NCBI GenBank assembly: GCA_025463005.1
Contig: JAOAPR010000096.1
Location: forward strand, 1-64,000
Length of the DNA: 64,000 nt
Direction of reading: 5' to 3'
Source: Bryobacterales bacterium
GTDB lineage: Bacteria > Acidobacteriota > Terriglobia > Bryobacterales > Bryobacteraceae
In this document: positions 1-64,000 of the stretch, piece after piece
Layout of the letters: the number at the start of each line of letters is the position of its first letter
Position numbering within the stretch: position 1 is the stretch's first letter
The notes under the pieces: model-generated
The model's database searches: none
What the model was told of the DNA's origin: nothing
Seen by the model: the letters and a program-made list of their open reading frames with translations, nothing else
Made by a program: the position numbers and the translations under genes

Positions 1-179
1 TGACCGCGCGCGACGGAAGTCTGGCGGGCGGTAATACGCCGGATGGCTTCCGCCTCAAGATCATGGACTCGACTGGGGCGACCGTTATCTATGACAATAT
101 GATCGGTGCCACTGACGATGCGACGTCAAACAATACCCAATCCCTGGGTGGCGGGAGCGTAGTCGTCCACAGCAAATAG
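1..179 (+). CDS. C-terminal end of a secreted protein (post-COAP-like)
   Basis: A reading frame enters from outside the window (first full codon at base 3) and ends at TAG 177-179, leaving 58 residues. They contain FRLKIMDSTGA, then VIYDNMIGATDD, and finish with LGGGSVVVHSK. Large secreted acidobacterial and other bacterial proteins with repeat domains (HYR, kelch, choice-of-anchor) often end in a beta-rich segment of this kind, with FRIKIWD, YDN and GGGSIVIHK motifs, known as a post-COAP-1 domain. That assignment is from memory of the family and covers only the tail; the function of the missing N-terminal part cannot be inferred. Confidence 0.6.
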   Translation, partial: TARDGSLAGGNTPDGFRLKIMDSTGATVIYDNMIGATDDATSNNTQSLGGGSVVVHSK

Positions 180-612
180 TCTTATCCAGTTCTAACGAAC
201 ATGACGGCCGGGTTTCAGCTCACCCTGGACGGCCGAGTTCGTTGAGCCCTTGCAACGGCGGCCGAAGGACAGGTATCATAACGTGAATCCTGTTACTGAT
301 GCCGAGAAGCAGAACGGAAAGGGATGAATATTTCTGTCGCTACTCCCGGCAATTCTTGCCCGATCCTGACGAGTGTCGCCGTGTTGGGGATACTGGTCAG
401 AATGCGGACATCAAGATTAATTCAGTCGTAGTCGACGCGATCCAGTGCGCGAACCTGGCTGGGATCCGGTCGAGAAGGAGCGGTTTCACTGTAGTCTGCT
501 CTGCCTGGCGCCAACAGGATCGCCCGATCTCAACCGAACAACTCCGGCCCTCCTGTCGCCGTAGTCTCTTGCGCTGCGGATCTCTCGCAGAATTGCGGAA
601 ACGATCCGGAGT
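180..612. other. Gene-free stretch between the secreted protein and the membrane protein
   Basis: About 430 bases without a convincing gene. The open frames inside it (for example 299-616) are short, lack a ribosome binding site and run into the next gene. The only structure I see is the hairpin at 194-243. The promoter of the membrane-protein gene at 613 should lie here, but I could not pick one out. Confidence 0.5.
194..243 (+). terminator. Long hairpin just after the partial gene
   Basis: Fifteen bases after the stop codon, AACGAAC (194-200) pairs with GTTCGTT (237-243), and inside it CGGCCG (205-210) pairs with CGGCCG (230-235). The loop is about 19 bases. There is no T-run after it, so it is terminator-like only in position and shape and may instead protect the mRNA end. 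Confidence 0.4.
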
Positions 613-2919
613 GTGATCCCCAATATGTCCAGAGCTTCAAAGCGTCGAAACCGCTCTAGCCAACACGACCGCTCTGCTCGGCCGGCGGCAGACGGGTATG
701 TAAATACGACGGCAGGTCCCTCAGTTGACACGCCCGTATCCGCGGCCGGGCCCCAGTTCCGCCCAATAGCATTTCTTTGGAAAAGCAGCCTTCGGATCGA
801 TCCTTACGTTTTTGTCCTGATCCTATTGCCAATTTTCGTTCTTTGGCGCGACTCGAACCCGATTTTTACTCCTGTTGGCAAGATTGATCCTTGGGTCTAT
901 TTTGGCTTCTTTCATAATCTTGTTTCGTTCAAGCGAGATCTGTTTCCGGGAACGTACTACGGCTCTCGTCTCTCCTGGCTCTTACCAGGCTACGTTCTGA
1001 ATAAGCTTTTCCCGCCCTTGGTTGCCAATTATATTCTCCACCTTTCGGTCTACTACACTGCGCTGTTAGCACTATTTTCGCTGCTGAAGACGGCAACCAA
1101 TCGGCAGACAGCCTTGCTGGGCACGATTTTGTTCGGCTTCTACCCGTATCTGTGGTCAGCAGTCGGTTGGGATTATGCGGACGGAGCTGGAATCGCCTGG
1201 TTCCTCGTCACGATGGTGTTGCTGACTCGTGCCTCCGCCGCACCTCGCCGCTACGGAACACTCATCGCTGCCGGCGCTGTTTGTGCCGCTTTGGTCTACT
1301 CCAACCTTGCGTGGTCTCTGTTATGTCCCACATTGCTGTTTTATTACGTGATTCGGAGCCGAGTACAGCGACGCGCCGCTTGGATCAGGGCTCTTTTGGA
1401 AATGGGAATCTGGTTCGGCATCGGAATCGCGCTGGTGACAGGTATCCTCTGCCTGATAAATCACGCCATTGATGGAACCTATTGGTTTTATGCGCCATCC
1501 ATCGGATACGCTCTTGGAACCGTAGGGAAGAAGAATCCATGGAAGAATCCAATTGCTGAGTGGATGACTACGGCACGATGGCTAATCTTTCCGGTGGCTA
1601 CAGTACTTCTCAGTCTGGCGACTGGCATCTTTCGAAGAAGAGCCTTTTTCACGCGCCAGAACGTTCCGAGCATCCTGTTCGCAATGCAGTTTTTGTTGGC
1701 GGCCGGTATCATGCTGTGGGTGGATTCCACGGGAGACCCGCTGCTGCAATATCCATATTATGCGAGCTACTTGATTCCCTTTACGTTTCTGGTTATCGGC
1801 TCGCAAGCTCTCCGGTTTCCACAACTCACAAAACTGGGGCTGTCGCTGACTGTCGTCCTCACTCTCGTCGTGCTGAGTTTATCCTGGTGGGTTCCTGCGG
1901 ACAGCTACTGGGCCAGGCTCCCCAGCCCCCTTTGGCCATTCGGGATCGCTCTTCTTCTAGTCAGCGCAGGTACGGTTTTAGTTGGTCGAGTTACAGGGCT
2001 GGTTATGGTTCTCGCTGCCACCGGAGTTTTGTACTCGTACATCCTCATTGGCCGTCAGCCCGCAAACGCGGCGCGAGGAAGCTTCATTCGGATTGCGCGC
2101 GGCGTTCACGAAATTGAGACGATCAGGCAGGGGCGTCCGGTCCGGTTTTGGTTTGACGCTAAAGAGATCTATGGGCCTGAGTTTCACTCCTTAAACTCGA
2201 CCTACCTGTGGGGCTACACGATGCTTAGCTCCACATTTCCGGCACTGCCAAAGAATGTCACTCTGCCGTCCGGTACCCTGCTAGCGGTTCCGTCGGCTCG
2301 CGTCGACGCAGTGGAGGAGGTGGTGAAATCATATAAATCCGATGGCAATATCCTGAGCCTTGTATCTCAAGTGCCGATCGAAGCTGAGGGTGGCCGTTAC
2401 TCGCTCTCATTCCTTGAAGTCATCACTGATCCAGGAACGGTTCAGGAATTGACAGTCTCGTTTGACGAACAAGGAAGTGGTGTGTTGTCTGTACGATCAG
2501 GCGAAGTCCATGAACCGCTGCCTAGGGAGCGGTGGAATTCATGCGACGAGAAGACCTGTAAGGGTCTCATGCTTGCAGAAAGTGACGGCCTCCATGTAAC
2601 AACATCCGTCGGTTCCTGGGGCTACGCAACTATGTACTCTTCACTAACTATACCTACGGACGGAAAATACCGTTTCGTATTGGGATACCGAATGTTATCA
2701 GGACGTATGTACTTCGGCGCTCTGAAGGGAGATCAATCGGGGTGGCTGACCGGAGCGGTCTCAGCAGGAACAGGGCGGGATATGCGTGTGGAATGCACCT
2801 TGACTCTTCGGGGAGGAGACAAGGTCTGGCTCGTAACAACCAACGCCGAGCCTGTCATGAAGGAGCCCTCTACATACGTGATTAAGGAATTGCGCGCCTT
2901 CCGTTACGTAGATCCTTAG
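613..2919 (+). CDS. Large polytopic membrane protein, GT-C glycosyltransferase-like
   Basis: This 768-residue protein begins at GTG 613; ATG 625 in the same frame would remove four residues. A basic, Ser-rich cytoplasmic N-terminus (1-60) precedes about a dozen hydrophobic segments between residues 64 and 490. A soluble, probably periplasmic region of about 270 residues follows. The first outer loop carries acidic residues (D80, D92 in KIDPWVYFG), as in GT-C fold enzymes that use polyprenyl-phosphate sugars, but no clear DxD motif is visible. It stands at the edge of a glycan gene group, which fits transfer of a sugar to an envelope acceptor. The substrate is unknown, and a non-catalytic membrane protein cannot be excluded. 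Confidence 0.6.
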   Translation: MIPNMSRASKRRNRSSQHDRSARPAADGYVNTTAGPSVDTPVSAAGPQFRPIAFLWKSSLRIDPYVFVLILLPIFVLWRDSNPIFTPVGKIDPWVYFGFFHNLVSFKRDLFPGTYYGSRLSWLLPGYVLNKLFPPLVANYILHLSVYYTALLALFSLLKTATNRQTALLGTILFGFYPYLWSAVGWDYADGAGIAWFLVTMVLLTRASAAPRRYGTLIAAGAVCAALVYSNLAWSLLCPTLLFYYVIRSRVQRRAAWIRALLEMGIWFGIGIALVTGILCLINHAIDGTYWFYAPSIGYALGTVGKKNPWKNPIAEWMTTARWLIFPVATVLLSLATGIFRRRAFFTRQNVPSILFAMQFLLAAGIMLWVDSTGDPLLQYPYYASYLIPFTFLVIGSQALRFPQLTKLGLSLTVVLTLVVLSLSWWVPADSYWARLPSPLWPFGIALLLVSAGTVLVGRVTGLVMVLAATGVLYSYILIGRQPANAARGSFIRIARGVHEIETIRQGRPVRFWFDAKEIYGPEFHSLNSTYLWGYTMLSSTFPALPKNVTLPSGTLLAVPSARVDAVEEVVKSYKSDGNILSLVSQVPIEAEGGRYSLSFLEVITDPGTVQELTVSFDEQGSGVLSVRSGEVHEPLPRERWNSCDEKTCKGLMLAESDGLHVTTSVGSWGYATMYSSLTIPTDGKYRFVLGYRMLSGRMYFGALKGDQSGWLTGAVSAGTGRDMRVECTLTLRGGDKVWLVTTNAEPVMKEPSTYVIKELRAFRYVDP

Positions 2920-3520
2920 GCTGCATTTCATCCGCTGATGCGATTAAGAGAAGATACTCATGTGCTTGACGAAATTCCTCCTGATGGAGAATCCGAGTAT
3001 GCTTTGCGATGATACTCAGGAGGGCCTCCTTAGTCCTAGGGTTAGAGCCGCGGTCCAGCGACCACAATAGCCTGCCGGGCCACCACTTCGGCTTCCAGAG
3101 AGCGTCATAGAACAACAAGCGCCCTCCGGGCCGGAGGATCCGGGTAATTTCCAACACCATTCGTTGCAACTCTAAGTCGTTCAGATGGTGCGACACCGCC
3201 ACGCAAATCGCCAAGTCCATGCTCGCGTCTGCTACTGGCGTCGCGGTCGCATCGCCGAGGATCGCAAGCGCGTTCTTGTTTCGTCTGCGAAAGTGGAGGA
3301 GCTTCGGCGCCTCATTGTCCAGGCAGTAGTAGTTGCAATCGGAGGACAATAGGTTTCGAATTCGACCCGTGCCACCGCCAAGATCAAGGACGTTGTGATA
3401 CGGGTGTTCGCCCAATGCCCTTCGAAAGCGTCGATAGACGAGCTCGATACCGCCAACAGTCTGGATCAAGTCATAGACAGGGCCAAAGGAAGCAACCCTG
3501 TGAAGGGCTTTGAGTATCAT
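2882..3520 (-). CDS. Class I SAM-dependent methyltransferase
   Basis: The protein shows the Rossmann methyltransferase pattern: motif I VLDLGGGTGR with a triple Gly, then YYCLDNE (acidic end of beta 2), GDATATP (motif II) and ILRPGGRLLF (motif III). The open frame extends to 3610, but that would overlap the upstream methyltransferase by more than 50 bases. The ATG at 3520 (MILKALHRV) gives 212 residues and leaves a 37-base gap, so I chose it. It is close behind the methyltransferase at 3558-4427, so the two are probably co-transcribed. The 3' end overlaps the convergent membrane-protein gene by 38 bases. The substrate is unknown; a lipid-linked sugar or glycan is likely from context. Confidence 0.75.
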   Translation of the reverse strand: MILKALHRVASFGPVYDLIQTVGGIELVYRRFRRALGEHPYHNVLDLGGGTGRIRNLLSSDCNYYCLDNEAPKLLHFRRRNKNALAILGDATATPVADASMDLAICVAVSHHLNDLELQRMVLEITRILRPGGRLLFYDALWKPKWWPGRLLWSLDRGSNPRTKEALLSIIAKHTRILHQEEFRQAHEYLLLIASADEMQPKDLRNGRRAIP

Positions 3521-3557
3521 TCGTTTAAGCAAACAAGTGTACGGGATGCTCGCGCCG

Positions 3558-4427
3558 TTAGTCTCTCCGCGCGATAAGAAGCAAGGATCCGCCGGCCGGA
3601 AACGAAACACCTTGCATGATTAGGGCGCGCTCGACTCCCAGAGTCGTTTCCAGAATGCCATTCGTAAGGCGCCCAATCTTGTATTCAGCAAGCGGGTCAA
3701 AACAGGTCCCGGGCCGATTGCGTTTCCAACGCGAAAGCAGCAGAAGCGGCAATAGGAGCGAGACAAAGGAGGTAGCCCGCACGATCTTGAACCCAGCGTG
3801 TTGCACCTTGCGGATCAACTCCGGCCGTGTATATCTCCGCTTGTGACATGCGTATTGGTCGACGTTACTCCAGAGGAAACGGTGCTGGGGCACCGTTAGG
3901 AGAAGGCCGCCCCCCGGGCGACTGGCACGGAAAAGCCCGGCTAAGACGAGCTCGTCTTCTTCGATGTGCTCTAAAACATCGAATGCGCCAACCACGTCAA
4001 ACTCCCCGTCGAACGGCAATTTGCGAGCATCCATTTGGAACAGCGCGACGCCTGGTAGCCGCCGTTCGGCGAAGCGCAGGCCCTCGGTGAAGATCTCGCT
4101 ACCCGCGAGATGCAGTTGCGGGAATCGCTCTTGCAGCCCAGACAGGACAAAGCCTGTGCCGCAACCAATTTCCAGAAAGCTGTCGGCAGCGGGAAACCAT
4201 CGTCCGAACGCCCACTGCAAGAGCCGGTTGCGCGACTTAAACCAAAAGTGGTCCCGCTCTAGCGCCTGTAGGATATCGAAATGGGAAGCGTCGAAGCCCC
4301 CATTTGATTCTGAGAATTCCGGAGCAAAGGACGGAAAGCCGTGTCTTCGTGAGGGCGCCCAGTTGCAATGGGGGCATTTCCACCCATCGGACGTGAATGC
4401 TCGCTCGCAGGATAGACAGAACTTCAG
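3558..4427 (-). CDS. Zinc-ribbon class I methyltransferase with probable CTG start
   Basis: The clear part shows FLEIGCGTGFV (motif I), FDVLEHIEE and RPGGGLLLTVPQH, a common type of methyltransferase in surface-glycan clusters. Its first ATG/GTG/TTG is a TTG at 4220, in the middle of the conserved N-terminal region. Reading further upstream in the same frame gives a zinc ribbon (CLSC, then CPHC ten residues later) followed by FDILQALERDHFWFKSRNRL, a stretch I know from relatives of this family. No ATG, GTG or TTG exists between that region and the stop at 4503-4505. The CTG at 4425-4427 has GGAGG six bases before it and gives 289 residues. A point mutation or sequencing error of an original ATG is the alternative. 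Confidence 0.7.
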   Translation of the reverse strand: MKFCLSCERAFTSDGWKCPHCNWAPSRRHGFPSFAPEFSESNGGFDASHFDILQALERDHFWFKSRNRLLQWAFGRWFPAADSFLEIGCGTGFVLSGLQERFPQLHLAGSEIFTEGLRFAERRLPGVALFQMDARKLPFDGEFDVVGAFDVLEHIEEDELVLAGLFRASRPGGGLLLTVPQHRFLWSNVDQYACHKRRYTRPELIRKVQHAGFKIVRATSFVSLLLPLLLLSRWKRNRPGTCFDPLAEYKIGRLTNGILETTLGVERALIMQGVSFPAGGSLLLIARRD

Positions 4428-4433
4428 GGCTGA

Positions 4434-4438
4434 CCTCC
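4434..4438 (-). promoter_or_regulatory. Shine-Dalgarno GGAGG placing a CTG start
   Basis: On the minus strand the sequence reads GCGGAGGTCAGCC followed by CTG AAG TTC. The GGAGG core is six bases from the CTG, an ideal distance, and directly precedes the zinc-ribbon N-terminus of the methyltransferase. It decides the start chosen for that gene. Confidence 0.55.
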
Positions 4439-4595
4439 GCTTCCCTCTTTGTTTGGAAGGACACAGTGAGTCTTCTCCCGACGGGCCTTGTCGAACTGCT
4501 GACTAGGAGAGCTTGAACGATTCATGTTCGCTTCGGTAAGGCGATCTAGAACGGTCAACTGCAAAAGATTAACGGCTCATAGCAGACCGAATGTT

Positions 4596-5366
4596 CTAAA
4601 TCGCGAGCTTACTTTGGCGCGCCGTCGGGACCTTAACGACGATTGCGTGTCCATTCAAGTTATGGAGCACTAGGCGTTCGCTTTCCGACATTTGCTCATT
4701 GACGTATTTCGTGATGCCCTCACCACCCCGAAATCCATAGTCGTCATAGACGACTATGCCGCCCGGAACCATCCGGCTCCAAACCCAGGCCATCACGTCT
4801 TTGGCTGACTCATATACGTCCACGTCGACATGGCAGAGCCTGAAACGGGCGCCCGGTTCGATGAGGTGTGCCGTTTGATCGGGGAAAATACCCTTAAGCA
4901 CACGCGCATTTGTAAGACTCAGAGTCCGGAGAAGGTCTTCGACAATGTGCTGCGACGTATCACAGTGTTCGCCACCTTTATAGACGCCATCATGCGACCC
5001 CGCCTTTACAACACCTTCAAAGGTATCGCACAAATACACAGGATCAGCGATTCCCGCCAACAATGCTTTCTTCGCCATCAGCGCACCGGATCCGCCGCGC
5101 CAGACGCCGACCTCCAAAATTGCACCCTCCAACTTCGAAACCTGTCCCACAAGAGTCCAAAGCTCCCAGCAGCGGTAGATATCGACTAGCGTATTAGGGT
5201 GGATCGACTTATACGCAGTTAGAAACGCCGGTGCCGAATTCCAAGGCGCGTAAGTTGCCAAAGGGCGCGCAAGCTCATATTCCGAAGAGCCCTGAGGCGA
5301 GCGTATGACCTGAAACCCGAAGCTATCCAGTACCGTGCGCACTGTCGTCTTTAATCCAGCTGTCAT
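4596..5366 (-). CDS. TylF/macrocin-like O-methyltransferase
   Basis: The 256-residue protein matches the TylF family (macrocin O-methyltransferase). It has ILEVGVWRGGSG at 83-94, YLCDTFEG at 111-118, the acidic HVDVDVYESAKD segment at 179-190 and the metal-site-like VVYDDYG at 205-211. Members methylate sugar hydroxyls on macrolides and, in glycan clusters, deoxysugar residues; catalysis needs Mg2+. It begins at ATG 5366 and is separated from the flanking genes by about 90 and 150 bases, so it may be transcribed alone. A role in decorating a surface polysaccharide is inferred from context. Confidence 0.8.
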   Translation of the reverse strand: MTAGLKTTVRTVLDSFGFQVIRSPQGSSEYELARPLATYAPWNSAPAFLTAYKSIHPNTLVDIYRCWELWTLVGQVSKLEGAILEVGVWRGGSGALMAKKALLAGIADPVYLCDTFEGVVKAGSHDGVYKGGEHCDTSQHIVEDLLRTLSLTNARVLKGIFPDQTAHLIEPGARFRLCHVDVDVYESAKDVMAWVWSRMVPGGIVVYDDYGFRGGEGITKYVNEQMSESERLVLHNLNGHAIVVKVPTARQSKLAI

Positions 5367-5519
5367 TGTCGAATCGAACTAAAACTCTGCTCTTCGGAAA
5401 GGGACTCTTAAGTTGACGTCTAACCGCAATGGGAACGCAGAGTCCCGCGAGTCTAACCGTCACAATCCAGTACAGCCGATTGCCACCGCCAGCGTAGCAC
5501 ACGGGATATCATAGACGCT

Positions 5520-6338
5520 ATGGCGCCATCGACACACAGCGGATTTTTGGCTCCTCTTATAGCCCCCACTAGAGCGAATTTTCTGCATGCGATTGAGTCG
5601 CAAGGCTATGCAATCCTGCCGGATGTCGTGCCCCGCCACTTGTTGGGGCCGCTAAGGCTGGAGCTTGAAGCAGCGATCAAGGAAGAGGAGGCGCAACTTC
5701 GCGGGCGATATCCGGCGACGAACTACGGTATGGTGCTGATATGCTCGCTTTACGGTGGCGCACTTCTAAGGATCATCGATGAGAGGGCGCTAATGGAGCC
5801 GTTCGAGTGGCTCCTCGGCGAGGGCTGTATCATTTACGCTTACACGTCGTCCTCAATGCCCCCTGGCTCGGGAAACTACTCTAATCGAATCCACGTGGAC
5901 TGCCCACGTTTGATCCCCGGGTACATTACCAACGTGGGAGCAACCGTCCTGCTTGATGACTTCACTGAGCGGAACGGCGGCACGTGGTTCCTGCCAGGTT
6001 CGCACACCCGTGCCGAAGAGCCCGAAGAAGAGGAATTCTACAAGGATGCCGCGAGAGTAATCGCCCCCGCCGGGAGCGTGTTTTACTTTAACGCTCGCTT
6101 GTGGCATGCGGGGGGCAAAAATGAAACGGCCAACTGGCGACATGCGGTAACGATCAACATGTGCAGACCTTACATGAAGCAGAGGATCGATATTCCCAGG
6201 GCCATGGCGCACATGGACTTATCGGGAGTTGGAGACCGAGTGCTGCAGAAGCTCGGCTTTCTCAGTCAAGTACCGGCCAATTATGACGAGTTTTACGCCC
6301 CCGAGGAGCGAAGAAAGTTTAGGCAAAAACCAGAATAG
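5520..6338 (+). CDS. Phytanoyl-CoA dioxygenase (PhyH) family protein
   Basis: The 272-residue protein fits the PhyH Fe(II)/2-oxoglutarate oxygenases. H125 and D127 (IHVDCP) and H196 (LWHAGGKN) would form the iron triad, and the basic residue for 2-oxoglutarate may be R207. FLPGSHTR at 158-164 is also typical. PhyH relatives in biosynthetic clusters hydroxylate small molecules or sugars. The next gene, a methyltransferase, starts two bases after the stop, so the two probably act in one pathway, for instance hydroxylation followed by O-methylation. The substrate cannot be read from the sequence. Confidence 0.75.
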   Translation: MAPSTHSGFLAPLIAPTRANFLHAIESQGYAILPDVVPRHLLGPLRLELEAAIKEEEAQLRGRYPATNYGMVLICSLYGGALLRIIDERALMEPFEWLLGEGCIIYAYTSSSMPPGSGNYSNRIHVDCPRLIPGYITNVGATVLLDDFTERNGGTWFLPGSHTRAEEPEEEEFYKDAARVIAPAGSVFYFNARLWHAGGKNETANWRHAVTINMCRPYMKQRIDIPRAMAHMDLSGVGDRVLQKLGFLSQVPANYDEFYAPEERRKFRQKPE

Positions 6339-6340
6339 CT

Positions 6341-7201
6341 ATGGATACCGACGTCAATTCACGCTATCGAGAGGTCATCGACGCCAACCAGAAAGTCTTG
6401 ACGGCGATGGCTGGCGTCTACAACAGTTCTGAGCCGCATTTTCGGCCAGAGAACATTGCTCAAGTCACGGCGAAGCTGCAAGGAATTTTTTCTCGGACGG
6501 GCGCCCGGCGCCTTCTCGATTTGGGTTGCGGAACCGGTTTCATCATCGACATCGCCAAACACTATGTCGCGGAGATCGACGGTGTAGATGTTACGGAGGC
6601 CATGATTCGGCAAGTCGATTGTACCGGTAACGCCGACATTCGTCTGCATTTGGCTGATGCTGGTGAATTCCCTGTGGCGCCAGGCACCTACGACGTGGTG
6701 ACAGGGTACTCGTTCCTGCACCATCTCTATGATATTGGGCCTGCTCTGGCAACGGCGGCTCGGGCGCTCCGGCCGGGAGGGGAGTTCTACGCGGATCTTG
6801 AGCCCAATCGCTATTTCTGGGACGCCATCAAAGGCCTTAACCCTGCCGTCTCCTACGATGCCATCATCGAGCGTGAAAGGGCCTCCGTCCTGGAGAGAGA
6901 TACCCAGATACAGGAACAATTCCAGATCGAAAGGGAGCTCTTCAATCAGGCGGAATACAACAAGAACATTACCGGAGGCTTCTCTGAAGAATATCTGACC
7001 GACAAGCTCCTGAGTGCGGGCTTTCGGAAGGTTTCGGTTTTTTACTATTGGTTTCTTGGCCAGGCCGCTCTCGTCAACAGCCCACAGCACCCGCGTGAGC
7101 AATGCGTCCTAATGGCGGGACTTTGCGCAGATACGCTCGCGAAGGGCCTTCCGTTGACCCGGCATCTGTTTAAGTACCTCGGGTTCGTGGCTACCCGTTA
7201 G
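6341..7201 (+). CDS. Class I SAM-dependent methyltransferase
   Basis: The 286-residue enzyme has motif I LLDLGCGTGF at 58-67, VDVTEAMI (end of beta 2), HLADAGEFP, SFLHHLYD and ALRPGGEFYADLEP. The insertion after the core is long and charged and may bind the substrate. The start codon at 6341 is two bases after the stop of the PhyH gene, which indicates translational coupling. The last 11 bases overlap the convergent glycosyltransferase gene. It is one of four methyltransferases in this 4.3-kb stretch. Confidence 0.8.
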   Translation: MDTDVNSRYREVIDANQKVLTAMAGVYNSSEPHFRPENIAQVTAKLQGIFSRTGARRLLDLGCGTGFIIDIAKHYVAEIDGVDVTEAMIRQVDCTGNADIRLHLADAGEFPVAPGTYDVVTGYSFLHHLYDIGPALATAARALRPGGEFYADLEPNRYFWDAIKGLNPAVSYDAIIERERASVLERDTQIQEQFQIERELFNQAEYNKNITGGFSEEYLTDKLLSAGFRKVSVFYYWFLGQAALVNSPQHPREQCVLMAGLCADTLAKGLPLTRHLFKYLGFVATR

Positions 7202-8168
7202 CCGCAAGATCGTCGGCCCGGGCGGGAAGGTTTTCAAACGACTTAATCACATAGCGGGGCCGGTCCTGGACCTCCCGCAAAATGCGCCCGACATAGAGGC
7301 CGACTAGTCCGAGGAACATCAGGTTAGCGCCTCCCAGAAGCACGATCATGCCAAGTGTCGAGGTATAGCCGGGAAGCGTCTCCGCAAAGAACAACCTCTG
7401 GAGCGCTAGTCCCGCGATAAGGATGACACCTACGAATGTGACGCCGCACCCTAGCGCAGCAGCGAGGCGCAAGGGTAGGTCCGAAAAACCGATGATCGAT
7501 TCCGTGGCCATGTGCAGCCGCTTGCGAAACGTGTAACTGGATTTCCCCAGGGTGCGCGCCTGATGGCGGATCGTTACGTAGCCGTGCTTAAACCCCAGCC
7601 AATTCTCCAGCCCGGGGATAAAGGGAGTCTTCTCGTTTAGTGTGTTGTAGGCATCCACGAAAGGGCGGGTCATCATTCGCAAAGAGGCTGCATTTAGGGG
7701 CGTCTCCGCGCCGGTGAGGGCGTTCAGAAGGGCATTGAAGGCGCGTGACGTCAGATGCTCGTGCCAGGGACTCTGGCGCTTTTCGCGCAGACCGAGAACA
7801 ATATCGCAGTCGCCAACGCGCAGCCTCCTCACAAGAACGGGAATCTGATCAGGAGGGTCCTGCATATCCACATTGATCATGGCCACGTAATCACCGGTCG
7901 CGAAGCGATACCCGCAGGACACCGCCACGTGCTGCCCAAAATTCCGGCTCAGTTCGATGACTTTCACAAACGGAAAAGTTCGGGCTGCTTCTCGCAGCAG
8001 TGACTGGGAATCGTTGCGGCTGCCGTCGTTGACGAAGATGACCTCCACCTCCTGGGATATGTCTTTAACGAGGAGGAAGAGACACATCTCCCGCTCCAAC
8101 GTCTGGCAGAAGGGTTGTGCGAGATACCCATCATTGTAAATCGGAACAACAAAAGAATAGGCAGGCAT
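7191..8168 (-). CDS. Family 2 glycosyltransferase, GtrB/DPM1-like
   Basis: The 325-residue protein has a GT-A domain (about 1-225) with VVPIYNDG at the N-terminus, VIFVNDGSRNDS at 43-54 and the metal-binding D101/D104 of NVDMQDPP. Two membrane helices follow (about 235-260 and 270-300). This architecture is that of polyprenyl-phosphate sugar synthases such as GtrB, ArnC and YfdH, which make a lipid-linked sugar for a GT-C transferase. The GT-C-like membrane protein at 613-2919 could be its partner. The start is ATG 8168. The sugar is not predictable. Confidence 0.85.
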   Translation of the reverse strand: MPAYSFVVPIYNDGYLAQPFCQTLEREMCLFLLVKDISQEVEVIFVNDGSRNDSQSLLREAARTFPFVKVIELSRNFGQHVAVSCGYRFATGDYVAMINVDMQDPPDQIPVLVRRLRVGDCDIVLGLREKRQSPWHEHLTSRAFNALLNALTGAETPLNAASLRMMTRPFVDAYNTLNEKTPFIPGLENWLGFKHGYVTIRHQARTLGKSSYTFRKRLHMATESIIGFSDLPLRLAAALGCGVTFVGVILIAGLALQRLFFAETLPGYTSTLGMIVLLGGANLMFLGLVGLYVGRILREVQDRPRYVIKSFENLPARADDLAANG

Positions 8169-8257
8169 TGATTCACCACTGTTCCCAAAACGTGCTCAAT
8201 CGTCTCCGGTAGGTGATGAACAAGAGAGCGGCCAACGCTGCAGGATCACGCAAATCG

Positions 8258-8800
8258 TTACTGCTCCGTCTCGAGCTTCAAAAAGTCGTCTCTTAGCAGT
8301 CCCATGTACAAAGCAGGCAGCCGTTCTCCGTTCAGCAGGAAACCGTCACGAAGGACCCCTTCCACCTGGAATCCGAGCGCGCTGTAAGCGCGAATCGCCG
8401 GCGCGTTAAGGGCATGTACGGTCAGCCAGACCTTGTTCAGATCACGATCGAGAAACCACTTCCCGAGCGCGTAGTACATTCCGGTCAGCCCTACCCCGGA
8501 ACCACGCGCCTCACGTGCGCCGACGTAGACGGAAAAACGCGCAGATCGCAGGTGTGCGTCAGCTTGATCCAAGACTACATTGCCTACATGTGTAGCTTTG
8601 AGGAAGATTGCATAGGGCCAAATGGATTCTCCCTGCAATGCCTTCTCGATCCAAGCCCTTGTCTTTTCAAGAGTGGGCTGCCTGGTCAGTCCGAGGTTCG
8701 CACCAACTTCTGGATCCAACATCCACGAAAGCATATTGGTGGCATGGTCGCATGTCAAAGGGCCGATGGAAACATCGTTCCGGAGCCTGATCCGACGCAT
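8258..8800 (-). CDS. GNAT-family N-acetyltransferase (RimJ/RimL type)
   Basis: The protein shows the Acetyltransf_3 layout: IGPLTCDHATNMLSWMLDPEV near the N-terminus, GSGVGLTGMYYALGKW as the acetyl-CoA pyrophosphate loop, and ALNAPAIRAYSALGFQVEG as the C-terminal signature. I start it at ATG 8800 (MRRIRLRND), which matches the family; a GTG at 8818 would add six residues. Relatives in glycan clusters acylate amino sugars, and the aminotransferase at 9930 could make such a substrate. A ribosomal-protein acetyltransferase is the alternative. Confidence 0.75.
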   Translation of the reverse strand: MRRIRLRNDVSIGPLTCDHATNMLSWMLDPEVGANLGLTRQPTLEKTRAWIEKALQGESIWPYAIFLKATHVGNVVLDQADAHLRSARFSVYVGAREARGSGVGLTGMYYALGKWFLDRDLNKVWLTVHALNAPAIRAYSALGFQVEGVLRDGFLLNGERLPALYMGLLRDDFLKLETEQ

Positions 8801-8887
8801 CGAGAGACATTGTAGCACCGAGGTGAACGCTCACCAGCAGAACTGTCCTCGGCGTCTGGCTTCTGATGATGCCTCTTCCCGTCTCAG

Positions 8888-8896
8888 TGTTATGAT
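8888..8896 (+). promoter_or_regulatory. Possible extended -10 promoter element
   Basis: TGTTATGAT reads as an extended -10 box (TGn-TATGAT) in the 260-base gap before the WbqC-like gene, about 165 bases from its start. No good -35 hexamer is visible, which extended -10 promoters can lack. A weak call. Confidence 0.25.
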
Positions 8897-9061
8897 TTAC
8901 AGTTAAACGGTTCTGAACAGCCCGTACCGAATCTGCCGAAGGCGCACTGAACTTCGAACTCGGCCTGGACGCGGGAGTCGAAAAGCAATTCGTGTTTGGG
9001 TTGCGCGTTCCACGTCAGGCCGCGAACCTGGTCGGGCGACCTTGGAGGGTGTTAGTAAGCA

Positions 9062-9829
9062 ATGAATTGTGTCATTTTGCAGCCCAGCTATATACCCTGG
9101 CGTGGATACTTTCATCAGATTAGCAAAGCCGACCTCTTCATTTTCTACGATGACGTCCAATACGACACGGGGGGATGGCGTAATCGTAACCGCATAAAGA
9201 CTGCCGCCGGGGCGCGATGGCTTACCATACCAGTGCATAGCCAGGGCGCGGAAACCTTGCAAAGGCCGATCAATAGCATCGAAATTTGTTGGGATCGAAA
9301 GTGGAATGCGAAACATCTTGCGGTGATAGAAAATGCCTACCGGACCGCGCCATATTTCAATCAGTATGCTCCACTGCTTCGGAGTTGGTACCAACAACAA
9401 CCCCGGCTGCTCGCGGATTTCACGATTCAGCAGACGATAGGCTTAGCCCGCGAGCTGGGCATTGAATCAACCAAATTCCTGTGCGCTTCAACGTTGTCCA
9501 TCCAGGGTACTAAGACTGAGCGACTCGTTTCGATACTCAAACAAGTCGGGGCCAACCACTATATCTGCGGACCCTCAGCCAGGGTATACATGGACGAAGC
9601 CCTGCTGAATGCAAATGGAATCACCCTGGAATGGATGGAGTATAGCTACCCAGAATACCCCCAGTTGTATCCCCCATTTGACCCCCAAATATCTATTATT
9701 GATCTACTCATGATGACCGGGCCGGACGCTGGGAAGTACATCTGGGGGAATTTCGCTCAGCGAGGTGGCGGAAACGATTGCCGTACACAGGTTTCGCTGT
9801 CCTCGCCTTACGCGGGTGCCGGGGAATGA
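9062..9829 (+). CDS. WbqC-like protein
   Basis: The 255-residue protein opens with ILQPSYIPWRGYF and YDDVQYDTGGWRNRNRI, the hallmark of the WbqC family found in O-antigen and capsule clusters. Family members are thought to act with aminotransferases in making modified amino sugars, although their reaction is poorly defined. No signal peptide or membrane helix is present, so it is cytoplasmic. It stands 100 bases before the sugar aminotransferase, on the same strand. The start at ATG 9062 is well supported by the conserved N-terminus. Confidence 0.85.
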   Translation: MNCVILQPSYIPWRGYFHQISKADLFIFYDDVQYDTGGWRNRNRIKTAAGARWLTIPVHSQGAETLQRPINSIEICWDRKWNAKHLAVIENAYRTAPYFNQYAPLLRSWYQQQPRLLADFTIQQTIGLARELGIESTKFLCASTLSIQGTKTERLVSILKQVGANHYICGPSARVYMDEALLNANGITLEWMEYSYPEYPQLYPPFDPQISIIDLLMMTGPDAGKYIWGNFAQRGGGNDCRTQVSLSSPYAGAGE

Positions 9830-9890
9830 GTTGGGTTAGTCGAGATCAAGTTGAGCGTGCGGATCTAGTGCGTACCTTTGCCTGACACGT

Positions 9891-9896
9891 TATGAT
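9891..9896 (+). promoter_or_regulatory. Possible -10 box before the aminotransferase gene
   Basis: TATGAT lies 33 bases before the ATG of the aminotransferase gene in a 100-base gap. The same hexamer precedes the WbqC-like gene. No convincing -35 box is seen at 16-18 bases. Confidence 0.25.
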
Positions 9897-9929
9897 GGCG
9901 AAGCAGCTTGTTTACGGTTAAGTAATCTC

Positions 9930-11144
9930 ATGAACAGTCTTGAAGACGGAAGGTCGGGGACCCGGCGGGATGAACAGCCGTCGATAACGTTCAATCGCCC
10001 CTTTACGGCCGGCAATGAATACAATTACATGCGGCAGGCCATCGACAATTTGCAAATATCCGGAGATGGCCCGTTCACCAACCGCTGCCATCAACTCCTG
10101 GAGGATGTTGTCGGTTGTTCCCGTGCGCTCCTTACAACGTCATGTACCGACGCCCTTGAGATGGCGGCCTTACTGCTCGATATTCAGCCTGGCGACGAAG
10201 TGATCCTGCCTTCCTTTACCTTCGTCTCCACTGCCAACGCCTTCGTACTCCGGGGAGCCAAGCCTGTGTTCATCGATGTCCGTCCCGACACGCTTAACTT
10301 GGACGAGAAGGCACTGGAAAGACTCATCACGTCTCGAACCAAGGCGATCGTGCCGGTTCATTACGCGGGTGTCGGGTGCGAGATGGACGCTATCCTGGAG
10401 ATCGCGTCTCGGCACGGAGTCGCTGTGGTGGAAGACAACGCCCACGGTCTCTTCGGCCGTTACCGCGGCAAGAATCTCGGCACGTTCGGCCAATTAGCTA
10501 CCCTGAGCTTTCACGAAACCAAGAACATAAGCTGTGGCGAGGGCGGTGCTCTGCTGATCAACGATTTGAAACACCTGGAACTGGCCGAAGTCTTCCGCTC
10601 CAAAGGCACGAATCGGAACCGCTTCTTTCGGGGCCAGGTTGATAAGTATACATGGGTCAATCTCGGATCGAGCTTTCTGCCATCCGATCTCCTCGCTGCG
10701 TTTCTATACGCGCAGCTTGAGGCGCGAGAGGATATACAGCGTCGACGAGAGCGTTTATGGGGTTTTTATGAGGCGCATCTTAAGGCATGGTCTCGCGAGT
10801 ACGGCGTGAGCTTGCCAGTCGTTCCGCCACATTGCGACCAAGCCTTTCACATGTTCTATTTGATTCTGCCTTCCTTACAAGACCGCCATGCGTTGATCCA
10901 ACACTTGTTGAAGTCGGGCATTTCTGCGGTTTTTCATTATGTACCGCTACATCTTTCCGATATGGGCCAGCGCTTGGGCGGCTTCGAGGGGCAGTGCCCC
11001 GTAACCGAAGACATTAGCGACCGTTTGCTGCGACTGCCATTTTTTAATGACCTGACTGAAAGTCAGCAATATGCCGTCGTCAATGCATTGGCTCAATTTG
11101 ACGGGTGGGCGACGAAGCCAAAATCTGCACGGAACACCGCTTAG
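9930..11144 (+). CDS. WecE/RffA-like dTDP-sugar aminotransferase
   Basis: This 404-residue PLP enzyme belongs to the DegT/DnrJ/EryC1/StrS family. TTSCTDALEMAA at 69-80 binds PLP phosphate, DNAHGLFG at 169-176 stacks on the cofactor, and K198 in LSFHETKNI is the Schiff-base lysine. The FHETKN and GEGGALLIN motifs are those of the WecE (RffA) branch, which makes dTDP-4-amino-4,6-dideoxygalactose from the 4-keto sugar and glutamate. The neighbouring WbqC-like and GNAT genes fit synthesis and acylation of an amino sugar for a surface glycan. I leave the symbol empty because the exact sugar is not certain. Confidence 0.8.
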   Translation: MNSLEDGRSGTRRDEQPSITFNRPFTAGNEYNYMRQAIDNLQISGDGPFTNRCHQLLEDVVGCSRALLTTSCTDALEMAALLLDIQPGDEVILPSFTFVSTANAFVLRGAKPVFIDVRPDTLNLDEKALERLITSRTKAIVPVHYAGVGCEMDAILEIASRHGVAVVEDNAHGLFGRYRGKNLGTFGQLATLSFHETKNISCGEGGALLINDLKHLELAEVFRSKGTNRNRFFRGQVDKYTWVNLGSSFLPSDLLAAFLYAQLEAREDIQRRRERLWGFYEAHLKAWSREYGVSLPVVPPHCDQAFHMFYLILPSLQDRHALIQHLLKSGISAVFHYVPLHLSDMGQRLGGFEGQCPVTEDISDRLLRLPFFNDLTESQQYAVVNALAQFDGWATKPKSARNTA

Positions 11145-11321
11145 CTTTTGTTAAGAGGCTCTGGGATCCTTAAAACACCCAAACGTTGTGTTCGCGAAAC
11201 TCGGTCCGACGCACTGCGACCTCCTTCTCCAGCCCAGTATTCGTGATGCGAGCCACCGAGACCCAGCGTCGGCAAAAACCTGAGAGGACGGACAATGCTG
11301 AGCATCCCCTGTGCGCCTCCC

Positions 11322-11526
11322 GTCTGTCCAACTGTATGTGTTCCCACCGATCAGGAGGTTACTCTGACGGTAGCGTCCCATATTGCTTGTCACCTGGTAT
11401 TTGAGAGAGCCGTTTCCGCAGCCGGAGCCACCCAAGCGATAGACAACCATCCTTGGGCGTCCAGGCTGACACAACTAGCCGAGCTGGTGTTAGGTGGTGC
11501 GTTTACAGTCACAGTATGATCCTGAG
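11322..11526 (-). pseudogene. Decayed BACON/Ig-like domain fragment
   Basis: On the minus strand one frame (11526 down to the stop at 11390) reads TVTVNAPPNTSSASC and DAQGWLSI. An overlapping second frame (about 11440 down to 11322) reads GCGNGSLKYQVTSN, then NLLIGGNTYSWTD. Joined by a frameshift near 11440 they resemble a BACON domain, whose usual motifs are VTVTAPSGCSW, WITI, SGNGSVSYSVAAN and GTITIAGQTFTVTQ. There is no start codon, no rest of the protein and at least one shift, so it is a relic of a secreted protein. The family comparison is by eye. Confidence 0.4.
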
Positions 11527-11528
11527 CG

Positions 11529-11562
11529 CCCGAAGTTAGAGAAAGCTCCCGAAGTTAGAGAA
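11529..11562. repeat. Direct repeat of 15 bases, period 19
   Basis: CCCGAAGTTAGAGAA occurs at 11529-11543 and again at 11548-11562 with no mismatch, in a non-coding gap. Two copies only; no function is evident. Confidence 0.7.
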
Positions 11563-11757
11563 GAGCTGGACTGGGCGGCGAGAACGAAGGGATAATTGTG
11601 ACGATTCTTGAAACACCCGCCTCACCCGGGGGGGAGTCAAGACAAAACTGGCCGCACACCTTTTTCCGACACCTATTTGACACCCTTTTGGCGCCTGGTT
11701 GGTCGAAAGACCAGACGTCGGAAGCAGCATTCAATGTGTAGCAGCCGAAGGGTTTAC

Positions 11758-12186
11758 TTACCTGGCCCCGGATTCGACCGGAGCCCCCGTGCCGGACGAG
11801 CCCAGGAACAGCTTCTTTCCGTCGGGGTAAGTGATATTTGAGCCGTTGGCGCGATTTGAGCCGTCCTTGGCCTGGAAGCCGTCGACGGAGATCTTCTGGC
11901 CCTTTTCGAGCGAGTTCTTGGTGAACCCTCGCCGCAGGAGAATGTTGGGACTGCCGCCCTCCACCATCCAGCTGGTCACTTTACCATCGGGACCGGTGAC
12001 ATCGATATGGATCCAGGCATGGGGATTGATCCATTCCATCTGCGTGACCACGCCCTCCAGCTTGACCTGCTTCTTGGCGTCGTATTCGGCCGCGAAGGCG
12101 TGATGCGCCCGAAGCGGCGAAACGGCCATCAACACAGCCAGCAACAACCCAGCCGTGGAAACAGCAACTGAGAGAGCTTTTCGCAT
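11758..12186 (-). CDS. DUF6152 exported protein, copy 1
   Basis: The mature part begins right after the signal peptide with HHAFAAEYD, then KLEGVVTQMEWINPHAWIHI, VEGGSPN and DGKKLFLG, the pattern of DUF6152 (usually 110-155 residues). The function of the family is unknown. I start it at ATG 12186 (MRKALSVAV), which gives a normal signal peptide ending ...SPLRA; the open frame continues to 12309 but overlaps the upstream gene. It has 142 residues and no cysteine. The four histidines (two at the new N-terminus, one in NPHAW, one in WIHI) could bind a metal, which is inference. It is the last gene of a B-A-DUF6152 unit, 16 bases behind the A gene. Confidence 0.8.
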   Translation of the reverse strand: MRKALSVAVSTAGLLLAVLMAVSPLRAHHAFAAEYDAKKQVKLEGVVTQMEWINPHAWIHIDVTGPDGKVTSWMVEGGSPNILLRRGFTKNSLEKGQKISVDGFQAKDGSNRANGSNITYPDGKKLFLGSSGTGAPVESGAR

Positions 12187-12202
12187 CAGATGATCTCCTG
12201 TC

Positions 12203-13258
12203 CTACTTCTTCGCGGCCTTGGCGGCTTCCTCGGCGGCCTTCTCGTCGGCCCGAGCGCCTTTAAGCATGTTGAACATCGCGTAGTTGCCTTCGTGGCAGG
12301 CGTACTCATACAACGGGAATTCCGGATTCAGCCGTAGAGGCATCCTGATGGTCCACGGTTTGGTCCACGTCTTGGGATCGTCGATGGTGGCTTCGTAATT
12401 GATCATGTCGGGCGCCACGCGCGTCCACTTTTCGGTGAGAACCATATCGGCGCTGTGGGGAGTGCCCCCGCCGTTTAGCCCGATGCCGTTCTTGTCTCCC
12501 AGGAAATTGGTGGTTTGGATCACCAGCGTGTTGCCTTCCCAGTGGCCGCGCGCATCGCCCATGTAGGACTTGATGTTCGATCCCGGATGAGGGCGCCCAT
12601 CCAGCGGAATAATCTTGGTCTCGTGGATCATCTCGTAGCGGATTGCGACGTAGCCGGGGCCCTGCACGATCTGTGTGCCGTTGTTGTAGATCACCGGAAG
12701 AATCGATCCCATGACGCCACGCGAAATACAGCGGTCATAGAGGCTCTGGTCCTCCCACGTTTCGTTGGGACCATGCCCCTGCTTGGCCTGCTTGGCCTGC
12801 GCCGCCTTCTGCTTCGCCTGTTCGGTCAGCTCGGGGATTCTGCCGTTCGGCGGATCCACCACCAGTGACGTGATCTTCTGCGGCCGGCCGTGCTCCAGCC
12901 AGTACCCGGGAGGATTGATTCCGACTTTCGAGTCCTTGGCGACGTATTCAACCTTGTCGTTGGCCGCGGTGCGTTCCGCCTTGGCTTGGCGTTGGGCGAA
13001 CTCCTCTTCGGTGACCTCGATTCTTTCTCCCGCCTTGGGATCGCGCTGCAGCGGCACCTCGATCAGGTCCGTGCCCGGCCATAGGCCCTGTAGATCCGGA
13101 TCGCCCCAGGGTAGCTTGGGCGGTGTGTACGCGGCCTTCGTTGCTTTACTGGGGGCCTTCCCAGACGGCGCCTGGCCCACGATGGGAATCGTCGCCAGCA
13201 GCACGGAAACTAGCACCGCCGTCAAGACCATGAGAGACGTCAGGACGCGCTGCCTCAT
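12203..13258 (-). CDS. Exported type A protein of unknown function, copy 1
   Basis: I do not recognise a named domain. The 351-residue protein has a signal peptide (to about residue 28) and the shared type A motifs in order: PWGDPDLQGLWP, VVDPPNGRIPEL, DRCISRGV, EMIHETKIIPLDGRPH, YMGDARGHWEGNTLV, INYEATIDDPKTWTKPW, and LYEYACHEGNYAM near the end. It finishes with an Ala/Lys-rich tail. Only two cysteines remain in the mature chain (DRC and YAC). Of the five A proteins this is the most divergent in the N-terminal half. It sits 13 bases behind a type B gene and 16 before a DUF6152 gene, so the three are co-transcribed. Confidence 0.75.
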   Translation of the reverse strand: MRQRVLTSLMVLTAVLVSVLLATIPIVGQAPSGKAPSKATKAAYTPPKLPWGDPDLQGLWPGTDLIEVPLQRDPKAGERIEVTEEEFAQRQAKAERTAANDKVEYVAKDSKVGINPPGYWLEHGRPQKITSLVVDPPNGRIPELTEQAKQKAAQAKQAKQGHGPNETWEDQSLYDRCISRGVMGSILPVIYNNGTQIVQGPGYVAIRYEMIHETKIIPLDGRPHPGSNIKSYMGDARGHWEGNTLVIQTTNFLGDKNGIGLNGGGTPHSADMVLTEKWTRVAPDMINYEATIDDPKTWTKPWTIRMPLRLNPEFPLYEYACHEGNYAMFNMLKGARADEKAAEEAAKAAKK

Positions 13259-13271
13259 TCAGGTTCCCCTT

Positions 13272-14093
13272 TCACTTCGTCGGGGGCTGTTTCTTGTACT
13301 TTCCGTATAACAGCTCCTCGGCGAACTCCACGCACTTGAACTCCAGGATCTGGGCGTTCTTTTCAGCTCTCTTGTAGAGCGGCATGCTGATCTTCCAAGG
13401 CCTGGTGAAAACGCTCGCGTCTTCGATGGTGGCCTCGTAATTCATGACGTCGTTGCTGGTGCGGTTGTAACGCTCTACCACGTGCACCTTGTCGCTGGCG
13501 TAATTTCCCGCCCGATCGAACCACGCAAGTCCATTCAGTCCAGTGACATCCACCACCAGCGTATCGCCGTCCCAATGGCCATTCGACGTCCCCATCCAGG
13601 TGTCCGAGCCGGCTTCGACAGGTTTCCCCATGTTAATCAACCGGTTAGAGCTCGCAAACTCGTACGCCATCAGGATGTCCTTGTTGGACTGGATGATCTG
13701 AAACGGAAAGGGCATATAGTTGGCGCGCGGGATCCCCGGCATGTAGCACTTCGCTTCCGGATCCTCGGCCGGCCAATTAGCTTTGTTCTGCTTCTTCTTT
13801 TCGAGCGCCGCCGGCTTGTAGGGAATCTCATTCCCTTCGACCACGCCCTGGCCGGCAGGAATCGCTCCAATTGCTCCGAGCTGCCAGAACGGAGTGGCGG
13901 TTGGAGAATGGTCCTGGAGGTCCCAATTGGCGGTATTATTAGCCTGCCAGACGCCGTTCAGGTTGGGCTTGCCGTCGGCCATCCGGGGACCCTTGTAGGC
14001 CGTCTGCGCCTGGGCTTCATTGGGAGTCATCATCAAGGAAAAACAGACGGCCGCAGCGGCGACCATCGAGAGAAGACTAAGAGGTTTGTGCAT
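13272..14093 (-). CDS. Exported type B protein of unknown function, copy 1
   Basis: Type B is a shorter relative of type A. It keeps DGKPNLNGVWQ at the N-terminus, AKCYMPGIPR, WMGTSNGHWDGDTLVVDV, MNYEATIEDASVFTRPW and a cysteine near the end (LEFKCVEFAEELLYG), but it lacks the EMIH...GRPH segment of type A. I start it at ATG 14093 (MHKPLSLLSM), which begins a signal peptide ending near EAQAQ; this gives 273 residues, two cysteines in the mature part and one in the signal peptide. It opens a B-A-DUF6152 unit. The function is unknown. Confidence 0.75.
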   Translation of the reverse strand: MHKPLSLLSMVAAAAVCFSLMMTPNEAQAQTAYKGPRMADGKPNLNGVWQANNTANWDLQDHSPTATPFWQLGAIGAIPAGQGVVEGNEIPYKPAALEKKKQNKANWPAEDPEAKCYMPGIPRANYMPFPFQIIQSNKDILMAYEFASSNRLINMGKPVEAGSDTWMGTSNGHWDGDTLVVDVTGLNGLAWFDRAGNYASDKVHVVERYNRTSNDVMNYEATIEDASVFTRPWKISMPLYKRAEKNAQILEFKCVEFAEELLYGKYKKQPPTK

Positions 14094-14232
14094 ATAGGAA
14101 GTGTCCGTCGAGGCGCTGTACGCGCCGCCGGCTTTCAATCCTACATTCGAACGGACCCGGTGTCAATCGAGAAGAGCAACCGCTCGATGACTCTCGCGGC
14201 TCGGAAAACCGGAGGTGGATTTGTGGCGCACC

Positions 14233-15042
14233 TTATGGTGCTGCGACTTCCTTCTTTGCAGGGTTCAGCAGTTCGTCCAGAATCTCCGTAAACGCGTTCA
14301 ACGGCTGCGCCCCGCTCAAGAGCTTTACGGCTTTGAGTTTACTGGGATCCTTATCGTCGGGATACCCGAAGTAAAACATGGGCGTTCCGCTCACCTTCAG
14401 TTTGGTTCCGTCGGCAACATCTCCGATCACTTTGGCGGCAAATTTCCCGGAGTCAAAGCATTGCTGAAACTTGGCTTGATCCAGTCCCAAGGCTACGGCA
14501 TGGCCTGGCATTTCCTTGACGTCCAGCGCCTGCTGGTTCTTGAAAAGCCGCTCGTGCATTTCCCAGTACCTGCCCTGATCGCCTGCGCATTCCGCTGCCT
14601 CCGCGGCCTTCTCAGCCAGCGGGTGGAGCTGCTGGATTGGGAAATTACGTAAGGCATACCGCACCTTGCCGGTCTTCACGTAACTGTCGATCAGTTTCGA
14701 AAAGGTGTCGTTGGCATAACGCCCGCAGTAGGGGCACTGGTAATCGGAAAACTCCACCAACAGCACTTTTGCCTTCGTGTCGCCAAGAGAATGCGCTCCC
14801 GCAGTGCTGATGTAGACATCCTCCATCGGGGGCTGCTTGCCCATCAGGATGTCCTTGACTACCTGGAGAGTCTTCTGCATCTCTACTTGGCTGGCTCTGA
14901 GAGCCTCCATATCTTTGCGGAGGGCGCGTAATTCCTCGTCGGCGGATTGGCCGAAAGCTGGGGAAATAGCCAGAGTTCCGGCGAGCAGAACAGCCATGGC
15001 CACGGGCTTCACGAAACCACTATAATTCGAGATCACCAGCAT
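14233..15042 (-). CDS. DsbA-like periplasmic thiol oxidoreductase
   Basis: The protein has a signal peptide, a charged coiled-coil segment (about 34-67) and a thioredoxin domain of the DsbA/Thioredoxin_4 type. The active site is CPYC at 103-106 (FSDYQCPYCGRY), and SGTPMFYF is the cis-proline loop. Enzymes of this form introduce or rearrange disulfides in exported proteins. GGAGG at about 15045 favours ATG 15042 or the GTG two codons later; the open frame to 15198 would overlap the upstream gene. It lies among genes for exported proteins that each carry two conserved cysteines, which makes them plausible substrates. Confidence 0.85.
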   Translation of the reverse strand: MLVISNYSGFVKPVAMAVLLAGTLAISPAFGQSADEELRALRKDMEALRASQVEMQKTLQVVKDILMGKQPPMEDVYISTAGAHSLGDTKAKVLLVEFSDYQCPYCGRYANDTFSKLIDSYVKTGKVRYALRNFPIQQLHPLAEKAAEAAECAGDQGRYWEMHERLFKNQQALDVKEMPGHAVALGLDQAKFQQCFDSGKFAAKVIGDVADGTKLKVSGTPMFYFGYPDDKDPSKLKAVKLLSGAQPLNAFTEILDELLNPAKKEVAAP

Positions 15043-15076
15043 TCCTCCAGACAGAGCGAGATCAGCGCGAATGAAC

Positions 15077-15112
15077 AAGCTCCTCTTCCGCGGGACGGCA
15101 GGAGAGGAGCTT
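15077..15112 (-). terminator. Perfect 10-base-pair hairpin between two minus-strand genes
   Basis: AAGCTCCTCT (15077-15086) pairs exactly with AGAGGAGCTT (15103-15112) around a 16-base loop. It lies in the 92-base gap between the HYR protein gene and the DsbA-like gene. On the minus strand TTGTTCATT follows, a poor T-tract. It may be a weak terminator or an mRNA-stability element. Confidence 0.45.
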
Positions 15113-15134
15113 ATTGCGGTTGTATCCAGACGGC

Positions 15135-17345
15135 CTAATGCGCCGGCGCCGAAACGCTGACCTGAGCAGCGGTGCTTGTACCGTGAGCGGTCGTGCACGC
15201 CACCGAGACCACATACGTGAGGGTGTGGCCGCCGTTACCGTTCGCCTGCAAGCTCAGGGTCAATGGCCCGGTAATGTTGTACATGCTGGGATTGATCGGA
15301 ACGTTGGCCGTGACCCCCGTAATCGAGCACACCGGGGCCGGGTCGCACGGGTCGGTATCCTTCACCGTGATGACTACCGGATCCAGCTTTTTGTTCGGCG
15401 GCGTGAGGACGTTCGGAAACGCGACCACCGACGCGATCGTTGGAGCCACGTCCTGGACCGTCACATGCGTTGTACACGCGTTCGTATTCCCCGAGCCGTC
15501 GGTAGCCGTACAGGTAACCGACGTTGTACCGAATCCGAAAGTCGATCCGGAGGGCGGCGCGCAACTGGCCGTTACCGCGGGGCAATTGTCGGAGAAGGTT
15601 GGAGTGATCGTTGCGGCCGCGCCGCTCGGACTGGTGCACTTCACAGTTTGGTCCAGCGGGCAACTGATGTTCGGATTCTGTTTGTCTTGAACCGTGACCG
15701 TGGCCGGGCAGGATGCACTCGCGTGGTCCGGGCTAGTGTCAGTAGCGGTTAGGATCACATTCGTGGTTCCCAGCGTGTATGGACCGGCAGGCGACTGGTT
15801 CAGCGTGATGCTCTCGCCGTCAGGATCGACCGAACCACTATTGACGGATGCGTTCGCGGTGCTACACAGATTATTGTCGGTGTTCACGATAACGTTCTTG
15901 CACAACGCCGAAGGCGGAACGCCCACCGTCCCCGTAATGCTTGCAAAGGCGGTTGTCGACGCTGTTGCGCAGCTTGTGTTTGCGGGCGCACAGGGGGTTT
16001 CATCGGTATCGACCACCAGGGTGTCCCCGGGGCTTCCAAACGGCGAACCCGATGCCGGGGCGAATCGCACGTTCGCAGTGAGGTCTTCCGAGCTGTGGAG
16101 CGTGGACGCAGTCGGTTGGCCGTTCAGCAGGCTATAGTAAGTCGGCGAAGTTCCTAGCAGCCTTATGTTGAGAATATTTAGATCGCCCTGCCCATTATTA
16201 TGGATTAGCGAGCCCTTCTGGGCCGATGTGCCGGCGTCCACCTCTCCGAACGCCAGGGTCCCAGGGTTTCCAGCAAGAGGCGCGGGGCCGTAGCGCTTGG
16301 TGCACGCAGTGACGTCATTGCTGAACTCCTCCTGAATCTTGAACCGATTTCCGTTCAGCACCATGTTGGTTCCGTCGGGCGCGAGATAGCCATAAATGAA
16401 ATTGCACTTATCGCCGATCTCATCATCGCCCCCGCCCGTTCCTGTCCATGCATCTAAGTGCGGGTCAGTGTTCGATTCGATCATTTCATGCGACACTTCC
16501 CCGAGGACGACGTCCACGGCTTGGCTATTGGGGTAACCCAGGTTTACAATCGCCGCGGAGGGGTAGCAACTGCCGTTCGACGCGAATGGCTGAAAAGCAT
16601 AGATCTTGTTGCCGCCGAAAAAGCTGTGGTAGGCGCAAAATACACCCGCTTGATTGGTCCCCACTCCTCCAGTGATAGCGAAGCAATTCCAGGTAACTCC
16701 GTCTTTTTGGAGGCCACTGCATTCACCGACGTCGGAGGGCGTAAACACAAAATATTCCACGTTAATCCCGGCCGCGGTCCACGCCGGATTTGCCGCAATT
16801 GCGACATTCACTTCGTTCTGAATGTCACCATCGGTGAGCGGACAGTTCGGCGTGCTCCCCACTGTACCCGTAGCGGTACCGTTGCACCCCGAAGGCGGGG
16901 CAGTGGTTGTATCCGTATAAGACGGCGCACCGAGTGATGCCGCATTCGGGACGGGAACGCCGGTTGTATCGCCATATTGCGTGACGATGTTGTAATATGG
17001 CGTTCCGCCCACGTTCTGGAAGAACTTCTCGACTCCAGCCTGATAGCCGGCCGGGAACGCCAGTCTGCCCGGCGGCTGCCAAAAGATCAGGTAATTGGTT
17101 GGGTTCCGCATTACGGGACCATGACTACTGCTGTAGGCCAAATTGGTGCCGGTAACAGCGAAACCCACCGCCGCCTGTTCAGCGCGATGTTGTGCTTCCG
17201 CGGGACCAGAGAACAAGTAGTGAATCTTGTTGCCTTTCGGGCTTAAGGTCTCGTGACCAAGCCCTTTAGAGGATGAGTTTGATTGTTGCCCCCATCCGAC
17301 AGCAGCTGCGCACAGGATAACCGCGGTTGCGGTTATGGTTTTCAT
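15135..17345 (-). CDS. Large secreted protein with choice-of-anchor and HYR domains
   Basis: The 736-residue protein starts with a signal peptide (MKTITATAVILCAAAVGWGQ). The first half (about 60-350) has the segment GEVSHEMIESNTDP followed by GGGDDEIGDKC, which looks like a zinc-peptidase-type helix (HExxE) with further acidic ligands, though I cannot assign a peptidase family. Residues of about 360-480 read as a choice-of-anchor D domain (GTLAFGEVDAGTS). Two HYR/Ig-like repeats follow (TVTVQDKQNPNISCP, THVTVQDVAP), and there is a final beta-rich part. Many cysteines are present, so disulfides are likely and the neighbouring DsbA-like enzyme may serve it. A 241-base AT-rich gap upstream probably holds its promoter. 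The function is unknown. Confidence 0.7.
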   Translation of the reverse strand: MKTITATAVILCAAAVGWGQQSNSSSKGLGHETLSPKGNKIHYLFSGPAEAQHRAEQAAVGFAVTGTNLAYSSSHGPVMRNPTNYLIFWQPPGRLAFPAGYQAGVEKFFQNVGGTPYYNIVTQYGDTTGVPVPNAASLGAPSYTDTTTAPPSGCNGTATGTVGSTPNCPLTDGDIQNEVNVAIAANPAWTAAGINVEYFVFTPSDVGECSGLQKDGVTWNCFAITGGVGTNQAGVFCAYHSFFGGNKIYAFQPFASNGSCYPSAAIVNLGYPNSQAVDVVLGEVSHEMIESNTDPHLDAWTGTGGGDDEIGDKCNFIYGYLAPDGTNMVLNGNRFKIQEEFSNDVTACTKRYGPAPLAGNPGTLAFGEVDAGTSAQKGSLIHNNGQGDLNILNIRLLGTSPTYYSLLNGQPTASTLHSSEDLTANVRFAPASGSPFGSPGDTLVVDTDETPCAPANTSCATASTTAFASITGTVGVPPSALCKNVIVNTDNNLCSTANASVNSGSVDPDGESITLNQSPAGPYTLGTTNVILTATDTSPDHASASCPATVTVQDKQNPNISCPLDQTVKCTSPSGAAATITPTFSDNCPAVTASCAPPSGSTFGFGTTSVTCTATDGSGNTNACTTHVTVQDVAPTIASVVAFPNVLTPPNKKLDPVVITVKDTDPCDPAPVCSITGVTANVPINPSMYNITGPLTLSLQANGNGGHTLTYVVSVACTTAHGTSTAAQVSVSAPAH

Positions 17346-17586
17346 ATATTGAATGGTCCCTTCGTTTTGCCGAAACGCCGATTTGGCGGGAAGAGTTCAC
17401 ATTGTACACCTACTTTCAATTTCTAAAAAGAATAATCTACTAGTACTCGCTTTTGGGATCTATAGATTTGTAATCCTTTAGTGACATGAAGAACGTGATT
17501 ACGCCGACCTCACCTCGCAGTTGAGCGCTGTGAGCGATTTGCCCTTTTAGAGTCGCTGCGTTTCAGGTGTTGGGGAAATGCAGGTG
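17346..17586 (-). promoter_or_regulatory. AT-rich gap, probable promoter region of the HYR protein gene
   Basis: These 241 bases break the array of exported-protein genes and are clearly richer in A and T than their surroundings. On the minus strand TACAAT stands about 55 bases before the start of the HYR gene and could be a -10 box; no good -35 hexamer is found at the right distance. Confidence 0.3.
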
Positions 17587-18528
17587 CTACTTGCCGGCGG
17601 ACTTCTTCTCGTCCGCCCGGGCGCCGGCCAGCATGCCTTCCATCGCGTAGTTGCCCTCGTTGCAGGCGTACTCGATGATAGGTCCTTCGGTCCTCTTCAT
17701 GGGAATCTGCCCGGTCCAGGGCTTGGTGAACGCCGAAGGATCATCCACTGTGAACTCGTACGTGATGGTATCGGGTGCGGTGCGCGTGAAGCGCTCCACC
17801 AGTCGCATGTTCTGACTGGCCCGCTGGAACCGTGTTTTATCGTTGAAGTTGGTGGTTTCAACCACCAGCGTATTGCCTTCCCAGTGGCCGCGCGAATCGC
17901 CCATCCATTGCCGGACATTCGCAGGCACATGGGGACGCCCATCGATCGGGATGATGCGGGCGTCGTGAATCATTTCCACCAGAATCGTCACGTAACCGGG
18001 CGCCTGCACGATCTGGTAATTGTTGTTGTAGAAACTCGGCATCATCGGCGGCCCGGCGGTGGGCCACAGGATGCAGCGCTCGGGCAACGATCGGTCTTCC
18101 GGCCCCTCGGGCGGCCTCCCAAACCCGACTGGCGCGGCAGCCGCACCCTGCTGTGCTTTCCTTGGAATGCGGCCGTCGGACGGGTCGATGATCAACGACG
18201 TTCGCAGCGTTTCAATGACCTTGGTTCCGCGGTCGTACCACGCGTCGTTATAGGCGCGGTTGAGGTCGGCCTGCGCGCCACCGTCGCGGCGATCGGCATT
18301 GTTGCGGTCTACCGTATCCTTTTCGTACTGGCGTGCTTCCGCCGGAGTAAAAAACTCCTTGCCGGCGAGATTGGCGGGGCGCTCGAGCGGTGTGATCGTG
18401 ATATTAGTCCAGACGCCCTGGAGATCGGGTTGGCCGTCGGGCGTGCGCGGTGGCGTGTAGCTCTTCGTCTGGCCAGCTACCGTGCCTGCCAGAATCGCAG
18501 TGGCCAGCGCGAGAACTCTACAGCTCAT
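17587..18528 (-). CDS. Exported type A protein, copy 2
   Basis: At 313 residues this is the shortest type A protein. It has a signal peptide (with a cysteine at position 3 that is removed), then PRTPDGQPDLQGVWTN, TITPLERPANLAGKEFFTP, a charged middle, PERCILW, EMIHDARIIPIDGRPH, WMGDSRGHWEGNTLVVE, DTITYEFTVDDPSAFTKPW and IEYACNEGNYAMEG. The mature chain has exactly two cysteines. Its ATG overlaps the stop of the DUF6152 gene before it (ATGA, 18525-18528), so translation is coupled. It is the last gene of the right-hand array. The function is unknown. Confidence 0.8.
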   Translation of the reverse strand: MSCRVLALATAILAGTVAGQTKSYTPPRTPDGQPDLQGVWTNITITPLERPANLAGKEFFTPAEARQYEKDTVDRNNADRRDGGAQADLNRAYNDAWYDRGTKVIETLRTSLIIDPSDGRIPRKAQQGAAAAPVGFGRPPEGPEDRSLPERCILWPTAGPPMMPSFYNNNYQIVQAPGYVTILVEMIHDARIIPIDGRPHVPANVRQWMGDSRGHWEGNTLVVETTNFNDKTRFQRASQNMRLVERFTRTAPDTITYEFTVDDPSAFTKPWTGQIPMKRTEGPIIEYACNEGNYAMEGMLAGARADEKKSAGK

Positions 18529-18935
18529 TTCGCGTTAGGCTGTTCGTCCGGATTCGATCCGCCCACGAACAACTTCTTCCCGTCGGCGAACGTGATATCG
18601 CGGCCATTGGCGCGATTAGAGCCGTCCTTGGCCTGATAGCCGTCGACCGAAATCTCGGTTCCCTGGGGCAGAGCGTCCTTGGTTACGCCGCGGCGGAACA
18701 GGGCGTTAGGGCTGCCGCCTTCCACCATCCAGCGGGTAACCTTGCCGTCCGAATCCTTCACATCCATATGAATCCAGGAATGCGGGTTAATGAACTCCAC
18801 CTTGGCGACGGTGCCCTTCAACTTCACCGGCTTTTGCGCATCGAATTCCGCAGCAAAGGCGTGGTGCGCCCAAACGGGCGCTGCAGCCAGAAGCAGACCG
18901 GCGATACCCAACACCACCGCTAGTTTTGCACGCAT
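18525..18935 (-). CDS. DUF6152 exported protein, copy 2
   Basis: A 136-residue protein, cut to ATG 18935 (MRAKLAVVLG) from an open frame reaching 19004. The predicted signal peptide ends ...AAPVWA and the mature chain starts HHAFAAEFD. It carries VEFINPHSWIHMDV, VEGGSPN and DGKKLFVGG and no cysteine. It lies 34 bases behind one type A gene and overlaps the next by four bases. The very close match to copy 3 suggests recent duplication. Confidence 0.8.
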   Translation of the reverse strand: MRAKLAVVLGIAGLLLAAAPVWAHHAFAAEFDAQKPVKLKGTVAKVEFINPHSWIHMDVKDSDGKVTRWMVEGGSPNALFRRGVTKDALPQGTEISVDGYQAKDGSNRANGRDITFADGKKLFVGGSNPDEQPNAK

Positions 18936-18969
18936 AAGATTTCTCTCCTTCGCACTTTCAACAATCCTA

Positions 18970-19977
18970 CTACTTTTGGCCTTTTGCCGCTCTCTTCTCG
19001 GCATCCTTCTTTTCCTCGGAGCGAGCCGCTGAAAGAAGACCTGTCATCCCGTAGTTCCCCTCATTGCAAGCGTACTCGAGGATCGGCCCGGTTGTTCTGA
19101 CACTGGGAATGGCTGCGCTCCAGGGCCTGGTGAACGATTCTGGATCGTCGACCGTGAATTCGTACAGCAGCGTTTCCGCATCCATCCGCGTGAAGCGTTC
19201 CGTCAGGTGCAGATTCTCTCCGGATCCTCTGAAGGGCGTCTGGCCTGTGAAATTCGTGGTGTCGATCACCAGGCTGTTGCCGTCCCAGTGGCCGCGCGAA
19301 TCTCCCATCCAGAGCCGGATGCTGTTAGGCGCATGCGGACGGCCGTCCAGCGGTATGACGCGCGCATCATGGATCATTTCATTCAGAATCACGAAGGTTT
19401 GGGCCGTCTGGACCACCTGATAATTATTGTTGTAGGCGCTGGGCATCATGGGCGGTCCGGCGCTGTTCAACAAGATACACCGTTCCATCAAAGGACGGTC
19501 TTCCGGACCATCGGCCGGATGTAATCTTCTGGCCTCTTTCACCTGAGCGGCGCGCTTCTGAGCCAAGGGTGTCAGCGCGGGAACGTGGCCATCGGGAGGA
19601 TCAGTCACCAATGACGTGCGAAGAGTCTTGACGATACCGGTTCCACGGTCCCACCAAAAATCGTTGTAAGCGCGCGCCACATCGGCGTCCGTGCCCGCGC
19701 CGTCGCGCCGATCTTTGTTGCCCTGTTCGATCATCCGCTTGACGTAGGCGGCGGCTTCCTCTTTGGTGAAGAACTCCTTATCCTTGAGATCCGCGGGGCG
19801 TTCCAAAGGTGTGAGAATGGCGTTCGACCAGATCCCTTGAAAATCCGGCTGCCCGTCGGGCGTGCGCGATGGAGTATAGCTCTTCGTAGTCGCCGGCTTC
19901 GACGGCCCCGTTTGGCTCGCGGCAAACACGGCGGCCAGCAACATCGCGGCGATCATGGCAACAATTCTGCGTTTCAT
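18970..19977 (-). CDS. Exported type A protein, copy 3
   Basis: This 335-residue paralogue resembles copies 2 and 4 most. Its signal peptide ends near AVFAASQ. The motifs are SRTPDGQPDFQGIWSN, ILTPLERPADLKDKEFFTK, VTDPPDGHVPALTPLAQKR, MERCILLNSAGPP, EMIHDARVIPLDGRPH, WMGDSRGHWDGNSLVID, YEFTVDDPESFTRPW and LEYACNEGNYGMTG, followed by a Lys/Ala-rich tail. Two cysteines occur in the mature part. It overlaps copy 4 by four bases at its 5' end. Confidence 0.8.
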   Translation of the reverse strand: MKRRIVAMIAAMLLAAVFAASQTGPSKPATTKSYTPSRTPDGQPDFQGIWSNAILTPLERPADLKDKEFFTKEEAAAYVKRMIEQGNKDRRDGAGTDADVARAYNDFWWDRGTGIVKTLRTSLVTDPPDGHVPALTPLAQKRAAQVKEARRLHPADGPEDRPLMERCILLNSAGPPMMPSAYNNNYQVVQTAQTFVILNEMIHDARVIPLDGRPHAPNSIRLWMGDSRGHWDGNSLVIDTTNFTGQTPFRGSGENLHLTERFTRMDAETLLYEFTVDDPESFTRPWSAAIPSVRTTGPILEYACNEGNYGMTGLLSAARSEEKKDAEKRAAKGQK

Positions 19978-20984
19978 TTTGCCCCTTTCTTTGCCGCTGC
20001 GTCGGCGGCCTTTTTTTCGGCGTTTTTTTCGTCCGCTCGAGCCCCACCCAACAGACCCAGCATCGCGTAGTTGCCCTCATTACAGGCGTACTCGAAGATC
20101 GGACTATCCATTCTGGTCATGGGCATCTCCACCGACCAAGGCTTGCTGAACGTGGCCGGGTCATCGACCCGGAATTGATAGTTGATAGTATCCGGTCCGG
20201 TGCGGGTGAAGCGTTCCACCAGGTGAAGGCCCGTGCTCGATCCGCGGAAACTGCTTTTTTCAGAGAAATTGGTGGAGTCGACCACCAGCGTATCGCCCTC
20301 CCAGTGACCACGCGGATCTCCTAGCCACTGACGAACATTCTGTTCGACATGCGCGCGGCTGTCCAATGGAACCACGCGGGCTTCGTGAATCATCTCGTTA
20401 AAGATGACCACGTACCCAGGAGCCTGAATAATCTGAAAATCATTGTTGTAAGGACCCGGGATCATCGGCACGCCGCGGGTAAGGCAGCGCTCCCACAGGT
20501 TCCGGTCTTCGGGTCCGTCGGAGGGATGGAGACGCTGATACGCGCGCGCATCGGATTGCTTTTTCTGAGCATCCGCGGTCAGCTCGGGAACTTTTCCATC
20601 GGGCGGATCGGTAATGAGCGAGGTTCTACGGTTCGCGACGACCTTGGTTCCCCGGTCGCGCCAGAATTCGTTGTATGACCGGCCGACGTCCACTTCCGGG
20701 CCGCCATCGCGGCGTTCGCTGTTGATCTGCGCGAACGCGCGCTTCTCAAAATCCTGCGCTTCCTGGTCGTTTAAGAAGAACTGCTTGCCGGCAAGCTCGG
20801 CGGGTCGCTCCAGGGGAGTGATGGTGGCGTTGGTCCAGACGCCTTGCAGATCCGGCTGGCCGTCGGCGGTACGTGGAAGAGCCCACGATTTCGATGAAGT
20901 CTGGCCTTTGGCCGCGGTTTGACCGGAGGCAGGTCCCGACGCTAACAGTCCAATGGCGATGGCCAATGCCAGCGCACGCATCAT
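19974..20984 (-). CDS. Exported type A protein, copy 4
   Basis: A 336-residue protein with signal peptide (MMRALALAIAIGLLASGPASGQ) and the type A motif series: PRTADGQPDLQGVWTN, TITPLERPAELAGKQFFLN, ITDPPDGKVPELTADAQK, WERCLTRGVP, EMIHEARVVPLDSRAH, WLGDPRGHWEGDTLVVD, INYQFRVDDPATFSKPW and FEYACNEGNYAM. It departs from the others in DSRAH for DGRPH. Mature cysteines are again two. The long Ala/Lys tail (ending KKGAK) is probably disordered. It follows a DUF6152 gene by 36 bases. Confidence 0.8.
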   Translation of the reverse strand: MMRALALAIAIGLLASGPASGQTAAKGQTSSKSWALPRTADGQPDLQGVWTNATITPLERPAELAGKQFFLNDQEAQDFEKRAFAQINSERRDGGPEVDVGRSYNEFWRDRGTKVVANRRTSLITDPPDGKVPELTADAQKKQSDARAYQRLHPSDGPEDRNLWERCLTRGVPMIPGPYNNDFQIIQAPGYVVIFNEMIHEARVVPLDSRAHVEQNVRQWLGDPRGHWEGDTLVVDSTNFSEKSSFRGSSTGLHLVERFTRTGPDTINYQFRVDDPATFSKPWSVEMPMTRMDSPIFEYACNEGNYAMLGLLGGARADEKNAEKKAADAAAKKGAK

Positions 20985-21020
20985 CGTAACCTCCGCCGGG
21001 CCTCCGCCGGATAAGATGAG

Positions 21021-21437
21021 TTACTGCTTACCGTCGCCGTTTGCGCCGGGAGCCGAACCGCCCATGAACAGGCGCTTGCCGTCCTTGGCGTACGTGAGAT
21101 TAGCGCCCACCGCCCGATCCGCGCCATCCTTGGCGCGGTAACCCTCGACGATGATCTCGGTTCCTTCCGGGAGCGATTCTTTGCTGAAGCCGTTGCGGAA
21201 CAGCGAATTGGGGCTGCCGCCTTCGACCATCCACTTGGTCACTTTACCATCGGGACTCTTGACGTCCAGATGGATCCAGGAGTGGGGATTCACCAGCTCC
21301 CATTTGGTGACCACTCCCTGCAGCTTGAGCGGCTTTTTCTCGTCGAATTCGGCCGCGAAGGCGTGATGCGCCCAAACAGGCGCTACGGCGAGGAGCATCC
21401 CCGCGCCAGCAAGAACAAGGGCCAGCTTTGTCCTCAT
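21021..21437 (-). CDS. DUF6152 exported protein, copy 3
   Basis: A 138-residue protein beginning MRTKLALVLAGAG. The signal peptide ends ...APVWA and the mature chain begins HHAFAAEFDEKKPLK. It has WELVNPHSWIHLDV, VEGGSPN and GKRLFMGG. No cysteine is present. It completes the right-hand B-A-DUF6152 unit, 12 bases behind the type A gene. Confidence 0.85.
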   Translation of the reverse strand: MRTKLALVLAGAGMLLAVAPVWAHHAFAAEFDEKKPLKLQGVVTKWELVNPHSWIHLDVKSPDGKVTKWMVEGGSPNSLFRNGFSKESLPEGTEIIVEGYRAKDGADRAVGANLTYAKDGKRLFMGGSAPGANGDGKQ

Positions 21438-21449
21438 CGAATTGCTCCT

Positions 21450-22481
21450 TTACTTCTTCTCGGTGGCGCGAGCGCCGCTGAGGTTGTTGGCCATGCCGTA
21501 ATTGCCTTCATGGCAGGCGTACTCGTAGACATGGCCATCGATCTTGACCATGTTGTACTCGCCGGAGAACGGCTTCACCCAAGTCTTGGGATCGTCGACC
21601 GTGAATTGATATTGGACCGTGTCGGCGTCGATGCGTGTGAAGCGCTCCGTGACCTTCGCGGCGTCGCTCACCTGCGCGCCCTGGATCGAAACCTGAGGAT
21701 TGTAGTTAATGGTTTCCACCACCAGCGTGTCGCCTTCCCAGTGGCCGCGGGAATCGCCCATCCACTGCCTGACTTCGGCCGGCGCATGTGGACGGCCATC
21801 GGTCGGGATGATGCGGGTGTCATGAATCATTTCCTGAACGATCGCGACGTATCCCTGACCCTGCACGATCTGCAGCGTTGAGTTGTAGCCTACCGGCATC
21901 ATCGGAGGCCCTTCAAATCCCCAGGTGATGCAGCGCTCGGCGAGCGGGCGCGTTTCGGGGCCGTCCCATTGGTGCACCTGCTGGAACGTACGGCGGTCGG
22001 CGGCGCGTTTCGCCGCTTCCGGTGTTAATGCAGGCACCCGGCCTTCGGGCCCGCTGATGATGGAGGTCCGCAGGCTTGCGGCCCTCTTTACTGTGGGTCC
22101 GCCCAGGCCGAACTGGCTGGTGTCGTAGTGAACGGCGAGCCCGTTGCCCTCTGGGTCGGCTGCAGCTGCGGGGCGCGCGGCGCCTCCACGTCCGCCTCTT
22201 CCACCGCCAGCCGGCGCCGCTTGCGCGGAGGCTGTCCGATCGGCTTCATCGTTGTAGAATTCTTTTGCACCCAGGTTCGCAGGCCGAGCAACTGGAATGG
22301 TCTGGGCGTTCGAATACACACCCTGCAGATCCGGCTTGCCATCCGGAGTCCGCGGCATAGTCCAGCCCTTGGCAGCCGGCGCCGGCTTTGCGGTTACCTG
22401 GGATTGCGCTGAGATGCGTGCCGACACAAACAATACGACGGCGACGAGAGCAATTAGCGAAGTGAGAATTTGTCGTCTCAT
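21450..22481 (-). CDS. Exported type A protein, copy 5
   Basis: The 343-residue protein has a signal peptide ending near SARISAQ. After PRTPDGKPDLQGVYSN and TIPVARPANLGAKEFYN it carries a Gly/Ala/Arg-rich insertion (about residues 90-110) that the other copies lack. The usual C-terminal half follows: AERCITWGFEGPP, EMIHDTRIIPTDGRPH, WMGDSRGHWEGDTLVVE, VQYQFTVDDPKTWVKPF and YEYACHEGNYGM. Two cysteines are present in the mature chain. Its start overlaps the stop of the type B gene by four bases (ATGA). Confidence 0.8.
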   Translation of the reverse strand: MRRQILTSLIALVAVVLFVSARISAQSQVTAKPAPAAKGWTMPRTPDGKPDLQGVYSNAQTIPVARPANLGAKEFYNDEADRTASAQAAPAGGGRGGRGGAARPAAAADPEGNGLAVHYDTSQFGLGGPTVKRAASLRTSIISGPEGRVPALTPEAAKRAADRRTFQQVHQWDGPETRPLAERCITWGFEGPPMMPVGYNSTLQIVQGQGYVAIVQEMIHDTRIIPTDGRPHAPAEVRQWMGDSRGHWEGDTLVVETINYNPQVSIQGAQVSDAAKVTERFTRIDADTVQYQFTVDDPKTWVKPFSGEYNMVKIDGHVYEYACHEGNYGMANNLSGARATEKK

Positions 22482-23314
22482 TTACTGTCTCCTTTTCCTT
22501 GCGTCGGCTGCTTTCGAAGGTGTCCGTACAGCACCTCTTCGGCGAACTCCACACACTTATATTCGAGAATCTGCGCGTTCTTTTCCAATCGCCGGTAGAG
22601 CGGCATGCTCATCTTCCATTGGCGGCTGAACACCTTAGGATCGTCAATGGTGGCCTCATACTGCAGCGCGTCCGGTCCGACCGCAGTATAGCGCTCGATG
22701 ACGTGCAGCGCATCGCTGTGCCAGTTACCGGCGCGGTCGAACCAGGTCTGATCGTTGAGGCTGGTGACGTCCACTACCAGCGATTCTCCGTCCCAGCGCC
22801 CGTTCGACCATCCCATCCAGCTATCGGCCGGGGCCTTGGTGGGCGCACCCATATTAATAACGCGCACCGCACCGGCATATTCGTACACAATCATCATGGT
22901 GCCGGTACCCTGGACGATCTGGAACGGATACGGCATGTAGGTAGAGCGGGGAACTCCGCCCATGTAGCACTTGACCTCAGGGTCCAGCTTCAGGCGGTTG
23001 GTGTAGTTTTCCTTCTGTTTAGCGGCGGCTTCAGGCTTATAGGGGATCTCGTTGCCCTCGACTACGCCCAGTCCGGCTGGCGCCGAATAGGCCGCGCCCA
23101 GCGAATAAACCGGTCCCTGCGAAGCAGCATGCGGGCGGATGTCCCAATTGGCCTCATTCATGGCCTGCCAGATGCCGTTCAGGTTGGGCTTTCCGTCCTT
23201 AGTACGGGGAGCTTTGTAGGCGGGAGCCTGCGCGGAGGTGGGCATCACAGCTAAGGAAAACAGCGATGCTCCAGCAACGGCAACCACCAACCAATTTCCC
23301 AACCGACTCTGCAT
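22478..23314 (-). CDS. Exported type B protein, copy 2
   Basis: A 278-residue protein, started at ATG 23314 (MQSRLGNWLVV) rather than at 23374, because the signal peptide (ending PTSAQ) begins there. By eye more than half its residues match type B copy 1: DGKPNLNGIWQ, GVVEGNEIPYKP, VKCYMGGVPR, WMGWSNGRWDGESLVVDV, LQYEATIDDPKVFSRQW and LEYKCVEFAEEVLYG. Two cysteines. It is the first gene of the leftward array; its promoter must lie in the 115 bases shared with the divergent copper ATPase gene. Confidence 0.75.
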   Translation of the reverse strand: MQSRLGNWLVVAVAGASLFSLAVMPTSAQAPAYKAPRTKDGKPNLNGIWQAMNEANWDIRPHAASQGPVYSLGAAYSAPAGLGVVEGNEIPYKPEAAAKQKENYTNRLKLDPEVKCYMGGVPRSTYMPYPFQIVQGTGTMMIVYEYAGAVRVINMGAPTKAPADSWMGWSNGRWDGESLVVDVTSLNDQTWFDRAGNWHSDALHVIERYTAVGPDALQYEATIDDPKVFSRQWKMSMPLYRRLEKNAQILEYKCVEFAEEVLYGHLRKQPTQGKGDSK

Positions 23315-23429
23315 CGTAGCAGTCTCCTCTCGGCCCGCCGCGCGGCGGGTACACGGCCGGAATTGATCGTACATTCAAACAAATACGAAGTCAAGGCAGC
23401 CGTGAGAACATCAAATAGGAGCGGCCGTC

Positions 23430-25712
23430 GTGAGTACGATCAACCCATTCCAGATCCATCCCGTCTCGTCCGGACCTAGACTTAAGGACCCGGTTTGTGG
23501 CATGGAGGTTACTCCAGACAAGGCCGCCGGGAGCTTCAAATACAAGGGGCAGACCTATTATTTCTGCGCCCAGAGCTGTCTGGCCAAGTTTCAGGCCGAT
23601 CCGGAGAAGTATCTCGCCCCGAAACCCCTCGCGACGCCTCCTTCAGACGCACAAAAGGATGTAGAGTACACCTGCCCGATGCATCCCGAGGTGGTCCAGA
23701 TGGGGCCGGGAAGCTGCCCGATCTGCGGCATGGCTCTGGAACCCAAAGAGATCCAGGCGGGTGAAACGGCAAACCCCGAGCTTGTCGACATGCAGAGGCG
23801 GTTCTGGGTCAGCGCGGCCTTGACGATCCCGGTCTTGCTGATCGCAATGGTCCCGCTGCTGCCGGCCCGAATTACGACTTGGCTCGAACTGGTTTTATCG
23901 ACCCCCGTCGTCCTATGGGGCGGATGGCCGTTTTTCGTGCGCGCCTGGCAATCACTGGTGAACCGCAACCTTAATATGTTCACGCTGATCGGCCTAGGCG
24001 TCGGCGCGGCATACATCTTCAGCCTGGTAGCCACGTTTTTGCCCCCGCTTCCGGTCTATTTCGAACCAGCCGCGGTGATCGTGACGCTGGTGCTGCTGGG
24101 CCAGGTCCTGGAACTGAAAGCTCGCGGCCGGACGGGAGCCGCTATCAAAGCGTTGCTCGGCCTGGCGCCCAAGACTGCGCGAGTGGTCAGGCCGGACGGG
24201 ACTGAAACCGATGTGCCCCTCGATCAGATCCATCCGGGGGATCTGCTGCGCGTGCGGCCCGGCGAAAAGATCCCAGTCGACGGTGTGGTGGTGGAGGGGG
24301 CGAGCGCGGTCGATGAATCGATGCTCACCGGCGAACCCATACCAGTCGAAAAAACGCCGGGCGACAAAGTCATTGGTGCGACGGTGAACAGCAATGGATC
24401 GCTGATCATCAGGGCCCAGCGCGTCGGAGCGGAAACATTGCTGGCGCAGATCGTGCGCATGGTGGCGGAGGCGCAGCGTAGCCGCGCGCCCATTCAGAAG
24501 CTCGCCGATCAGGTGGCCGCGTATTTCGTTCCGGCGGTGGTCGGGATCGCGATTTTGACGTTTCTTGGCTGGAGCTTGTGGGGACCTCCGCCGCGTCTTG
24601 CGCACGCGCTGGTGAATGCGGTCGCGGTTTTGATCATTGCGTGCCCCTGCGCCCTGGGACTTGCGACACCCATGTCGATCATGGTCGCGATGGGCAGAGG
24701 CGCAACCATGGGCGTTCTGTTCAAGAACGCCGAGGCGATCGAGCTCCTATATAAGGTCGACACTCTGGTGGTCGACAAGACCGGCACACTCACCGAAGGC
24801 AAGCCGACACTGCTGACTGTCGAGCCGGCCCCTGGTTTCGACGAGCAGCGCCTCCTCTATATGGCGGCCAGCCTGGAACGGGCCAGCGAACATCCGCTGG
24901 CGCATGCTGTGGTGACTGGCGCTCAGGAGCGCGGTGTCTCTTCGGGTTCCGCGGACCAATTTCAGGCGGTTCCCGGCAAGGGAGTCCTGGCACGTGTGGA
25001 CGGCATCGAAATCGCGGTGGGGAATCTCGCGATGATGCAAGAGGTCGGCGTAGACGTGGGCGATCTGCTGCCGCGCGTCAACGTGATGCGGGCCGAGGGG
25101 CAGACCGTTCTGTTCGTGGCCATGGGAGGAAAAATCGCGGGATTCCTGGGTGTAGCCGATCCCATCAAGGCGACGACCCCGGAAGCCATCCGGCAACTAC
25201 AGATCGAAGGTATGCGGATCGTGATGCTGACAGGAGACAGCCGCACCACAGGCGAGGCTGTGGCGAAGAAGCTGGGGATCGATGAGGTCGTGGCCGAAGT
25301 ATTGCCGCATGAGAAACGCCGACATATCCAGCGGCTTCAGGAATCCGGCCGGTTCGTGGCCATGGCGGGTGACGGGATCAATGACGCTCCGGCGCTGGCG
25401 CAGGCCCAGGTCGGGATCGCAATGGGAACGGGAGCGGATATCGCCATCGAAAGCGCTGACGTCACGCTGGTCCAAGGGGATCTGCGCGGTATCGTGCGGG
25501 CGCGCCGGCTCAGTCGGGCGACCATGGGCAACATCAAGCAAAACCTTTTCTTCGCCTTTGTCTACAATTCCCTGGGCGTGCCGATCGCAGCGGGGGTGCT
25601 GTATCCCGTGTTCGGGCTGCTACTTAGCCCCATGATCGCTGCAGCCGCGATGAGCTTCAGTTCGGTTTCGGTGATCAGCAACTCCTTGAGATTGCGGACG
25701 ATCCACCTCTGA
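23430..25712 (+). CDS. copA: Copper-exporting P1B-type ATPase
   Basis: The 760-residue pump starts at GTG 23430 behind AGGAG. Instead of an HMA domain it has a YHS metal-binding domain (about 19-62, DPVCGMEV and FCAQSC) and a heavy-metal-binding motif TCPMHPE...CPICGM (81-101). Eight membrane helices follow. CPC at 405-407 is the transmembrane metal site, DKTGT at 449-453 holds the phosphorylated Asp, TGEP is at 300-303, ASEHPLAH is the nucleotide-domain motif, and GDGIND closes the P domain. The YN in helix 7 and MSFSSVSV in helix 8 are typical of Cu+ pumps (P1B-1). It shares a 115-base divergent region with the exported-protein array. Confidence 0.9.
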
Positions 25713-25751
25713 TCGGCACCTGACGTGCATGAATTCGCGTGGGAGGCGCGC

Positions 25752-26624
25752 ATGAAACTACTTGTCGCCATTGATCATTCCGAGGCGAGCCAATACGTAG
25801 TCAAGGAAATCGCCGCCCGACCCTGGGCTCCGAACTCCTGCGCGGAAGTCCTCAATGTGGTGGAGCCCGCTCATTTGTGGACGGCCTCTCAAACCGCCGA
25901 ACAGGCGATGAAACTTTCCGCCGACCTGGTGCATCGCCCCGTCGAAGAGCTTCGCGGCCGGGGTCTGGAAGCAAGCGGCCTGATCCTGCGGGGAGACCCC
26001 AAACGTGTGATTCTGGACCGAGCCCAGGAAACGACTGCCGATTTTATTTTTGTCGGCTCGCACAGCGCTTCGGGGGTGTCCCGGTTTTTGGCGGGAAATG
26101 TTGCGTCGGCGGTTGTGCGCCACGCTCCGTGCTCGGTGGAGATCGTGCGGGCCAGGGACGGCAAGCCCCCCGGCGTTAGCAAAATACTCGTGGCCACAGA
26201 TGGCTCTGAGTTTTCGGAGCGCGCCGCGCGGTCAGTCGCGGAACGGCCCTGGCCCGAAGGGACCGAGGTCGAGGTGTTCAGCGTAGTGGAACTGGCTTTG
26301 GGTACTGCGCAGGCCTTATTCGAGCCGCCTTACGTGGACACCGAGCAGTTGGAAATCCTTCGCGAAGAAGCCATGAAGCGCGCCCAGACTGCGGTGGAAG
26401 GCGCCGTAGAAACTCTCTCGAAGAGCTCTCTCAAAGTTTCGGAATCGATCTCCGTACTGTTGGGCGGCCCAAAGACCGTGATCATTGAGGAAGCCGACAA
26501 AATCGGCGCCGACCTGATTGTCGTGGGCTCACACGGACACCGGGGCATCGAACGTTTCCTGCTGGGCAGCGTCTCTGAAGGTGTAGCATTGCATGCGCAC
26601 TGCTCGGTCGAAGTGATCCGTTAG
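25752..26624 (+). CDS. Tandem universal stress protein
   Basis: The 290-residue protein contains two Usp domains (about 1-140 and 145-290). Each shows the ATP-binding-type end: GSHSASGVSRFLAGNVASAV in the first and GSHGHRGIERFLLGSVSEGV in the second. I start at ATG 25752 because GGAGG stands seven bases before it; an earlier frame start at 25725 has none. It follows the copper ATPase by 39 bases on the same strand, so the two may share a transcript. Tandem Usp proteins respond to redox, starvation or metal stress; the signal here is not known. Confidence 0.85.
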   Translation: MKLLVAIDHSEASQYVVKEIAARPWAPNSCAEVLNVVEPAHLWTASQTAEQAMKLSADLVHRPVEELRGRGLEASGLILRGDPKRVILDRAQETTADFIFVGSHSASGVSRFLAGNVASAVVRHAPCSVEIVRARDGKPPGVSKILVATDGSEFSERAARSVAERPWPEGTEVEVFSVVELALGTAQALFEPPYVDTEQLEILREEAMKRAQTAVEGAVETLSKSSLKVSESISVLLGGPKTVIIEEADKIGADLIVVGSHGHRGIERFLLGSVSEGVALHAHCSVEVIR

Positions 26625-26790
26625 GGATCCAATAAGTCGCGCAAAACGTTGGTTTTTCGGTGGATACGACAAACCGCTAACCTTTTGAAGCTGCCTGCGT
26701 CCAATGAATTGAGACCACAATCCCGGCAGAAACCGGAGACTGCGGCCGGTTGGGCAAGTCTGTGGAATTCATTAAATGTGTGGAGGTGCT

Positions 26791-28308
26791 ATGAGTAGAG
26801 ATGCGTTTGGACGGGGGCGTGTGACCGCCGCTGTGGTTTTAGCGTCGGCGTTAGTATTGGGCGGCCTGAGCGTCGCTCGTGCGCAAAAGGGTTCGCAGGT
26901 GAACCCGGCGGCGACCTTCAAATACACCGATGGGAAAGTCGGGCCCAGCAGGACCGGGTTCGCGCCGGTGGTCAAGGCGGTGGTGCCCACCGTCGTCAGC
27001 ATTAAGTCGTCCAAGGTGGTCAAGACCGGAATGCGCCGCGGTCAAGGTCAGAGTCAACAAGGCCAGGGACAAATGGATCCGTGGTTCCGGCAGTTTTTCG
27101 GCGACCAGTTTGGCGGCCAATTTCCGAACACTCCGAATGTTCCGGACGAGCAGCGTTCTGAGGGCCTTGGTTCGGGCGTAATTGTTAGCCCGGAAGGCTA
27201 TATCCTGACGAACAATCATGTGGTCGACGGAGCCACCGATGTGCAGGTGGTGCTGTCCGACCGCCGCGAGTTTAAGGCGCGCGTGATCGGCAAGGATGAC
27301 AAGACGGATATCGCCGTAGTTAAAATCGATGCCGGGAATCTTCCGGCAGTCACCATCGGCGATTCCGACAGAGTAGAGGTCGGCGATTATGCCCTGGCCA
27401 TCGGCAATCCATTTGGCGTTGGGCAGAGCGTGACGTTCGGAATTGTGAGCGCCACCCACCGCGGGATGCGCAACGAAATCGAAGGTTACGAGGACTTCAT
27501 TCAGACCGACGCAGCCATCAATCCCGGGAACTCGGGGGGCGCGCTGGTCAACGACCGCGGCGAGCTGGTGGGTATCAACACTGCCATCATCGCGCGTGGC
27601 TCGGCCGGCAACCAGGGCATCGGTTTCGCAGTACCGGTGAACCTGGCCCGCAACATCATGGACCAGATTCTGAAGGACGGCAAAGTGACGCGCGCACGGC
27701 TGGGCATCCTTCCGCAGGATGTGACGCCGGGGATCGCCCGGCAGTTCGGAGCGAAAGACTCCCGTGGAGCGCTGGTGGGTGAAGTGGAAGCCGACAGCCC
27801 GGCACAGAAGGCCGGCCTGAAGCAGGGCGACATCATCCTGGAAGTGAACGGCAGGGAGATCACCGACGCCAATCACCTGCGCAACGCGATTTCGACCATG
27901 CAGCCGGACTCGAATGCGACTCTGAAAGTTTGGCGGGATGGCGGGCAGCAGACGATCCAGGTCAAGCTGGGTGAGCTGACTCCGCAAGAGGCTCGCAATC
28001 GGGGCGGGAACCGCCGCGGCGACAACGCCTCGACCGAGGCGCTGGACGGAGTCTCGGTCGAAAACCTGACATCGCAAGTGGCGAAGGGCCTGGGTCTCTC
28101 AGCCGGCGCCACGGGTGTGGTGGTCAGTGAAGTGAGCCCGGCCAGTGCGGCAGCCAGCGCCGGACTGAAGCAGGGCGACGTGATCACGGAGGTCAACCGG
28201 CACGCAGTGAAAAACGTCGCCGAGTTTGAAGCTGCGGTCCGGAATTCCAAAGACGGAACCCTCCTGCTTGTGAATCGCGAAGGGCACACGATCTACTTGG
28301 CCGTATAA
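26791..28308 (+). CDS. degP: HtrA/DegP-family periplasmic serine protease
   Basis: The 505-residue protein has a signal peptide (to about residue 32), a trypsin-like domain with H143 (NNHVVDG), D173 (KTDIAVV) and S248 (PGNSGGAL), and two PDZ domains (about 285-375 and 410-500). This is the DegP/DegQ/MucD layout for periplasmic quality control. A Gln/Gly/Met-rich loop (about 84-120) precedes the catalytic core as in DegP's LA loop. The ATG at 26791 is preferred to 26776 because GGAGG lies four bases before it. It ends at a strong terminator. It could clear misfolded products of the neighbouring exported-protein array, which is inference. Confidence 0.9.
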   Translation: MSRDAFGRGRVTAAVVLASALVLGGLSVARAQKGSQVNPAATFKYTDGKVGPSRTGFAPVVKAVVPTVVSIKSSKVVKTGMRRGQGQSQQGQGQMDPWFRQFFGDQFGGQFPNTPNVPDEQRSEGLGSGVIVSPEGYILTNNHVVDGATDVQVVLSDRREFKARVIGKDDKTDIAVVKIDAGNLPAVTIGDSDRVEVGDYALAIGNPFGVGQSVTFGIVSATHRGMRNEIEGYEDFIQTDAAINPGNSGGALVNDRGELVGINTAIIARGSAGNQGIGFAVPVNLARNIMDQILKDGKVTRARLGILPQDVTPGIARQFGAKDSRGALVGEVEADSPAQKAGLKQGDIILEVNGREITDANHLRNAISTMQPDSNATLKVWRDGGQQTIQVKLGELTPQEARNRGGNRRGDNASTEALDGVSVENLTSQVAKGLGLSAGATGVVVSEVSPASAAASAGLKQGDVITEVNRHAVKNVAEFEAAVRNSKDGTLLLVNREGHTIYLAV

Positions 28309-28333
28309 GAAACGAAGCACCCTTTCTTCGAGT

Positions 28334-28367
28334 GGCCGGTTCGGCATCGTCCGAACCGGCCTTTTTT
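28334..28367 (+). terminator. Rho-independent terminator after the HtrA gene
   Basis: GGCCGGTTCGG (28334-28344) pairs perfectly with CCGAACCGGCC (28351-28361) around a 6-base loop, followed at once by TTTTTT. It begins 26 bases after the stop codon. Confidence 0.95.
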
Positions 28368-28443
28368 ATTTGTATTTCGCGGCGTTACCTTAGATCCTCA
28401 AGTACGGGGATTCTTCCGCCGATAACCACAGAAGGCCCAAGCC

Positions 28444-29463
28444 ATGATCTCTTTGCGAAAGACGGCGACGGAGCTCGATCGCCTGGAAGAGCTACAGCAG
28501 ACTCTGGCGAAGTGCTACGGGCTCGCCATCAAATCTTCAGCGGAATACGCGGTGGAGCTGGACGCTCGCAGCACCGAATATTTCCGGCAGCGGCTGCAGT
28601 CGCTTGATGTGCAATGCAGCCAGGCTTCCGCACCGGAGCATTACAACGCAGTGCAAGCTTCCCTGCGCGGGGAACTCCGCAATTATCGGGATCAGGCGCG
28701 CGAACAGATGACGCGGATGCGCAAGGATCTGCAAAATGCGGCTGTCGCCATGAAAGTTTTTGCGGAAAGCGTCTCCACCAGTGGTGACGATTGCGAGCTG
28801 CAACTCCGCCGCGAAGTGGAACGGCTGGAAGCGCTGGCCGCGAGCGACGACATTGAACAGATTCGCGGGGGCATTGAATCCGCGACCGGTACGATTCTCC
28901 GCAGCTGCAGCCAGCTTCGCCGCAGTCATCAACTGGTGGTAACGCAGCTTCAGGATGAAATTCGCACTTTGCACCAGACCATGGACAATGAGCGCAGCCG
29001 GATGGACCGGGATCATGTCTCCGGTGCGTGGAGCCGGCAGAAGCTCAATGAGCGCATCGAACACATGTTGCGCCAAAACGAGCCATTCTGCGTGCTTTTC
29101 GTGAGCGCGCGCAACTTGCGGCGGCTGGAGCGGCAGCACTCGCCGACCGTGATCACGGATGCGCTACGCGCGTTGGTGCAGCAGTTCGACGGCATTCTGG
29201 GCGGGGAAGCCATGATCGGCCGCTGGAGCGAGGACGTCTTCAGCGCGATTCTGGAAATGGACCCGTCCAGCGCTATGGCGCTTTCCGCGGAAACCAACCG
29301 CAAGCTCTCGATGTCGTATCCGGTTTGGACCAGCGGCGTCGCGCAGATGTTGACTATCGAAACCTCCACGGGGATCGTCGACCGGCGCAGGGATTCGGAC
29401 GCATCGAAGTTCTATCGCAAGCTCGAGCAGATGGCCGCGGCCCTGGCCGGTCCCGCGGTCTAA
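28444..29463 (+). CDS. Coiled-coil protein with degenerate GGDEF domain
   Basis: The 339-residue protein has no membrane helix or signal peptide. Residues 1-190 are charged and helical with long coiled coils. The rest (about 192-335) follows the GGDEF fold: DRDHVSGAWSRQKLNERI stands where D.LTGL.NR normally lies, FCVLFVSARNLRRLE is the first metal-site strand, and IGRWSEDVFSAIL replaces the R-GGDEF-F core. The signature glycines and acidic residues are gone, so it cannot make cyclic di-GMP. It may be an effector or scaffold. It stands next to the flagellar locus, convergent with the glycosyltransferase gene 24 bases away. Confidence 0.65.
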   Translation: MISLRKTATELDRLEELQQTLAKCYGLAIKSSAEYAVELDARSTEYFRQRLQSLDVQCSQASAPEHYNAVQASLRGELRNYRDQAREQMTRMRKDLQNAAVAMKVFAESVSTSGDDCELQLRREVERLEALAASDDIEQIRGGIESATGTILRSCSQLRRSHQLVVTQLQDEIRTLHQTMDNERSRMDRDHVSGAWSRQKLNERIEHMLRQNEPFCVLFVSARNLRRLERQHSPTVITDALRALVQQFDGILGGEAMIGRWSEDVFSAILEMDPSSAMALSAETNRKLSMSYPVWTSGVAQMLTIETSTGIVDRRRDSDASKFYRKLEQMAAALAGPAV

Positions 29464-29487
29464 AAGGGGTCAGACGATATTTCTTGT

Positions 29488-30549
29488 TCAGGCTGCAGCC
29501 ATAGAACTGGTCAGCTCGCCGCGATACACCTGCTCCCACAGTTCCACGTTGCGCTGCATACTGCGATATGTCAGGACCCAGTCGCGCTGCTCGCGGCACA
29601 GCCGATCGCGGTCCGCATCGAGCAGCGACTCAAGCGTTTCCTTCCACGATTGGCGGCTGTTCTTCGCGGTAATGGGCACTTCCGCCGAATACGGCAAAAC
29701 GCGGGAAGCCACTGTTATCGCGCCCGAGAGAGCGTATTCGTAGTACTTGATGCAACTTTTGTTGCGATTGAACGGATCTTCCACCACCGGGGCGATTCCG
29801 ATATCCAGTGCCAGCTCACAAACCTTTTCGGGATGGTTGTCGAACCTGACCATGGGATGGAACTCGTAACGGATGCCCGCCAGCTCGGCCAGGAATCGCT
29901 TGATGGATTTGCCGAGCGGAGAATTCATGAACGGCTTACCATGCGTGGAAACCAGCTCTGCATAGAACTCTTCGAGATTGGGGCGGTCGCACAATCCCTG
30001 CAACACAAAGGTGAAGGGATGCCGCTTCTGCAGCTCACGAATGGCGGGAAGAGCAACAGCGAGATCGTGGAAATGCGTCGCGCTGCCCGTCCAGCCGATA
30101 CGCAAATCCTCGCGGCGCGGCCTGACGGTCCATTCTTCGGGATCCGCGCTGTTCGGCAACACGACCACGTTCGGATTTCGCTGCCGCAGATCTGCCGCGA
30201 GAACCGGTGTCGTGGTAGTGACCACGTCGGCATGTTCCAGCAGGAAATGATAGAGATCGAGGCGGCCCTGCAATTCGCGGTAGTGGACGTTTTCGCGCGG
30301 AACGCGATCCAGAGCGTCGTCGGTATCGAAAACCACGCGAATGGAGCGCTGCTTGCACCATTCGACGATTCTGTTCGCAGTAGGATAATGGGCACGGAAA
30401 ATCACCAAAACATCCGGAGCTTCGTAGGCCTGGAAGTTGTCCGAAAGGATCTGTACCATATGACCGCGCCGCCGCAAATACTTAGCGGGGATCGCGCCGC
30501 GCCATCTGTAGCATCCGCTTTCAGTTTCGGTGAGGAAGAAGATGTTCAT
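29488..30549 (-). CDS. Glycosyltransferase at the end of the flgB-fliJ operon
   Basis: The 353-residue protein starts at ATG 30549, overlapping the stop of fliJ by four bases. A longer open frame to 31014 only reads through fliJ in another phase. It has a GT-B look: NIFFLTETESGCYRWRGAIPAKYL at the N-terminus, LVIFRAHYPTANRIVEW, VFDTDDALDRVP, VVVLPNSADPEEW, RIGWTGSATHFHDL as start of the second Rossmann domain, and KSCIKYYEYALSGAITVAS as the donor-binding EX7E-like region. Because it is translationally coupled to flagellar export genes, flagellin glycosylation is the most likely role. Donor and acceptor are unknown. Confidence 0.75.
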   Translation of the reverse strand: MNIFFLTETESGCYRWRGAIPAKYLRRRGHMVQILSDNFQAYEAPDVLVIFRAHYPTANRIVEWCKQRSIRVVFDTDDALDRVPRENVHYRELQGRLDLYHFLLEHADVVTTTTPVLAADLRQRNPNVVVLPNSADPEEWTVRPRREDLRIGWTGSATHFHDLAVALPAIRELQKRHPFTFVLQGLCDRPNLEEFYAELVSTHGKPFMNSPLGKSIKRFLAELAGIRYEFHPMVRFDNHPEKVCELALDIGIAPVVEDPFNRNKSCIKYYEYALSGAITVASRVLPYSAEVPITAKNSRQSWKETLESLLDADRDRLCREQRDWVLTYRSMQRNVELWEQVYRGELTSSMAAA

Positions 30550-31010
30550 GCGATCTCCGCCGATTTGTTTTCCCCGTCCTCGCGGCTCCACTTGGCGAGG
30601 TACACCTCGTTGGCCGTTCCTTCCAGCTCGCGATCGTTGAGGTACACCCACTGACTCCAGCGCCGTTCCTTGAGTTTTTCGAGAACGCGATGGTCCGTCC
30701 GGGCCTTCAACAGCCGCTGGCGCTGCTCCAGAATCAGTCTTTCGCACTGTGCGAGCTGCGTCTTCACAAGTTCCTGCTGCTTTGCCAACCGCACCTGATA
30801 GAGGGCCCAAGACTGCAAGTCCGATCCGGCTGCCGTACCCGAGATGAATAACTGCGATTCGGAGCGGTTCCGAGCCGCCGCCAGTTTGTCGCGCAACTGG
30901 AGCAGGGAAGCGAGCTGCTGCTGCAAGCCCGCGAGTTTTTCTTCTTCCACGCGCAACTGTAGCGCGCGCCACTCCAACACCCGTTGGAGCGGAAACCGGA
31001 ACGTCTTCAT
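30546..31010 (-). CDS. fliJ: Flagellar export chaperone-like protein FliJ
   Basis: A 154-residue, almost wholly coiled-coil protein opening with FRFPLQRVLEWRALQLRVEEEKLAGL, the usual start of FliJ. FliJ is the central stalk-like part of the export ATPase, linking FliI to FlhA. It overlaps the 3' end of fliI by four bases, the standard order. A Trp-rich end (RRWSQWVYLNDRE) matches the family. Confidence 0.85.
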   Translation of the reverse strand: MKTFRFPLQRVLEWRALQLRVEEEKLAGLQQQLASLLQLRDKLAAARNRSESQLFISGTAAGSDLQSWALYQVRLAKQQELVKTQLAQCERLILEQRQRLLKARTDHRVLEKLKERRWSQWVYLNDRELEGTANEVYLAKWSREDGENKSAEIA

Positions 31011-32341
31011 GCAAGTTCCTTTGCCAGGGAGAACAGCCTGCTAGTAGTCTCTTCCTGAGACGTGTGCGACTCGGCGGATTGCTTGAGGAAATCGAGAAGC
31101 TGTGGCCGCACGCGAATGCTCTGATCGAGCTTGGGATTCGCTCCCTGCACGTGTGCGCCGAGCTGGATCAGATCCGCGGATTGCTGGTATACCGCCAGTG
31201 CCTCGCGAATCTTCTGCGCGGCCGCGGTTTCGTCTCTACTCGCGACTTTATTCGCCAGGCGGCTGACCGAGCTCAGGACGTCGATAGCGGGGTAATGGCC
31301 AGTCGCGGCCAAGTCGCGGGAAAGAATCAAGTGGCCGTCCAGGATGCCGCGAGCAGCGTCGCAAATGGGCTCGTTGAAATCGTCGCCTTCCACCAGGACC
31401 GTGAAAAATCCGGTAATCGAGCCGGATTCAAAGCTGCCGGCGCGCTCGAAAACCTTGGGAAGAAGCGTATACACAGAAGGCGGATAACCTTTCTGGCTGG
31501 GCGGCTCTCCAGCGGCCAACCCGATTTCACGCTGCGCCATCGCTAGCCGCGTCACCGAATCCATCACCAGCAGAACGTCCATCCCCTGGTCGCGAAAGTA
31601 TTCCGCGGCGGCCAGCGCGACGAACGCAGCGCGGATACGCAGCGGCGCGGGACGATCGGAGGTCGCAGCAACCACCACCGAACGCTGCATGCCTTCCGGG
31701 CCGAGCTCCTGATCGAGAAACGCCTTCACCTCGCGGTTGCGTTCGCCGATCAGTGCGATCACGCTAACCTGGGCCGAATTCTTTCGCGACATGGCGCCGA
31801 GCAGCGTGCTCTTGCCGACGCCGCTGCCGCCGAACAAGCCGATTCTCTGGCCTTTCCCGCACGTCAGGAGACTATCGATAGATCGGATGCCGGTGACTAG
31901 GCGTTCGGTGATATGCCGCCGCTTCAGGGGGTTCGGGGGCGGGGCATACAGCGGGTACGATTCGACCGCTTCCACTGGAGGACCTCCGTCCATGGGCTGT
32001 CCGAATCCATCCAGCACTCGTCCGAGCAGGCCCGGGCCGACCGCTAGCCGGGCGTCCTGCACGCGCGCGATTACGCGGCTCCCCAACTGCAAACCTTCCG
32101 GTTCTTCCAGGGGCATCGACAGCACGCGCCCGTTGCGAAACCCGATCACCTGCGTCCGGATGCTGTGCCCTTTCGATGTGAAGACTTCGCAGAAGTCGCC
32201 GATGGCGACGGCGGGACCTTGCGATTCGATCAGCAAGCCGACGGTGGCGGTAACTTTCCCGCACCACGGCAGCAGATCGAGCTGCTCCAGATCCTGCAGG
32301 TACGCCGCGAGGATGTCTTGATCGGGAATTTCCGTGCTCAT
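31007..32341 (-). CDS. fliI: Flagellum-specific ATP synthase FliI
   Basis: The 444-residue ATPase powers flagellar type III export. It shows the Walker A GLFGGSGVGKST (about 170-181), Walker B DVLLVMDSVTRLA and the family's QREIGLAAGEPPSQKGYPPSV motif. The ATG at 32341 (MSTEIPDQDI) lies five bases after fliH; the open frame to 32452 overlaps fliH and is not used. The N-terminal beta domain and the C-terminal helical part are complete. Confidence 0.95.
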   Translation of the reverse strand: MSTEIPDQDILAAYLQDLEQLDLLPWCGKVTATVGLLIESQGPAVAIGDFCEVFTSKGHSIRTQVIGFRNGRVLSMPLEEPEGLQLGSRVIARVQDARLAVGPGLLGRVLDGFGQPMDGGPPVEAVESYPLYAPPPNPLKRRHITERLVTGIRSIDSLLTCGKGQRIGLFGGSGVGKSTLLGAMSRKNSAQVSVIALIGERNREVKAFLDQELGPEGMQRSVVVAATSDRPAPLRIRAAFVALAAAEYFRDQGMDVLLVMDSVTRLAMAQREIGLAAGEPPSQKGYPPSVYTLLPKVFERAGSFESGSITGFFTVLVEGDDFNEPICDAARGILDGHLILSRDLAATGHYPAIDVLSSVSRLANKVASRDETAAAQKIREALAVYQQSADLIQLGAHVQGANPKLDQSIRVRPQLLDFLKQSAESHTSQEETTSRLFSLAKELA

Positions 32342-32346
32342 CGCAT

Positions 32347-32988
32347 TCACCGGCGTAACCTGTCGGCAAAACCGCGTTCGATTTCCTGTAGCTGCGCTTC
32401 GATGGAGCCGTCGAGCGTGCCATGCGCTGTCTCGAACAGAACGTCTCCGCACTGCAGGGCGGGGTCGGGAATCAACTCGACAGGCGCGGCTGAGAAACGG
32501 GCGAGTAAGGTTCGGATCACGGGCTCCTGGTCAGGATGCACGCGCACGCGGCACAATTCGCGCGATTCCAGCTTTTCCAGAGCCACACGAATGAGCCCTT
32601 CGATGGAGCCCGGGTCGAGCGTCAGTTCGCGGTGGAGCACGCGGCGTGCAATGGCGATCGCCAGTTTCAGCAGATCCGCTTCGGCGGACTTGCGCGCGCG
32701 CGGCCGGATGGAAACGAGTTCGGCTAAGGAGCGCGAAAGCCGGTCCATCACGGGCTGCAACTCTGCGGCGGCCTGATCGTGACCGATGGTACGGCCCTCG
32801 GAAAATCCGCGCTGATACGATTCTTTCTTGGCTTCATCCTGCTGCGGATCTTCCCCGGCGCCTGCGTCGACGGCCGGAGTCCGGGCAGGGCGCGGAGCAG
32901 GAGGAGCCGTGCTGGTGCTGTGCCACGCCATCGGCGTTACCTTCGAAAGCTCGGCGTCCCGAAGGATTCTAGACGATGTATTGCTCAT
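32347..32988 (-). CDS. fliH: Flagellar assembly protein FliH
   Basis: The 213-residue protein has a Pro-rich N-terminus, then KKESYQRGFSEGRTIGHDQA, a typical FliH GxxxG-bearing helix, and a C-terminal domain with LAIAIARRVLHRELTLDP and VRVHPDQ, as in FliH/YscL. FliH is the peripheral stalk that holds FliI near the export gate and C-ring. Its start overlaps fliG by 20 bases. Confidence 0.85.
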   Translation of the reverse strand: MSNTSSRILRDAELSKVTPMAWHSTSTAPPAPRPARTPAVDAGAGEDPQQDEAKKESYQRGFSEGRTIGHDQAAAELQPVMDRLSRSLAELVSIRPRARKSAEADLLKLAIAIARRVLHRELTLDPGSIEGLIRVALEKLESRELCRVRVHPDQEPVIRTLLARFSAAPVELIPDPALQCGDVLFETAHGTLDGSIEAQLQEIERGFADRLRR

Positions 32989-33991
32989 CGCCGCCTCCCT
33001 TCAGGCTGACGACGCCTTCCATCTCGAGCTGCCGGAGCAGCGCGATCATCATTTGCTGCGCGGCCTCGACTTCGCGGATCTTCACGGGACCCAGCGCTTC
33101 CATGTCTTCCATGAGCATGGAGGCGCCGCGCTGGGACATGCCCTGCAGCAGGTGCTTGCGCAGTTCGTCGCCGGTGCCCTTGAGGGCGATGGTGAGCTGG
33201 CGGCGGTCGGCGCGGCCCAGCAGTTCCTTGATGCCGTTGGCGTCGACCATCATCAGATCGTCGAACACGAACATCTTCTGGCGGATGGATTCCACCAGTG
33301 CGGAGTCGCGCTCGCCTACTTGCGCCAGGATTTCGTTGCTCATCTCACCGTCCAGCTGGTTGAAGATTTCGGCCACGGCACGCAGGCCGCCCGAGGATTC
33401 GCGCTTGACCTCGCCCAGCGTCTGCAGCTTGCGCGAAATCACGGCGGAGATCTTGTTCATCACCACGGGCGAAATTTGGTCCAGACTGGCGAGCCGGATG
33501 GTCACTTCGGCCCGCAGTTCGGCCGGCATCGAACGCAGCACGGCGGCCGATTGGCCCGCGCTCAAATGCGCCAGGACCAGCGCGATAGTCTGCGGATGCT
33601 CACTTTCGACGAAGCGGGCGAGCAACTGCGGATCGAGTCTTTGCAGGCGCTGGCCGGCATCGGAGCTGCGGCCCGCGGCTTTGGGCAATCGCTCTACATG
33701 TTTCTTGCTCCCCTCCGCGCCGAATGCGGAGGTAAGAATGCGCTTGGCGAAATCCACACCGCCGTGGCCTTGTCCGGAATGCGACGTGGCGGAGCGAAAT
33801 TCCTCCAGAACGGCTTCCGCCTGTTCGCGCGAAATAGCCGGAAGACTGGCGATGGCGGCCGTGACCGCCTGGACTTCGTCGTCGCTCAAGCGTTTGAGCA
33901 ACTCCGCGGAGACCTGATCGCCCACCGAGATCAGCAGAATCGCGGCTTTCTGAATGCCGGAGAGAATCTGAGCGTTCGCGGGAGCAGCCAT
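32969..33991 (-). CDS. fliG: Flagellar motor switch protein FliG
   Basis: At 340 residues it has the normal length and three-domain order. N-terminal IQKAAILLISVGDQVSAELLKRL binds FliF; the EHPQTIALVLAHL armadillo motif lies in the middle; the C-terminal torque domain has MFVFDDLMMVDANGIKELL and charged residues for the stator contact (for example LKGTGDELRKHLLQGMS). It forms the C-ring rotor with FliM and FliN. It starts three bases after fliF. Confidence 0.95.
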   Translation of the reverse strand: MAAPANAQILSGIQKAAILLISVGDQVSAELLKRLSDDEVQAVTAAIASLPAISREQAEAVLEEFRSATSHSGQGHGGVDFAKRILTSAFGAEGSKKHVERLPKAAGRSSDAGQRLQRLDPQLLARFVESEHPQTIALVLAHLSAGQSAAVLRSMPAELRAEVTIRLASLDQISPVVMNKISAVISRKLQTLGEVKRESSGGLRAVAEIFNQLDGEMSNEILAQVGERDSALVESIRQKMFVFDDLMMVDANGIKELLGRADRRQLTIALKGTGDELRKHLLQGMSQRGASMLMEDMEALGPVKIREVEAAQQMMIALLRQLEMEGVVSLKGGGDEQYIV

Positions 33992-33994
33992 CGT

Positions 33995-35653
33995 CTACGA
34001 TTGCTCCTCGCGGAGCCATCCACGCAACACGCCGGCGCAAATCTCTCCGTCTCTTTGCGCGGTCTCGCGAATCTGGTTGGTCAGCACTTCGATCCGAGGC
34101 GGCGCCAGCGCGGGCAGCGGAGACGTTCCCAGCGCGGAAGGCGACCAGGTATCCGCCGCGGCTACTCTCGGTGACGTGGCCGGTTCCGCGCCGCCCGGAG
34201 GCAGAGAGTCTGTCTGGCGCACCTGCGCCGGCGGGGGCGACGATTTCTTCATCATTTTGAAAATCAGGAAAAACAAACCCGCAAGAATCACCGCCGCGCC
34301 CGCAGCTCCGCCGATCAGCAATTTCGGATTCTTTTTGAGTTGCTCGATAGGCGTGAGCGACGGGGCCGGGGCGACGGGCGCTGCTCCGGGCGGCTCGAGA
34401 TTGACCGTCGATTCAAAAGGGAGGCTTTCCACGATCAACTGATCGCCGCGCTCCATATTGAATCCCACGGCGGCGGCGGCCAAATCGTGAATTACTTTCA
34501 GGCGTTCAGGCGGCGGCGCAGTCAGAACTCGTTTGGCCTGCGCGCCCGAGCCTTCGAAATGCACCTCATGGTCGATCAGTACCGAGACCGACAGCCGTTT
34601 GATGCCGCCTTGCGGAAGCACCGTGCGCTTCACCGTGCGGCTGGATTGGTAGCTGACGTTTTCTGTTTTGCGGGAAGATCCCGCGCCCACCGTAACGGGC
34701 GGCGGCGCCGGCTCCGGCAGGTTCGAAGCTGTTCCAGGGATTCCGGAGGCGGTGCGCGCCGGCGACGAAACATCTTCCGTTTTCTGCGAATTCACCATGA
34801 CGGATTGCGTGGGATCAAAGTGTTCCTCGCTTTGCTCACCGCTGGTGATATCGGTGTCGGCGGAGACCGCGGCACGGTATCTGCCTGCACCTACCAGAGG
34901 CTCGAGCGTGGCATCGAGTTTCGTAGCAAGATCGTGTTCCACGGTGCGCCGATACTCCAGCGCCGCCTCGGAAGTTCCCGATCCGGAACCGGCATCACTG
35001 CCCACACGCTTGGCGCGATTCAGAAGATTGCCGCGCATGTCCAGGACAGAAACAGCTTCCGGAGAGAGGCCTTCCACAGCGCTCGAGATCAGGTGCGTGA
35101 TCGCCGGAATCGCGGTTTCCGGCAGTTGCGATGCCCCACGAAGACGTAGCAGTACGCTGGCCTTGGCGGGCTGACGGGCTTCCTGGAACACCGATTCCTG
35201 GGGAAACGATATGTGCACCCGGGCCTGCTCGACTTCTGTGAGCGCCATAACCGAACGCTCCAGCTCGCCTTCCAGTGCGCGGCGATAATTCACATGTTCG
35301 GCGAAATCCGTCATGCCGAGATTGGTTTTGTCGAAGATCTCGAAGCCGATCCGCCCGCTCTTGGGAAGTCCGGCTGCGGCCATATCAAGACGCAGCTCGG
35401 CGACTCGTTCTTCGGGAACGGAAATTACCGTGCCGTTGGCGGAAATACGATAAGCGACCCCACTCTCCTTAAGCCGTTGCACCACCAGCGCGGCGTCTTC
35501 GGGGGCCAGCGTAGTGTATAGCGGGCGAAATCCGGCCTCGCGCTGCCATTGCGCCAGTCCGTATATTCCGCCGGCGACCAACAGGGCAGCGACGATGATG
35601 GTCACCAACTGGCGGCCTGAGAGAGATCCTACGATTCGTTTGACTTGGTCCAT
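33995..35653 (-). CDS. fliF: Flagellar MS-ring protein FliF
   Basis: The 552-residue protein builds the MS ring in the inner membrane. An N-terminal helix (about 15-32, LVTIIVAALLVAGGIYGLA) precedes the ring-building domains with FRPLYTTLAPEDAALVVQRLKE and QARVHISFPQESVF. A second helix lies at about 440-465. The C-terminal tail (RIEVLTNQIRETAQRDGEICAGVLRGWL) binds FliG. Order and length are standard. Confidence 0.95.
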   Translation of the reverse strand: MDQVKRIVGSLSGRQLVTIIVAALLVAGGIYGLAQWQREAGFRPLYTTLAPEDAALVVQRLKESGVAYRISANGTVISVPEERVAELRLDMAAAGLPKSGRIGFEIFDKTNLGMTDFAEHVNYRRALEGELERSVMALTEVEQARVHISFPQESVFQEARQPAKASVLLRLRGASQLPETAIPAITHLISSAVEGLSPEAVSVLDMRGNLLNRAKRVGSDAGSGSGTSEAALEYRRTVEHDLATKLDATLEPLVGAGRYRAAVSADTDITSGEQSEEHFDPTQSVMVNSQKTEDVSSPARTASGIPGTASNLPEPAPPPVTVGAGSSRKTENVSYQSSRTVKRTVLPQGGIKRLSVSVLIDHEVHFEGSGAQAKRVLTAPPPERLKVIHDLAAAAVGFNMERGDQLIVESLPFESTVNLEPPGAAPVAPAPSLTPIEQLKKNPKLLIGGAAGAAVILAGLFFLIFKMMKKSSPPPAQVRQTDSLPPGGAEPATSPRVAAADTWSPSALGTSPLPALAPPRIEVLTNQIRETAQRDGEICAGVLRGWLREEQS

Positions 35654-35678
35654 GGATTTGAAGAATTAAGCGCTGCCC

Positions 35679-35981
35679 TTACATCTGCATCCGCATGACT
35701 TCCTGATAAGCGGAGACAACTTTGTTGCGCACCTGCATCAGCATGTCGAATTCAAGACCAGCGCGCTGCACGGCCAGCACCGTGGAATGCAGATCTTCCC
35801 CGTCGCCAGACAGAAAATTCTGCACGCTCTGATTGGCGTCGTTGCGGGAAAGCTCCACCTGGTCGATGGCTCCCTGCAGCACGTTGCTGAATTCGCTGCT
35901 CCCGGCCGGGCGAGCCGGACCTCCGATTTCGATCGGCCCGACCGGCTGGATGTTTGACGGCAGTAGAGAGGAAATGTTCAT
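35679..35981 (-). CDS. fliE: Flagellar hook-basal body protein FliE
   Basis: A 100-residue protein with the FliE end QVRNKVVSAYQEVMRMQM and the internal SVQNFLSGDGEDLHSTVLAVQRAGLEFDMLM. FliE joins the MS ring and export gate to the proximal rod. It lies between flgC and fliF with 24- and 25-base gaps. Confidence 0.9.
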   Translation of the reverse strand: MNISSLLPSNIQPVGPIEIGGPARPAGSSEFSNVLQGAIDQVELSRNDANQSVQNFLSGDGEDLHSTVLAVQRAGLEFDMLMQVRNKVVSAYQEVMRMQM

Positions 35982-36005
35982 GGCGGTCTTTTACGTGAAA
36001 ATGTT

Positions 36006-36443
36006 CTACCGGAACAGGTCGAGCGAGTGCTGAATCATATCTTTCACCGCGCTGATGGCGGCCACGTTGGCCTGATACCCGCGTGAAGCGCTCAGAAGAT
36101 CCACCATGTCTTCGGCCGGATTCATCCGGGGATATGCCACGTAACCGTCCTTGTTCGCGTCGGGATGGCCGGGCATATATCGCATTTCCGGATCGCGCTG
36201 ATCGGTGATCACCTGTGCCACGCGCACACCCGAAGCGGACGGATTGAGCTCGGATTCAAACAGCGACGAGAACTGAGCTGCCGCGGGATCCGAAGCGAAC
36301 ACCGCATCTTTGCGGCGATACGGGCCGCCCTCAGGGGTCCGCGTCGTGTCGGCATTTGCGAGGTTTTCCACCAGCAGTTCGGTGCGCGCGCGCTGGGCGG
36401 ACATGCCTGACGCGCTTACAGAGAGAGCTGAAAAGAGGCTCAT
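36006..36443 (-). CDS. flgC: Flagellar rod protein FlgC
   Basis: A 145-residue proximal rod protein with SVSASGMSAQRARTELLVENLANADT at the N-terminus and MVDLLSASRGYQANVAAISAVKDM at the C-terminus, the two helices shared by axial proteins. It overlaps flgB by four bases. Confidence 0.95.
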   Translation of the reverse strand: MSLFSALSVSASGMSAQRARTELLVENLANADTTRTPEGGPYRRKDAVFASDPAAAQFSSLFESELNPSASGVRVAQVITDQRDPEMRYMPGHPDANKDGYVAYPRMNPAEDMVDLLSASRGYQANVAAISAVKDMIQHSLDLFR

Positions 36444-36787
36444 GCGGATTTACCTTCCTGAATTGCGCTTTGTATGGCGTGGAGCTCGGCGCGGGCCAGG
36501 CTGGCAGCGACCGAGAAGCGCATCGCATTCTCAGCCAGCATTCGGGACTCGCGGTCCAGGCTGACATTGTTGCCGTCGGCTTTCACGGCCAGGCCGTCCG
36601 GTTCCACGGTTTGTGGCCCAAGGCTTTCCTGCCCCTGCATCTGCTGGGCGAACTCGGCGCGGAAATCGATGTCTTGCGTGTGATAGCCGGGCGTGTCGGC
36701 GTTGGCGATATTCGATGCCACCAGCTTCTGCCGGACACTCAGCAGGCTCATGTATCGTTCGAGATTTCCGGCGACACCTTCAAACAC
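36440..36787 (-). CDS. flgB: Flagellar rod protein FlgB
   Basis: A 115-residue proximal rod protein with RQKLVASNIANADTPGYHTQDIDF. It starts with GTG at 36787 (MFEGVAGNLERY), which fits the usual FlgB N-terminus; an ATG 12 codons later (36751) is possible. No Shine-Dalgarno sequence precedes the GTG, and the sigma-54 promoter ahead of it would leave a leader of only about four bases. It heads the operon that runs to the glycosyltransferase gene at 29488. Confidence 0.9.
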   Translation of the reverse strand: MFEGVAGNLERYMSLLSVRQKLVASNIANADTPGYHTQDIDFRAEFAQQMQGQESLGPQTVEPDGLAVKADGNNVSLDRESRMLAENAMRFSVAASLARAELHAIQSAIQEGKSA

Positions 36788-36801
36788 GATAGCTGCGCTA
36801 A

Positions 36802-36817
36802 AGCAGTTCCCGTGCCA
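36802..36817 (-). promoter_or_regulatory. Sigma-54 promoter of the flgB operon
   Basis: The minus strand reads TGGCACGGGAACTGCT. Against the consensus TGGCACG-N4-TTGCW only one position differs and the spacing is exact. Transcription would begin near 36791, four bases before the GTG of flgB. A sigma-54 activator is encoded at 51683-53185. Confidence 0.8.
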
Positions 36818-36910
36818 CGCTGTAAATCGCTGATTTTATGGCAGAGGGATTGAGGCAGAGCGTCGTAAACCAGACGATTCGGTCAGATCTCTGACGCTTA
36901 GCTGCGGATC

Positions 36911-37204
36911 TTACGCGTTGATGCCGCGATGCGGATTCGAGGCATGCGGTCCTGCATAAGCCTGCCGGCGGTCCAGACGGTTCAGATGAGCACGCGCCTG
37001 CTCACGGCTGGTAAGGGTCATCGCACGCGCCCACTGTAAGAAGCCGGTCACGTTGTCGGAAATGTCACGGCGTTCCTGTTCGGTCGCAGCGGCGCGCCAC
37101 GATGCTTCCACTTCCAGACGAAACGACGCAAGCAGTTCCTGCGCAGTGCTCCAGGCGCCGGTTTGAATTGCGGCGTGCAGGCGATCACTTGTTTTGGGTT
37201 GCAT
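36911..37204 (-). CDS. FliT-like small flagellar protein
   Basis: A 97-residue helical protein with no recognisable signature. It starts 20 bases inside the 3' end of fliD, so its translation is coupled to the filament cap gene, which is where a FliT chaperone is often found. Its composition (many Ala, Arg, Glu; helical throughout) and length suit FliT. The assignment rests on position, not on sequence match. Confidence 0.55.
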   Translation of the reverse strand: MQPKTSDRLHAAIQTGAWSTAQELLASFRLEVEASWRAAATEQERRDISDNVTGFLQWARAMTLTSREQARAHLNRLDRRQAYAGPHASNPHRGINA

Positions 37205-38525
37205 TCATGCTCGCAAAAAGGGTCGTGAAGTAAGAGACTTGCTGCTCCAGAGAGGCGATCAGAGCGTCGGCCGCGGCCATGCGGCCAGTGAGATTCTTCT
37301 GAAGGATGTCGATGCGGCTCTGCTCGTCGGCGATCCGCTTGTTCTGGTTGTCGATGGCCGTCTGCGCGCTGTCCCGCGTCGTCTGGATCGTGCCGTTGAT
37401 GGGATCCTCCAGGCCGTTCAGGGTATCGGTGGCCGCTTTCAGGAATCCGCCCGTCGAGGCCGAGCCCAGGAAGGCGCGCACATCGCTCGAATGAGCCGCA
37501 GATACGCTGTCGAACACGGTTTGGTCGAAAGACAGCTTGCCGGTTTTATCGAACGTAAGGCCCAGGTCGGTCAGGTTCTGAACCGATCCGGCGCCCCCGC
37601 CGGTGAACTGTGTCAGACTCCGGAGCGATTGCGACAAGGTGTAGATGACTGGGTCTCCCACAAGCGGACCCCCGCCCTGCCCGCGGCTCAGATTGAGCTC
37701 GTCCACGGCGGCGTTGTAAGCCGCCACAAATGAGGAGAGGGCGTTCGACTGGGCCGAACCGCTTCGCGAGACCACTACATTCGAATCGCCGGATTTCAGT
37801 AAATCAACCGTCAATCCTGGGGCGATGGTCACCGTGCTGGAATCCGAGGAAATCGGGGTGGTGGGCTGTCCGTTTACCTGGTATTGGGCTTGCGATCCGG
37901 TAGCAAGGGTCGTTAGCAGGTTCTGCGTTCCGTCATTGAGCTGAAGAGCGATGTTGCCCAGCTTGCTACTTTGCAGCGACAGTTTGTAATCCGGCGCCGC
38001 AGGCGAGCCTAGATTAATAATTGTCGCCGTGACATTTGCGCCGGAGGCATTGATGGCATCCGCGAGAGCATTCAGCGTATTGCCCGACGGGGTAACCGTG
38101 AAAGTAGTGCCGCCCACCGTTAGCGTCAACGAAGAGGCTGATGTGATGGATTGAGTGGACGGATCCTGAACCACCGGCAGGCTGCTCTTGGTGACTGCGC
38201 TGGTCGGGGCGCCCGCGCTCACGACGTGAATCGCATAGGAACCCGGGAGCGCTGTGGAATCGCTGTGGGGCGCGAGGACCGTGTCATCGGATACTTGAGC
38301 GGACGTCGATGCGGCCGCAGCCGATACTGCCTGCAGGGCCGTTTGAAGTGCCGCGAACTTCCCGTTCAACGAATCCAAAGCCGCGGAACGGTTCTGCAGA
38401 TCGGTTAACTGGCTGTTGAGCTGGGTAAGCGGCAAGGAGGCGATCGCGATCGACCGGGTGAGCACCTGCTGCAGGTCGGTGGAGTACCGGCTGCTGCCCG
38501 TGAAAATTGTCGAGTTGTTGCTCAT
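37185..38525 (-). CDS. fliD: Flagellar filament cap protein FliD
   Basis: The 446-residue hook-associated protein 2 has a coiled-coil N-terminus (QLNSQLTDLQNRSAALDSLNGKFAAL), the central FliD domains with LTVGGTTFTVTPSGNTLNALADAINAS and VVVSRSGSAQSNALSSFVAAYN, and a C-terminal coiled coil (IADEQSRIDILQKNLTGRM). It caps the growing filament. A candidate sigma-28 promoter and a hairpin lie just ahead of it. Confidence 0.9.
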   Translation of the reverse strand: MSNNSTIFTGSSRYSTDLQQVLTRSIAIASLPLTQLNSQLTDLQNRSAALDSLNGKFAALQTALQAVSAAAASTSAQVSDDTVLAPHSDSTALPGSYAIHVVSAGAPTSAVTKSSLPVVQDPSTQSITSASSLTLTVGGTTFTVTPSGNTLNALADAINASGANVTATIINLGSPAAPDYKLSLQSSKLGNIALQLNDGTQNLLTTLATGSQAQYQVNGQPTTPISSDSSTVTIAPGLTVDLLKSGDSNVVVSRSGSAQSNALSSFVAAYNAAVDELNLSRGQGGGPLVGDPVIYTLSQSLRSLTQFTGGGAGSVQNLTDLGLTFDKTGKLSFDQTVFDSVSAAHSSDVRAFLGSASTGGFLKAATDTLNGLEDPINGTIQTTRDSAQTAIDNQNKRIADEQSRIDILQKNLTGRMAAADALIASLEQQVSYFTTLFASMNATQNK

Positions 38526-38553
38526 AAATCTTTTCCTGCGATCAGAAACAAGA

Positions 38554-38584
38554 CTGGGCCGCTCTCGTTTGAGAATCGGCCCAG
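38554..38584 (-). terminator. Hairpin between flagellin and fliD
   Basis: CTGGGCCG (38554-38561) pairs with CGGCCCAG (38577-38584), and TCTC with GAGA inside, around a short loop. On the minus strand TCTTGTTTCTG follows. It is a plausible terminator of the flagellin transcript, 104 bases after its stop. Confidence 0.6.
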
Positions 38585-38600
38585 ATTGTTCAAAACCTTA
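38573..38600 (-). promoter_or_regulatory. Candidate sigma-28 promoter of fliD
   Basis: The minus strand reads TAAGGTTT, 12 bases, then GCCGATTC; the sigma-28 consensus is TAAAGTTT-N11-GCCGATAA. The spacing is one base long. The -10 part overlaps the arm of the hairpin. The start point would be about 40 bases before fliD, which has GGA as a ribosome site. Confidence 0.4.
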
Positions 38601-38687
38601 GCCCTGCTCTTTACTGAATACGTTCAAAACGGAGCGCGGCGCGATGAGTCCATTTCGTGAACTGGCGCGCGCCGCGACCTTTGCGTT

Positions 38688-39524
38688 TTATTGCAGCAGC
38701 TTCAACAGCGCTTGCGGAGCCGCGTTGGCCTGCGCCAGGGCAGCCACCGAGGATTGCTCCAGGATCTGCGCCTTGGTCAGGTTGGCCGCCTCGGTAGCGA
38801 CGTCCGCGTCCCGAATCGACGATTGCGCAGAAGAGAAGCTGGATATCTGCGATTGCGCCAGTTGGACGGCGTAGCTTAGCTCGTTTTCACCCGTTCCGAC
38901 AGCTCCCTGGACCAGGCCCATGTTGGAGATCGCCGTAGTGATGTGGGTCAGCGCCGTGAGTGCGTGGGCTTTGGTGTCGACAGCGTCGGCACTCACACCC
39001 AGACCGGCGGAATCCACCTTATTCGAGTTACCGCTGAGGTCGATGGTCACCTTGGCGTGCGCCTGCGTATCGCCGCCACCGATGTAAACGTCCAGGCTGA
39101 CGTTGAAGCGGCCGCCGGTGGTACCGGTCGACAACCCGATGTTCGCCGCCTGGCGGTCGATTTCCGCCAGCAAGCCGGAAAACTCGGTGTTCAGGGTGGC
39201 GCGGTTGCCGCTGAAGGTATCAGAAGCCGACTGCGTGGCCAGTGTCTTGAGCCGGTCCAGAATGTTTGAAATGTTATTGAGCCCGCCGTCGACGATCTGG
39301 AGAATGCTCACACCGTCGTTGGCGTTCCGAACGCCCTGTTGCAACTCGGTCACGTCGCTGCGGAACTTATTGGCGACGGCCAAGCCCGCGGCGTCGTCGC
39401 CGGAAGAATTAATTCGATAACCGGAGGTCAGGCGAGTGATAGTTCGGCTTTGAAAGTCGCTGTTCACCCGAAGATTCTGCTGGGCTACCAAAGAGGTTAC
39501 GTTAGTCTGAAACGAATATGACAT
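38688..39524 (-). CDS. fliC: Flagellin
   Basis: The 278-residue filament protein has the conserved D0/D1 ends: NVTSLVAQQNLRVNSDFQSRTITRLTSG with DDAAGLAVANKF at the N-terminus, and SSFSSAQSSIRDADVATEAANLTKAQIL at the C-terminus. The variable outer region (about 140-200) is short. It is the only flagellin in the window. It is secreted by the flagellar export gate with FliS as chaperone. An AAGGA ribosome site precedes the ATG. Confidence 0.95.
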   Translation of the reverse strand: MSYSFQTNVTSLVAQQNLRVNSDFQSRTITRLTSGYRINSSGDDAAGLAVANKFRSDVTELQQGVRNANDGVSILQIVDGGLNNISNILDRLKTLATQSASDTFSGNRATLNTEFSGLLAEIDRQAANIGLSTGTTGGRFNVSLDVYIGGGDTQAHAKVTIDLSGNSNKVDSAGLGVSADAVDTKAHALTALTHITTAISNMGLVQGAVGTGENELSYAVQLAQSQISSFSSAQSSIRDADVATEAANLTKAQILEQSSVAALAQANAAPQALLKLLQ

Positions 39525-39554
39525 TGCGTCACGTCCTTTTTTCTATTTGAAATC

Positions 39555-39570
39555 TTCGGCAGCTGCCGAA
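39555..39570 (-). promoter_or_regulatory. 16-base perfect palindrome in the flagellin leader
   Basis: TTCGGCAGCTGCCGAA is a perfect inverted repeat 31 bases before the flagellin ATG. It is either an operator or, in the mRNA, a stable stem ahead of the ribosome site. Translation control of flagellin by leader structures is known in other bacteria; here it is only suggested by position. Confidence 0.45.
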
Positions 39571-39585
39571 TCCGCCCTGTCCAAC

Positions 39586-39602
39586 TGCTTGGAGCGTGCT
39601 AA
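39586..39602 (-). promoter_or_regulatory. Weak sigma-54-like element before flagellin
   Basis: The minus strand reads TTAGCACGCTCCAAGCA; the consensus is TTGGCACG-N4-TTGCA. The spacing is right, but the GG of the -24 box is AG and the -12 box begins AA. The start would be near 39575. No sigma-28 site was found instead. Confidence 0.35.
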
Positions 39603-39727
39603 TCATCTCGCAAAGCTCGTGGAACATTTCAGACTATTTTGTTAAGAAAGTTGCAAACAAGCCGCTTTTGGTACTTGGCGCCCTGGGGTCCCAAAAAAAT
39701 TCTAAACTGCCCGCTTCGCAGTTCGAT

Positions 39728-40054
39728 ATGTCCTCCGGTCCCATTCGCATGATGATGAAAACGAAATCTGCGCCAGTCTCAGAGCAGCGCGCGAGAATCC
39801 TTCTGTCCGCCTGGAATAGTGGCGACTCCGGGCTTTTGCGCGAGACTTTAACCGAGGACTGGATCTCCGCCGGGCCGGCAGGCTGGCCGTTGTCCGGAGA
39901 AAACGAGTACGAGCGGATGGAGATGCTGGTCACCATTGCGGACGCGCTGCGCAACTGGATGCGTCGCGGCGATGCGCCGGCCGAGGATTTACAGGTTTCC
40001 GTGCAGCTTCTGCGGCACTTAGCCGGGTGCGAGCCTTTGTCGCGCGCGCGCTAA
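39728..40054 (+). CDS. Small hypothetical protein, divergent from flagellin
   Basis: A 108-residue soluble protein that I do not recognise. It starts MSSGPIRMMMKTKSAPVSEQRA; a longer frame to 39596 would run through the AT-rich flagellin promoter region, so I did not use it. It is helical and acidic in the middle (ENEYERMEMLVTIADALRNWMRR). GC-rich third positions suggest it is coded. The last four bases overlap the end of the convergent fliM gene. A flagellar regulatory role is possible but unsupported. Confidence 0.5.
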   Translation: MSSGPIRMMMKTKSAPVSEQRARILLSAWNSGDSGLLRETLTEDWISAGPAGWPLSGENEYERMEMLVTIADALRNWMRRGDAPAEDLQVSVQLLRHLAGCEPLSRAR

Positions 40055-40941
40055 GGCAGCGCTGCGACCCGGAAAGCCCGCTGTTTCCCGGAACTGACCA
40101 CCACGCCTTCCATGGAGATCGCTCCGTTGACCACTCCACGGAGAGGCTGATCCAGAGGATGGTCCAGCTTGATAACTTGCCCGGGCTTCAGATTCATAAG
40201 GTCAGCAACCGGCAGGAGCGGTCCGTCAAGGCGGACCTCCAGCGAGACTACCGCTTCGTCCAGCAGGGCTAATTTTTGGCGCGCGTCGGGCTCCGGTGCG
40301 TCCGCGTCCGCTTTCTGCTCAGGAGCGGTTCCGCCGGCATCAAAGAACGACTGCGGGGCGGCTATTTCCAGAGCCCCGGAGTGCTCGCCACAGCGCAGAT
40401 CGAATGCCAGCCGGATCATTGGCTGGTTCGGAGGCTGGTTTGGATCGCTCGGCGCGAGCAAGCCAGGCTCGCTGACCAGAGATTCCACTTCGAACTCGAC
40501 GGCCGCGAAGATCTGCCACGCTTCCCCCAATGGGCGCAGCATCACGCGGACGATTTCTTCCAGCAGGCTCCATTCGATCTCCGTCAGGTTACGTGGAGCG
40601 GCGGGATCGGGACCGCACTTGCCGCCCAGTAAGAGTTCCAGGAACCCAAACACCGTGGCGCAGTTCAGGTGAAGATACATGCGCTCTTCACGCGGGTGCA
40701 GCCGGAAGACCATCATGCAGGTCGGGCTCGGCAGGGCGGCCTGAAAGCCTCCGTTGGTCTGGACCGAGAGTTCCCGAAAGCTTACCTGAAAGTCCGAGCG
40801 CAGAAATGCCGACAACGCCGTGGCCAGGCTGGGCGCGTACCGCTCATGGACCGCGCGCAGGGTTCTGAAACGCGGGCTGGTGGAGTTCGGCTGGCCGACT
40901 TCGAACTGTTTCGCACCCGTTTGCGGGCGAGTGGAGAGCAT
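40051..40941 (-). CDS. fliM: Flagellar motor switch protein FliM, short N-terminus
   Basis: The 296-residue C-ring protein has LRAVHERYAPSLATALSAFLR, a middle domain with MMVFRLHPREERMYLHLNC and ELLLGGKCGPDPAAPRNLTEIEWSLLEEIV, and a C-terminal SpoA domain (VSLEVRLDGPLLPVADLMNLKPGQVIKLD). The usual N-terminal LSQ-E-IDALL motif that binds phosphorylated CheY is not there; the chain begins MLSTRPQTGAKQFEV. A CheY-like gene lies 65 bases upstream on the same strand. Confidence 0.85.
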   Translation of the reverse strand: MLSTRPQTGAKQFEVGQPNSTSPRFRTLRAVHERYAPSLATALSAFLRSDFQVSFRELSVQTNGGFQAALPSPTCMMVFRLHPREERMYLHLNCATVFGFLELLLGGKCGPDPAAPRNLTEIEWSLLEEIVRVMLRPLGEAWQIFAAVEFEVESLVSEPGLLAPSDPNQPPNQPMIRLAFDLRCGEHSGALEIAAPQSFFDAGGTAPEQKADADAPEPDARQKLALLDEAVVSLEVRLDGPLLPVADLMNLKPGQVIKLDHPLDQPLRGVVNGAISMEGVVVSSGKQRAFRVAALP

Positions 40942-41006
40942 TGCCTTTCCCTGACTGATCGGCGGACTAAGGGGATTGCTTTAGTCCTCGCATCCCGCGA
41001 CGCAGC

Positions 41007-41402
41007 TTAGGCAGCCGGTCGGGGGCGGCCTGCCCATCGCCGTACGATGTCGTGGACGGCCTGGATAAAGTCCGGCCAAGTCATTGGCTTCTGGACATAA
41101 TCCCGCGCCCCCAGCTCCAGGGCACGTTCCTTGTCACTGGGATTATTCGATCCGCTGAGCACAATCAGGGGAGGACCTTCCTGTGCATGGTAGCGCTCCA
41201 AAAGCTGCAGCCCGCTGAACTTAGGCAGATTTAAGTCCAGCAGAATGAAGTCCGGCTGAAAATTCAGTTCGGTGAGCAGGCGCAGGCCCTGTTCACCGTC
41301 GTACGCAATCATCACATCCGCCGGAATCGAGCAGGTCCGGAGGGCTTCGCGCACCAGCATCACATCCGCCACGTTGTCCTCGATAAGCAGGATGTGAACC
41401 AT
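41007..41402 (-). CDS. Single-domain response regulator (CheY/Rcp1-like)
   Basis: The 131-residue receiver has the acid pocket E8-D9, phospho-acceptor D56 (LLDLNLP), S83 and K105 (YVQKP). The sequence LIEDNVADVMLVREAL and LNLPKFSGLQLLERY is typical of Rcp1-like regulators more than of enterobacterial CheY. No output domain is present. It precedes fliM by 65 bases, so it may act on the motor switch. No histidine kinase gene is in the window. Confidence 0.85.
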   Translation of the reverse strand: MVHILLIEDNVADVMLVREALRTCSIPADVMIAYDGEQGLRLLTELNFQPDFILLDLNLPKFSGLQLLERYHAQEGPPLIVLSGSNNPSDKERALELGARDYVQKPMTWPDFIQAVHDIVRRWAGRPRPAA

Positions 41403-41495
41403 TCGAACAGGGGATCACTCAACCAGGGGAGCTGTTACTCACAAAAACGCCTCAAAATGAGATAAGGCCCATTCCCCGTCTCTAGGGTTCGCCCA

Positions 41496-41503
41496 GCCGA
41501 TAA
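41496..41503 (+). promoter_or_regulatory. Isolated sigma-28 -10-like box before flbD
   Basis: GCCGATAA equals the sigma-28 -10 consensus and lies 62 bases before flbD in a 160-base intergenic region. No TAAA stands at the required 15-16 bases upstream, so this is weak. Confidence 0.3.
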
Positions 41504-41564
41504 CTTCGGTAAACTTTCCTGGTTTTTCATCGATATGGACTCTGCCCACAACCCAATAAAGCCG

Positions 41565-41810
41565 ATGATAAGACTAACCAGGCTGAATCACGTTCCCTTG
41601 ATCCTCAACTCGGACCTGATCGAACACATCGATATGACGCCCGATACCATCGTGACCCTCACATCCGGGCAGAAGTTCATGGTGCTCGAATCGGCCGAGG
41701 ACGTCGTGGACAAAGTGATCTGTTTTCGTCAAAAGCTGCTAAGTCCTGATCTGTCCAGGTTAACCGCGGCGAGCGAATTCAGCTCAGAGTCCGAGTCCGA
41801 TGGTAGATAA
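41565..41810 (+). CDS. flbD: Flagellar protein FlbD
   Basis: A small protein whose N-terminus MIRLTRLNHVPLILNSDLIEHIDMTPDT and following LTSGQKFMVLES match FlbD (the small family found before motA or in fliK-flgE operons, not the NtrC-like Caulobacter FlbD). I start it at ATG 41565, the family start; ATG 41535 would add ten unmatched residues. It has 81 residues and lies eight bases before motA. The role of this family is not well defined. Confidence 0.8.
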   Translation: MIRLTRLNHVPLILNSDLIEHIDMTPDTIVTLTSGQKFMVLESAEDVVDKVICFRQKLLSPDLSRLTAASEFSSESESDGR

Positions 41811-41818
41811 CGAGTCCC

Positions 41819-42685
41819 ATGGCAGATAAGCAGGCGGCACCGGCTTCCAAATCTTCCCTCAAGAGCTCACGGCCGGACATCGCGAGTTTTGCGGGCCTGC
41901 TGATCGCGGGCGGTGGCATCATCGGTGGACTTCTGTGGGAAGGCGGGAAGATTACCGATGTCGTGCAAATCTCGGCCGCGGTCATCGTGCTTGGCGGAAC
42001 GCTGGGCGCGGTGATGGTGACTTCGCCCCTTTCCTCGCTCATTGCGGCGGTAGGCGGCCTGAAGAGCGTGTTCATCGAAGAGAAAATGGACCCGGCGGCG
42101 GCCGTGGAAGAGATCATCGCCTACGCCACCAAGGCCCGCAAAAGCAGCATCGTGTCGCTCGAAGAAGACCTGGAGAAGGCGGGCGACGCTTTCCTCAAGA
42201 AATCGCTATCCCTGGCCGTCGACGGCACCGATCTCCAGGAGCTCCGCAAGATGATGGAGCTCGAGGTCGCGCAGTCCGAACACCATCGCGAATCCGCCGC
42301 GAAGGTATTCGAGGCGGCAGGCGGGTACGCGCCCACCATCGGCATCATCGGCGCGGTGCTCGGCCTGATTCAGGTGATGAAGCATCTGGAGAACATCGAG
42401 GAAGTAGGGAAGGGAATCGCAGTGGCGTTCGTGGCCACGGTGTACGGCGTGGCGGTCGCCAACCTGGTTTTCCTTCCGGCGGCGAACAAGCTGAAGGCTC
42501 GCATTCGCCAGGACGCGCAGGATAAAGAACTCTTGCTGGAAGGCGTTTGCAGCATCGTGGAGGGTATGAACCCGAAACTGATCCGGGTGAAGCTGGAAGC
42601 CTTCCTCCAGCACGCCGGTAAGAGCAAGAAGAAAGCCGAAGCGGAAGCCAGCGGCGCCGCTGCTCCGGCCGCGGCCAAAGGCTAG
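41819..42685 (+). CDS. motA: Flagellar stator protein MotA
   Basis: The 288-residue stator subunit has four membrane segments: two near the N-terminus (about 22-40 and 50-65) and two after the cytoplasmic loop (YAPTIGIIGAVLGLIQVM and GIAVAFVATVYGVAVANLVFLP). The loop holds the charged residues that meet FliG. It forms the ion channel with MotB. The last hydrophobic pair contains the P-G motifs typical of MotA. It precedes motB by two bases. Confidence 0.95.
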   Translation: MADKQAAPASKSSLKSSRPDIASFAGLLIAGGGIIGGLLWEGGKITDVVQISAAVIVLGGTLGAVMVTSPLSSLIAAVGGLKSVFIEEKMDPAAAVEEIIAYATKARKSSIVSLEEDLEKAGDAFLKKSLSLAVDGTDLQELRKMMELEVAQSEHHRESAAKVFEAAGGYAPTIGIIGAVLGLIQVMKHLENIEEVGKGIAVAFVATVYGVAVANLVFLPAANKLKARIRQDAQDKELLLEGVCSIVEGMNPKLIRVKLEAFLQHAGKSKKKAEAEASGAAAPAAAKG

Positions 42686-42687
42686 CC

Positions 42688-43479
42688 ATGCCGCGTCCCA
42701 AGCACGTCGAACATGAGAATCACGAGCGCTGGCTGGTCTCCTATGCCGACTTCATCACCCTGTTGTTTGCTTTCTTCGTGGTGATGTTTGCGTCCTCGCA
42801 GACCGATAAATCCAAAGCCAAGCAGATCTCCGAAGCGGTCGAGAAGGCGCTCAAGGAAGGTCATTCGGTCAGCATTCCGCCGGCGGTAGCCAAAGTGCTG
42901 GGCGGCACGGTGGATGACAAGGGACAGGGGAACGCGCAGATGCATGGTCCGGGCGGAGCGCAGAAGGCCGCCAAGGAACAACAGCAGGAAGTGATGGAGC
43001 TGAGCATCTCCCTCAAGACCCTTTCAGGGCAACTGGAAGAGGAGATCAGGGATGGCAAGGTGGAGGTCAGCATGACTCCTCGAGGGATCGTCGTCAGCCT
43101 GAAGCAGGCGGCCTTTTTCCCCTCGGGAACCGACGCCGTCGAAATGTCCACGATGCCCACGCTCGAGAAAGTCGCAGTGGCGCTTAAGGCAGTATCGAAT
43201 CCGGTGCGCATCGAAGGTCACACCGATGCCATGCCGATCCACACTCCCCGGTTTCGAAGTAACTGGGAACTTTCCGCCGCCCGCGCCATCGCGATCCTGG
43301 AAGTGCTCTCGAACCGCTTCGAGATCGCTTCTCAACGCCTCGCCATTGCCGGTTATGGGGATACAGTCGCCGTGGCAGAAAACGACACGCCCGAGGGACG
43401 AGCGCGCAACCGCCGCGTGGACCTGGTGATTCTGAACAACTACGCCCTGACAAAAACCGAGCCGGTCAAAGCCCCATAG
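42688..43479 (+). CDS. motB: Flagellar stator protein MotB
   Basis: The 263-residue protein has one membrane helix with the essential Asp D21 (SYADFITLLFAFFVVMFA), a linker, and a C-terminal OmpA-like peptidoglycan-binding domain (VRIEGHTDAMPI, NWELSAARAIAILEVL, NRRVDLVI). D21 carries the ion in the channel. Nothing in the helix clearly marks Na+ rather than H+ use. Confidence 0.95.
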   Translation: MPRPKHVEHENHERWLVSYADFITLLFAFFVVMFASSQTDKSKAKQISEAVEKALKEGHSVSIPPAVAKVLGGTVDDKGQGNAQMHGPGGAQKAAKEQQQEVMELSISLKTLSGQLEEEIRDGKVEVSMTPRGIVVSLKQAAFFPSGTDAVEMSTMPTLEKVAVALKAVSNPVRIEGHTDAMPIHTPRFRSNWELSAARAIAILEVLSNRFEIASQRLAIAGYGDTVAVAENDTPEGRARNRRVDLVILNNYALTKTEPVKAP

Positions 43480-43505
43480 GGTCGCGCGCGTGTCGGGCCG
43501 CTTTA

Positions 43506-44426
43506 CTACTTCAGGAAATCGAACAGGCTGTTCCGGGGCATGGACGCCTGGGCTTGCAGCGCAGCCTGCTGGCTGAGACGCTCCTGCGACAGGTCCGTCG
43601 TCGCCGCGGCCACATCCGTATCGCGCTCGGCACTGAGAGCGCCGCTCCATTGGAGCTGGAATTTCTGTGAAAGATCCAGCGCATTTGTCAGGCGATTCTC
43701 CACCGCGCCGTAAAAGGTGCCCTGCTGGGACAGGTAATCCTGCGCCTTTTGAATGGATGCGGCAGCCGCAGCCGTGCCGGCCTGATCGTTATTGGTGAGC
43801 GCCACCCGAAGGCTGTTCACGGCCGCGAAAACGTTATCGGCTGCGATGCTGTCATCCGGGTTGCGATGGTCGAACAGATCCTGCGCGGTTTTCGAGACGG
43901 CGAAGACCACCCCGTTCGAATCCTGAATCAGACGAGTGGCGGGGGCCGTGAGCAGGCGGCTGACGCCGGTCGCGTTGGAGAGATTCACGTCGTAAGCCGG
44001 CTGTGACGAGCTGTCTCCGCTGAATAGATATCGCCCGGCGAACGTGGTACGGCTGGCGTTGACTAGTGCGCTGAGAATCTGCTCCGCCTGTGCGGCCAGC
44101 GCGAGCCGGCCCGAAGGCGAGAGTGTGCCCGAGGCGCCCTGGGCCGCCAACGATCGGGCTTGATCCAGCAGAGAAACCGAGTCCTGGACTATTCCCGACG
44201 CGGAGGTAACTTCGCTTTTGACGTTATTCAGATTTGCGGTCACCTGGGTGACCCGGCCGATATCGGACTCAAGCTGCAGGATATCCCCTACCGCCGCCGG
44301 ATCGTCCGACGCGCGGCTGACCCGGATGCCGGAGGTGAGCTGGGCCTGGGTCTTGGTGATGCGGTTGTTCAGCGAGGCGAGGTCCGCCAGGAATTTCTCC
44401 CGCACCGGATCAAAGCTTTGCAGCAT
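43506..44426 (-). CDS. flgL: Hook-filament junction protein FlgL
   Basis: The 306-residue hook-associated protein 3 resembles flagellin at both ends: LASLNNRITKTQAQLTSGIRVSRASDDPAAVGDILQLE near the start and SLFDFLK at the end. The middle has TFAGRYLFSGDSSSQPAYD, typical of FlgL. It is the last gene of the operon from the sigma-54 activator and lies 19 bases after flgK. Confidence 0.9.
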   Translation of the reverse strand: MLQSFDPVREKFLADLASLNNRITKTQAQLTSGIRVSRASDDPAAVGDILQLESDIGRVTQVTANLNNVKSEVTSASGIVQDSVSLLDQARSLAAQGASGTLSPSGRLALAAQAEQILSALVNASRTTFAGRYLFSGDSSSQPAYDVNLSNATGVSRLLTAPATRLIQDSNGVVFAVSKTAQDLFDHRNPDDSIAADNVFAAVNSLRVALTNNDQAGTAAAAASIQKAQDYLSQQGTFYGAVENRLTNALDLSQKFQLQWSGALSAERDTDVAAATTDLSQERLSQQAALQAQASMPRNSLFDFLK

Positions 44427-44445
44427 ACTGTTTCTCCTTACGGCC

Positions 44446-45870
44446 TCAGCTGACCATGTTGATGAGCGTATCGGTCAGCCCATTGATGACGCTGATCATT
44501 TTAGAAATCGCCTGGTAACCGCGCTGAAGCTCCATCACACGGACGGCTTCTTCATCCAGCGAAACACCGGATACCTGAGTTCGCAATGCGCGAGCCTGCG
44601 CTACTGACTGTTGGGCCACGGTCTGACCCGCCGTCGCGTCGGCCACCTGCTGCCCGAGGATCTGAGTTTGTCCGTTCAGAAATTCGAGAATCGATTTGCC
44701 GCCGATGGTGTCCGCGGCCGCGTGCGAATCGCCCAATCCGGCCAGCGCTAACGCGACCCCGTTGGCTACCTGCGGGGGGCCCGGGTCAAGGGCCGCCAAG
44801 GTATCCGCGGTGATATTCGGATTGATTACCAGCGAGCGCGCCGTGTTCGCTGCGCTGGTCGCGTCGTAGCTGAACAGCGGCAAGCCGGGCTGTCCAGCTG
44901 GAGTTCGCCCCGACGCCAGAAGCTGGTTCACCCTGTCGGCGACTTGCTTCGCGATTTGGTTCAGAGCGCCCGCTTGCTGGCTGTCTCCCTGGAGCGAGGG
45001 AAGTACCGTGTTGCGGACCGTCAGCAACCCGCCCAGCGTGCCGCCGGTGGTGTTGGCGGTGACGTCCTGTCCGTTGGCGTCCAGGATGTGCGCCGCCGGA
45101 ATTGCGTTCGGATTCACCGCGACGCCCGAATCGAAGTAGGCTGATTTCAACGAATACTGGCGCGCTCCGATCACCAGCGGCGTTTGTCCGCCCAGCAGAA
45201 GCGTGACGCTCCCGTCACTTTCGAATCGCGAAGTGATGTTGGCCAACCCGCTCAGCGTTTCGAGCGTGTCGTGCAGGTGCGCGTCCAGTCCGGCGTCGAC
45301 GCCCTGGCCCTGGTTCCGTTGGAGATTGTAGTCGCGAACCTGGGCTGCCAGCGAGTTGATCTGGTCCACCGAGCTGTCGATCTTGTTGTTGATACTTTGC
45401 GTGGCGCTCGAAAGGACCGACGCCGCCTGCTGGAAGCTCGCTCCCAAATCCTGCGCCTTGGACAAAACGTCCTGCCGCGCGGCGGCGGAATCGGGATTGG
45501 CGCTCCAGGCGGAAAAACTTTGGAACATGCTGTTCAGGGCGGCCACGATCCCGGTCTGACCGGTGACGTCGAACATCGGCTCGATGCTGCCCAGAGCCTG
45601 CGCTTGCGCCTGGAAGTTCGCCAGCAGACCGGCCTGATAACGGACGCCCTGCTCCAGGTATTCGTCTCGCGAGGATTGAGGCGCGCCGGCGCGAACTCCT
45701 CCCGGGAGTCCGCTCAGCGGCTCAAACGGGAGCGCGTCGAGCGTAGGAACTTGTTTAGCGTAGCCGGCAGTGGACGCGTTGGCGACGTTATTTTGTGCGA
45801 TCTCGAGGGATCGCTCGAATGCACGGAGTGCATTGGCGCTGGTGTTTAGGTTCGCAAACAGGCCGCTCAT
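44446..45870 (-). CDS. flgK: Hook-filament junction protein FlgK
   Basis: The 474-residue hook-associated protein 1 has the axial N-terminus SANALRAFERSLEIAQNNVANASTAGYAKQ and C-terminus VRVMELQRGYQAISKMISVINGL. FlgK forms the first ring between hook and filament. The length is within the usual range. It follows the FlgN-like chaperone gene by six bases, the common order flgM-flgN-flgK-flgL. Confidence 0.95.
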   Translation of the reverse strand: MSGLFANLNTSANALRAFERSLEIAQNNVANASTAGYAKQVPTLDALPFEPLSGLPGGVRAGAPQSSRDEYLEQGVRYQAGLLANFQAQAQALGSIEPMFDVTGQTGIVAALNSMFQSFSAWSANPDSAAARQDVLSKAQDLGASFQQAASVLSSATQSINNKIDSSVDQINSLAAQVRDYNLQRNQGQGVDAGLDAHLHDTLETLSGLANITSRFESDGSVTLLLGGQTPLVIGARQYSLKSAYFDSGVAVNPNAIPAAHILDANGQDVTANTTGGTLGGLLTVRNTVLPSLQGDSQQAGALNQIAKQVADRVNQLLASGRTPAGQPGLPLFSYDATSAANTARSLVINPNITADTLAALDPGPPQVANGVALALAGLGDSHAAADTIGGKSILEFLNGQTQILGQQVADATAGQTVAQQSVAQARALRTQVSGVSLDEEAVRVMELQRGYQAISKMISVINGLTDTLINMVS

Positions 45871-45876
45871 GACGAA

Positions 45877-46227
45877 TCAGACCTCGTAGCTCGACTGCGG
45901 CTCGCTCGCCGGAAGGACCGGTCTTCCTTGATCCGTGTAGCCCTCGCTCATGCCCAGTTGGGCCCAGCCCTGGCAGAGATTCGTGGCATGTTGCGCTTGC
46001 ATGGCCAGCAGGCGGATCCGGTGCCGGAGACGCAGTAAGTCAGGGCGTTCGGAAACGCGATCCGTCACACCCGACGACGAGTCCGCGGTTTCACTCTCGA
46101 GCAGCGCGATCACTTCCTGAAGATCCGCTTCGCAGCGGTCGAGAACTTCGGGTCGAGGGTCTAGGAGAGAGATGGAAACCTGCTCCAACTTTGCCTCGCC
46201 GGCCTGGCAGCGCTCTTTGAGTGTCAT
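45877..46227 (-). CDS. flgN: FlgN-like chaperone
   Basis: A 116-residue helical protein started at ATG 46227 (MTLKERCQAGEAKL); the open frame to 46296 overlaps flgM. It contains LRLRHRIRLLAMQAQHATNLCQGWAQ, close to the FlgN helix that binds hook-associated proteins. Its place between flgM and flgK is that of FlgN, the export chaperone for FlgK and FlgL. Sequence similarity is modest, so position carries much of the weight. Confidence 0.7.
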   Translation of the reverse strand: MTLKERCQAGEAKLEQVSISLLDPRPEVLDRCEADLQEVIALLESETADSSSGVTDRVSERPDLLRLRHRIRLLAMQAQHATNLCQGWAQLGMSEGYTDQGRPVLPASEPQSSYEV

Positions 46228-46240
46228 GTCCAGTCCGTGC

Positions 46241-46531
46241 TCAGTAACCCTTGAGCATGGCTGCGACCATGGCGCCACCCAGTGCCAGGGGATCAACCTG
46301 GTACTGCCCGGATTGCACGAGCTGGGTCAGACGCTGGACGCGGCTGGTTTCTTCCGCGCTGGGAGCCATCGCGAGCACGCGAAGCTGGTCCTGGCCCTGC
46401 AAGGCCACGCCGTCTTCCCGGGCCGCGGAAGACTTCTTCGCGCTCCTGAAGGAGGTGTCGGCCTTCGTCTCGTAAACCTTGCCAGACTGAGGTTTCTGAG
46501 TATTCAAGGCTTTGCGCTCGTCAATCTTCAT
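46241..46531 (-). CDS. flgM: Anti-sigma-28 factor FlgM
   Basis: A 96-residue protein with a disordered charged N-terminal half and the FlgM C-terminal signature: RVQRLTQLVQSGQYQVDPLALGGAMVAAML. FlgM holds FliA inactive until it is exported through the finished hook. Here it is encoded in one operon with its target fliA (47554-48321). It overlaps the preceding small gene by 11 bases. Confidence 0.85.
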   Translation of the reverse strand: MKIDERKALNTQKPQSGKVYETKADTSFRSAKKSSAAREDGVALQGQDQLRVLAMAPSAEETSRVQRLTQLVQSGQYQVDPLALGGAMVAAMLKGY

Positions 46532-46799
46532 TTTCGCGCCCCTTTATATATCGCAGCGAACTCACATTTGTTGAAGGAATAAATGCGGCATTCCGCCCTG
46601 AGGCGTTAGGCCGTAGTACTCGATACTGCTTTAACCTGAATACCTCCTGATAAAAGGATTCGAACGCATCCGCGAGGCGCAGCTCCATTTCCAGCAGGCG
46701 CATCCGCCGTTTCCAGTCGGCATGTGCGCGGTGGGCAACTCTCCAGCAGAAGCCTGCGATTACGCTCGCGAACGGCAGGATGGCGATCCGGCTTATCAC
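46521..46799 (-). CDS. Small membrane protein of unknown function in the flagellar operon
   Basis: A 92-residue protein with one hydrophobic segment at the N-terminus (RIAILPFASVIAGFCWRVAH) and a basic helical remainder. Its ATG overlaps the stop of the fliN-like gene by four bases and its end overlaps flgM by 11, which supports a real gene in this tight operon. I know no family with this sequence. Confidence 0.5.
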   Translation of the reverse strand: MISRIAILPFASVIAGFCWRVAHRAHADWKRRMRLLEMELRLADAFESFYQEVFRLKQYRVLRPNASGRNAAFIPSTNVSSLRYIKGRENED

Positions 46800-47551
46800 G
46801 GTCGTTCTCCCGAAACCAGCTCCAGCACCCGTACTCCGTAATGGCCATCTACCGCCACAACTTCGCCGCGCGCGATTACGCGATCGTTTACCCGGACTTC
46901 CACGTTGTCATGCAGCGCCCGATCGAGTTCCACCACCGATCCGGCGGTCAGATTCAGCAGATCCTTCATGCGGATTTGTGTCGCGCCGAAGGAGACCGAC
47001 ACCGGTACCTGCACGTGCATGAGCATGTCGCTCGAATTCATCCGCACAGGGCGCGAGGGAACGGCCGCGATAGCCGGCTCGATTTTCACCGGACCGCCGA
47101 GCGCATTCTCGAATTCCGAGCTGAGGACGCAACAAGCATTCGGCCACTGCCCGGCGGGATAACGGATTTCGATGGCGATCCGGGTCCAGTCTGCAGATGG
47201 CGCGTCCGCCGGTCCTGAATCCTGGGCTGCCGCGCGATCTCCGAACTGCGCTTCGACGGCGTTTGCAAAACAGCGGCTGATCAGCGCGAAGGCGTTCTCC
47301 TGTGTATTCTCGGAGCTGCCGCTTCTTCCGAACTTTTCCCACGTTCCCTCGGGTCCGCCGATAAAAAAGTTCGCTCGGGGATCGGTGCTGAGTCCGCCCG
47401 ACCACCACGTCCAAGCTTCCGCATTGTCCTGCGGATCGGGAGTCAGGCTCCAATCCAGCCGGATATCTTCGGGACCGGCTTCGGACAGAGCTTCCGATAC
47501 GGCGCGCGTGAAGGCGTCCAGGATTCCGGAGATGAGTTCGTGTTTGTCCAT
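46796..47551 (-). CDS. fliN: Long FliN-type C-ring protein
   Basis: The 251-residue protein ends in a SpoA domain (VQVPVSVSFGATQIRMKDLLNLTAGSVVELDRALHDNVEVRVNDRVIARGEVV), the core of FliN. The first 165 residues form an extra domain with no clear match, rich in Trp (EAWTWWSGG), reminiscent in layout of FliY. I start at ATG 47551 (MDKHELISGI), two bases after fliA. With FliM and the short FliN at 61803 this makes three SpoA proteins in the locus. Confidence 0.75.
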   Translation of the reverse strand: MDKHELISGILDAFTRAVSEALSEAGPEDIRLDWSLTPDPQDNAEAWTWWSGGLSTDPRANFFIGGPEGTWEKFGRSGSSENTQENAFALISRCFANAVEAQFGDRAAAQDSGPADAPSADWTRIAIEIRYPAGQWPNACCVLSSEFENALGGPVKIEPAIAAVPSRPVRMNSSDMLMHVQVPVSVSFGATQIRMKDLLNLTAGSVVELDRALHDNVEVRVNDRVIARGEVVAVDGHYGVRVLELVSGERP

Positions 47552-47553
47552 CG

Positions 47554-48321
47554 TTAATACGTCCCCTTGGAGGTGGGCCAATGGCGTTGCAGGTAGCTTC
47601 GCAGCCGCAGGATCGCCTGCGCCTTGATCTGGGAGACGCGCGTGATGTGCAGATTCAGAATGGGCGCGATCTCACGAATACCGAGTTCCTGGCGGTAATA
47701 AAGATCCAGTACCAGCCCTTCCACCCGCGGCATCTTTTTCACGCCTTCGGCGATCAGCTTTTCGAGTTCCGAGCGCTCCAGAATGCGCGCCGGCGAATTT
47801 TCCTCCGGTTCGGCGATGAAATGGATGAGACTGCGCGAATCCTCGCGCCGCGGCGCTGCATCCAGGCTGCCTAGGCTGACTGCACGAAGCTCCAACAGCG
47901 AATCCTGATATGCCTGCAGGCTGATCCCCAGCTCGGCCGCAATCTCTTCTTCCGTGGGCACGCGCTGCAGGCGCTGTTCCAGCGCGCCGATAGTCGCCTG
48001 AATCTGCTTCACACGTTTGCGCTTGTGAGCAGGCACTCCGTCCAGACCACGCAGGCTGTCCAGTATTGCTCCGCGAATCTTATGCTCCGCGTAAGTCTTG
48101 AGCTTCACGTTGAACTGCGGATCGAAATTATCGATCGCATTGATAAGCCCCACGATGCCGATCGAGATCAAATCTTCGAGGCTGGTGGAGTCCGGAAGCT
48201 TTTCGTGAATCCGCGTCGCTACCCAGCGCACCTGGGGCAGATGCTCCAGAATGAGCCGTTCCCGCTCGCTCGACGGGTCTGCCGCCGGCCCGGAGTATGC
48301 GATGGTGCTGAGGGTGGACAT
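47554..48321 (-). CDS. fliA: Flagellar sigma factor FliA (sigma-28)
   Basis: The 255-residue sigma factor has region 2 (HLPQVRWVATRIHEKLPDSTSLEDLISIGIVGLINAIDNFDPQ, then FKTYAEHKIRGAILDSLR-type), region 3 (RVPTEEEIAAELGIS) and region 4 (VLDLYYRQELGIREIAPILNLHITRVSQIKAQAI). It directs late flagellar genes and is the target of FlgM. It follows flhF by seven bases; no flhG lies between, unlike in many polar flagellates. Confidence 0.9.
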   Translation of the reverse strand: MSTLSTIAYSGPAADPSSERERLILEHLPQVRWVATRIHEKLPDSTSLEDLISIGIVGLINAIDNFDPQFNVKLKTYAEHKIRGAILDSLRGLDGVPAHKRKRVKQIQATIGALEQRLQRVPTEEEIAAELGISLQAYQDSLLELRAVSLGSLDAAPRREDSRSLIHFIAEPEENSPARILERSELEKLIAEGVKKMPRVEGLVLDLYYRQELGIREIAPILNLHITRVSQIKAQAILRLRSYLQRHWPTSKGTY

Positions 48322-48328
48322 TCGTTAC

Positions 48329-49591
48329 CTACGCCGCCGATGCAGCCACCTGAGCGTGCGCCCGCGGACGCTCCCGAACCAACGCCAGCAGATCGTCTAC
48401 AGTAGCCGCGCGAATATCGTCGGGGATGCGGGGGCCGTGCGACAGGAACGAGAGCGCCAGACCCTCGAGGGCCGCCTCTGAGAACACGGTGCCGAACGTT
48501 TCGGTTTCGTCCAGCCTGGTGATCAGCAGCTTCGACGGATGGAACAGCCGGTACCGCTCGATACAGTTTTGGAGATCGCGGGCTTTCATATACGCCGGCG
48601 CCACCAGGTGCACGTCGACGTCGCCGCAAGCGGCTAGCGCGGCAGCCAGTTTCTCGGCGGCAGGCCATTCGTGAGTGCTAAAGCCACGTGTATCGATCAG
48701 CACGCACTCTTTCCTGCGCGCGTCTGCTACCAGCTTCGGAAGATCCTCTATGGAATCGACGCTCGAGAATATAATGGCAGGAGTCGCGAGCGAATTTAAG
48801 AGCTGCTGTGCTCCCGTGCGTGATGAGTCGAGTGATACCAATCGTACCGGACGTTGTGCGCTAGCGGCCACTGCCAGCTTGGCCAGACTGGTGGTCTTCC
48901 CGCTACCCGTTGGACCCACCACGGCCGCGACGGCGCTCTTGGCTCCATCCATGCCCAGCCGCGGACGAAGGAGCACGCGGCTTTCGAGCTCGACGCGAAG
49001 GAATTCCTCGACGCGAGCCGGATCGGACTTCAAGATTTTCCAGCGATTCTGAGCGCCCTCGGGTTCCGGGCCGGCGTACTCAAAGAAAGCATCGGTCGCC
49101 ATCGCGGCTTCCAGGCGATCGGCGATATCTTTGCTGAGAACCGGATCGACCTCCGCTGCGATTAGGCGCGTGTACACGTCCACGACCTCGGGAACGATTC
49201 GTTGCGCGGTCCACGAAGCCTTCGCGGAGCGCACCAGCAAGCTCTGGAGCTCGTCCATTTGCGCCCGGAGCCTTCCCATCTGGGCGGTCATTTCGGTTCG
49301 CGGAGCGGATTCGCCCGCTGACACTGTTGCACGAGCAGGACTCGCAGCCGCTCGCATAGGCGCCGGTTCGCGCGCAGGTTCTCGCACGGATTCTCGCGCA
49401 GGAACTGATCCGGCCACGCCCATCACCACTTCATACCCGGCGGCATTACCGGAATTTGGCCCAGTATTCGCGATCTTGCGCGTGTTCAGAAGGAGCGCCT
49501 CCGAACCCAGCTCCACACGGGCCTTGGCGATCGCCTCGTCCACGGACTTGGCGAAGTAGGACTTGATCTTCATGCCGTTTGCGTCTTTCAT
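48329..49591 (-). CDS. flhF: Signal-recognition-type GTPase FlhF
   Basis: A 420-residue protein with N-terminal MKIKSYFAKSVDEAIAKARVELGSEALLLNTRKI (FlhF B domain), a middle helical N domain, and the SRP-like G domain with P-loop GPTGSGKTTSLAKLA and IDTRGFSTHEW as the DxxG region. FlhF sets flagellar number and polar position. The ATG at 49591 overlaps flhA's stop by four bases; the ATG six codons later is the family-like start. The Pro/Arg/Ala-rich linker (about 65-100) is normal. Confidence 0.9.
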   Translation of the reverse strand: MKDANGMKIKSYFAKSVDEAIAKARVELGSEALLLNTRKIANTGPNSGNAAGYEVVMGVAGSVPARESVREPAREPAPMRAAASPARATVSAGESAPRTEMTAQMGRLRAQMDELQSLLVRSAKASWTAQRIVPEVVDVYTRLIAAEVDPVLSKDIADRLEAAMATDAFFEYAGPEPEGAQNRWKILKSDPARVEEFLRVELESRVLLRPRLGMDGAKSAVAAVVGPTGSGKTTSLAKLAVAASAQRPVRLVSLDSSRTGAQQLLNSLATPAIIFSSVDSIEDLPKLVADARRKECVLIDTRGFSTHEWPAAEKLAAALAACGDVDVHLVAPAYMKARDLQNCIERYRLFHPSKLLITRLDETETFGTVFSEAALEGLALSFLSHGPRIPDDIRAATVDDLLALVRERPRAHAQVAASAA

Positions 49592-51669
49592 TCAATGACC
49601 CCGCGCGAGCGCACTTTAACGTCCGGCGGCACTTCATTGTGTGAGAGCACCGTCAGGTTCGGCAGGCTGGATTCCACCAGTTGCCGGAGGAAATAACGCG
49701 TTCCCGAACCGGTCACGATCGCGGCGGACTCCGCTTTGTCCACGCGGCGCTTCAACCGGGTCAGGATGTCGGTGATGGTTTCGGGCGCAAGGCTGGCGAC
49801 GCTGTTCCATTCGCCATGCTCCACGGACGATTCCACCGCACGGTCGAGCGAAGTCTCCAGCAGGTAAGCCGGCAGCTCACCCTGCGCGTTCACCAGCGGC
49901 TGCGTGATGGCGCGGCGGATCGACTGCCGGACGTATTCCGTCAGCAGGACCGGGTTCTTGGTGGTTTGCGCCGCTTCTCCCATGGCTTCCAAAATTCCCA
50001 CTGCGTCACGGATTGGCACGCGTTCGCGCAGCAGGTTCTGCAATACTCGCTGGATCGTTGCTAGGGAGAGCAGTTTTGGTACCAAATCCTCGATGAGCTT
50101 GGAATTGTCCTGGGAAACGCGGTCGCAGTAGTTCTTGGCGTCCTGTCGCGTGAACAGTTCATGGGCATGCCGGCGGACCACTTCGGTCAGATGCGTTCCG
50201 ATGATGCTGACCGGATCGACAACGGTGTATCCGGCGCTGCGGGCCATGTCGGCCTGGTCCTGGCGGACCCACAAAGCGGGCAATCCAAAGGCCGGATCGC
50301 GCGCCGGCTTACCGGCGATTCCGGTGTCCGCGGTTCCGCTCGAAATAGCGAGTTCGTGGCCTTGCATCAGCTCGAAGCGCGCGATTTCCATGCCGCGCAT
50401 CTGGATCAGGTACTCGCGCGAACGCAGGGCGACGTTGTCCTTCACCTTGACGGCTGGAAGCAGGTATCCAAGCGTAGTCGCGAGCTGTCTGCGGATGGCC
50501 CCGACCCTTTGCAGAAGTGGCGACTGCTGGCCTTGTTCCACCAGGTTTACCAAGCCGAGCCCCACATCGAGCGATAACGGCTCCAGCTTCAGCAGACCCT
50601 CGAGATTTTCTTTCGGTTTGGAGTCGCCGGCTGTCAGAACCGCGGCTTCGGCGTCAGTTTTCTGACGCAGCCGCAGGGCCGCGAAGCCTACTCCGCCGCC
50701 CAACAACAGGAACGGTAGGGTCGGCAGTCCCGGCAGAAGTCCCAGCACCATCAGGACTCCGCTAGCGAGCATCAGCGGCTGGGCATTGCCCAAGACCTGC
50801 TTCTGAAATTCGGCGCCGAGCGTGTCCTCGGATGCGGTGCGGGTCACGATCAAGCCGCCCGCAATTGAGATCATCAGTGCGGGGATTACTGTGACCAACC
50901 CGTCGCCGATAGTCAGCACGGTGTAAGTTTCAAGCGCGCGCCGCAGTTCCATGCCGTGCTGCAGGACTCCGATCAGGAATCCGGCGATGATGTTTATGCC
51001 TGTGATCAGAATACTGGCGATCGCGTCGCGCTGTGTAAAACGCGAAGCGCCGTCCATGGCTCCATAAAACTCGGCCTCGGAAGCCAGTTGCCTGCGGCGC
51101 TTACGCGCCTCCGCTTCATCGATCAGGCCCCCGTTGAGATCGGCGTCGATCGACATCTGCTTGCCGGGCAGGGCATCCAGGGTGAATCGTGCCGTAACTT
51201 CGGAGATGCGCACCGCGCCATGATTGATGACCACATACTGGATGGCAATCAGAACCAGGAAAATCACCGCGCCGATGACGTAGTTGCCGCCCACCACGAA
51301 ACTTCCGAAGGCTTCGATCACATGGCCCGCAGCCGCCGTGCCGCTGTTCCCGTTCAGCAGGATCAATCGCGCGGAGGAGATGTTCAGTGCCAGCCGGTAC
51401 AACGTCAGCAAGAGCAACGTAGTAGGGAATACGTTGAAATCGACTGCCTTCCGGATGTACACCGATACCAGCAGCACGATGACGGACAGCGTGATGTCCA
51501 CCACGATCAGGAAATCCAGCAGCATCGACGGCAGGGGCATGATCAGCGCGATCACGATCGCTACGACGGCGATCGGGACGGCCATCTCGCTCAAGCCCAC
51601 CGGTGAACCGGGCAACGCCAGAAGTTTGGGGCGCGCGGTTGCTGCTGCTGTTAAGGTGCTTTGCGCCAT
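49588..51669 (-). CDS. flhA: Flagellar export gate protein FlhA
   Basis: The 693-residue export gate has eight membrane helices in the first half, the FHIPEP-type loop (IDADLNGGLIDEAEARKRRRQLASEAEFYGAMDGASRFTQRDAIAS), and a large cytoplasmic C-domain that binds chaperones (for example DPVSIIGTHLTEVVRRHAHELFTRQD). Length is standard. It follows the sigma-54 activator gene by 13 bases. Confidence 0.95.
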   Translation of the reverse strand: MAQSTLTAAATARPKLLALPGSPVGLSEMAVPIAVVAIVIALIMPLPSMLLDFLIVVDITLSVIVLLVSVYIRKAVDFNVFPTTLLLLTLYRLALNISSARLILLNGNSGTAAAGHVIEAFGSFVVGGNYVIGAVIFLVLIAIQYVVINHGAVRISEVTARFTLDALPGKQMSIDADLNGGLIDEAEARKRRRQLASEAEFYGAMDGASRFTQRDAIASILITGINIIAGFLIGVLQHGMELRRALETYTVLTIGDGLVTVIPALMISIAGGLIVTRTASEDTLGAEFQKQVLGNAQPLMLASGVLMVLGLLPGLPTLPFLLLGGGVGFAALRLRQKTDAEAAVLTAGDSKPKENLEGLLKLEPLSLDVGLGLVNLVEQGQQSPLLQRVGAIRRQLATTLGYLLPAVKVKDNVALRSREYLIQMRGMEIARFELMQGHELAISSGTADTGIAGKPARDPAFGLPALWVRQDQADMARSAGYTVVDPVSIIGTHLTEVVRRHAHELFTRQDAKNYCDRVSQDNSKLIEDLVPKLLSLATIQRVLQNLLRERVPIRDAVGILEAMGEAAQTTKNPVLLTEYVRQSIRRAITQPLVNAQGELPAYLLETSLDRAVESSVEHGEWNSVASLAPETITDILTRLKRRVDKAESAAIVTGSGTRYFLRQLVESSLPNLTVLSHNEVPPDVKVRSRGVIE

Positions 51670-51682
51670 CTAATCCGTTTGG

Positions 51683-53185
51683 TTAAGCCGCTCCAGCGAC
51701 GCACTCCTGCGCCTTCAATTTGTACAGCAGGGTGGTGCGCTTGAGGCCCAAAGCTTTGGCGGCTTTGGCCTTATTGCCGCCGTGGCGTCGCAGCGCCTGA
51801 TCGAGCAGCAGCTTTTCTACCTTCCCCATGAGATCCTCGAACGGAAGGTCGTCGGTGGGCACGTCCAACTGGAAGTCGTCGGATTGCGCGTCCATTTCCC
51901 GCGATGCCGGCTGCAGGTGCGATTCGATATCGCCCAGGTAAATGGTTTCGCGCTCGCCGCTCAAGGCCGCGGCCATCTCCATGGCATGCTCCAGTTGGCG
52001 AACGTTGCCGGGCCATTCGAATTCCGTCAGCCTGCGCTGGGCTTCCGCGGTCAGCTTCTTCAGCGGAAGGCCCTCGCGCTGGCACACTGCTTCGATGAAG
52101 TGTGCGGCCAGCAGGGGAATGTCGCTCCGGCGCTCCCTCAACGTCGGCACGCGGATGGGGATCACGTTCAGCCGGTAATACAGGTCTTCGCGGAAGCGCT
52201 TTTGCGCGACCGCCTGCTCCAAATTGATGTTGGAAGCCGCGATGATGCGCGCATCCACCTTTACCGTTTCCGAGCTCCCCACGCGCTGCAATTCGCGCTC
52301 TTGCAGTACACGCAGCAGCTTGGGTTGCAGCATCAGAGGCGTTTCGCCCACTTCGTCCAGGAGCAGCGTGCCGCGGTTGGCCTGTTCGAATCGGCCCACT
52401 CTGGGTCCCACCGCGCCGGTGAAGGCGCCTCTGGTGTGGCCGAACAGCTCTGCCTCGATCAGATGTTCCGGCAGCGCCCCACAGTTCACCGCGACCATCG
52501 GAGCTCCCAACCGGCGGCTGGCCAGGTGGATGGCTTGGGCGACCCTCTCTTTACCGGTGCCCGTTTCTCCGGTGATCAGCACCGTCGACTGGCGCGGGCC
52601 TGCCAGGCGGATAATCGCCCGCAGCTCGCGCATGGGCTGGCTCTCGCCGACCAGCAGTTTGTTCCACGATTCTTGCGACTCGAAGGAACTCTTCTGCGCC
52701 GCGGCTTCCAGCGCAGCCGATACACTGGCGCCGATCTCTTCCGCTGACCGGTCTCCCACCACGTGCCGGAATGAATTGAGCGAGGGTCCGATTAGAGATT
52801 CGTCGAGACTGCCGTCGCGATCCAGAATCACAACCGGAAGCGGGCGTACCCCAGCCTGCGCCGCCGACATCACTTCCTGCACAAACTCGGACGAAGCCGG
52901 GAGCGTCAGCACCATCACCCGGCAGCGCCGGGTGTCGCGCTTCTTCCATTCCTGTGTATCTGTGGCCGCGATGGTGGCCGTTAGTCCAGTGTGACGGGCT
53001 ACTTCTTCTGCCAGTACGGTGTCCCTGCCGGAACCGATCCAGAGCATATCGCCTGTGTCCAACTTTCTTTGAAGGAGATTCAACTTAGAACCCGGAGAGG
53101 TTTGGTTATATGACCAGCGTCTGCACGTTCCCAATTCGCCGGCCAGGATCCCACCCAGGTCCTTACCTGTGAATAAGATCGCCAT
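51683..53185 (-). CDS. Sigma-54-dependent activator of flagellar genes (FleQ/FlrC-like)
   Basis: The 500-residue regulator has an AAA+ domain with Walker A GETGTGKE (206-213), the sigma-54 contact loop GAFTGA (253-258), Walker B GTLLLDEVGE, and a FIS-type helix-turn-helix at the end (NKAKAAKALGLKRTTLLYKLK). The N-terminal 170 residues resemble a receiver in secondary structure but lack a phospho-acceptor in a canonical DxP context, as in FleQ. It heads the operon with flhA, flhF and fliA. The strong sigma-54 sites at flgB, flgF and fliK are its probable targets. A palindrome just ahead of it suggests autoregulation. Confidence 0.9.
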   Translation of the reverse strand: MAILFTGKDLGGILAGELGTCRRWSYNQTSPGSKLNLLQRKLDTGDMLWIGSGRDTVLAEEVARHTGLTATIAATDTQEWKKRDTRRCRVMVLTLPASSEFVQEVMSAAQAGVRPLPVVILDRDGSLDESLIGPSLNSFRHVVGDRSAEEIGASVSAALEAAAQKSSFESQESWNKLLVGESQPMRELRAIIRLAGPRQSTVLITGETGTGKERVAQAIHLASRRLGAPMVAVNCGALPEHLIEAELFGHTRGAFTGAVGPRVGRFEQANRGTLLLDEVGETPLMLQPKLLRVLQERELQRVGSSETVKVDARIIAASNINLEQAVAQKRFREDLYYRLNVIPIRVPTLRERRSDIPLLAAHFIEAVCQREGLPLKKLTAEAQRRLTEFEWPGNVRQLEHAMEMAAALSGERETIYLGDIESHLQPASREMDAQSDDFQLDVPTDDLPFEDLMGKVEKLLLDQALRRHGGNKAKAAKALGLKRTTLLYKLKAQECVAGAA

Positions 53186-53216
53186 TACCGGGCAAAATCT
53201 TAGTACCGCCTGATGC

Positions 53217-53244
53217 GGGGGTATATACCCCTGTTCGGGGGTAC
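53217..53244. promoter_or_regulatory. Palindrome and repeat between the activator gene and fliS
   Basis: GGGGTATATACCCC (53218-53231) is a perfect palindrome, and its left half GGGGGTA (53217-53223) is repeated at 53237-53243, exactly 20 bases on, two helical turns. CGGGCAAAAT also occurs twice (near 53189 and 53254) around it. The set lies 32 bases before the activator start and about 65 before fliS, in the divergent promoter region, and looks like an operator. Confidence 0.5.
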
Positions 53245-53307
53245 ACTACAGCTCGGGCAAAATAGTTCGGCCCATGAAAGCGTCGAAATCGTCTCGCCAT
53301 TTGCGAT

Positions 53308-53844
53308 ATGAACTTCGTGCAAAGCCCCGATCCAGTGCAGCAGGCGCAGCGCGAGTATCTGGAGAGCCGCATTCTCTCCGCCCAGCCGTCGGAATTGATC
53401 GAGATGCTCTATCAGGTCGCCATTCAGAGCTTGAAGAAGGCGACTGCTCATCTGAAAAGCGGCGATGCGATGGCCCGGTCGCGCGAAGTCACCCGGGCGC
53501 AGGAGGCGGTCAACGAGCTGATGGCCGCGCTGGATCACTCGGTCGGCGCTTCGTTCACGCAAACGCTGGCGGCGTTATACGTCTACATTCAACAACAGAT
53601 TCTGAAAGGCCACGCGGGACCATCAGACGAAGCGTTTCATCGGGCGATCGGGATTCTGGCCACGCTGCAGGAAGGCTGGAGCGGCGTTTGCGCGGAGCTG
53701 GCGAAGGCGAATCAAGCAGTGAAGCATCCGGTGCAGCATAGCGAACCCCACCAACCGGAGGAGCCGTCAGAGGGCGTGGGCGACCGTTCGGGGGAGTATT
53801 ACCAGGAAGCTGTTCCGGTCCCGTCGCGCGACTGGAGCGCGTAA
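53308..53844 (+). CDS. fliS: Flagellin export chaperone FliS
   Basis: The first 125 residues are FliS: YLESRILSAQPSELIEMLYQVAIQSLKKA, TRAQEAVNELMAALD and FTQTLAALYVYIQQQIL. FliS binds the flagellin C-terminus and keeps it soluble. A tail of about 50 polar residues (Glu, Pro, His, Ser) follows that normal FliS (about 130 residues) lacks. It is transcribed alone, divergent from the sigma-54 activator. Confidence 0.9.
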   Translation: MNFVQSPDPVQQAQREYLESRILSAQPSELIEMLYQVAIQSLKKATAHLKSGDAMARSREVTRAQEAVNELMAALDHSVGASFTQTLAALYVYIQQQILKGHAGPSDEAFHRAIGILATLQEGWSGVCAELAKANQAVKHPVQHSEPHQPEEPSEGVGDRSGEYYQEAVPVPSRDWSA

Positions 53845-53852
53845 GCCCGAAC

Positions 53853-54134
53853 CTATTTAGACCCCTGTCGCTGCAGCCCAGCCACGATCATATTGCTGAG
53901 CCCCAATCCGCCTTTCGCGGCCATGGCGCGCGCAAAGTAGTCGTTGGCGAAATCCATAGCGGACGCAGAGGCCGGGTCCGACTCGCCGCCCCATCCTTCG
54001 TTCGAGTCTTGGTGTACGGTCTTGAGAATCTGACCGATCAGCAGCGCTTCAAACTGCGATGCCGCGTTCTTGATTTTTTCCGGGCTATCCGGTGTATGCG
54101 AGCCGACGACGCCGGCAATAGGCGGTATCGACAT
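53853..54134 (-). CDS. flgJ: Rod-binding protein (FlgJ N-terminal domain only)
   Basis: The 93-residue protein carries the rod-binding domain: KNAASQFEALLIGQILKTV and MDFANDYFARAMAAKGGLGLSNMIVAGL. The muramidase half of enterobacterial FlgJ is absent, as in many bacteria. It acts as rod scaffold or cap in the periplasm. It overlaps flgI by one base and ends the flgF operon; a separate peptidoglycan hydrolase must open the wall. Confidence 0.9.
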   Translation of the reverse strand: MSIPPIAGVVGSHTPDSPEKIKNAASQFEALLIGQILKTVHQDSNEGWGGESDPASASAMDFANDYFARAMAAKGGLGLSNMIVAGLQRQGSK

Positions 54135-55234
54135 CAGATTACTTCCAGGTCGGCTTCGAGCGCACCGGCCGCGCGCAGGCTCTGCAGAATCGCGATGATA
54201 TCGCGCGGCGTGGATCCGATCGAGCTCAGCGCCTGTACCAACTGCTCCACCGTAGCGCCCTCTTTCAGGACTATGTTGCGGGCCTTTTCTTCGCCGCTGG
54301 TTACATTCGGCTGCGGAACTACCGCCGTCTGGCCTTGCGAAAACGGCTCAGGCTGAGAGACTTGGAGGATCGTCTGGATCTCAACCGTAAGGTTGCCATG
54401 CATAATGGCCACAGGTGAAACCCGCACTTCCTTGCCCATCACGATGGTGCCGGTGCGTTCGTTGACGATAACGCGCGCCGGGCGGTCCACATCTACTTCA
54501 AGAGCTTCGATTCCGGCCACGAACTCGGTTACGCGAGACGTGAATTCGGGCGGCACATTGATGGATACCAGCGCGGAATTCTCAGGCCGGGCCACCGGTG
54601 TGGCTCCGGCGAACTTCTTGTTCACTATGTCGCTGACCCGCACCGCCGTGGTGAAATCGGGCTGGCGTAGCTGCAGCTTCAGACGTCCGGTGGGTGTTAG
54701 GGAAGGCGCGGCACGCTCCACGATCGCTCCACTAGGCACGCGACCCACCGTGGGATGATTCACCGTCTGGCTATTAGCGGATCGGCCGGCGACAAATCCG
54801 CCGGTCACCACTGCGCCTTGCGCCATCGCATACACTTGTCCGTCGACTCCCCGCAGGCTCGTCAGGATCAGCAATCCGCCTTGAAGATTCGATGCGTCGC
54901 CGATGGCCGCGGCGGTGGCATCGATATGCACGCCTTCCTGTGCGAAGCCGGGCAACGTTGCCGTCACCATCACTGCGGCCGTGTTCCGAACGGTAACGGC
55001 CGAGGGAGGCACGGAAACTCCCATCTGCTGGAGAAGGTTGGTCAAGCTCTGAGTGGAAAATACTGTCTGCTTGCGGTCGCCGGTTCCGTTCAATCCGACC
55101 ACCAGGCCGTAGCCGATGAGCTGGTTATCGCGCACGCCTTCCAGCGATACCAGTTCCTTGAGTCGTGTGGCGGCTCCGGCGGGCGCGGCCAGCAGCGCGG
55201 CGACTCCCAGCAAAACAATGCACTTCGATCTCAC
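54134..55234 (-). CDS. flgI: Flagellar P-ring protein FlgI
   Basis: A 366-residue periplasmic protein with a signal peptide (to about residue 21), RLKELVSLEGVRDNQLIGYGLVVGLNGTGD, NTAAVMVTATLPGF, and the end motif VEQLVQALSSIGSTPRDIIAILQSLRAAGAL. It forms the P-ring around the rod in the peptidoglycan layer and implies a Gram-negative envelope. Confidence 0.95.
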   Translation of the reverse strand: MRSKCIVLLGVAALLAAPAGAATRLKELVSLEGVRDNQLIGYGLVVGLNGTGDRKQTVFSTQSLTNLLQQMGVSVPPSAVTVRNTAAVMVTATLPGFAQEGVHIDATAAAIGDASNLQGGLLILTSLRGVDGQVYAMAQGAVVTGGFVAGRSANSQTVNHPTVGRVPSGAIVERAAPSLTPTGRLKLQLRQPDFTTAVRVSDIVNKKFAGATPVARPENSALVSINVPPEFTSRVTEFVAGIEALEVDVDRPARVIVNERTGTIVMGKEVRVSPVAIMHGNLTVEIQTILQVSQPEPFSQGQTAVVPQPNVTSGEEKARNIVLKEGATVEQLVQALSSIGSTPRDIIAILQSLRAAGALEADLEVI

Positions 55235-55247
55235 GATTTTCGATCTC

Positions 55248-55964
55248 CTAAAAAGGCAGAAGGCCCAGGATCAGGCGGTAGAGAATGAATGGCCGCCGCA
55301 CCGAATCCGCCACCACGCCTTTTCCGTTGACTTCAAGCTCCATTTGCGCGATCCGGTCGGACGAAACGACATTGGCCGTGCTCAGATCCACGGGGCGCAC
55401 GATACCACGCACCGCGAGCACCTGATTTTCCGAATTCACTCGCACGTTCTTGGCGCCCTGGATCACCAGGCTGCCATTGGGGAGCACCTGCGTGACCACG
55501 GCGGAAATCGTGGCGGTCAGCGTGGTGTCGCGCGTGGTGGTGCCCTGGCCGTCCAAAGCGGTGTTGGTGCCTGCCTTGGCCAGATTAGCCAGCGGACCGA
55601 CCGCACGCGTGATCCCGCCAGCGGCCGTGATATTGCTCTGCACGCTGGAATTGCGCTGCGTTTTGACGGTGCCCGTGCTGACTGCCGAAGCGTTCTCGCG
55701 CACCAGGATGGTGACGATGTCGCCCGCGCGGCGCGCGCGAAGATCGGATGTCAGGTCAGAGAACAGGGACGTGGGCGTCCACAAAGAGCCAGGTTGTACA
55801 GCCTGGCGCTCGGCCCCTTGCGCTGCTGAAATTTGGTCCAGCGTTTGATCCAGCGCCGATTCCGGCTGCGGCTTCTTGGGTTTCCCGGCCGCCTTCGCCC
55901 CGGTGCAAATAATGACGGAGATCGGGATGCAAATCGTTAAGACAGCGATCGTGGAAATTCTCAT
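55248..55964 (-). CDS. flgH: Flagellar L-ring protein FlgH
   Basis: The 238-residue protein has GSLWTPTSLFSDLTSDLRARRAGDIVTILVRENASA, typical of FlgH, and ends with YRLILGLLPF. FlgH forms the ring in the outer membrane. The N-terminus is a signal peptide; the only cysteine there (SVIICTGAK) is not in a good lipobox, so it is unclear whether this copy is a lipoprotein as in enterobacteria. It overlaps flgA by four bases. Confidence 0.9.
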   Translation of the reverse strand: MRISTIAVLTICIPISVIICTGAKAAGKPKKPQPESALDQTLDQISAAQGAERQAVQPGSLWTPTSLFSDLTSDLRARRAGDIVTILVRENASAVSTGTVKTQRNSSVQSNITAAGGITRAVGPLANLAKAGTNTALDGQGTTTRDTTLTATISAVVTQVLPNGSLVIQGAKNVRVNSENQVLAVRGIVRPVDLSTANVVSSDRIAQMELEVNGKGVVADSVRRPFILYRLILGLLPF

Positions 55965-56848
55965 TGCACGCTTACCTTGCCTTTGCCGGTGACGCGGGCC
56001 CGGAAATCTTTCCCGCTGGCCAGATTCTTTACCAGGATCGTCGTGCCCGTGACGCCGTCGGTCTGCGCTCGTCCTTCGAGCATGAGACGCGCGGCTCCGG
56101 CCGTAACCTCTACCTGCACCACCTGTCCTCTGGCGACCTCGGGAGCGCGACTGATTTGATTTCGGAGAACTGTTGAACCCGAGCGAATCAGCGTTCTGGG
56201 GACGTATCCCACAACTTCTTCCAGATGCCGTGCCGGACGATCATCCAGAGCGAAGGTGTCGAAACTTTCCAGGCGAACCTGGTCTTCGCGAACCAGAGCA
56301 CCCGCGGAGAGATCGGCTACGGCGACCACGCGAGTTGTGCTGGTCGTAATGCGGGCACGCGCCGATACACCGAAGCGGCGATTATTTCCGTAAACGACGT
56401 ATCCGCGCCAGACCACTTCCGCGGCCGGATCGGACGCGGCGGGGAGTTGCAGCCCCGCACGCGGGAACACGACTCTGCCTTGCGGGGCGATCTGCGGCGT
56501 CCAGGATCGAAGCTCCAGGTTCACATCGGAGCCATTCCAGGCGCCGCGCATCGCCTCCAGAATTTCAGGGGCCTTTAGCGTCTCCATGGCGCGCTCGAAG
56601 CAGACATCGGGTAACGCCTCGGCTGTAACGCCCTGATTGCGCGCGAGCCTCTCGAGCGCTTCACCCTTGAAAACCCGCCGTGTTCCGGGAGCCGGCGCAT
56701 AGCCCAGAGCGAAATCGGCCGCGACAGTGGCAAACGCGGGAACGGCGGCAGCGACGTCCCGGGCATAGATCCGGTCGTCCTGGATGGGCAAACACGCGTC
56801 GAGTTGTGGAGTGATCGCGAGTAGTAAGGGAAGTGCCATGAAGATCAT
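55961..56848 (-). CDS. flgA: P-ring assembly protein FlgA
   Basis: A 295-residue exported protein with a signal peptide and a C-terminal SAF domain: ALVREDQVRLESFDTFALDDRPARHLEEVVGYVPRTLIRSGSTVLRNQI, then QVEVTAGAARLMLEGRAQTDGVTGTTILVKNLASGKDFRARV. FlgA is the periplasmic chaperone for FlgI. Its start overlaps flgG's stop by four bases. Confidence 0.9.
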   Translation of the reverse strand: MIFMALPLLLAITPQLDACLPIQDDRIYARDVAAAVPAFATVAADFALGYAPAPGTRRVFKGEALERLARNQGVTAEALPDVCFERAMETLKAPEILEAMRGAWNGSDVNLELRSWTPQIAPQGRVVFPRAGLQLPAASDPAAEVVWRGYVVYGNNRRFGVSARARITTSTTRVVAVADLSAGALVREDQVRLESFDTFALDDRPARHLEEVVGYVPRTLIRSGSTVLRNQISRAPEVARGQVVQVEVTAGAARLMLEGRAQTDGVTGTTILVKNLASGKDFRARVTGKGKVSVQ

Positions 56849-57636
56849 CGGGTCAGATTATTCATCTGCTGATACATCTCGTCGGCGGCCTTCACCACTT
56901 TGGAATTGGCTTCGTAGCCGCGCTGGGCCACGATCAGGTTGACGAACTCGTCCACCACGCTGACGTTGGACTGCTCGGTATAACCCTGCAGCAGCGATCC
57001 CAAGCCTTCCTGGCCACCCGGATTGCCGACAATCGCGTCGCCTGAAGCATCCGTCGGCGTCAACAGATTCCGGCCCAGGCTATTTAAGCCAGCCGGGTTG
57101 GGGAAGTTCGCGAGCTGGATCTGTCCGGCTACCTGAGCCGAGTTCTGTCCGGGCTGGGTGAAGCTCACGGTTCCGTCCGGGGCAATGGTGATCGACTGTG
57201 CATCCTGCGGCAGAGTGATCTGCGGGTCGAGAAGATCGCCGTCCGAAGTCACGATGTTCCCGTCTTTGTTGAGATGAAAATCGCCCGCCCGCGTATAAGC
57301 CAGGTCGCCGGTCGCGCGGCGAATCTGGAAGAAGCCTTTGCCCTGGATCACAAGATCCAGGGGATTGCTGGTCTGAGAGAAATCACCCTGCGTGAACACG
57401 ATCTCGTTCGACGCGGCGCGCGTTCCCAAGCCAAGTTGCAGGCCGGTTGGTACCACGGACTGCGAACCGGCCGAAGCGCCCGGCTGGACCACGTTCTGAT
57501 ACATAAGATCCTGGAACTGCGCGCGGCGTGATTTGAACCCCGCGGTGTTGGCGTTCGCCAGGTTATGCGCGATGTTATCGACGTTCAACTGCTGGGCGGT
57601 CATCCCGCTGGCAGCGCTGTATAGAGCTCGAATCAT
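56845..57636 (-). CDS. flgG: Distal rod protein FlgG
   Basis: A 263-residue rod protein with LYSAASGMTAQQLNVDNIAHNLANANTAGFKSRRAQF at the N-terminus and FVNLIVAQRGYEANSKVVKAADEMYQQMNNL at the C-terminus. The length equals the family norm and sets the rod as in other Gram-negative flagella. It lies 21 bases after flgF. Confidence 0.95.
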   Translation of the reverse strand: MIRALYSAASGMTAQQLNVDNIAHNLANANTAGFKSRRAQFQDLMYQNVVQPGASAGSQSVVPTGLQLGLGTRAASNEIVFTQGDFSQTSNPLDLVIQGKGFFQIRRATGDLAYTRAGDFHLNKDGNIVTSDGDLLDPQITLPQDAQSITIAPDGTVSFTQPGQNSAQVAGQIQLANFPNPAGLNSLGRNLLTPTDASGDAIVGNPGGQEGLGSLLQGYTEQSNVSVVDEFVNLIVAQRGYEANSKVVKAADEMYQQMNNLTR

Positions 57637-57657
57637 TCTGTTCTCCTTGCCGGGTTT

Positions 57658-58413
57658 TTAGGCGCCGACTCGGGCCACCTGGTCGATGGCCTGTTTGCTC
57701 ATATCCGCCGCCACGGAGACGGCCTTTTGCAGCATTTCGTATTGCCGCATTAAATCCACCAGCCGCACTGCCGATTCCGCCGGCGCGACATTGGAATTTT
57801 CGATCTTGCCCTGGCCTACCGTCGCGTCCGTCGCGGGAGTCCCCTTCACTTTCGGATCAGTAACGCGGTAATAGCTGTTGCCCACTTTGCTTAGGGCACC
57901 GGTATCGGTGAAATCAACAACCTGAATCTGCCCCAGCGTCTGGCCGTCTTGCTGCACCGTGCCATCGGCCGCGATTTGAATCGGACCCTGCGAAGCAGCC
58001 TGGATCTTCTTGGACGGCTGATTCAGAGGTGACACTGAGCGGACCGGGAAACCGTCCGCAGTGGTCAGTACCCCTGCTGGTGACAGCTTGAAAGCGCCGT
58101 TGCGCGTATAGAGCGGGCCGGAAGGGCCGTCCACCGCGAAAAATCCTTTGCCCGACAGCGCCAAGTCCAGCGGATTGTCGGTAGGCGTGATCAGTCCCTG
58201 CTGGAAATCGGTCCAGCCCTTTTGAATTACCGGCAAAGTGGTCGTTTGCTGGCCGTTGGCGGGGAGCGCCTGCTCGCCTTGATACAAACTATAGAACTCG
58301 CGGTCGAGCTTAAAACCACCAGTGTTTGAGTTCGCGAGATTGTTGGACAGAATGTCCAGCGCTTCCATGCGGGCACGGAGTCCACTCGCGGCAGTTGCGG
58401 AAATCTGGTCCAT
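57658..58413 (-). CDS. flgF: Proximal rod protein FlgF
   Basis: The 251-residue rod protein has GLRARMEALDILSNNLANSNTGGFKLDREF, DLALSGKGFFAVDGPSGPLYTRNG and a C-terminal VDLMRQYEMLQKAVSVAADM. The open frame extends to 58770, but the rod-protein N-terminus shows the true start at ATG 58413 (MDQISATAASG). No Shine-Dalgarno is visible, and the sigma-54 promoter would give a leader of about eight bases. It heads the flgF-G-A-H-I-J operon. Confidence 0.95.
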   Translation of the reverse strand: MDQISATAASGLRARMEALDILSNNLANSNTGGFKLDREFYSLYQGEQALPANGQQTTTLPVIQKGWTDFQQGLITPTDNPLDLALSGKGFFAVDGPSGPLYTRNGAFKLSPAGVLTTADGFPVRSVSPLNQPSKKIQAASQGPIQIAADGTVQQDGQTLGQIQVVDFTDTGALSKVGNSYYRVTDPKVKGTPATDATVGQGKIENSNVAPAESAVRLVDLMRQYEMLQKAVSVAADMSKQAIDQVARVGA

Positions 58414-58430
58414 AGACTGTGCCGGGAGAA

Positions 58431-58448
58431 TTGCACGCGCCACGCCAA
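58431..58448 (-). promoter_or_regulatory. Sigma-54 promoter of the flgF operon
   Basis: The minus strand reads TTGGCGTGGCGCGTGCAA. TTGGC and TGCA match the -24 and -12 boxes at the exact spacing; the middle of the -24 box and the first T of the -12 box differ. The start point would be near 58421, eight bases before the flgF ATG. Confidence 0.65.
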
Positions 58449-58648
58449 AGCTCGCCGAACACGATTTCCCTAGAATTTTCAATGAAACTTGCGATATGAC
58501 TAACCGGCCCGTTGCGGCCGCTTCGTCAGGTTCCCGACGATATTCGTTGAAGCTCTGACGATTCCTCTTCATCTTGACCTGTCGCCTGCTGCTTGCTCGC
58601 CGCGCTAACTGATTCATTGCGAACCGTCGCGCATCTTGGAACTGCATA

Positions 58649-58665
58649 TGGCCGCGAACTTGCAT
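58649..58665 (+). promoter_or_regulatory. Sigma-54 promoter of the fliK operon
   Basis: TGGCCGCGAACTTGCAT has the -24 TGGC and the full -12 TTGCAT at the correct distance. The start would be near 58675, seven bases before the fliK ATG. The possible ribosome site GAGGT (58669-58673) would then lie upstream of the transcript start. Confidence 0.65.
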
Positions 58666-58681
58666 AACGAGGTAGCGAATC

Positions 58682-60139
58682 ATGACAGCAGGTGTGCAGA
58701 ATCTCGAGTCCTCGGCGTACTTGCCTCCGCCGCCATCTACATCTGCGTCGGACACAAAAGGAACGGGCACACAAGGCGATCCGCAGAGTTTCCAAAGCGA
58801 GCTCGAACGTCAGGACCCCGGCACGAAGGAAACCAAGTCCAGCGGGCGTCCGGAGAGTGGCCCTGGCAAATCCACCAAGAAGCGGGATGTGCGTGCGGAA
58901 GATGCGAATCAAATCGCACTCCTGCCCGTTCAGGTTGCCGAACCCCAAAAACAAATTCTGCCCCTGGTATTGACACTCGCCAAGCCCGACGACGAGCAAG
59001 TCAAACTTGACGAGCACACCAAGCCGGGCGAGCAGATCAAGCCGGGCGGGCAGATCAAGCAAGATGAGAACGCCAAAACAAGCGTGCCTACCGAGAATAT
59101 TGCGCCGCCGGTGCAGTCGCGTCCTTCTGACGCCCCAGGCATGCCCTCCGCGGAGCCCAATCCGATACCCGTGATGCACATTGCTCTGCCTGCCACGGCC
59201 GATTCCTCCCAAGCTCCCATCGTTCCCATCGCCGTCGACGCTCCGGCGCCGAAAGAAACAACGACATCCGCCAAAACAGGGATGTCCCCCCAAAATCAGC
59301 CGATTTCACGGGCTGAACTGAAGCTCCCCGACGCTGCTCCTCCGGAGCCGGCTGCCGCAGCGGTTCAAGAAACAGTGGATTCCACGCCATCCAGTCCCTC
59401 GGCGCTGGCTTTCGCCGCGCGCCTGACGGCCGCTCCCCAAACCGCCGATCAAGGCGCTCCTGAAAATCCGGCACAACCCGCCGCCGTCCCTGATTCGCAA
59501 ACGCCGGCACGCATTCCGGTCCGGTATGCGGCCACGGCTCAGATTTTGCAGAACGCCGAAGCGGAGATCAAGCCGGGACTCAAGAAAAACACAGGCGCCG
59601 CCTTTGAGGGACCGGCGCGGACGGATGCCCGGCTAGACACTCGGACCGATATGGTTCTTCCGCGGCTCGAAACCTCGCGAGACGCGGCCCCGAGCTCCAG
59701 ACCCGCAACGCCGCAGTATGTGGCGCCGCCGGCTCGTACCGAACACATCATCGAACCTCCCGCGGCGCCGCCGACATCAGCACGCGATATCCGCGTTCGC
59801 GTACCGGATAACAATGGCGGCTCGACGCAGGTTCGCTTTGTCGAGTCTGGCGGCGAAGTTCGCGTGTCCGTGCGTACTGCCGACGCGGCCCTGGCCCAGA
59901 ACCTGCGCAGCCATCTGAGCGATCTGACACAGCGCCTGGCCGATGGAGGCATGCCCGCCGAGATCTGGAAACCCGGCTCTGCCGCAGCGTCGTCGCAAAA
60001 TGACAACCATCAACCGGACCGCGAGGGTCGCGGGTCGGATGGACAGCGGTCGGGCCAGCAGGGCGAACAACAGGATCGCCAGAAACGGCCGGCGTGGCTC
60101 GATGAGATGGAAGCCTCGCTGCACGGTTCACAAGATTAG
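58682..60139 (+). CDS. fliK: Hook-length control protein FliK
   Basis: The 485-residue protein has a long low-complexity N-terminal part rich in Pro, Ala and Lys (about 1-370), which includes short repeats of KPGEQIKPGGQIK type (about 110-128). A folded C-terminal hook domain follows (STQVRFVESGGEVRVSVRTADAALAQNLRSHLSDLTQRLADGG). This is the ruler and export-switch protein of the hook. Sequence in the N-terminal part is poorly conserved, so the call rests on the C-domain and on flgD and flgE next to it. Confidence 0.85.
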   Translation: MTAGVQNLESSAYLPPPPSTSASDTKGTGTQGDPQSFQSELERQDPGTKETKSSGRPESGPGKSTKKRDVRAEDANQIALLPVQVAEPQKQILPLVLTLAKPDDEQVKLDEHTKPGEQIKPGGQIKQDENAKTSVPTENIAPPVQSRPSDAPGMPSAEPNPIPVMHIALPATADSSQAPIVPIAVDAPAPKETTTSAKTGMSPQNQPISRAELKLPDAAPPEPAAAAVQETVDSTPSSPSALAFAARLTAAPQTADQGAPENPAQPAAVPDSQTPARIPVRYAATAQILQNAEAEIKPGLKKNTGAAFEGPARTDARLDTRTDMVLPRLETSRDAAPSSRPATPQYVAPPARTEHIIEPPAAPPTSARDIRVRVPDNNGGSTQVRFVESGGEVRVSVRTADAALAQNLRSHLSDLTQRLADGGMPAEIWKPGSAAASSQNDNHQPDREGRGSDGQRSGQQGEQQDRQKRPAWLDEMEASLHGSQD

Positions 60140-60170
60140 GACAGGACGGAGTATTTAGGAGACAACCATT

Positions 60171-60512
60171 ATGCAGATTCAAAGTCAGACCCCAGCCGCG
60201 GATGTGACGCAGCTTACGGGCACGACGTCCGCCACCACCAAGCCCGCGGCCAATCCAAGCGTTGACGGCCTGGCGAATGAAAATACGTTCCTGCAACTGC
60301 TGGTGGCCCAGATCAAGAATCAGGATCCGCTCCAGCCCGCCGACTCCATTCAGTTCCTCAGCCAACTGGCGCAATTCAGCCAGCTCGAGCAATTGATTGG
60401 GATTCGGCAGGAACTGACGCCCACATCGTCGGCTTCGTCCAGCGGATCGTCATCGGGCTCCCCAACAGATCAGAACGGTGGCACCTCCGGCACTACGGGT
60501 ACAACGAATTAA
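60171..60512 (+). CDS. flgD: Hook-capping protein FlgD, short form
   Basis: A 113-residue protein with the conserved FlgD N-terminal region: NTFLQLLVAQIKNQDPLQPADSIQFLSQLAQFSQLEQLIGI. It ends with a Ser/Gly/Thr-rich tail. The C-terminal Tudor/Fn3-like half of classical FlgD (about 230 residues in enterobacteria) is missing, and the stop is clean, so this is a natural short form. It acts as scaffold for hook growth. It lies 31 bases after fliK. Confidence 0.9.
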   Translation: MQIQSQTPAADVTQLTGTTSATTKPAANPSVDGLANENTFLQLLVAQIKNQDPLQPADSIQFLSQLAQFSQLEQLIGIRQELTPTSSASSSGSSSGSPTDQNGGTSGTTGTTN

Positions 60513-60547
60513 TTGGCACATTCATAACACTAAGAGGAGATTAAGGC

Positions 60548-61780
60548 ATGTCTTTTTCAACAGCGCTTTCCGGATTGGCCGCGAACAACACGGCCTTAGA
60601 CGTGGTCGGTAACAACCTGGCCAACTTGAACACCAGCGGATTCAAATCCGATGCGATCCTGTTCAAGGACATCATGGGGCAGACGTCGGGTTCCACGTCG
60701 ATCGGAGCGGGCGTCGCCACCACCGGCACCACTAAGCAGTTCACGCAAGGATCCATCCAGCCCACTGCGGGCGCCTTGGATGCTGCCATCGAAGGGAACG
60801 GATTGTTCGTTCTGAAGCAGAAATCGGGCAGCGTGCTATACACGCGGGCTGGCAGCTTTCGGTTCGATGCAACCGGCACCCTGGTCACCAGCACGGGCGA
60901 GAAGGTCCAAGGATGGTCGTCTGTGAATGGCGTGCTCGACACCACCGGAAATATCGGCGACATTTCCGTTACTGCAGTCGCTTCGCAACCTCCGGCCGCC
61001 ACCAAGAACATGACGTTGACTGCAAACCTGGATGCATCCGTAGCCAACGGCGTCGGATTCTCGACTCCGGTTCAGGTCGTCGATTCCCTCGGCGTCACGC
61101 ATATCCTGACGTTCAAATTTACCAAGACGGGCTCGAACGCCTGGAACTACGACATTTCCATTCCTGGAGAGGACACTACTGGTGGCACTGCCGGCACGCC
61201 AGTTTCTTTGGCATCGGGCAGTCTGAAGTTCGATAATGCCGGCAAGTTGACCACTCCCGCGGCCGGAACTCTGGTGAACGTGAAGACCACGACCGGGCTG
61301 ATCAGCGGAGCCAACAATCTGAATATCGATTGGTCTCCGTACGCCCCGGACGGCACTTCGCTGTTGACCCAGTTCGCGCAAACCTCCTCAGCTTCGGCCA
61401 CCTCGCAGGACGGAGTCCTGGCTGCGCAACTTACCGGCATCCGTCTGGGAGACGGCGGCAGCCTGATGGCCACCTTCTCCAGCGGAAAGCAGGTTGCCAT
61501 CGCGCAGCTTGCCCTCGCCGCCATCGGAAACCCGGATTCGCTGGTGTCGGTAGGTAACAATAATTTCCAATTGGGCACCGAGACGCTTACCCCCACCGTC
61601 GGGTTGCCGGAAACGGGCAACCGTGGGAAGCTCCTGGGTGGATCGCTCGAATCTTCCAACGTTGACCTGGCTCGCGAATTCACCAACCTGATCATTTATC
61701 AGCGCGGCTATCAGGCGAACGCCAAGGTCATTACGACCCAGGACCAGCTCAGTCAGGTGCTGCTCAACATCAAGGCCTAA
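60548..61780 (+). CDS. flgE: Flagellar hook protein FlgE
   Basis: The 410-residue hook subunit has FSTALSGLAANNTALDVVGNNLANLNTSGFK at the N-terminus and LAREFTNLIIYQRGYQANAKVITTQDQLSQVLLNI at the C-terminus. The middle holds the FlgE D2 region (ASVANGVGFSTPVQVVDSLGVTHILTFKFTKTG). AGAGGAG precedes the ATG. Confidence 0.95.
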   Translation: MSFSTALSGLAANNTALDVVGNNLANLNTSGFKSDAILFKDIMGQTSGSTSIGAGVATTGTTKQFTQGSIQPTAGALDAAIEGNGLFVLKQKSGSVLYTRAGSFRFDATGTLVTSTGEKVQGWSSVNGVLDTTGNIGDISVTAVASQPPAATKNMTLTANLDASVANGVGFSTPVQVVDSLGVTHILTFKFTKTGSNAWNYDISIPGEDTTGGTAGTPVSLASGSLKFDNAGKLTTPAAGTLVNVKTTTGLISGANNLNIDWSPYAPDGTSLLTQFAQTSSASATSQDGVLAAQLTGIRLGDGGSLMATFSSGKQVAIAQLALAAIGNPDSLVSVGNNNFQLGTETLTPTVGLPETGNRGKLLGGSLESSNVDLAREFTNLIIYQRGYQANAKVITTQDQLSQVLLNIKA

Positions 61781-61802
61781 CTTCGCGACTCGGGACTGAT
61801 AA

Positions 61803-62057
61803 GTGACCTTGCAAGAACAAATCGCGCATTACGGCAAGCTGCCTTTGCCGCTTGAACCGGAGCTGGGACGGTGCAGCTTGACGGTGGGAGAGATCGTAGC
61901 GCTCGCTCCGGGGAGCCTGATCAAGCTGTCCAGACCGGTGGGCGAAAAGATCGACATCAACGTCGCCGGAGTGCGATTCGGATCGGGCGAGCTGGTAAGA
62001 ATGGGCGGAGTTTTGTCCGTGCGGTTGACCGGATTTCACACTGCCAACGGCGAGTGA
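61803..62057 (+). CDS. fliN: Short FliN-type C-ring protein
   Basis: An 84-residue protein that is almost only a SpoA domain: LGRCSLTVGEIVALAPGSLIKLSRPVGEKIDINVAGVRFGSGELVRMGGVLSVRL. It begins at GTG 61803 between flgE and fliO, where fliN normally stands. It lies in the C-ring below the switch. The locus has a second, longer FliN-type protein at 46796-47551. Confidence 0.85.
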   Translation: MTLQEQIAHYGKLPLPLEPELGRCSLTVGEIVALAPGSLIKLSRPVGEKIDINVAGVRFGSGELVRMGGVLSVRLTGFHTANGE

Positions 62058-62079
62058 ACAGCACTTCGAATAAACACCA

Positions 62080-62370
62080 ATGGAATCGACTGAACAATTG
62101 TTAGCTGTGATCGTGGTCCTGGGACTGCTGTGCGGCTCTCTGTGGCTCTTGAAACGCAAGGGATGGGCGCGGACCAGTTTCCGCCGGTCCGCACGTCCCG
62201 GACAGCCGCGGCTCGAGGTGATCGACCGTCTGGCGCTCGGACCGCAGCACTCTTTACACCTGGTCCGCCTGGCCGACCGGACTCTGCTGGTCGGGCTCTC
62301 GCCGCATGGATGCAATCTCCTCGAAAGCGGTCCGGCGGTGACGCTTCCCGCCCCTGGACTGGAGAACTGA
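62080..62370 (+). CDS. fliO: Flagellar biosynthesis protein FliO
   Basis: A 96-residue protein with one membrane helix (LLAVIVVLGLLCGSLWLL) and a small cytoplasmic domain with LEVIDRLALGPQHSLHLVRLADRTLLVGLSPHG, typical of FliO. FliO helps assemble the FliP pore. It stands directly before fliP. Confidence 0.9.
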   Translation: MESTEQLLAVIVVLGLLCGSLWLLKRKGWARTSFRRSARPGQPRLEVIDRLALGPQHSLHLVRLADRTLLVGLSPHGCNLLESGPAVTLPAPGLEN

Positions 62371-62377
62371 ACCGCAC

Positions 62378-63112
62378 ATGACCCGAAGCGCTTTACTCTT
62401 GCTGTTAGGCGGGACAGAGGCCGTGGCCGCACCCGCGGCGAATTCCCCGCTGGCCAGAATGGGTGTGGGTTCCAGCGGCAACGGCACGCTGAGCATGCCG
62501 ATGGAGATCGCGATCTCCCTTACGCTACTTACGTTGCTGCCTGCCGCCGTGATGTGCATAACGCCGTTTCTGCGCATTACCGTGGTGCTGCACTTTTTGC
62601 GGCAGGCGCTCGGCACCCAGTCGACTCCTTCTAATCAGGTGCTGATCGGGCTGTCTCTGTTCCTCACCATTGTGATCGTGCAGCCGGTAGCCCAGGAAAT
62701 CTTTCACAAGGCTTGGGAGCCGATGGATCAGGGAAAGATGACGGCCAGCCAGGCGTTCGACGAAGGTTCGAAGCCGCTCAAAACATTCCTCGCCCGCTTC
62801 GCCCGGGAAAAAGACATTAAGTTGTTCGTCGAAATCACCAAAGCTCCTCCCCCGAGAAACGTGGAGGATTTGAGCCTGTCGGTTCTGATTCCTTCCTACA
62901 TCCTCTCCGAGCTCAAAACCGGATTCCAGATCGGCGCGCTGCTGTTTCTTCCGTTTTTGGTGATCGATCTGGTAGTCGCGTCGGTGACTCTGTCGATCGG
63001 GATGATCCAGTTGCCGCCGGTGATGATCTCGGCACCCTTCAAGATTCTGCTGTTCGTGCTGGTGGACGGCTGGAATCTGGTGGTGGGGTCGCTGGTGAAA
63101 TCTTTCTATTGA
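62378..63112 (+). CDS. fliP: Flagellar export gate protein FliP
   Basis: The 244-residue gate protein has MCITPFLRITVVLHFLRQALGTQSTPSNQVLIGLSLFLT, DLSLSVLIPSYILSELKTGFQIGALLFLPFLVIDLVVASVTLS and PFKILLFVLVDGW. It has a cleavable-looking N-terminus as in other FliP proteins. It forms the export pore with FliQ and FliR. Confidence 0.95.
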   Translation: MTRSALLLLLGGTEAVAAPAANSPLARMGVGSSGNGTLSMPMEIAISLTLLTLLPAAVMCITPFLRITVVLHFLRQALGTQSTPSNQVLIGLSLFLTIVIVQPVAQEIFHKAWEPMDQGKMTASQAFDEGSKPLKTFLARFAREKDIKLFVEITKAPPPRNVEDLSLSVLIPSYILSELKTGFQIGALLFLPFLVIDLVVASVTLSIGMIQLPPVMISAPFKILLFVLVDGWNLVVGSLVKSFY

Positions 63113-63135
63113 TTTTTTGCAACGGAGCCTGATTC

Positions 63136-63405
63136 ATGACGTCCGAAAACGCTATTCATATAATTCGTGAAGCCCTGATGGCAGCCTTCTGGCTGAGCGC
63201 GCCGCTGCTGGTGATCGGCTTCTGTGTCGGCATTGTCATGAACCTCATCCAGGTGGCGACGTCATTGCAGGATTCGGCCTTCAGCACCTTTCCCCGGCTG
63301 GCCGCGTTCCTGGGAGGCTTCGTGCTCCTGATGCCTTGGATGCTCAACAAGCTCACCGCGTACACCGCCGGCGTCTTTACCGACATCGCCAAGTATGGGC
63401 ACTGA
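63136..63405 (+). CDS. fliQ: Flagellar export gate protein FliQ
   Basis: An 89-residue protein of two membrane helices: AFWLSAPLLVIGFCVGIVMNLIQVATSLQD and FPRLAAFLGGFVLLMPWMLNKL. It matches FliQ throughout and overlaps fliR by 11 bases. Confidence 0.95.
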   Translation: MTSENAIHIIREALMAAFWLSAPLLVIGFCVGIVMNLIQVATSLQDSAFSTFPRLAAFLGGFVLLMPWMLNKLTAYTAGVFTDIAKYGH

Positions 63406-64000
63406 GCTGAAGTTCGAGATCGGCACGCTGTATGCGTTCCTTCTCGTACTGGCGCGTGTGTCAGGCGTGTTTGTGTTCGTGCCGCTGCCGGGGATCAAGG
63501 CGGGTCCTGACGTAATTCGCGCGGCGCTGGCCACCAGCATCACCCTGGCGCTGCTTCCACGCTGGCCCGCGATCTCCTCCGCGGGCTTGAGTTTCGGAAC
63601 GCTGGTGGGATGGCTGCTCGCGGAGGCCGGGCTGGGGATCGGAGTGGGGATCGCCGTGGCGTTTCTGTCGGAAATATTTCAGATGGGAGCCCAGATCATC
63701 AGCCTGCAAGCCGGCTATTCGTTCGCTTCCACCATCGACCCGACATCCGGCGCCGACTCCAGCGTGATGCTGGCTATCGCCCAGACCGTCGCCGGTCTGC
63801 TCTTCTTCGCCACCGGGTTAGACCACCAGGTGCTGTTGGCCTTTGCCCAGAGTCTCAGCGTGCATCCTCCTGGACAAGTGGTGCTCAGTACCTCCATGCT
63901 CAACCAGGTGATCCAGACCGGAGCAGCCATGTTCAGCACTGGCCTGCGCCTGGTGCTTCCCCTGCTGGCGCTGTTGCTGATCGTGGATATTTCGCTGGCC
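63395..64000 (+). CDS. fliR: Flagellar export gate protein FliR (cut by the window end)
   Basis: The first 202 residues are visible, starting at ATG 63395 inside the end of fliQ. The sequence runs LYAFLLVLARVSGVFVFVPLPG, then AEAGLGIGVGIAVAFLSEIFQMGAQIISLQAGYSFASTIDP, the FliR signature. The frame is open to the last base; about 55-60 residues should follow outside, with flhB probably next. Confidence 0.95.
   Translation, partial: MGTELKFEIGTLYAFLLVLARVSGVFVFVPLPGIKAGPDVIRAALATSITLALLPRWPAISSAGLSFGTLVGWLLAEAGLGIGVGIAVAFLSEIFQMGAQIISLQAGYSFASTIDPTSGADSSVMLAIAQTVAGLLFFATGLDHQVLLAFAQSLSVHPPGQVVLSTSMLNQVIQTGAAMFSTGLRLVLPLLALLLIVDISLA

Follow-up and report, generated by a model that had tools for sequence, protein, structure and literature searches.

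Few known copper sites are as reactive as those built on an N-terminal histidine, and each new family has widened the known chemistry. LPMOs and CopC, two of the proteins that carry such sites, share a beta-sandwich fold. As described in the main text of PMC12537917, signal strapping has identified further N-terminal-histidine metalloproteins with measured metal binding, namely, DUF4198, DUF6702, Ang-1, and Ang-2; of these, DUF4198 and DUF6702 bind metal with weak or absent oxidase and peroxidase activity. DUF6152 proteins are likewise secreted and bacterial, with a histidine after the signal peptide and further histidines available (compared with the same main text, in which DUF6152 does not occur). 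We found no paper on DUF6152 in one open-licence library, which leaves out preprints and most subscription journals, and the accessible part of a paper on Solibacter paralogues (PMC3174227) holds nothing on DUF6152 or on the two families that accompany it, a calycin-like partner and DUF6644.

The DNA analyzed here, called the window, is a stretch of 64,000 nucleotides from a Bryobacterales bacterium (GCA_025463005.1, contig JAOAPR010000096.1, positions 1 to 64,000, forward strand). Three minus-strand open reading frames (11758-12309, 18525-19004, and 21021-21437) match PF19649, the DUF6152 family, above its cut-off of 27 bits (Table 1). A Pfam scan (E up to 1) returned DUF6152 plus one chance-level match and no membership in DUF4198 or DUF6702. 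The likely starts, ATG codons at 12186, 18935, and 21437, are our own choice and were counted by hand. From these codons, signal peptides of 27, 23, and 23 residues end in LRA, VWA, and VWA in copies 1 to 3, respectively, and HHAFAAE(Y/F)D begins right after them in every copy. Thus, family scores and reading of the frames confirmed what the initial annotation had described, a His-His pair straight behind an AxA-like signal-peptide end in all three copies.

Table 1. Features of the DUF6152 region of the window
Feature	Coordinates	Strand	Evidence and remarks
DUF6152 copy 1	11758..12186	-	PF19649, 119.2 bits; signal peptide 12186-12106; His1 codon 12105-12103; His29 codon 12021-12019
Calycin-like partner, long form, adjoining DUF6152 copy 1	12203..13258	-	Profile match, 1.6e-116; no Pfam/NCBIfam family
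Calycin-like partner, short form	13272..14138	-	Profile match, 9.3e-83; no Pfam/NCBIfam family
Calycin-like partner, long form, copy modelled with AlphaFold2	17587..18528	-	Profile match; fold matches of the model
DUF6152 copy 2	18525..18935	-	PF19649, 115.6 bits; likely ATG 18935; His1 codon 18866-18864; His29 codon 18782-18780
Calycin-like partner, long form	18970..19977	-	Profile match; query for the own-genome search giving 133 places
Calycin-like partner, long form	19974..20984	-	Profile match; no Pfam family
DUF6152 copy 3, copy modelled with AlphaFold2	21021..21437	-	PF19649, 110.7 bits; His1 codon 21368-21366; His29 codon 21284-21282; OB-fold matches of the model
Calycin-like partner, long form	21450..22481	-	Profile match; no Pfam/NCBIfam family
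Calycin-like partner, short form	22478..23374	-	Profile match; no Pfam family
Cu ATPase, divergent from the DUF6152 cassette	23430-25712		TIGR01511, 622 bits (cut-off 397)

To place the mature N terminus, we applied the (-3,-1) signal-peptidase rule to 127 distinct DUF6152 N termini. Immediately before His-His the rule was satisfied in 126 of them, with Ala at -1 in 125 and Pro at -4 in 100; at the next-best position, five residues further in, it was satisfied in 107. It is by this cleavage rule only that a histidine with a free amine, as in the histidine brace, is assigned to mature position 1, and a mature protein that would begin with His1-His2 is supported. We also tried a crude blind rule that accepts the first site allowed. 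It placed the cut immediately before His-His in 55 of 128 DUF6152 proteins; 6 had no site, and in most of the rest the cut fell a few residues upstream. Under the same rule, the distance from cleavage to motif in the calycin-like partner ranged from 1 to 49 (n = 146); because these distances vary widely, the blind rule is unfit as a clean control, and with agreement at only 55/128, a figure that speaks against the placement, we judged it too crude.

We then evaluated histidine conservation in 158 distinct DUF6152 domains, comprising 57 from the same genome, 31 named, 61 other-genome, and 9 plasmid sequences. The sample is not random: it joins best matches, regions around DUF6644, long open frames, and low-scoring copies, the last two kinds picked to find fusions and variants. 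With one domain (L124) cut by a contig end and excluded from the co-loss count, 157 were scorable; His1, His2, and the NPH histidine (His29) were all present in 152, all absent from 5, and mixed in none. A tree built without the histidine columns placed the His-free domains in two separate clades, and the co-loss counts as two events, for which a Fisher P of 1e-9 ignores kinship. Three His-free domains belonging to the clade of fusion proteins retain N27, P28, W46, and E49, indicating that the loss affected the histidines and spared the fold. One domain, L096, had His-His without PH in a regular-expression count; the alignment puts its histidine (QANH) in the His29 column, and it is among the 152.

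The initial annotation had proposed that two more histidines, in the NPH and WIH motifs, are fixed and that a metal is bound through His1 and these inner histidines. In our check of all four positions, the NPH histidine was indeed fixed (152/152 domains bearing His-His), whereas the WIH position was histidine in only 62 of the 152, and a site of four histidines was rejected on that account. A His-His pair at the mature N terminus that is coupled to the NPH histidine is supported. The strongest argument that His1, His2, and His29 share a single site, which would most simply be a metal site, is their all-or-nothing pattern across the alignment.

Next, we modelled both proteins with AlphaFold2. 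DUF6152 copy 3 (pLDDT 86.1; residues 1 to 3 under 50) is predicted to form a five-strand OB barrel, not the beta-sandwich of LPMOs and CopC. The model matched PriB (4apv), at a modest Z of 9.6 with an rmsd of 2.2 over 81 residues, and, in Foldseek, the OB domains of SSB and LysRS; the best fold matches listed were OB-folds, and no convincing sequence relative of DUF6152 was found among solved structures. In the OB topology, strand 1 begins at one end of the barrel and its following loop lies at the other, so that a site of His1, His2, and His29 within one monomer is not assured. The partner, which was assigned to no Pfam or NCBIfam family and has no convincing sequence relative among solved structures, is predicted to be an eight-strand up-and-down barrel of the calycin type. 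Its best match was NanoLuc (8bo9; Z 10.7, again modest), and it also matched FABP5 (4azq; Z 10.5, rmsd 3.1 over 115 residues). The N-terminal GxW motif of calycins is present: in 35 sequences G38 never varies, and at least 90% of them have W40. The partner also has two invariant cysteines and a long stretch inserted after the GxW strand, ahead of the barrel. A lipophilic small molecule is the putative ligand.

Our data identified DUF6152 as one part of a set, together with the barrel partner and, at some loci, paired membrane DUF6644 proteins. In the source genome, a partner match lies within 1.5 kb of 42 of the 57 DUF6152 copies, 39 of them on the same strand, while about 7.5% would be expected from density; 159,575 bases at 20 arbitrary contig starts held 0 DUF6152 and 1 partner gene. 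The partner occurs at no fewer than 133 places in this genome, and the two families together at at least 190; three further genomes of the family carry 46, 51, and 49 DUF6152 copies. Natural fusions of DUF6152 with the barrel were found in 11 distinct open reading frames of two clades, and cognate pairs co-diverge (Mantel r 0.52, 40 pairs; 0 of 2,000 permutations as high), although the Mantel result and the linkage could stem from whole-cassette duplication. Of 199 Acidobacteriota genomes, 22 have DUF6152; an identical 22 have DUF6644 above its cut-off, and the barrel partner occurred in those 22 and in G080, an incomplete genome. Moreover, when 72,556 plasmids were searched twice independently with tblastn, both searches matched an identical 6 records. 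DUF6644 proteins are membrane proteins whose first helix carries an invariant histidine. They occur at 12 places in the source genome. Apart from 9 of those 12, DUF6644 is missing beside most of the 57 cassettes and is thus no fixed part of each cassette. This larger gene set had gone unseen in the initial annotation.

The sequences themselves show His-His at the cleavage point, the histidine co-loss, and a DUF6152 that is linked to the partner, co-occurs and is fused with it, and diverges in step with it. Metal binding, ligand binding, and a role for the set are what we infer. DUF6152 and its barrel partner, with DUF6644 at some loci, probably constitute a periplasmic N-terminal-histidine metalloprotein system that acts on lipophilic ligands, with a putative metal and putative chemistry. 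Signal peptidase cleavage would make His1-His2 the new N terminus of a periplasmic OB-fold protein. There, a single functional site, most likely for a transition metal, would be built from both the side chain and the free amine of His1, from His2, and from His29 in a loop. DUF6152 would work with the adjoining calycin-like barrel, whose expected ligand is a lipophilic small molecule, and the DUF6644 pair found at part of the loci may serve as the link between the site and the membrane. Our guess at the role is that the set oxidizes or handles lipophilic compounds in a metal-dependent way and has diversified into some 50 paralogous cassettes. We put forward a more specific version with considerable doubt, namely, a new kind of periplasmic metalloenzyme system in which the OB protein, with a metal center of His-His and the loop histidine, would dock on a calycin-like barrel presenting lipophilic substrates, electrons or metal would arrive through the DUF6644 pair, and about 50 cassettes would serve as many substrates.

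The genes around the cassettes bear on two other explanations. The initial annotation took the Cu ATPase as a link to copper, and a copper homeostasis module would comprise DUF6152 and this neighbor. The ATPase gene is real and is kept in three syntenic relatives of the window (L031-L033); nonetheless, it lies by the cassette only in the window and these relatives, being absent from all 17 other named loci and all 40 other cassette regions of the source genome, with flanks of some kb. The adjacency is local, and we discarded the neighborhood as a general argument for copper; a homeostasis module, which is also hard to square with 57 DUF6152 copies in one genome, is very unlikely. A carrier of metals or metallophores has a better, if still minor, chance of being right. 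Here, DUF6152 and the barrel would capture a metal or a chelate brought in by a TonB-type outer-membrane receptor and hand it on to the membrane without catalysis; many copies would fit many chelates, and DUF4198 and DUF6702, as described in the main text of PMC12537917, pair metal binding with weak or absent oxidase and peroxidase activity. Outer-membrane OMP_b-brl_4 proteins made up 11 of 151 cassette neighbors versus 2 of 104 control proteins, an enrichment that is only suggestive (neighbors of at least 200 amino acids within 2.5 kb in 40 regions of the source genome; control, 20 arbitrary contig starts), and TonB receptors were present in the fetched regions of two (L087 and L088) of the three annotated plasmid loci with neighbors beyond hypothetical proteins. 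However, the top 25 neighbor families listed include neither metal-transport nor siderophore genes, and the monooxygenases and beta-oxidation-type genes among sphingomonad cassette neighbors fit catabolism better.

The alignment itself can be read differently, with histidines that are structural or that bind an organic ligand or haem and an N terminus conserved by packing against the barrel partner. The entire N-terminal stretch is conserved, not His-His alone (F8 or Y in 151/152; D9 in 140/152), and haem-binding OB-folds such as CcmE exist. Yet it is exactly three histidines that are kept or lost together while W46, E49, N27, and P28 persist in the His-free fusions, and His-His begins precisely where the signal peptide would be cut off, a place at which the free amine would add a ligand; we regard this reading as unlikely. 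As for a chance His-His or a wrong start codon, the annotated-length frames do begin upstream of the likely start, but the occurrence of His-His throughout the family (152 of 157 scorable domains) refutes the idea and leaves it a negligible probability.

If the metalloenzyme version were true, some soil Acidobacteriota would have multiplied an oxidative system much as other bacteria have multiplied their polysaccharide-utilisation loci. A near-invariant His-His on a predicted OB-fold, co-occurring in the same genomes with two other unnamed or unstudied families, offers biology on a large scale that can be tested, and it does so in soil bacteria that are abundant; the natural His-free and fused forms of DUF6152 are ready-made controls. 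Among known proteins, CusF-type copper chaperones are, like DUF6152, small, periplasmic, and of the OB-fold. CusF binds copper with His, Met, Met, and Trp inside the barrel, a ligand pattern other than the N-terminal one of DUF6152; the Pfam scan named the proteins as DUF6152 only, and no CusF family appeared there or among the fold matches listed. The partner resembles calycins (fatty-acid-binding proteins and lipocalins) in its predicted eight-strand barrel and N-terminal GxW and differs from them in its cysteines and its insertion; it is a class of its own, one with no Pfam or NCBIfam name. The histidine brace is defined in the abstract of PMC10952591. With the histidine-brace proteins LPMOs, CopC, and PmoB, DUF6152 has in common an N-terminal histidine after cleavage and a further conserved histidine; it departs from these copper proteins in its predicted OB-fold and extra His2, and both its metal and the geometry of its site are putative. 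Compared with the signal-strapping families in the main text of PMC12537917, His1 is more constant in DUF6152 (152/157, versus 79% in DUF4198 and 65% in DUF6702), and DUF6152 is further set apart by a second invariant histidine, His2, by a predicted OB-fold in place of a beta-sandwich, and by its barrel partner and DUF6644.

Table. Coordinates of the features discussed (W, the window; L-numbers, fetched loci)
Location	Strand	Feature
W:11758-12186	-	DUF6152
W:14233-15198	-	DsbA/thioredoxin-like secreted protein within the cassette array; Rcas_1661 family, 115.7 bits (model cut-off 190)
W:15135-17345	-	736-residue secreted protein between two cassettes; choice-of-anchor D domain, 31.8 bits (cut-off 45)
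W:18525-18935	-	DUF6152
W:21021-21437	-	DUF6152
W:23430-25712	+	P-type ATPase of the Cu type, oriented divergently to the cassette
L105:11178-12371	-	DUF6152-partner fusion; His1/His2/His29 jointly lost, W46 and E49 kept
L186:1164-2333	+	As L105
L191:1084-2460	-	As L105
L197:710-1231	+	Distant DUF6152-like protein without the three histidines
L198:642-1067	+	As L197

All three DUF6152 genes in the window were confirmed by Pfam, and from their likely starts each encodes a short signal peptide with an LRA or VWA end, followed by HHAFAAE(Y/F)D. Family-wide, the (-3,-1) rule directly before HH was satisfied in 126 of 127 distinct HH-bearing N-termini, with Ala at -1 in 125 and Pro at -4 in 100; this upholds, as a predicted cleavage, the initial annotation's placement of HH directly behind the signal peptide. 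The sole serious rival position (107/127) lies five residues further in, where cleavage would discard the conserved histidines. A crude blind rule, which was less clear than the (-3,-1) tally, cut exactly before HH in 55 of 128. According to a published analysis, His occupies mature position 1 in 2.6% of signal-peptide proteins (PMC12537917).

We aligned 158 distinct DUF6152 domains: 57 from the host's own genome, 31 from named Acidobacteriota contigs, 61 from other Acidobacteriota genomes, and 9 from sphingomonad plasmids. His1, His2, and the NPH histidine (His29) were jointly present in 152 and jointly absent from 5, with no mixed cases; one domain was cut before its N-terminus. The NPH histidine is thus conserved as first proposed. 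The WIH histidine (His33), also taken to be fixed, is not, since it is His in only 62 of the 152 HH-bearing domains. When the three His columns were left out of the tree, the five His-free domains formed two clades (support, 0.93 and 1.0); the clade joining both groups had 117 members and a support of 0.16. Three of these domains, belonging to a clade of fusions between DUF6152 and its partner protein, retain N27, P28, W46, and E49; in the other two, W46 and E49 are gone as well. The simplest reading of these sequences, drawn from two loss events, is that the three histidines share one function and are lost when that function is lost. Such co-loss is a type of evidence beyond the reach of a static model. 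The three His-free fusions listed in the table are natural null forms, each adjoining another DUF6152 gene in its fetched stretch. The L197 and L198 frames carry a cysteine near a hydrophobic start and are perhaps lipoproteins.

An AlphaFold2 model of DUF6152, built from an alignment of 27 mature sequences, had a mean pLDDT of 86.1, with residues 1 to 3 below 50. Its best structural match was the OB-fold protein PriB (4apv; Z 9.6, rmsd 2.2, 81 residues), and further OB-fold matches were SSB proteins and LysRS anticodon domains. As modeled, the OB barrel begins at about residue 11, so that HH would sit on an N-terminal extension, and His29 lies at the start of strand 2, just past the strand 1-2 turn.

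DUF6152 adjoins a partner of about 290 to 350 residues, seven of which are in the window; scans of the window proteins gave it no Pfam or NCBIfam name. A model of one partner protein (mean pLDDT, 73.7) matched the calycin barrels NanoLuc (Z 10.7) and FABP5 (Z 10.5), and Foldseek placed SAHS and retinol-binding proteins at the top. Together with a GxW motif and two invariant cysteines in 35 aligned sequences, this model predicts a periplasmic, disulfide-bearing barrel that is a candidate holder of a lipophilic ligand. The DsbA/thioredoxin-like protein encoded in the array might serve the two cysteines.

Several lines of evidence join the two proteins. A partner match lies within 1.5 kb of 42 of the 57 own-genome DUF6152 genes, on the same strand in 39, with about 7.5% expected from density. 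Cognate pair distances were correlated (Mantel r 0.52, n = 40 pairs, with at least one case of one partner common to two DUF6152; 0 of 2,000 permutations as high), also without the window copies (r 0.51, n = 37; 0 of 2,000), a correlation that co-duplication of cassettes could also explain. Eleven distinct fusion ORFs in five genomes place DUF6152 N-terminal and the barrel C-terminal; nine fall in one clade, the remaining two pair up apart from it, and eight retain HH at the front. When either protein was searched by tblastn against 72,556 plasmids, the same six sphingomonad records were returned, and both genes occurred together in all five fetched plasmid regions. Among 199 Acidobacteriota genomes, DUF6152 was found in 22 and the partner in the same 22 plus one 75% complete genome in which no DUF6152 was found.

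The membrane protein family DUF6644 was above its cut-off in those same 22 genomes, with two further weak matches below it. DUF6152 was present in 13 of 19 regions fetched around DUF6644 in other genomes, 11 of the 13 with the partner, and DUF6644 in four of five plasmid regions. Mostly a tandem pair, it has about four hydrophobic helices (by crude count of 66 distinct sequences, four in 27, three in 22, five in 10, and fewer in 7). A first-helix His occurs in all 64 sequences covering that helix, and a second, in the third helix, in 28 of 66, frequently in one of two paired proteins. We can only guess at a role with haem b or a metal. Most own-genome cassettes, including the window's, have no DUF6644 nearby.

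Within the 6.36-Mb own genome, which is 96% complete, there are 57 DUF6152 matches and 12 DUF6644 places. A single query, with 150 scored out of 173 candidates, gave no fewer than 133 partner places; a profile search for the partner gave 194 pieces, in many cases two from the same gene. The DUF6152 copies of 40 own-genome DUF6152-partner pairs share a median identity of 41%, so their multiplicity is no assembly artefact. The host's family includes three further genomes (G270, G231, and G187) with 46, 51, and 49 copies, while 77 of the 101 family genomes sampled have no DUF6152; its expansion there is very patchy.

Sphingomonad loci have monooxygenases, TonB receptors, and degradation genes nearby; own-genome cassettes have outer-membrane barrels, PQQ dehydrogenases, a pair of tannase/feruloyl esterases, and metallo-beta-lactamases. 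A locus with one partner gene and two copies of DUF6152, on a plasmid of Croceibacterium atlanticum, lies between a pair of G8-domain proteins and a TonB receptor. Most likely, the OB-fold protein is secreted, carries the three-His site at its extreme N-terminus, and docks on the lipocalin-like barrel, which would hold a lipophilic compound. We tentatively suggest, with more doubt than confidence, that the system handles or oxidizes small lipophilic compounds in the periplasm. The main rival is a metal or metallophore carrier without catalysis. An N-terminal His-His could bind metal either as a brace, with the amine, His1, and another His as ligands, or in an Xaa-His chelate through the amine, an amide, and His2. 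The ATPase in the window had been taken to support copper; it is indeed Cu-type and is kept beside the cassette in three syntenic relatives only, being found neither at 17 other named loci nor in 40 other own-genome cassette regions. The genomic case for copper is therefore weak, and the metal may be another.

LPMO and CopC are known N-terminal-histidine metalloproteins. A published account adds DUF4198, DUF6702, Ang-1, and Ang-2 (PMC12537917). Across the open-licence literature searched, DUF6152, DUF6644, and their Pfam numbers were unmentioned, and "histidine brace" and "OB-fold" did not occur jointly. With its predicted OB-fold, double histidine, and fixed protein partners, DUF6152 would be a new variant among N-terminal-histidine metalloproteins.
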